Assembly: GCA_016840945.1 (NCBI GenBank)
Contig: JAEORJ010000080.1
Span: forward strand, 1 to 6,801
Source of the DNA: Candidatus Gerdarchaeota archaeon
Lineage (GTDB): Archaea > Asgardarchaeota > Heimdallarchaeia > JABLTI01
Direction of reading: 5' to 3'
DNA: 6,801 bases
The position numbers were made by a program, and so were the translations under genes. Shown here in pieces: positions 1 through 6,801 of this stretch. The stretch's first letter is position 1. Every line of letters begins with the position of its first letter. The notes beneath the pieces were generated by a model, which was not told the DNA's origin, did no database searches, and was given only the letters and a program-made list of their open reading frames with translations.

Positions 1-50
1 AATTTCCAGTGCATATTTTTTATATTTGGTAAACTAATAGAATAATTACG

Positions 51-60
51 TTAAATATAT
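51..60 (+). promoter_or_regulatory. Possible TATA element for the DUF389 gene
   Basis: TTAAATATAT lies 68-77 bp upstream of the ATG. Archaeal initiation about 25 bp downstream would give a leader of roughly 45 nt, similar to the leaders inferred for other genes here. The surroundings are very AT-rich (an alternative is the AAATAAAAAG stretch at 71-80), so the choice is uncertain. Confidence 0.3.
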
Positions 61-84
61 GTTATCCGAAAAATAAAAAGATAT

Positions 85-106
85 GAAATCATTTCCAATA
101 TTTGGA
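85..106. repeat. Two abutting short palindromes in the leader of the DUF389 gene
   Basis: GAAATcATTTC (85-95, 5-bp arms with a one-base centre) overlaps by two bases with TCCAAtatTTGGA (94-106, 5-bp arms with a three-base centre). Both lie between the proposed TATA element and the ribosome binding site at 116-120. This is where a repressor site or a small leader structure would sit. The arms are short, so chance in AT-rich DNA is possible. Confidence 0.35.
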
Positions 107-127
107 TATTCCTTTGGTGAATAATCT

Positions 128-1444
128 ATGAGACAAATACAAGTTATTGTTCCTGCAGGAGAAGGAGCTGATATAGTCAAAGGCCTTGATGAAGTAGTAT
201 CTCCTTCTCAAATTAATTTTATTAAAGGCAGTGATTCTAGCATTATATTAATCACTGTTGCACCTGATAGAATAGGATTTATTTTAGATCATTTATCCGA
301 TCTTGGCATAGGTAGAGTAAAAGGGAGAATAACTATTACAAAAATAGAAGCAACAATACCTCGAATTCGACCTCGTAAACAAGATAAATCTCTGAGAAGA
401 ATTTCAATCGAAGAATTGGAACAAAATGTTTCATCACTTACCAAATTTGATTTTAATTTTATCTCTTGGACAATTCTATCTTCGATTTTAGCTGCTATGG
501 GATTAGTTACTTCAGATAATGTTACACTAATTGCTTCAATGATTATTGCGCCATTAATGGGGCCAATTGTCGCGCTTGCTTTTGGAGCGGTTATATCTAA
601 CAGAAATATCTTAAGAGAAGGGATTATAGCCGAAGGATCCGGTATTCTAATCTCAATCTTAATTGGATTCATTATTGGATTGATATACAATTATTCTTCG
701 GATGAACCCAGTGTATTTATCGTTTCTAGAGGAGAACCTAATATCGTTAATTTAATTATAGCTGCAGCTTCCGGTTTAACAGCTGGTATTTGTTTTGTTA
801 GCGGTACATCATTAGCACTTGTAGGGGTAGCTGCAGCAGCAGCCCTACTACCAGTTACTGTTAATATTGGCATTGCTATGGGGATGTTTGAATGGTATAT
901 TGCACTTGGCAGTTTAGTGCTTTTTATAACAAATGTTGCCTGTGTGCTGTTAGGCTGTATGATTATTTTCTGGGTGAGGAAAGTTGAACCACCTCAAGCT
1001 GTAAAACGTGTAAAAGCGAAAAAATCAACAAGGTTACAATTGATTGCTTTTGGATTAATATTAATAGTAGTAGCTTTTCCAATAATCCAAACATCAGTGC
1101 AAATAGTTAGAAAATGGCAATACCAAAGAATAACTAATGAAGTAGCAAATGATATGCTGAAACCTTTAGATGGTGTAATATTTCCACCAGAAGTAGTCGA
1201 TGTTATTATCACTGGAGGAATCTTTGGAGGATTTAATGTTAATATTACTATTAGATTATTATCAACTAAAAATCTGCCAAATAACACCTATGTTGATTTT
1301 AAAAATGCTCTGGAAGCGAGAGCAAATCATGCTATACAATCTCTGATGCTGGAAGTAATTCTGATTCAGAGTTTTGACACATGCTGGCTGACTCTGCAAA
1401 ACCCAATAGAAGTTTTCATGCCAAAAAGTAAACCAATCACTTAA
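128..1444 (+). CDS. DUF389 / TIGR00341-family polytopic membrane protein
   Basis: Membrane protein of a widespread family whose function is unknown. Seen: a soluble N-terminal domain (about residues 1-105), then about seven hydrophobic segments (roughly 110-128, 132-157, 165-188, 205-226, 228-251, 255-283, 302-326), and a mixed alpha/beta C-terminal tail (about 327-438). The second segment contains SMIIAPLMGPI (137-147), which I recognise as the hallmark of DUF389. A small-residue-rich stretch (GVAAAAALLP, 233-242) suggests tightly packed helices. The ATG at 128 is favoured by GGTGA at 116-120, seven bases upstream. The N-terminus (IQVIVPAGEGADIV) matches the family's usual beginning, so the start looks right. 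The gene appears monocistronic and converges on the next gene with 12 bp between stop codons. Family assignment is firm. Substrate and topology cannot be read from the sequence. Confidence 0.88.
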   Translation: MRQIQVIVPAGEGADIVKGLDEVVSPSQINFIKGSDSSIILITVAPDRIGFILDHLSDLGIGRVKGRITITKIEATIPRIRPRKQDKSLRRISIEELEQNVSSLTKFDFNFISWTILSSILAAMGLVTSDNVTLIASMIIAPLMGPIVALAFGAVISNRNILREGIIAEGSGILISILIGFIIGLIYNYSSDEPSVFIVSRGEPNIVNLIIAAASGLTAGICFVSGTSLALVGVAAAAALLPVTVNIGIAMGMFEWYIALGSLVLFITNVACVLLGCMIIFWVRKVEPPQAVKRVKAKKSTRLQLIAFGLILIVVAFPIIQTSVQIVRKWQYQRITNEVANDMLKPLDGVIFPPEVVDVIITGGIFGGFNVNITIRLLSTKNLPNNTYVDFKNALEARANHAIQSLMLEVILIQSFDTCWLTLQNPIEVFMPKSKPIT

Positions 1445-1464
1445 AAGGTTGGAGGATTAACCTT
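1445..1464. terminator. Inverted repeat between convergent genes, possible bidirectional terminator
   Basis: AAGGTT (1445-1450) and AACCTT (1459-1464) form a 6-bp stem with an 8-base loop. The repeat fills the 12-bp gap between the two convergent stop codons and covers the stop codon of the minus-strand gene. No long T tract follows immediately on either strand, so a terminator role is only suggested by position. Confidence 0.35.
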
Positions 1465-2257
1465 GTGTTATTCCTTCAACTGATAAATTATATCTTTTTA
1501 ATAAAGTAGCAATTTCTTCTAATTCAGTGACTGTTTCAACAGTTAACTTCTTTTTGTAAAGATGACTATTAAGATTAGATGATGCGCGATTTATATCATG
1601 TTTACGCCAAACATTCATCTCTGGATCAGCCATTAACAAATACAAGATTTTTTTCTTTTTATCAGCGATTAAAAAGACATCTCTATGCATTATTTCTTTG
1701 CCAATTAATTCCTTAATGACACCTTTTTCTGTAACAGTGAAAACACGAGGTAAGACTCCTTGAAAGAGCATATTCATTTTTCGAAAGACATCACTTAGAT
1801 GAGTAGGATTAATATCCCTATCATAGGTTATATCACGTGAAATAATGTTAAAATAAGGTTCAATTAAGCCATAAGAATCTAATATCAAACGAGTATGTTC
1901 AAGATTATATAGGAGAAAGAGGACACAAAAACGGCCGTAGGTCATAATTCTAAGGTCCTCAGATTTTTCAGCTTTTACTACAAATGAAATAGCTAATGCT
2001 TTAAGCGTTTCACGATCTTTTATTGGGAAAGGACCAAATTGCTGTATAGCAGAACGCCTTTCTTCATCATCATTAATATCATCAATTAAATCTAAAGGAT
2101 TGTCAAGGCCAATAACTGTCATGCCTTTTATTGCTAGAATCATTGCTTCATCATCACCTAGTTCACTATTATTAAAAGATATACTAGGACCTGAATCGCT
2201 AAAAGTTGAAACAATCATACCAGCTAATTTTGGTTCATATTGATCGGAAACGTCCAT
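1457..2257 (-). CDS. Uncharacterised protein, putative longin/roadblock-like domain plus gelsolin-like C-terminal segment
   Basis: I do not recognise a named family with certainty. Seen: no signal peptide or membrane segment; 266 residues. Residues 11-135 show a plausible beta-beta-alpha-beta-beta-beta-alpha order: strand GMIVSTF (13-19), turn, SISFN (25-29), helix 35-50 (DDEAMILAIKGMTVIG), GPFPI (75-79), strand LKALAISFVVK (85-95), strand GRFCVLFLLY (108-117), helix 119-136. This fits the longin/roadblock-like fold used by GTPase regulators. Residues 193-241 (DVFLIADKKKKILYLLM, then VWRKHDINRASSNLN) resemble the core of gelsolin-like domains, a strand pair followed by a long helix. Both are inferences from pattern, not from alignment. 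Start: ATG at 2255-2257 with GGTG at 2265-2268, seven bases upstream. The gene is divergent from the pilin-like gene and ends 12 bp from the DUF389 gene. Being a real coding gene is much surer than its fold. Confidence 0.75.
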   Translation of the reverse strand: MDVSDQYEPKLAGMIVSTFSDSGPSISFNNSELGDDEAMILAIKGMTVIGLDNPLDLIDDINDDEERRSAIQQFGPFPIKDRETLKALAISFVVKAEKSEDLRIMTYGRFCVLFLLYNLEHTRLILDSYGLIEPYFNIISRDITYDRDINPTHLSDVFRKMNMLFQGVLPRVFTVTEKGVIKELIGKEIMHRDVFLIADKKKKILYLLMADPEMNVWRKHDINRASSNLNSHLYKKKLTVETVTELEEIATLLKRYNLSVEGITQG

Positions 2258-2313
2258 ATTTTCACACCAGATATAATTTCACTTTAAAGGAAAGAGAAAA
2301 TCTTTCAATTACA

Positions 2314-2331
2314 GTTACAGTAGAAAGTAAC
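2314..2331. repeat. Inverted repeat GTTAC...GTAAC at the predicted start site of the minus-strand gene
   Basis: GTTAC (2314-2318) and GTAAC (2327-2331) are perfect 5-bp arms separated by eight bases. They sit just downstream of the TATA box proposed for the minus-strand gene. The 9-mer GAAAGTAAC (2323-2331) within it occurs again at 2469-2477, just downstream of the TATA box of the divergent pilin-like gene. This suggests a shared operator. Confidence 0.4.
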
Positions 2332-2336
2332 GCTCT

Positions 2337-2350
2337 CTTTATATTCCTTT
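2337..2350 (-). promoter_or_regulatory. Likely BRE/TATA promoter of the minus-strand longin/gelsolin-like gene
   Basis: Read on the minus strand this is AAAGGAATATAAAG: a purine-rich BRE-like stretch followed by an A/T-rich TATA box. Initiation about 25 bp downstream would fall near 2315, leaving a leader of about 58 nt. A second candidate, CTTTAAAG (read on the minus strand around 2281-2288), would give an almost leaderless transcript. However, the GGTG before the ATG argues for a leadered message. Confidence 0.42.
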
Positions 2351-2456
2351 GCAATGTAGCATAAAATTTTGTCAATAGAAATTAATTAAAAAAAACGAAA
2401 AACTACGTATAGAATGATTTTCTTAACCAAAAAAAGTGCTTGCCACAACAAAAATT

Positions 2457-2464
2457 CTTTATAA
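2457..2464 (+). promoter_or_regulatory. Likely TATA box of the pilin-like gene
   Basis: CTTTATAA, preceded by an A-rich stretch (AAAAATT) that could serve as BRE. It lies about 90 bp upstream of the ATG at 2555. Initiation would fall near 2488, giving a leader of roughly 65 nt. The element sits directly before the imperfect tandem repeat at 2469-2507. Confidence 0.45.
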
Positions 2465-2468
2465 CCAT

Positions 2469-2507
2469 GAAAGTAACTTTGTTAGAAAGCAACTAAATTT
2501 TGTTAGA
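2469..2507 (+). repeat. Imperfect tandem repeat at the pilin-gene promoter, candidate operator
   Basis: Unit 1 is GAAAGTAAC followed directly by TTTGTTA (2469-2484). Unit 2 is GAAAGCAAC, five extra bases, then TTTGTTA (2485-2505). The 9-mer TTTGTTAGA recurs exactly 21 bp apart (2478-2486 and 2499-2507), two helical turns. Unit 1 also contains TAACtttGTTA (2474-2484), a palindrome. The repeat covers the predicted transcription start, so a repressor bound here could block initiation. Function is inferred from position only. Confidence 0.45.
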
Positions 2508-2554
2508 TTATTGCTAAAAAAAATAACATTCAGAAACGGATGGTTGATTAATAT

Positions 2555-3004
2555 ATGACACTTGGAAAAATGATCCTGAAAAGAAATAGAGCAGTATCAC
2601 CAGTTATTGCAACAGTTTTATTGATTGCATTAACAGTCACTGCAGCGGCAGTTATTTATGTTGTTGTGAGTCGATTGATGCAACCAAAACCTGAATTCGT
2701 TGTAATAAATGCTGGCCGAGTTACAGGTTATCCTGACCGTTATCAAATCAAAATTGCTAATGAAGGCTCAGGCACAGGTAGCATCGATGCTTTAACTTAT
2801 ATTAAATTATCTCATTTAACTGATACAGATATTAGCCCAGTCGCAATGTATGTAGGAACAACCCCATATCAAAATTATACATTGGCGGTAGGTGGCGAAG
2901 TTACACTGATTCTTGATTTTGATACTGATTTTGTTAGTGGAGATCTGTACATTATAACTTTCAGCTATAATAGTAAAACACTTGAATATCAATTCAACTA
3001 TTAG
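2555..3004 (+). CDS. Archaeal type IV pilin-like protein
   Basis: Probable subunit of an archaeal type IV pilus or pilus-like surface filament. Seen: a short basic leader (residues 1-12, with K5, K9, R10, R12), then AVSPVIATVLLIALTVTAAA and a continuous hydrophobic helix to about residue 38. This is the class III signal-peptide pattern cut by PibD-type prepilin peptidase, probably between A13 and V14. The remainder (about 45-149) is a beta-rich domain (VVINAGRV, YQIKIANEGSG, VTLILDFD, LYIITFSYN), as usual for the extracellular head. One N-glycosylation sequon, N-Y-T, lies at 107-109. Length (149) is typical. The start at 2555 is preceded by GGTTGAT at 2542-2548, a weak ribosome site; Met6 (2570) is an alternative that would keep the leader. 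No pilus ATPase, platform protein or peptidase gene lies nearby, so it seems a lone subunit gene. The family is clear; what it assembles into is not. Confidence 0.85.
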   Translation: MTLGKMILKRNRAVSPVIATVLLIALTVTAAAVIYVVVSRLMQPKPEFVVINAGRVTGYPDRYQIKIANEGSGTGSIDALTYIKLSHLTDTDISPVAMYVGTTPYQNYTLAVGGEVTLILDFDTDFVSGDLYIITFSYNSKTLEYQFNY

Positions 3005-3005
3005 G

Positions 3006-3044
3006 GAATGAACAAAATCATTCTCCTCTTTTATTTTCTTTTTA
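3006..3044 (+). terminator. Hairpin and T-rich tract after the pilin-like gene
   Basis: GAATGA (3006-3011) and TCATTC (3018-3023) form a 6-bp stem with a 6-base loop, beginning two bases after the TAG stop. A strongly T-rich stretch follows (3024-3044, with runs of four, four and five T). In archaea the T tract alone can end transcription; the stem is an addition. Confidence 0.6.
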
Positions 3045-3177
3045 TCAATTGATGTTAACTATAGAATAGCGATATAATCAATTATTTTGTTATTTAAATA
3101 ATCAAAATATTTGTTTACCTTTATAAGCAAGTTCAAGCTATATTTACACAAGTAAAAGATCTAAGTGAAAATTCGTC

Positions 3178-3185
3178 TTTTATAA
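3178..3185 (+). promoter_or_regulatory. Candidate TATA box of the SPFH gene
   Basis: TTTTATAA gives a predicted start near 3208 and a leader of about 54 nt, similar to its neighbours. A second candidate, CTTTATAAG at 3119-3127, would give a leader of about 110 nt. The 257-bp gap 3005-3261 holds only these elements and the upstream gene's terminator; no small gene or RNA was recognised. Confidence 0.35.
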
Positions 3186-3261
3186 TAGTCAAAGGACTTG
3201 AAAAATAAAGACTTTTACAGTTAAAACATCTTAAATAATATAAGGGGATAATAGAAAAAAG

Positions 3262-4482
3262 ATGGCTACACCCACAACCATAGCTATTGCAGTTGCAGGA
3301 ATTCTTGGATTGGGGTTAATATTTCTTATATTCTTAATAAGCAGATATCGAAAATTCAAGACCAATGAATATGTAATTCGATTTAGAAATGGTAAAATTA
3401 AATCCGCCGGAAAAGGTGGCCGATGTTTCTTAATGCCAGTAATTGATGAAGTTGTGGTAATACCTACAACCACTCAACAAACTTTTCTCGAAGCGAGAGA
3501 AAAAGTGCTGTCTAGAGAATTTCAGGATGTTGCTGTAAATGCGTTTGTCTTTTGGAAAGTTGTTAAGCCAGATATTGCCTTCACCGCAGTATCTTGGAAA
3601 GAAAAAGAACCCGATTACATTGAAACAATCATTAAAAATGCTGCAGAAAGCATTATTCGTACCACTTGTGCAAACATGCCTTTAGAATCAATAATTCGTG
3701 AAAGATATGAAATCATTACAGCAGTCTCAAAAGAATTACACGATCTTCTAGCAGACATGGGAATAGTAGTAATCTCTGTTGAAATTAGAGATGTTGAAGT
3801 ATTAAACAAGACTCTAAAGAATAACATGGAAGCTTCTAAACAATTACAGGAAGAAGAAACTGCCCGATTACGTCGAGCACAAATGGAAGAGATTACTAGA
3901 CTAAGAGATCTAGAAGTAAACCGTAAAACGGGTATACAAGAACAAAATGTTCAACAAGAAATACAGACACAAGCAAAGAATCGTGAAATTGAAGTTCAAA
4001 AATTGGAAATGAACAGAGCAACAGTTGAAGCAGAAACACTACGAAAAACAGTTACAATCGAAGCTGACGCTGAATATGAAAAGATGAAACGTTTAGCTGA
4101 TGGTGACAAAGCTCGTTTAATTGCTAAGGCTCAAGGTGAAGCTGCTGCAGTTAAAGAGAAATTAATTGCTGAAGCTGATGGTATCTTGGAACAAGTTAAA
4201 TCATTAGCTCAAGCTGATCCTAAGTTCTTCCAATTGAAAATCATGGAAATGTTGCCTGAGATTTACAAACAACTTAACGTTGATAAAATGTTTGTCATGG
4301 GAGATGGCCAAAAGGCATTCTCCAGTTTAGCAGAGTCAATTATACCATTCCTTACAGTCTTACCTGAACTAACCGGTAAAAGCATTGATTTAACAAAAGC
4401 CTTTTCTGAAGATAAACTTGAGGAAAAGAAGGCTAAAAAGAAAGTAATTCCAATAACAACAACAACAACAACTGCAAAATAA
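3262..4482 (+). CDS. SPFH-domain protein, flotillin/stomatin-like membrane scaffold
   Basis: Likely oligomerises at the cytoplasmic membrane and organises membrane domains, as flotillins and stomatins do. Seen: one N-terminal membrane segment (about 7-27); an SPFH/band-7 domain (about 33-190), with the family's opening pattern (NEYVIRFRNGK, GGRCFLMPVIDEVVVIP) and the later strand ISVEIRDVEV (171-180); a long charged coiled coil (about 190-315) rich in Glu, Gln, Arg and Ala, including AKAQGEAAAVKEKLIAEADG (288-307), typical of flotillin-type proteins; and a C-terminal region (about 316-380). The end is KKAKKK followed by six threonines. Length (406) suits a flotillin-like or long stomatin-like protein. 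The ATG at 3262 is preceded by GGGGAT at 3244-3249, 12 bases upstream. The next gene encodes an NfeD-like protein, the standard partner of SPFH proteins, which strongly supports the call. I cannot separate flotillin from stomatin subfamilies without alignment. Confidence 0.9.
   Translation: MATPTTIAIAVAGILGLGLIFLIFLISRYRKFKTNEYVIRFRNGKIKSAGKGGRCFLMPVIDEVVVIPTTTQQTFLEAREKVLSREFQDVAVNAFVFWKVVKPDIAFTAVSWKEKEPDYIETIIKNAAESIIRTTCANMPLESIIRERYEIITAVSKELHDLLADMGIVVISVEIRDVEVLNKTLKNNMEASKQLQEEETARLRRAQMEEITRLRDLEVNRKTGIQEQNVQQEIQTQAKNREIEVQKLEMNRATVEAETLRKTVTIEADAEYEKMKRLADGDKARLIAKAQGEAAAVKEKLIAEADGILEQVKSLAQADPKFFQLKIMEMLPEIYKQLNVDKMFVMGDGQKAFSSLAESIIPFLTVLPELTGKSIDLTKAFSEDKLEEKKAKKKVIPITTTTTTAK
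4455..4472 (+). repeat. (AAC)6 trinucleotide microsatellite at the end of the SPFH gene
   Basis: Six AAC units lie in the last codons of the gene. They are read as ACA x5 then ACT and give a run of six threonines (399-404) just before the C-terminal Ala-Lys. Because the unit is three bases, slippage would change tail length without breaking the frame. Confidence 0.8.
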
Positions 4483-4501
4483 AACAATTCAAAAAACTAA
4501 T

Positions 4502-4543
4502 GCATGAACAAAACTGTTCATGCCACCTCATATTTTTTTGAGG
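4502..4543 (+). terminator. Double hairpin with T7 run after the SPFH gene
   Basis: First stem: GCATGAACA (4502-4510) pairs perfectly with TGTTCATGC (4515-4523), 9 bp with loop AAAC. Second stem: CCTCA (4526-4530) and TGAGG (4539-4543), with a loop consisting mostly of T; the T7 run (4533-4539) follows the first stem. This is a strong candidate terminator 20 nt after the stop codon. It may be only partial, since the NfeD-like gene downstream is a functional partner. Confidence 0.65.
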
Positions 4544-4554
4544 GAAATAAAAAA
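4544..4554 (+). promoter_or_regulatory. Possible TATA-like element for the NfeD-like gene
   Basis: AAATAAAAAAC-type A/T stretch (about 4545-4554) preceded by GAGGG. It would place initiation near 4577 with a leader of about 52 nt, and the inverted repeat at 4556-4577 would lie between the box and the start. The element is degenerate, so read-through from the SPFH gene is an equally good explanation for expression. Confidence 0.25.
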
Positions 4555-4555
4555 C

Positions 4556-4577
4556 TGAATTACTAAAAAGTAATTCA
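4556..4577. repeat. Perfect 9-bp inverted repeat upstream of the NfeD-like gene
   Basis: TGAATTACT (4556-4564) and AGTAATTCA (4569-4577) are perfect complements around a 4-base AAAA centre. This is the third hairpin-capable element in 76 bp. It lacks a following T tract, which makes it less terminator-like and more like an operator or leader structure. The 12-mer AATTACTAAAAA within it recurs at 6478-6489 upstream of galU. Confidence 0.55.
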
Positions 4578-4610
4578 AAATGTCAAAAGCATAAGCTAAA
4601 CAAAACTCCA

Positions 4611-4616
4611 AGGAGG
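4611..4616 (+). promoter_or_regulatory. Perfect Shine-Dalgarno that decides the TTG start of the NfeD-like gene
   Basis: AGGAGG is the strongest ribosome binding site in the window. It lies 12 bases before the TTG at 4629-4631. The next in-frame Met (residue 46) would remove the first membrane segment, and no ATG or GTG in frame lies nearer the site, so TTG is the best start. Confidence 0.7.
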
Positions 4617-4628
4617 AAAAAACAGAAT

Positions 4629-5519
4629 TTGACTTTAATCTCAATTTTTACTGAGTACCTATTGTTAGCTACTGAATTGCTAAAATGGGAAGTTTGGCTC
4701 AAAGGATTCTGTATTGGTTTCTTCGCTTTTGGTATTGTAGTAGTTATATTAGTGCTTGCAACCATGGGAGCAAGTGCTGGTCAACATTTAGCTCATGACT
4801 TTGATCATGATGCTGACTTATCAATGGATCACGATGTATCAATTGACAAGGACATATCTGTCGATCATGATCTTTCAATTGATAAGGATATTTCTATTGA
4901 TCATGACCTATCAATTGATCATGATCTTACAATCGATAAAGATCTTTCAATTGATAAAGACATTAGTATTGATAAAGACATTCCACATGGAACGGACATT
5001 GATGTGGATACTGATATGCATATTGAAGGTCCTTTTGCAATAGAAAAAGGTTCTACTGCACCATTATTATTGTTATTAGCAGTTTTTTCTATAACTTTTG
5101 GTGGATTAGGACTTTTATTATTCTGGCAAGAACCTGATATGAATTCCTTCACTCGATTAGTTGTAATAATTATTACACCAATAGTATTATCAATAATTGT
5201 TGATCGTGTGTGGAGAGCCGTTGCTGTTTCAGAGACCTATCGTTTACCAACTAATAATGAATATCTCGGTAAAGAAGCAGTGGTAATTGTAAAATGTGAT
5301 TCCAAAGGTGGGACTATTAGAGTTGAAATGCCTGATCAAATAGAACCATTGAAATTACCCGCAAAAACCCTACATCCTCACCAAGAATTTTTACAAGATG
5401 AATTAGTGTTTATTGTAGGTATCGAGAGAAATTTCTATCTTGTTGATGATACTAAGGATATGCTAAAAAGTAAAGTTAAACCAATTTCGGAAGATAATGA
5501 TACAGAGGATCAAAGTTAG
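4629..5519 (+). CDS. NfeD-like membrane protein with Asp-rich hexapeptide repeats
   Basis: Probable membrane partner of the SPFH protein encoded just upstream. Seen in order: a hydrophobic or amphipathic N-terminus (2-18); a membrane segment (about 26-47); an acidic, His-rich loop (52-133) containing nine hexapeptides of pattern [LIV]-S/T-[IVM]-D-[HK]-D (64-117) plus two decayed units (118-129); two membrane segments (about 144-166 and 177-193); and a C-terminal domain (about 208-275) with EYLGKEAVVIVKC, GGTIRVEM and ELVFIVGIERNFYLV. The last matches the OB-like fold of NfeD/YuaF proteins (opening G-K-x-A/G strand, closing V-x-V-G-I strand). With three membrane segments, the repeat loop and OB domain would lie on the same side, probably the cytoplasm with the SPFH protein. 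The ClpP-like protease domain of long archaeal NfeD proteins is absent. Start is TTG behind AGGAGG. The stop overlaps galU's stop by four bases. NfeD assignment is good; the role of the repeat is unknown. Confidence 0.85.
   Translation: MTLISIFTEYLLLATELLKWEVWLKGFCIGFFAFGIVVVILVLATMGASAGQHLAHDFDHDADLSMDHDVSIDKDISVDHDLSIDKDISIDHDLSIDHDLTIDKDLSIDKDISIDKDIPHGTDIDVDTDMHIEGPFAIEKGSTAPLLLLLAVFSITFGGLGLLLFWQEPDMNSFTRLVVIIITPIVLSIIVDRVWRAVAVSETYRLPTNNEYLGKEAVVIVKCDSKGGTIRVEMPDQIEPLKLPAKTLHPHQEFLQDELVFIVGIERNFYLVDDTKDMLKSKVKPISEDNDTEDQS
4818..4979 (+). repeat. Nine tandem 18-bp units encoding [LIV]S[IVM]D[HK]D
   Basis: The units are exactly 18 bp with no spacers or indels: LSMDHD, VSIDKD, ISVDHD, LSIDKD, ISIDHD, LSIDHD, LTIDKD, LSIDKD, ISIDKD. 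Position 5 alternates His and Lys in the first five units (H,K,H,K,H) and then reads H,K,K,K. Asp at positions 4 and 6 is invariant. Synonymous differences (TTA/CTT/CTA, GAT/GAC, AAG/AAA) show the units have diverged in DNA while the peptide stayed conserved. That implies selection on the protein, not a recent expansion. Two degenerate units follow (IPHGTD, IDVDTD). Confidence 0.95.
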
Positions 5520-6400
5520 AGGGAAATTTTTTTCAGATGCTCTCGAAGCTCTGGTCCTATTTCTTCATCTTTTAAACAAAAATCAACAAATGCTTTAGCA
5601 TATAGAGCAAAAGAACCTGTGTCATATCTTTTTTCGTCTTGAGCTAATTGTAAAGCAGCTATAGTTCCTGAACCTAAGGAGAGTTTTATAGCATCCGTTA
5701 ATTGTTTTTCTTTTCCTTTACCAAGAGGTGTCTTTTCTATAAAATCAAAAATATCAGGAGTAAAAACATACCTACCACTAATAGCTAAATTACTTGGGGC
5801 TTCTTCAATCGATGGTTTTTCAATCAAATCTTTAACAATGAATTTACCCATTTTATTTTGACCATTATATTGTTCTACATCTAAAATACCATATCTATTA
5901 CATTGTTCTATTGGTATTTCCTCAACTGATAATGTGCATGAAGCATTAACCTCTTGATGGTAATTAATTAACCGTGAAAGATGGATTGGCGATTTGCTAG
6001 AACTAACTATAGTATCACCAAGAGCAACTACAAAATTATCATCATTAACAAATTCCTTTGCCTTATATACAGCATCAGCTAGACCAGTAGGTACTGCTTG
6101 TCTTACATAAAATATTTGAACATTAAGCGATTCCAAAGCATCTAAGTCCCTAACTTGTTCCACTTTATTTTTCTTTTTGAGATCTTCTAACAAAACAGGA
6201 TCTCGATCAAAATGATCTTCAATCGCTCTTTTATTCTTACCAGTGATGATTAAGATATCTTTTATTCCAGCTTGCTCAAGTTCTTCTATAATATATTGGA
6301 TAACTGGTTTTTTAGCTACTGGTAACATTTCTTTTGGTTGCGATTTAGTAGCTGGCAACATTCGAGTACCTAAACCTGCTGCTGGAATAACACCTTTCAT
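5516..6400 (-). CDS. galU: UTP-glucose-1-phosphate uridylyltransferase (GalU-type)
   Basis: Cytoplasmic enzyme that joins glucose 1-phosphate and UTP to give UDP-glucose and pyrophosphate, the donor for glycan and glycolipid synthesis. Seen: the N-terminal nucleotide-binding motif AAGLGTRMLPATKSQPKEML (7-26), including the GalU-type spacing G-L-G-T-R and the PKEM Lys; VIQYIIEEL (33-41); TGKNKRAIEDHFD (53-65), characteristic of GalU as opposed to RmlA; Q-A-V-P-T-G-L-A-D-A (101-110), the sugar-nucleotide loop; ALGDT (126-130) with the metal-binding Asp129; EKP (194-196) with the sugar-phosphate Lys; and Y-D-T-G (259-262) with the second metal Asp260. Length (294) is typical of bacterial and archaeal GalU, and no residues appear missing. 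Start: ATG at 6398-6400 with GGAAGTG five bases upstream. Specificity for dTTP or other sugars cannot be fully excluded. The gene reads in the same direction as the ATP synthase gene upstream but is separated by a terminator. Confidence 0.92.
   Translation of the reverse strand: MKGVIPAAGLGTRMLPATKSQPKEMLPVAKKPVIQYIIEELEQAGIKDILIITGKNKRAIEDHFDRDPVLLEDLKKKNKVEQVRDLDALESLNVQIFYVRQAVPTGLADAVYKAKEFVNDDNFVVALGDTIVSSSKSPIHLSRLINYHQEVNASCTLSVEEIPIEQCNRYGILDVEQYNGQNKMGKFIVKDLIEKPSIEEAPSNLAISGRYVFTPDIFDFIEKTPLGKGKEKQLTDAIKLSLGSGTIAALQLAQDEKRYDTGSFALYAKAFVDFCLKDEEIGPELREHLKKISL
5527..5533 (+). terminator. T7 tract after the NfeD-like gene, inside the end of galU
   Basis: A run of seven T begins eight bases after the TAG stop of the NfeD-like gene. 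It is the complement of the AAAAAAA that encodes the Lys-Lys near galU's C-terminus. Archaeal RNA polymerase can stop at such tracts. No stem precedes it. Confidence 0.35.
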
Positions 6401-6425
6401 TTTTTCACTTCCAAAATATTACTAA

Positions 6426-6459
6426 TTGGAGTTCCAAATAGTTTATCTAAAAGTAAACT
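6426..6459. repeat. Two inverted repeats in the galU leader/start-site region
   Basis: TTGGAgtTCCAA (6426-6437) and AGTTTA (6440-6445) paired with TAAACT (6454-6459) across eight bases. The second pair brackets the predicted transcription start near 6448; the first lies between it and the ribosome site. These are candidate operator sites; the arms are short (5 and 6 bp). Confidence 0.35.
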
Positions 6460-6470
6460 CAAGCAATATT

Positions 6471-6480
6471 CTTTATAAAT
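6471..6480 (-). promoter_or_regulatory. Likely TATA box of galU
   Basis: Read on the minus strand: ATTTATAAAG, a very good archaeal TATA box, about 70-80 bp upstream of the ATG. Initiation near 6448 would give a leader of roughly 48 nt. This supports galU as its own transcription unit after the ATP synthase terminator. Confidence 0.48.
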
Positions 6481-6520
6481 TACTAAAAAACTAAACTATA
6501 AAAATTATGGAATGAAGATG

Positions 6521-6549
6521 TAAAAAAACAAGAGATTAGATATCTCTTG
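6521..6549 (-). terminator. Hairpin plus T7 terminator overlapping the end of the ATP synthase subunit B gene
   Basis: Arms CAAGAGAT and ATCTCTTG pair perfectly (8 bp, 6529-6536 and 6542-6549) around a 5-base loop. On the minus strand a run of seven T (6522-6528) follows at once. The upstream arm lies in the last coding codons and the loop covers most of the TAA stop (6536-6538). The geometry is that of a bacterial-style intrinsic terminator. Confidence 0.72.
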
Positions 6550-6801
6550 AATTGTAATTTTTACTTGCATCTCTATTGTTTGGATGGAAGAAATCTATTG
6601 TCCCCTCTGAAATACGTTTCAATTCTCTTTTTGGATTTGGGAATTCTATCAAAAGATTCCAACCAATATCTAACGTTTCAAAGATTCCTCGATTTTCATC
6701 CCTTCCTTGATTAATGAATTTATTTTCAAATTCATCAGCAAATTTCAAGAAACGATGATCTTCTTCAGTTAAAGATTCTTCACCTACAACAGCAACAAGA
6801 T
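6536..6801 (-). CDS. atpB: A-type ATP synthase subunit B, C-terminal part (runs off the window)
   Basis: Partial gene: 87 codons from the right edge, all from the C-terminal helical domain. Subunit B is the non-catalytic nucleotide-binding subunit of the A1 head of the archaeal ATP synthase; with subunit A it forms the A3B3 hexamer. Seen: LVAVVGEESLTEEDHRFLKF leads in, followed by ADEFENKFINQG, DENRGIFETLDIGWNLL and ELKRIS. This is the recognised C-terminal signature of the family (V-G-E-E-x-L-T-x-x-D, F-x-N-Q-G, R-x-I/G-x-E-T-L-D). The tail after ELKRIS is the usual weakly conserved end, finishing NSRDI. Reading continues without a start to position 6801, so the true start lies outside. The gene ends at a hairpin/T7 terminator, and the next gene on the strand is galU. 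Subunit D, which follows B in many archaeal operons, is therefore not directly downstream. Confidence 0.93.
   Translation of the reverse strand, partial: LVAVVGEESLTEEDHRFLKFADEFENKFINQGRDENRGIFETLDIGWNLLIEFPNPKRELKRISEGTIDFFHPNNRDASKNYNSRDI

What the first reader, a model, noticed from the sequence alone, without database searches (positions are those of the whole stretch)
4818..4979. Acidic His/Lys-alternating hexapeptide array inside an NfeD-like protein
The sequence shows nine perfect-register units of [LIV]S[IVM]D[HK]D, with invariant Asp at two positions and His or Lys between them, placed between the first and second membrane segments. Known NfeD/YuaF proteins have a protease domain or only a short linker before the membrane segments; I do not know of one with this array. 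Alternating hydrophobic positions 1 and 3 plus a strict six-residue period suggest stacked strands (a small beta-solenoid or roll) with rows of Asp and His on one face. Such a face could bind Ca2+ or a transition metal, or let copies on neighbouring SPFH scaffold subunits stack on each other. DNA units differ synonymously, so the peptide is under selection. The fold and binding roles are inferred.
Basis: partly seen in the sequence, partly recalled or inferred. Interest (0 to 1): 0.78.

Follow-up and report, generated by a model that had tools for sequence, protein, structure and literature searches.

The report
Acidic repeat loop in archaeal NfeD
An archaeal membrane protein that partners a raft-organising scaffold carries a long, repetitive, strongly acidic loop; the loop is predicted to be unfolded rather than a metal-binding solenoid, and most relatives examined follow a rule of acidic residues at every second position.

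Summary
The array is real: nine in-register units [LIV][ST][IVM]D[HK]D, residues 64-117 (window 4818-4979), in a 296-aa NfeD/YqiJ-type membrane protein next to an SPFH gene. Unit 7 has Thr, and the fifth position reads H-K-H-K-H-H-K-K-K. Named relatives are Heimdallarchaeota and other Asgard archaea. The solenoid and His-metal readings are not supported: AlphaFold2 gives no secondary structure in the array; some relatives have units of 3, 7 or 9 residues; 16 of 78 related loops have neither His nor Lys. Such loops are not unique: an acidic segment occurs in 78 of 78 ORFs from this phylum and in 111 of 111 full-length YqiJ_N-type proteins examined, but not in E. coli YqiJ. What most keep is parity: 92% and 98% of gaps between successive acids are even, against 45% in control acidic segments. 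About a tenth of the Asgard loops break the rule. Between two acids only 3 of 1690 positions are acidic, although 1126 of the 1687 others are one base from an acid codon. Best reading: a selected, probably cytosolic, disordered polyanionic loop; its function is inferred.

The parts
4629..5519 (+). NfeD/YqiJ-type membrane protein, 296 aa, TTG start (AAGGAGG at 4610-4616)
   Evidence: ORF; sequence; some homologues named NfeD family by their source; NfeD soluble domains match the profile and the model
4689..4790 (+). first hydrophobic segment (TM1), about residues 21-54
   Evidence: hydropathy; helix 2-55 in model
4794..4817 (+). degenerate acidic lead-in HDFDHDAD, residues 56-63
   Evidence: sequence
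4818..4979 (+). array of nine hexapeptide units [LIV][ST][IVM]D[HK]D, residues 64-117
   Evidence: no predicted secondary structure
4980..5030 (+). acidic tail of the loop, IPHGTDIDVDTDMHIEG, residues 118-134
   Evidence: sequence
5058..5225 (+). membrane helices TM2 (144-167) and TM3 (173-199)
   Evidence: model; block pLDDT 90-95 for residues 151-190, 74-78 at the ends
5274..5447 (+). C-terminal OB-fold domain (strands 216-273)
   Evidence: model; Foldseek 3cp0 TMt 0.87, 3wwv, 2k14; profile hit to YuaF 2k14, E 5.7e-5
3262..4482 (+). SPFH/Band 7 protein, 406 aa, the neighbouring presumed partner gene
   Evidence: PF01145 E 8.1e-31; SPFH ORF within 500 nt on the same strand for 67 of 78 unique NfeD-like ORFs

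Best explanation
The array is the TM1-TM2 loop of an SPFH-associated protein of the NfeD/YqiJ kind. SHOWN by sequence: it is a selected tandem-repeat loop whose unit number differs between close relatives, whose unit differs between lineages, and whose most constant property is an acidic residue at alternate positions with aliphatic (sometimes His or Lys) residues between. SHOWN by prediction only: no secondary structure in the array. INFERRED: it lies on the cytosolic side (two predicted helices separate it from the OB domain, and the OB domain of S. aureus NfeD is reported cytosolic). It stays an extended, hydrated, polyanionic chain. Next to the SPFH oligomer it works as a charged bristle or spacer that gathers counter-ions, keeps neighbouring complexes and clients soluble and apart, and sets distance by its number of units. 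The even spacing of charge keeps the aliphatic residues from clustering.
For: Array and selection: (between units pN below pS in 76 of 77 loops, median ratio 0.45). No structure predicted: 34-row alignment, residues 62-141 pLDDT below 50; residues 50-135 alone. Length turnover: unit counts 8, 7, 6, 5 in P0001, P0006, P0009, P0005, whose parts after the array are 90-96% identical. Generality: acidic segment in 78 of 78 ORFs, net charge -0.19 to -0.51 per residue, and in 111 of 111 full-length YqiJ_N-type proteins; profile match of 18 Asgard to 20 YqiJ_N-type rows over most of the length, probability 98.3%. Parity: 92% and 98% even gaps against 45% in 88 control segments; 3 of 1690 sandwiched positions acidic. 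SPFH neighbour: 67 of 78 within 500 nt. Cytosolic OB domain binding FloA in S. aureus: PMC11222466, passages.
Against: Alternation is more order than a plain disordered bristle needs and would equally suit a beta-strand. Low AlphaFold2 confidence in a repeat may reflect a poor alignment; the array alone scored pLDDT 60.5, which is ambiguous. The charge-based topology test was weak (K+R after TM3 exceeds the TM2-TM3 loop in 43 of 78, equal in 7). The Asgard ORFs were gathered with a profile that contains arrays, so array-free relatives may be missed, and 102 of 227 genomes gave no match. In more distant pairs the length differences are not multiples of six (for example 13, 20, 26). E. coli YqiJ has no such array. 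No experiment bears on function.
Confidence: 0.5

Rival explanations
1. Cation-switched beta zipper: the alternating acidic/aliphatic chain is unfolded until Ca2+, Mg2+, polyamines or low pH neutralise the Asp face, then loops of neighbouring NfeD copies pair into a sheet that locks the SPFH microdomain.
For: Alternation of acids kept across different repeat units and in both the Asgard and the YqiJ_N-type sets; the commonest best periods, 4, 6, 8 and 12, are even. That alternating hydrophobic/acidic peptides form sheets when neutralised is recalled from general knowledge; I saw only the listing.
Against: No strands predicted. Parity is broken in some relatives: odd gaps 31 of 35 in L079's second copy, 11 of 24 in L023, 8 of 19 in L025, 5 of 12 in L066, 6 of 16 in L071 and L075, 11 of 36 in L088; the lowest tenth of the 78 loops has a parity share of 0.55, no better than shuffled (0.56).
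Confidence: 0.17
2. Small beta-solenoid or roll with stacked Asp and His rows, for example a left-handed hexapeptide helix.
For: Six-residue period with hydrophobics at positions 1 and 3; weak NCBIfam hits to hexapeptide transferases LpxD and GlmU (E 0.016 and 0.024, far below cut-off).
Against: No strands in either model; no Pfam hexapeptide match listed at E 10, though HMMER's filters drop most weak matches; some relatives use 3-, 7- and 9-residue units; unit numbers 4, 5, 6, 7, 8 and 11 in P0001-P0018, with no step of three.
Confidence: 0.05
3. Metal-binding loop: DHD motifs hold a transition metal, or Asp rows hold Ca2+, as store or sensor.
For: D-H-D spacing; many Asgard loops are His-rich, up to 31 His (L072).
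Against: Closest relatives have Lys in place of His (DHD 0-2 in 18 of 18); 17 of 78 loops have no His and 16 have neither His nor Lys; a cytosolic side, itself inferred, makes Ca2+ storage unlikely.
Confidence: 0.1
4. Electrostatic latch: the acidic loop grips a basic tail of the SPFH partner.
For: The window clade's SPFH tails are Lys-rich, net +3 to +9 over the last 45 residues in 8 of 8.
Against: Over 67 pairs tail charge averages only +1.4, and the correlation runs the wrong way (r = +0.40: the less acidic the loop, the more basic the tail). Rows are not phylogenetically independent, and a few SPFH ORFs are cut or masked.
Confidence: 0.08
5. Neutral slippage: a microsatellite-like tract without function that happens to be tolerated in the loop.
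For: Unit number varies between close relatives and tandem duplication explains it.
Against: Units have diverged synonymously while the peptide is kept (pN below pS in 76 of 77 loops); acids almost never appear between acids though often one base away.
Confidence: 0.1

Closest known systems
YqiJ family (PF21001 YqiJ_N, PF07290 YqiJ_OB), partner of flotillin-like SPFH proteins
   Same: TM1, loop, TM2-TM3, C-terminal OB-fold; SPFH gene beside it; the PF21001-labelled proteins examined (P0034, P0036, P0030, P0038-P0156 without fragments) have acidic alternating loops in their N-terminal part; profile match 98.3%
   Different: The window protein does not match the Pfam models (YqiJ_N E 8.2); hexapeptide with Lys/His; E. 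coli YqiJ's loop is short and not repetitive
NfeD proteins YuaF (PDB 2k14), 3cp0, P. horikoshii 1510-C (3wwv) and E. coli YbbJ (8z5g)
   Same: OB-fold domain, SPFH-associated
   Different: Only domain-level matches were seen; whether their full proteins have any acidic loop was not tested
Left-handed beta-helix hexapeptide repeat proteins (LpxD, GlmU)
   Same: Period of six with aliphatic positions
   Different: No predicted strands, no Pfam match listed, and some relatives use other unit lengths

Membership tests
NfeD/YqiJ, SPFH-associated | C-terminal OB-fold of the NfeD type | tested here: met
   Foldseek to 3cp0 (E 1.6e-4, TMt 0.87), also 2k14 and 3wwv at weaker E; profile hit to 2k14 E 5.7e-5
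NfeD/YqiJ, SPFH-associated | Gene next to an SPFH gene | tested here: met
   Window 3262-4482 PF01145; of 78 unique ORFs, 67 have SPFH within 500 nt on the same strand, 6 further away, 5 none found, 3 of these in loci of 3.2 kb or less
NfeD/YqiJ, SPFH-associated | Membrane helices before the OB-fold | tested here: met
   Predicted helices 2-55, 144-167, 173-199; hydropathy
NfeD/YqiJ, SPFH-associated | Match to a curated family model (PF21001, PF07290, PF01957) | tested here: inconclusive
   No family at E 0.1, YqiJ_N only E 8.2; 4 of 37 members of A1 match YqiJ_N and 1 matches NfeD at E 0.01; profile-profile match to YqiJ_N-type proteins 98.3%, low-complexity columns included
NfeD/YqiJ, SPFH-associated | Physical binding of the SPFH partner | not testable with these tools
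   Known for S. aureus FloA-NfeD (PMC11222466, passages)
Hexapeptide left-handed beta-helix | Rungs of beta strand | tested here: not met
   No strands predicted in the array; prediction only
Hexapeptide left-handed beta-helix | Match to hexapeptide models | tested here: not met
   None listed in Pfam at E 10; NCBIfam E 0.016-0.024, 13.5-14.3 bits against cut-offs of 207 and 367
Metal-binding His/Asp-rich loop | His ligands kept in close relatives | tested here: not met
   Lys instead of His in the closest relatives; no His in 17 of 78 loops
Metal-binding His/Asp-rich loop | Binding of a metal, Ca2+ by Asp included | not testable with these tools
   Asp residues are kept; no binding data

The most novel reading that the evidence does not exclude
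A widespread and, as far as my searches show, undescribed class of SPFH-partner loop in Asgard archaea and bacteria is built on one rule: acidic residues at alternating positions, realised by many different repeat units. It acts as an ion- or pH-switched beta zipper that joins NfeD copies around an SPFH ring and so turns microdomain assembly on or off. Lineages tune it by the number and kind of units.
Probability: 0.13. Interest if true: 0.7.

Novelty: new variant of a known kind. Interest (0 to 1): 0.42.

Why it matters
SPFH/NfeD pairs organise membrane microdomains in bacteria and archaea. I found no description of the variable acidic TM1-TM2 loop of NfeD/YqiJ proteins: none in the titles and abstract starts listed by searches, and none in the passages read of four papers ('acidic' occurs 0 times in PMC2636767, PMC11237479 and PMC11222466). 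Most subscription papers are outside that library. The alternating-acid rule is a simple regularity over 189 proteins (78 + 111) that can be tested with synthetic peptides. If the loop switches with ions or pH, it would give a physical handle on how these microdomains assemble, also in archaea related to eukaryotes.

Tried and rejected
Beta-solenoid: folded two ways, compared with hexapeptide models; rejected as best reading. Metal by His: rejected on His/Lys/none turnover. Basic-tail latch: tested on 67 SPFH neighbours, not supported. Neutral slippage: rejected as the whole story on pN/pS and sandwiched positions. Positive-inside topology: a crude script gave 43 of 78 in favour and 7 equal, inconclusive. 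Looking for array-free close relatives by residues 138-290 alone: 20 proteins, of which 19 (P0001-P0019) were already known and carry arrays; the twentieth, P0037, is a 348-aa protein with other Pfam domains covering about half the query and was not examined further. The linker finder picked a later gap for L045 and gave nothing for the fragment L029; the acidity-based segment finder was used for the counts instead, and it does not itself check that the segment lies between TM1 and TM2. The tree is a quick one with 34 open forks of 91 and long branches; I use it only for 'coarse loop class changes 4 times on 97 rows', without a shuffled control, and the labels are coarse (L031 is labelled K6 although its loop is mixed).

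Caveats on counts. The 78 Asgard ORFs are the unique NfeD-like ORFs found in loci L001-L091 plus the window; the 30 loci tied to matches (L002 came already) and 60 regions (many of them the same places with wider flanks) were taken from its listed matches, not from all matches. In one search, 77 of 78 loops were used (one with masked residues dropped). The YqiJ_N-type set is P0038-P0156 plus P0030, P0034, P0035 and P0036, 123 rows, of which 12 shorter than 200 aa were dropped; one search listed only the best 120 of 223; the four named rows came, a search that the array itself influenced. Most are unnamed; the few with a source name are Chloroflexota or Anaerolineales, and I call the set bacterial on that ground. 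The 88 control segments are the most acidic 30-mers of stop-to-stop ORFs of 150 aa or more in the same loci, so some may be spurious frames; 1 of 88 controls and 70 of 78 NfeD loops had 80% or more even gaps.

Full report
OBSERVATION. The ORF 4629-5519 (+, TTG start behind AAGGAGG) encodes 296 residues. Residues 64-117 are nine hexapeptides in register at exactly the coordinates given; unit 7 has Thr for Ser, and the fifth position reads H K H K H H K K K. In 5000 shuffles the longest run was one unit.

THE PROTEIN. AlphaFold2 on 34 sequences gives a helix at 2-55, two helices at 144-167 and 173-199, and strands of an OB-like barrel at 216-273. Foldseek matches NfeD soluble domains (3cp0 E 1.6e-4, TMt 0.87; weaker 2k14, 3wwv) and the E. 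coli QmcA-YbbJ complex 8z5g; a sequence profile finds YuaF 2k14 at E 5.7e-5. The upstream gene is SPFH. No Pfam model matches the window protein itself at E 0.1. Homologues, where named, are Heimdallarchaeota and other Asgard archaea; the gene order around it is kept in L001, a Heimdallarchaeota contig. No whole genome is held for the window.

THE ARRAY IN RELATIVES. In P0001-P0018 the script counted 4-11 units, mostly DKD. Proteins whose part after the array is 90-96% identical differ by one to three units (P0001 8, P0006 7, P0009 6, P0005 5); in more distant pairs the length differences are not multiples of six. Of 227 genomes of the phylum 125 matched the profile and 102 did not; the profile contains arrays, so array-free relatives may be among the misses. 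In the 78 unique ORFs from the fetched loci plus the window, every one has an acidic segment, 45-132 residues, net charge -0.19 to -0.51 per residue. The unit changes with lineage: hexamers with DKD or DHD, DHDV-like tetramers, DVDIDADV-like octamers without His or Lys, a 3-residue DHI/DHL unit in one copy of L079 (read by eye), 7-residue units in L023 and L025, 9 in L066, 13 in L027 and L089. On a quick tree of 97 rows the coarse class changes 4 times. A search with residues 105-265 of P0034, outside its loop, found 223 proteins and listed 120. Of 123 rows taken (119 new ones plus four), 12 fragments were dropped; all 111 others have a 30-residue stretch at least 37% acidic within the first 180 residues, and 109 reach 40%. 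An 18-row Asgard and a 20-row YqiJ_N-type alignment match over most of their length at 98.3% probability and 24% identity; low-complexity columns contribute to this. E. coli YqiJ, by contrast, has a short loop without repeats, so the array is not a constant part of the family.

A PARITY RULE. In the Asgard loops 91.7% of 2359 gaps between successive acidic residues are even, and adjacent acids make 0.6%; in the YqiJ_N-type set 97.8% of 2759 gaps are even and adjacent acids make 1.0%. In 88 acidic segments of other ORFs from the same loci the even share is 44.9% and adjacent acids make 26.3%; the same measure on the NfeD loops gives 92.8% and 1.1%. Of 1690 positions flanked by two acids 3 are acidic, although 1126 of the 1687 others are one base from an acid codon; in the controls it is 74 of 359. 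This suggests selection, not codon reach, behind the alternation. The window obeys it (0 odd gaps of 26). Exceptions are real: odd gaps 31 of 35 in L079's second copy, 11 of 24 in L023, 8 of 19 in L025, 11 of 36 in L088, 8 of 34 in L089, 5 of 12 in L066, 6 of 16 in L071 and L075; the lowest tenth of the Asgard loops has a parity share of 0.55, as in shuffles (0.56), against a median of 0.87.

MECHANISM. The array has pLDDT below 50 in the full model. Residues 50-135 folded alone have pLDDT 60.5, pTM 0.12 and no secondary structure. Two predicted helices lie between array and OB domain, so both should be on one side; S. aureus NfeD's OB domain is reported cytosolic and bound to the FloA coiled coil (PMC11222466, passages). 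My charge-based topology test was weak. I therefore take a cytosolic disordered polyanionic loop as most likely and a bristle/spacer role as inference. The main rival is a beta zipper switched by cations or pH, which would explain the parity better. His-based metal binding and a solenoid fit badly; a latch with the SPFH tail was tested and not supported.

NOVELTY. The NfeD classes of SPFH operons (PMC2636767, passages) and the YqiJ/YuaF 3TM proteins (PMC11237479, passages) are known. I saw no description of the acidic loop or its parity in the listings of searches or in the passages of the four papers opened (the fourth is PMC12624060). The protein is of a known kind with a variant loop; the rule about the loop is the part worth following.

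Noticed in passing
window 3262-5519; L001-L007, L021: In the window's clade the SPFH gene lies upstream of NfeD; in 64 of the 73 ORFs with an SPFH gene found it lies downstream. Of the 9 'upstream' cases only L089 is outside the clade.
   Followed up: partly
L079 2803-3684 and 4004-4846 (-): Two NfeD-like copies in tandem beside SPFH, one with a DVDIDADV-like loop, the other with a 3-residue DHI/DHL repeat that breaks the alternation rule.
   Followed up: partly
window 4400-4482: The SPFH protein of the window ends in a Lys-rich stretch followed by a Thr run (KKAKKKVIPITTTTTTAK; similar in L001), with a CAA-type tandem repeat in the DNA at 4451-4472.
   Followed up: partly
window 1457-2257 (-): A 266-aa protein without a significant Pfam or NCBIfam match, with a similar protein in the same place in L001.
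   Followed up: no
window 128-6400; L001 4653-11381: Gene order DUF389, unknown, archaeal pilin-like, SPFH, NfeD, galU-like is kept between the window and L001.
   Followed up: no
protein P0043 (YqiJ_N-type): Its acidic loop hits Pfam LED_rpt (PF20854) at E 1.4e-7 but below the cut-off (31.9 of 59 bits); whether that repeat family is the same kind of sequence was not examined.
   Followed up: no
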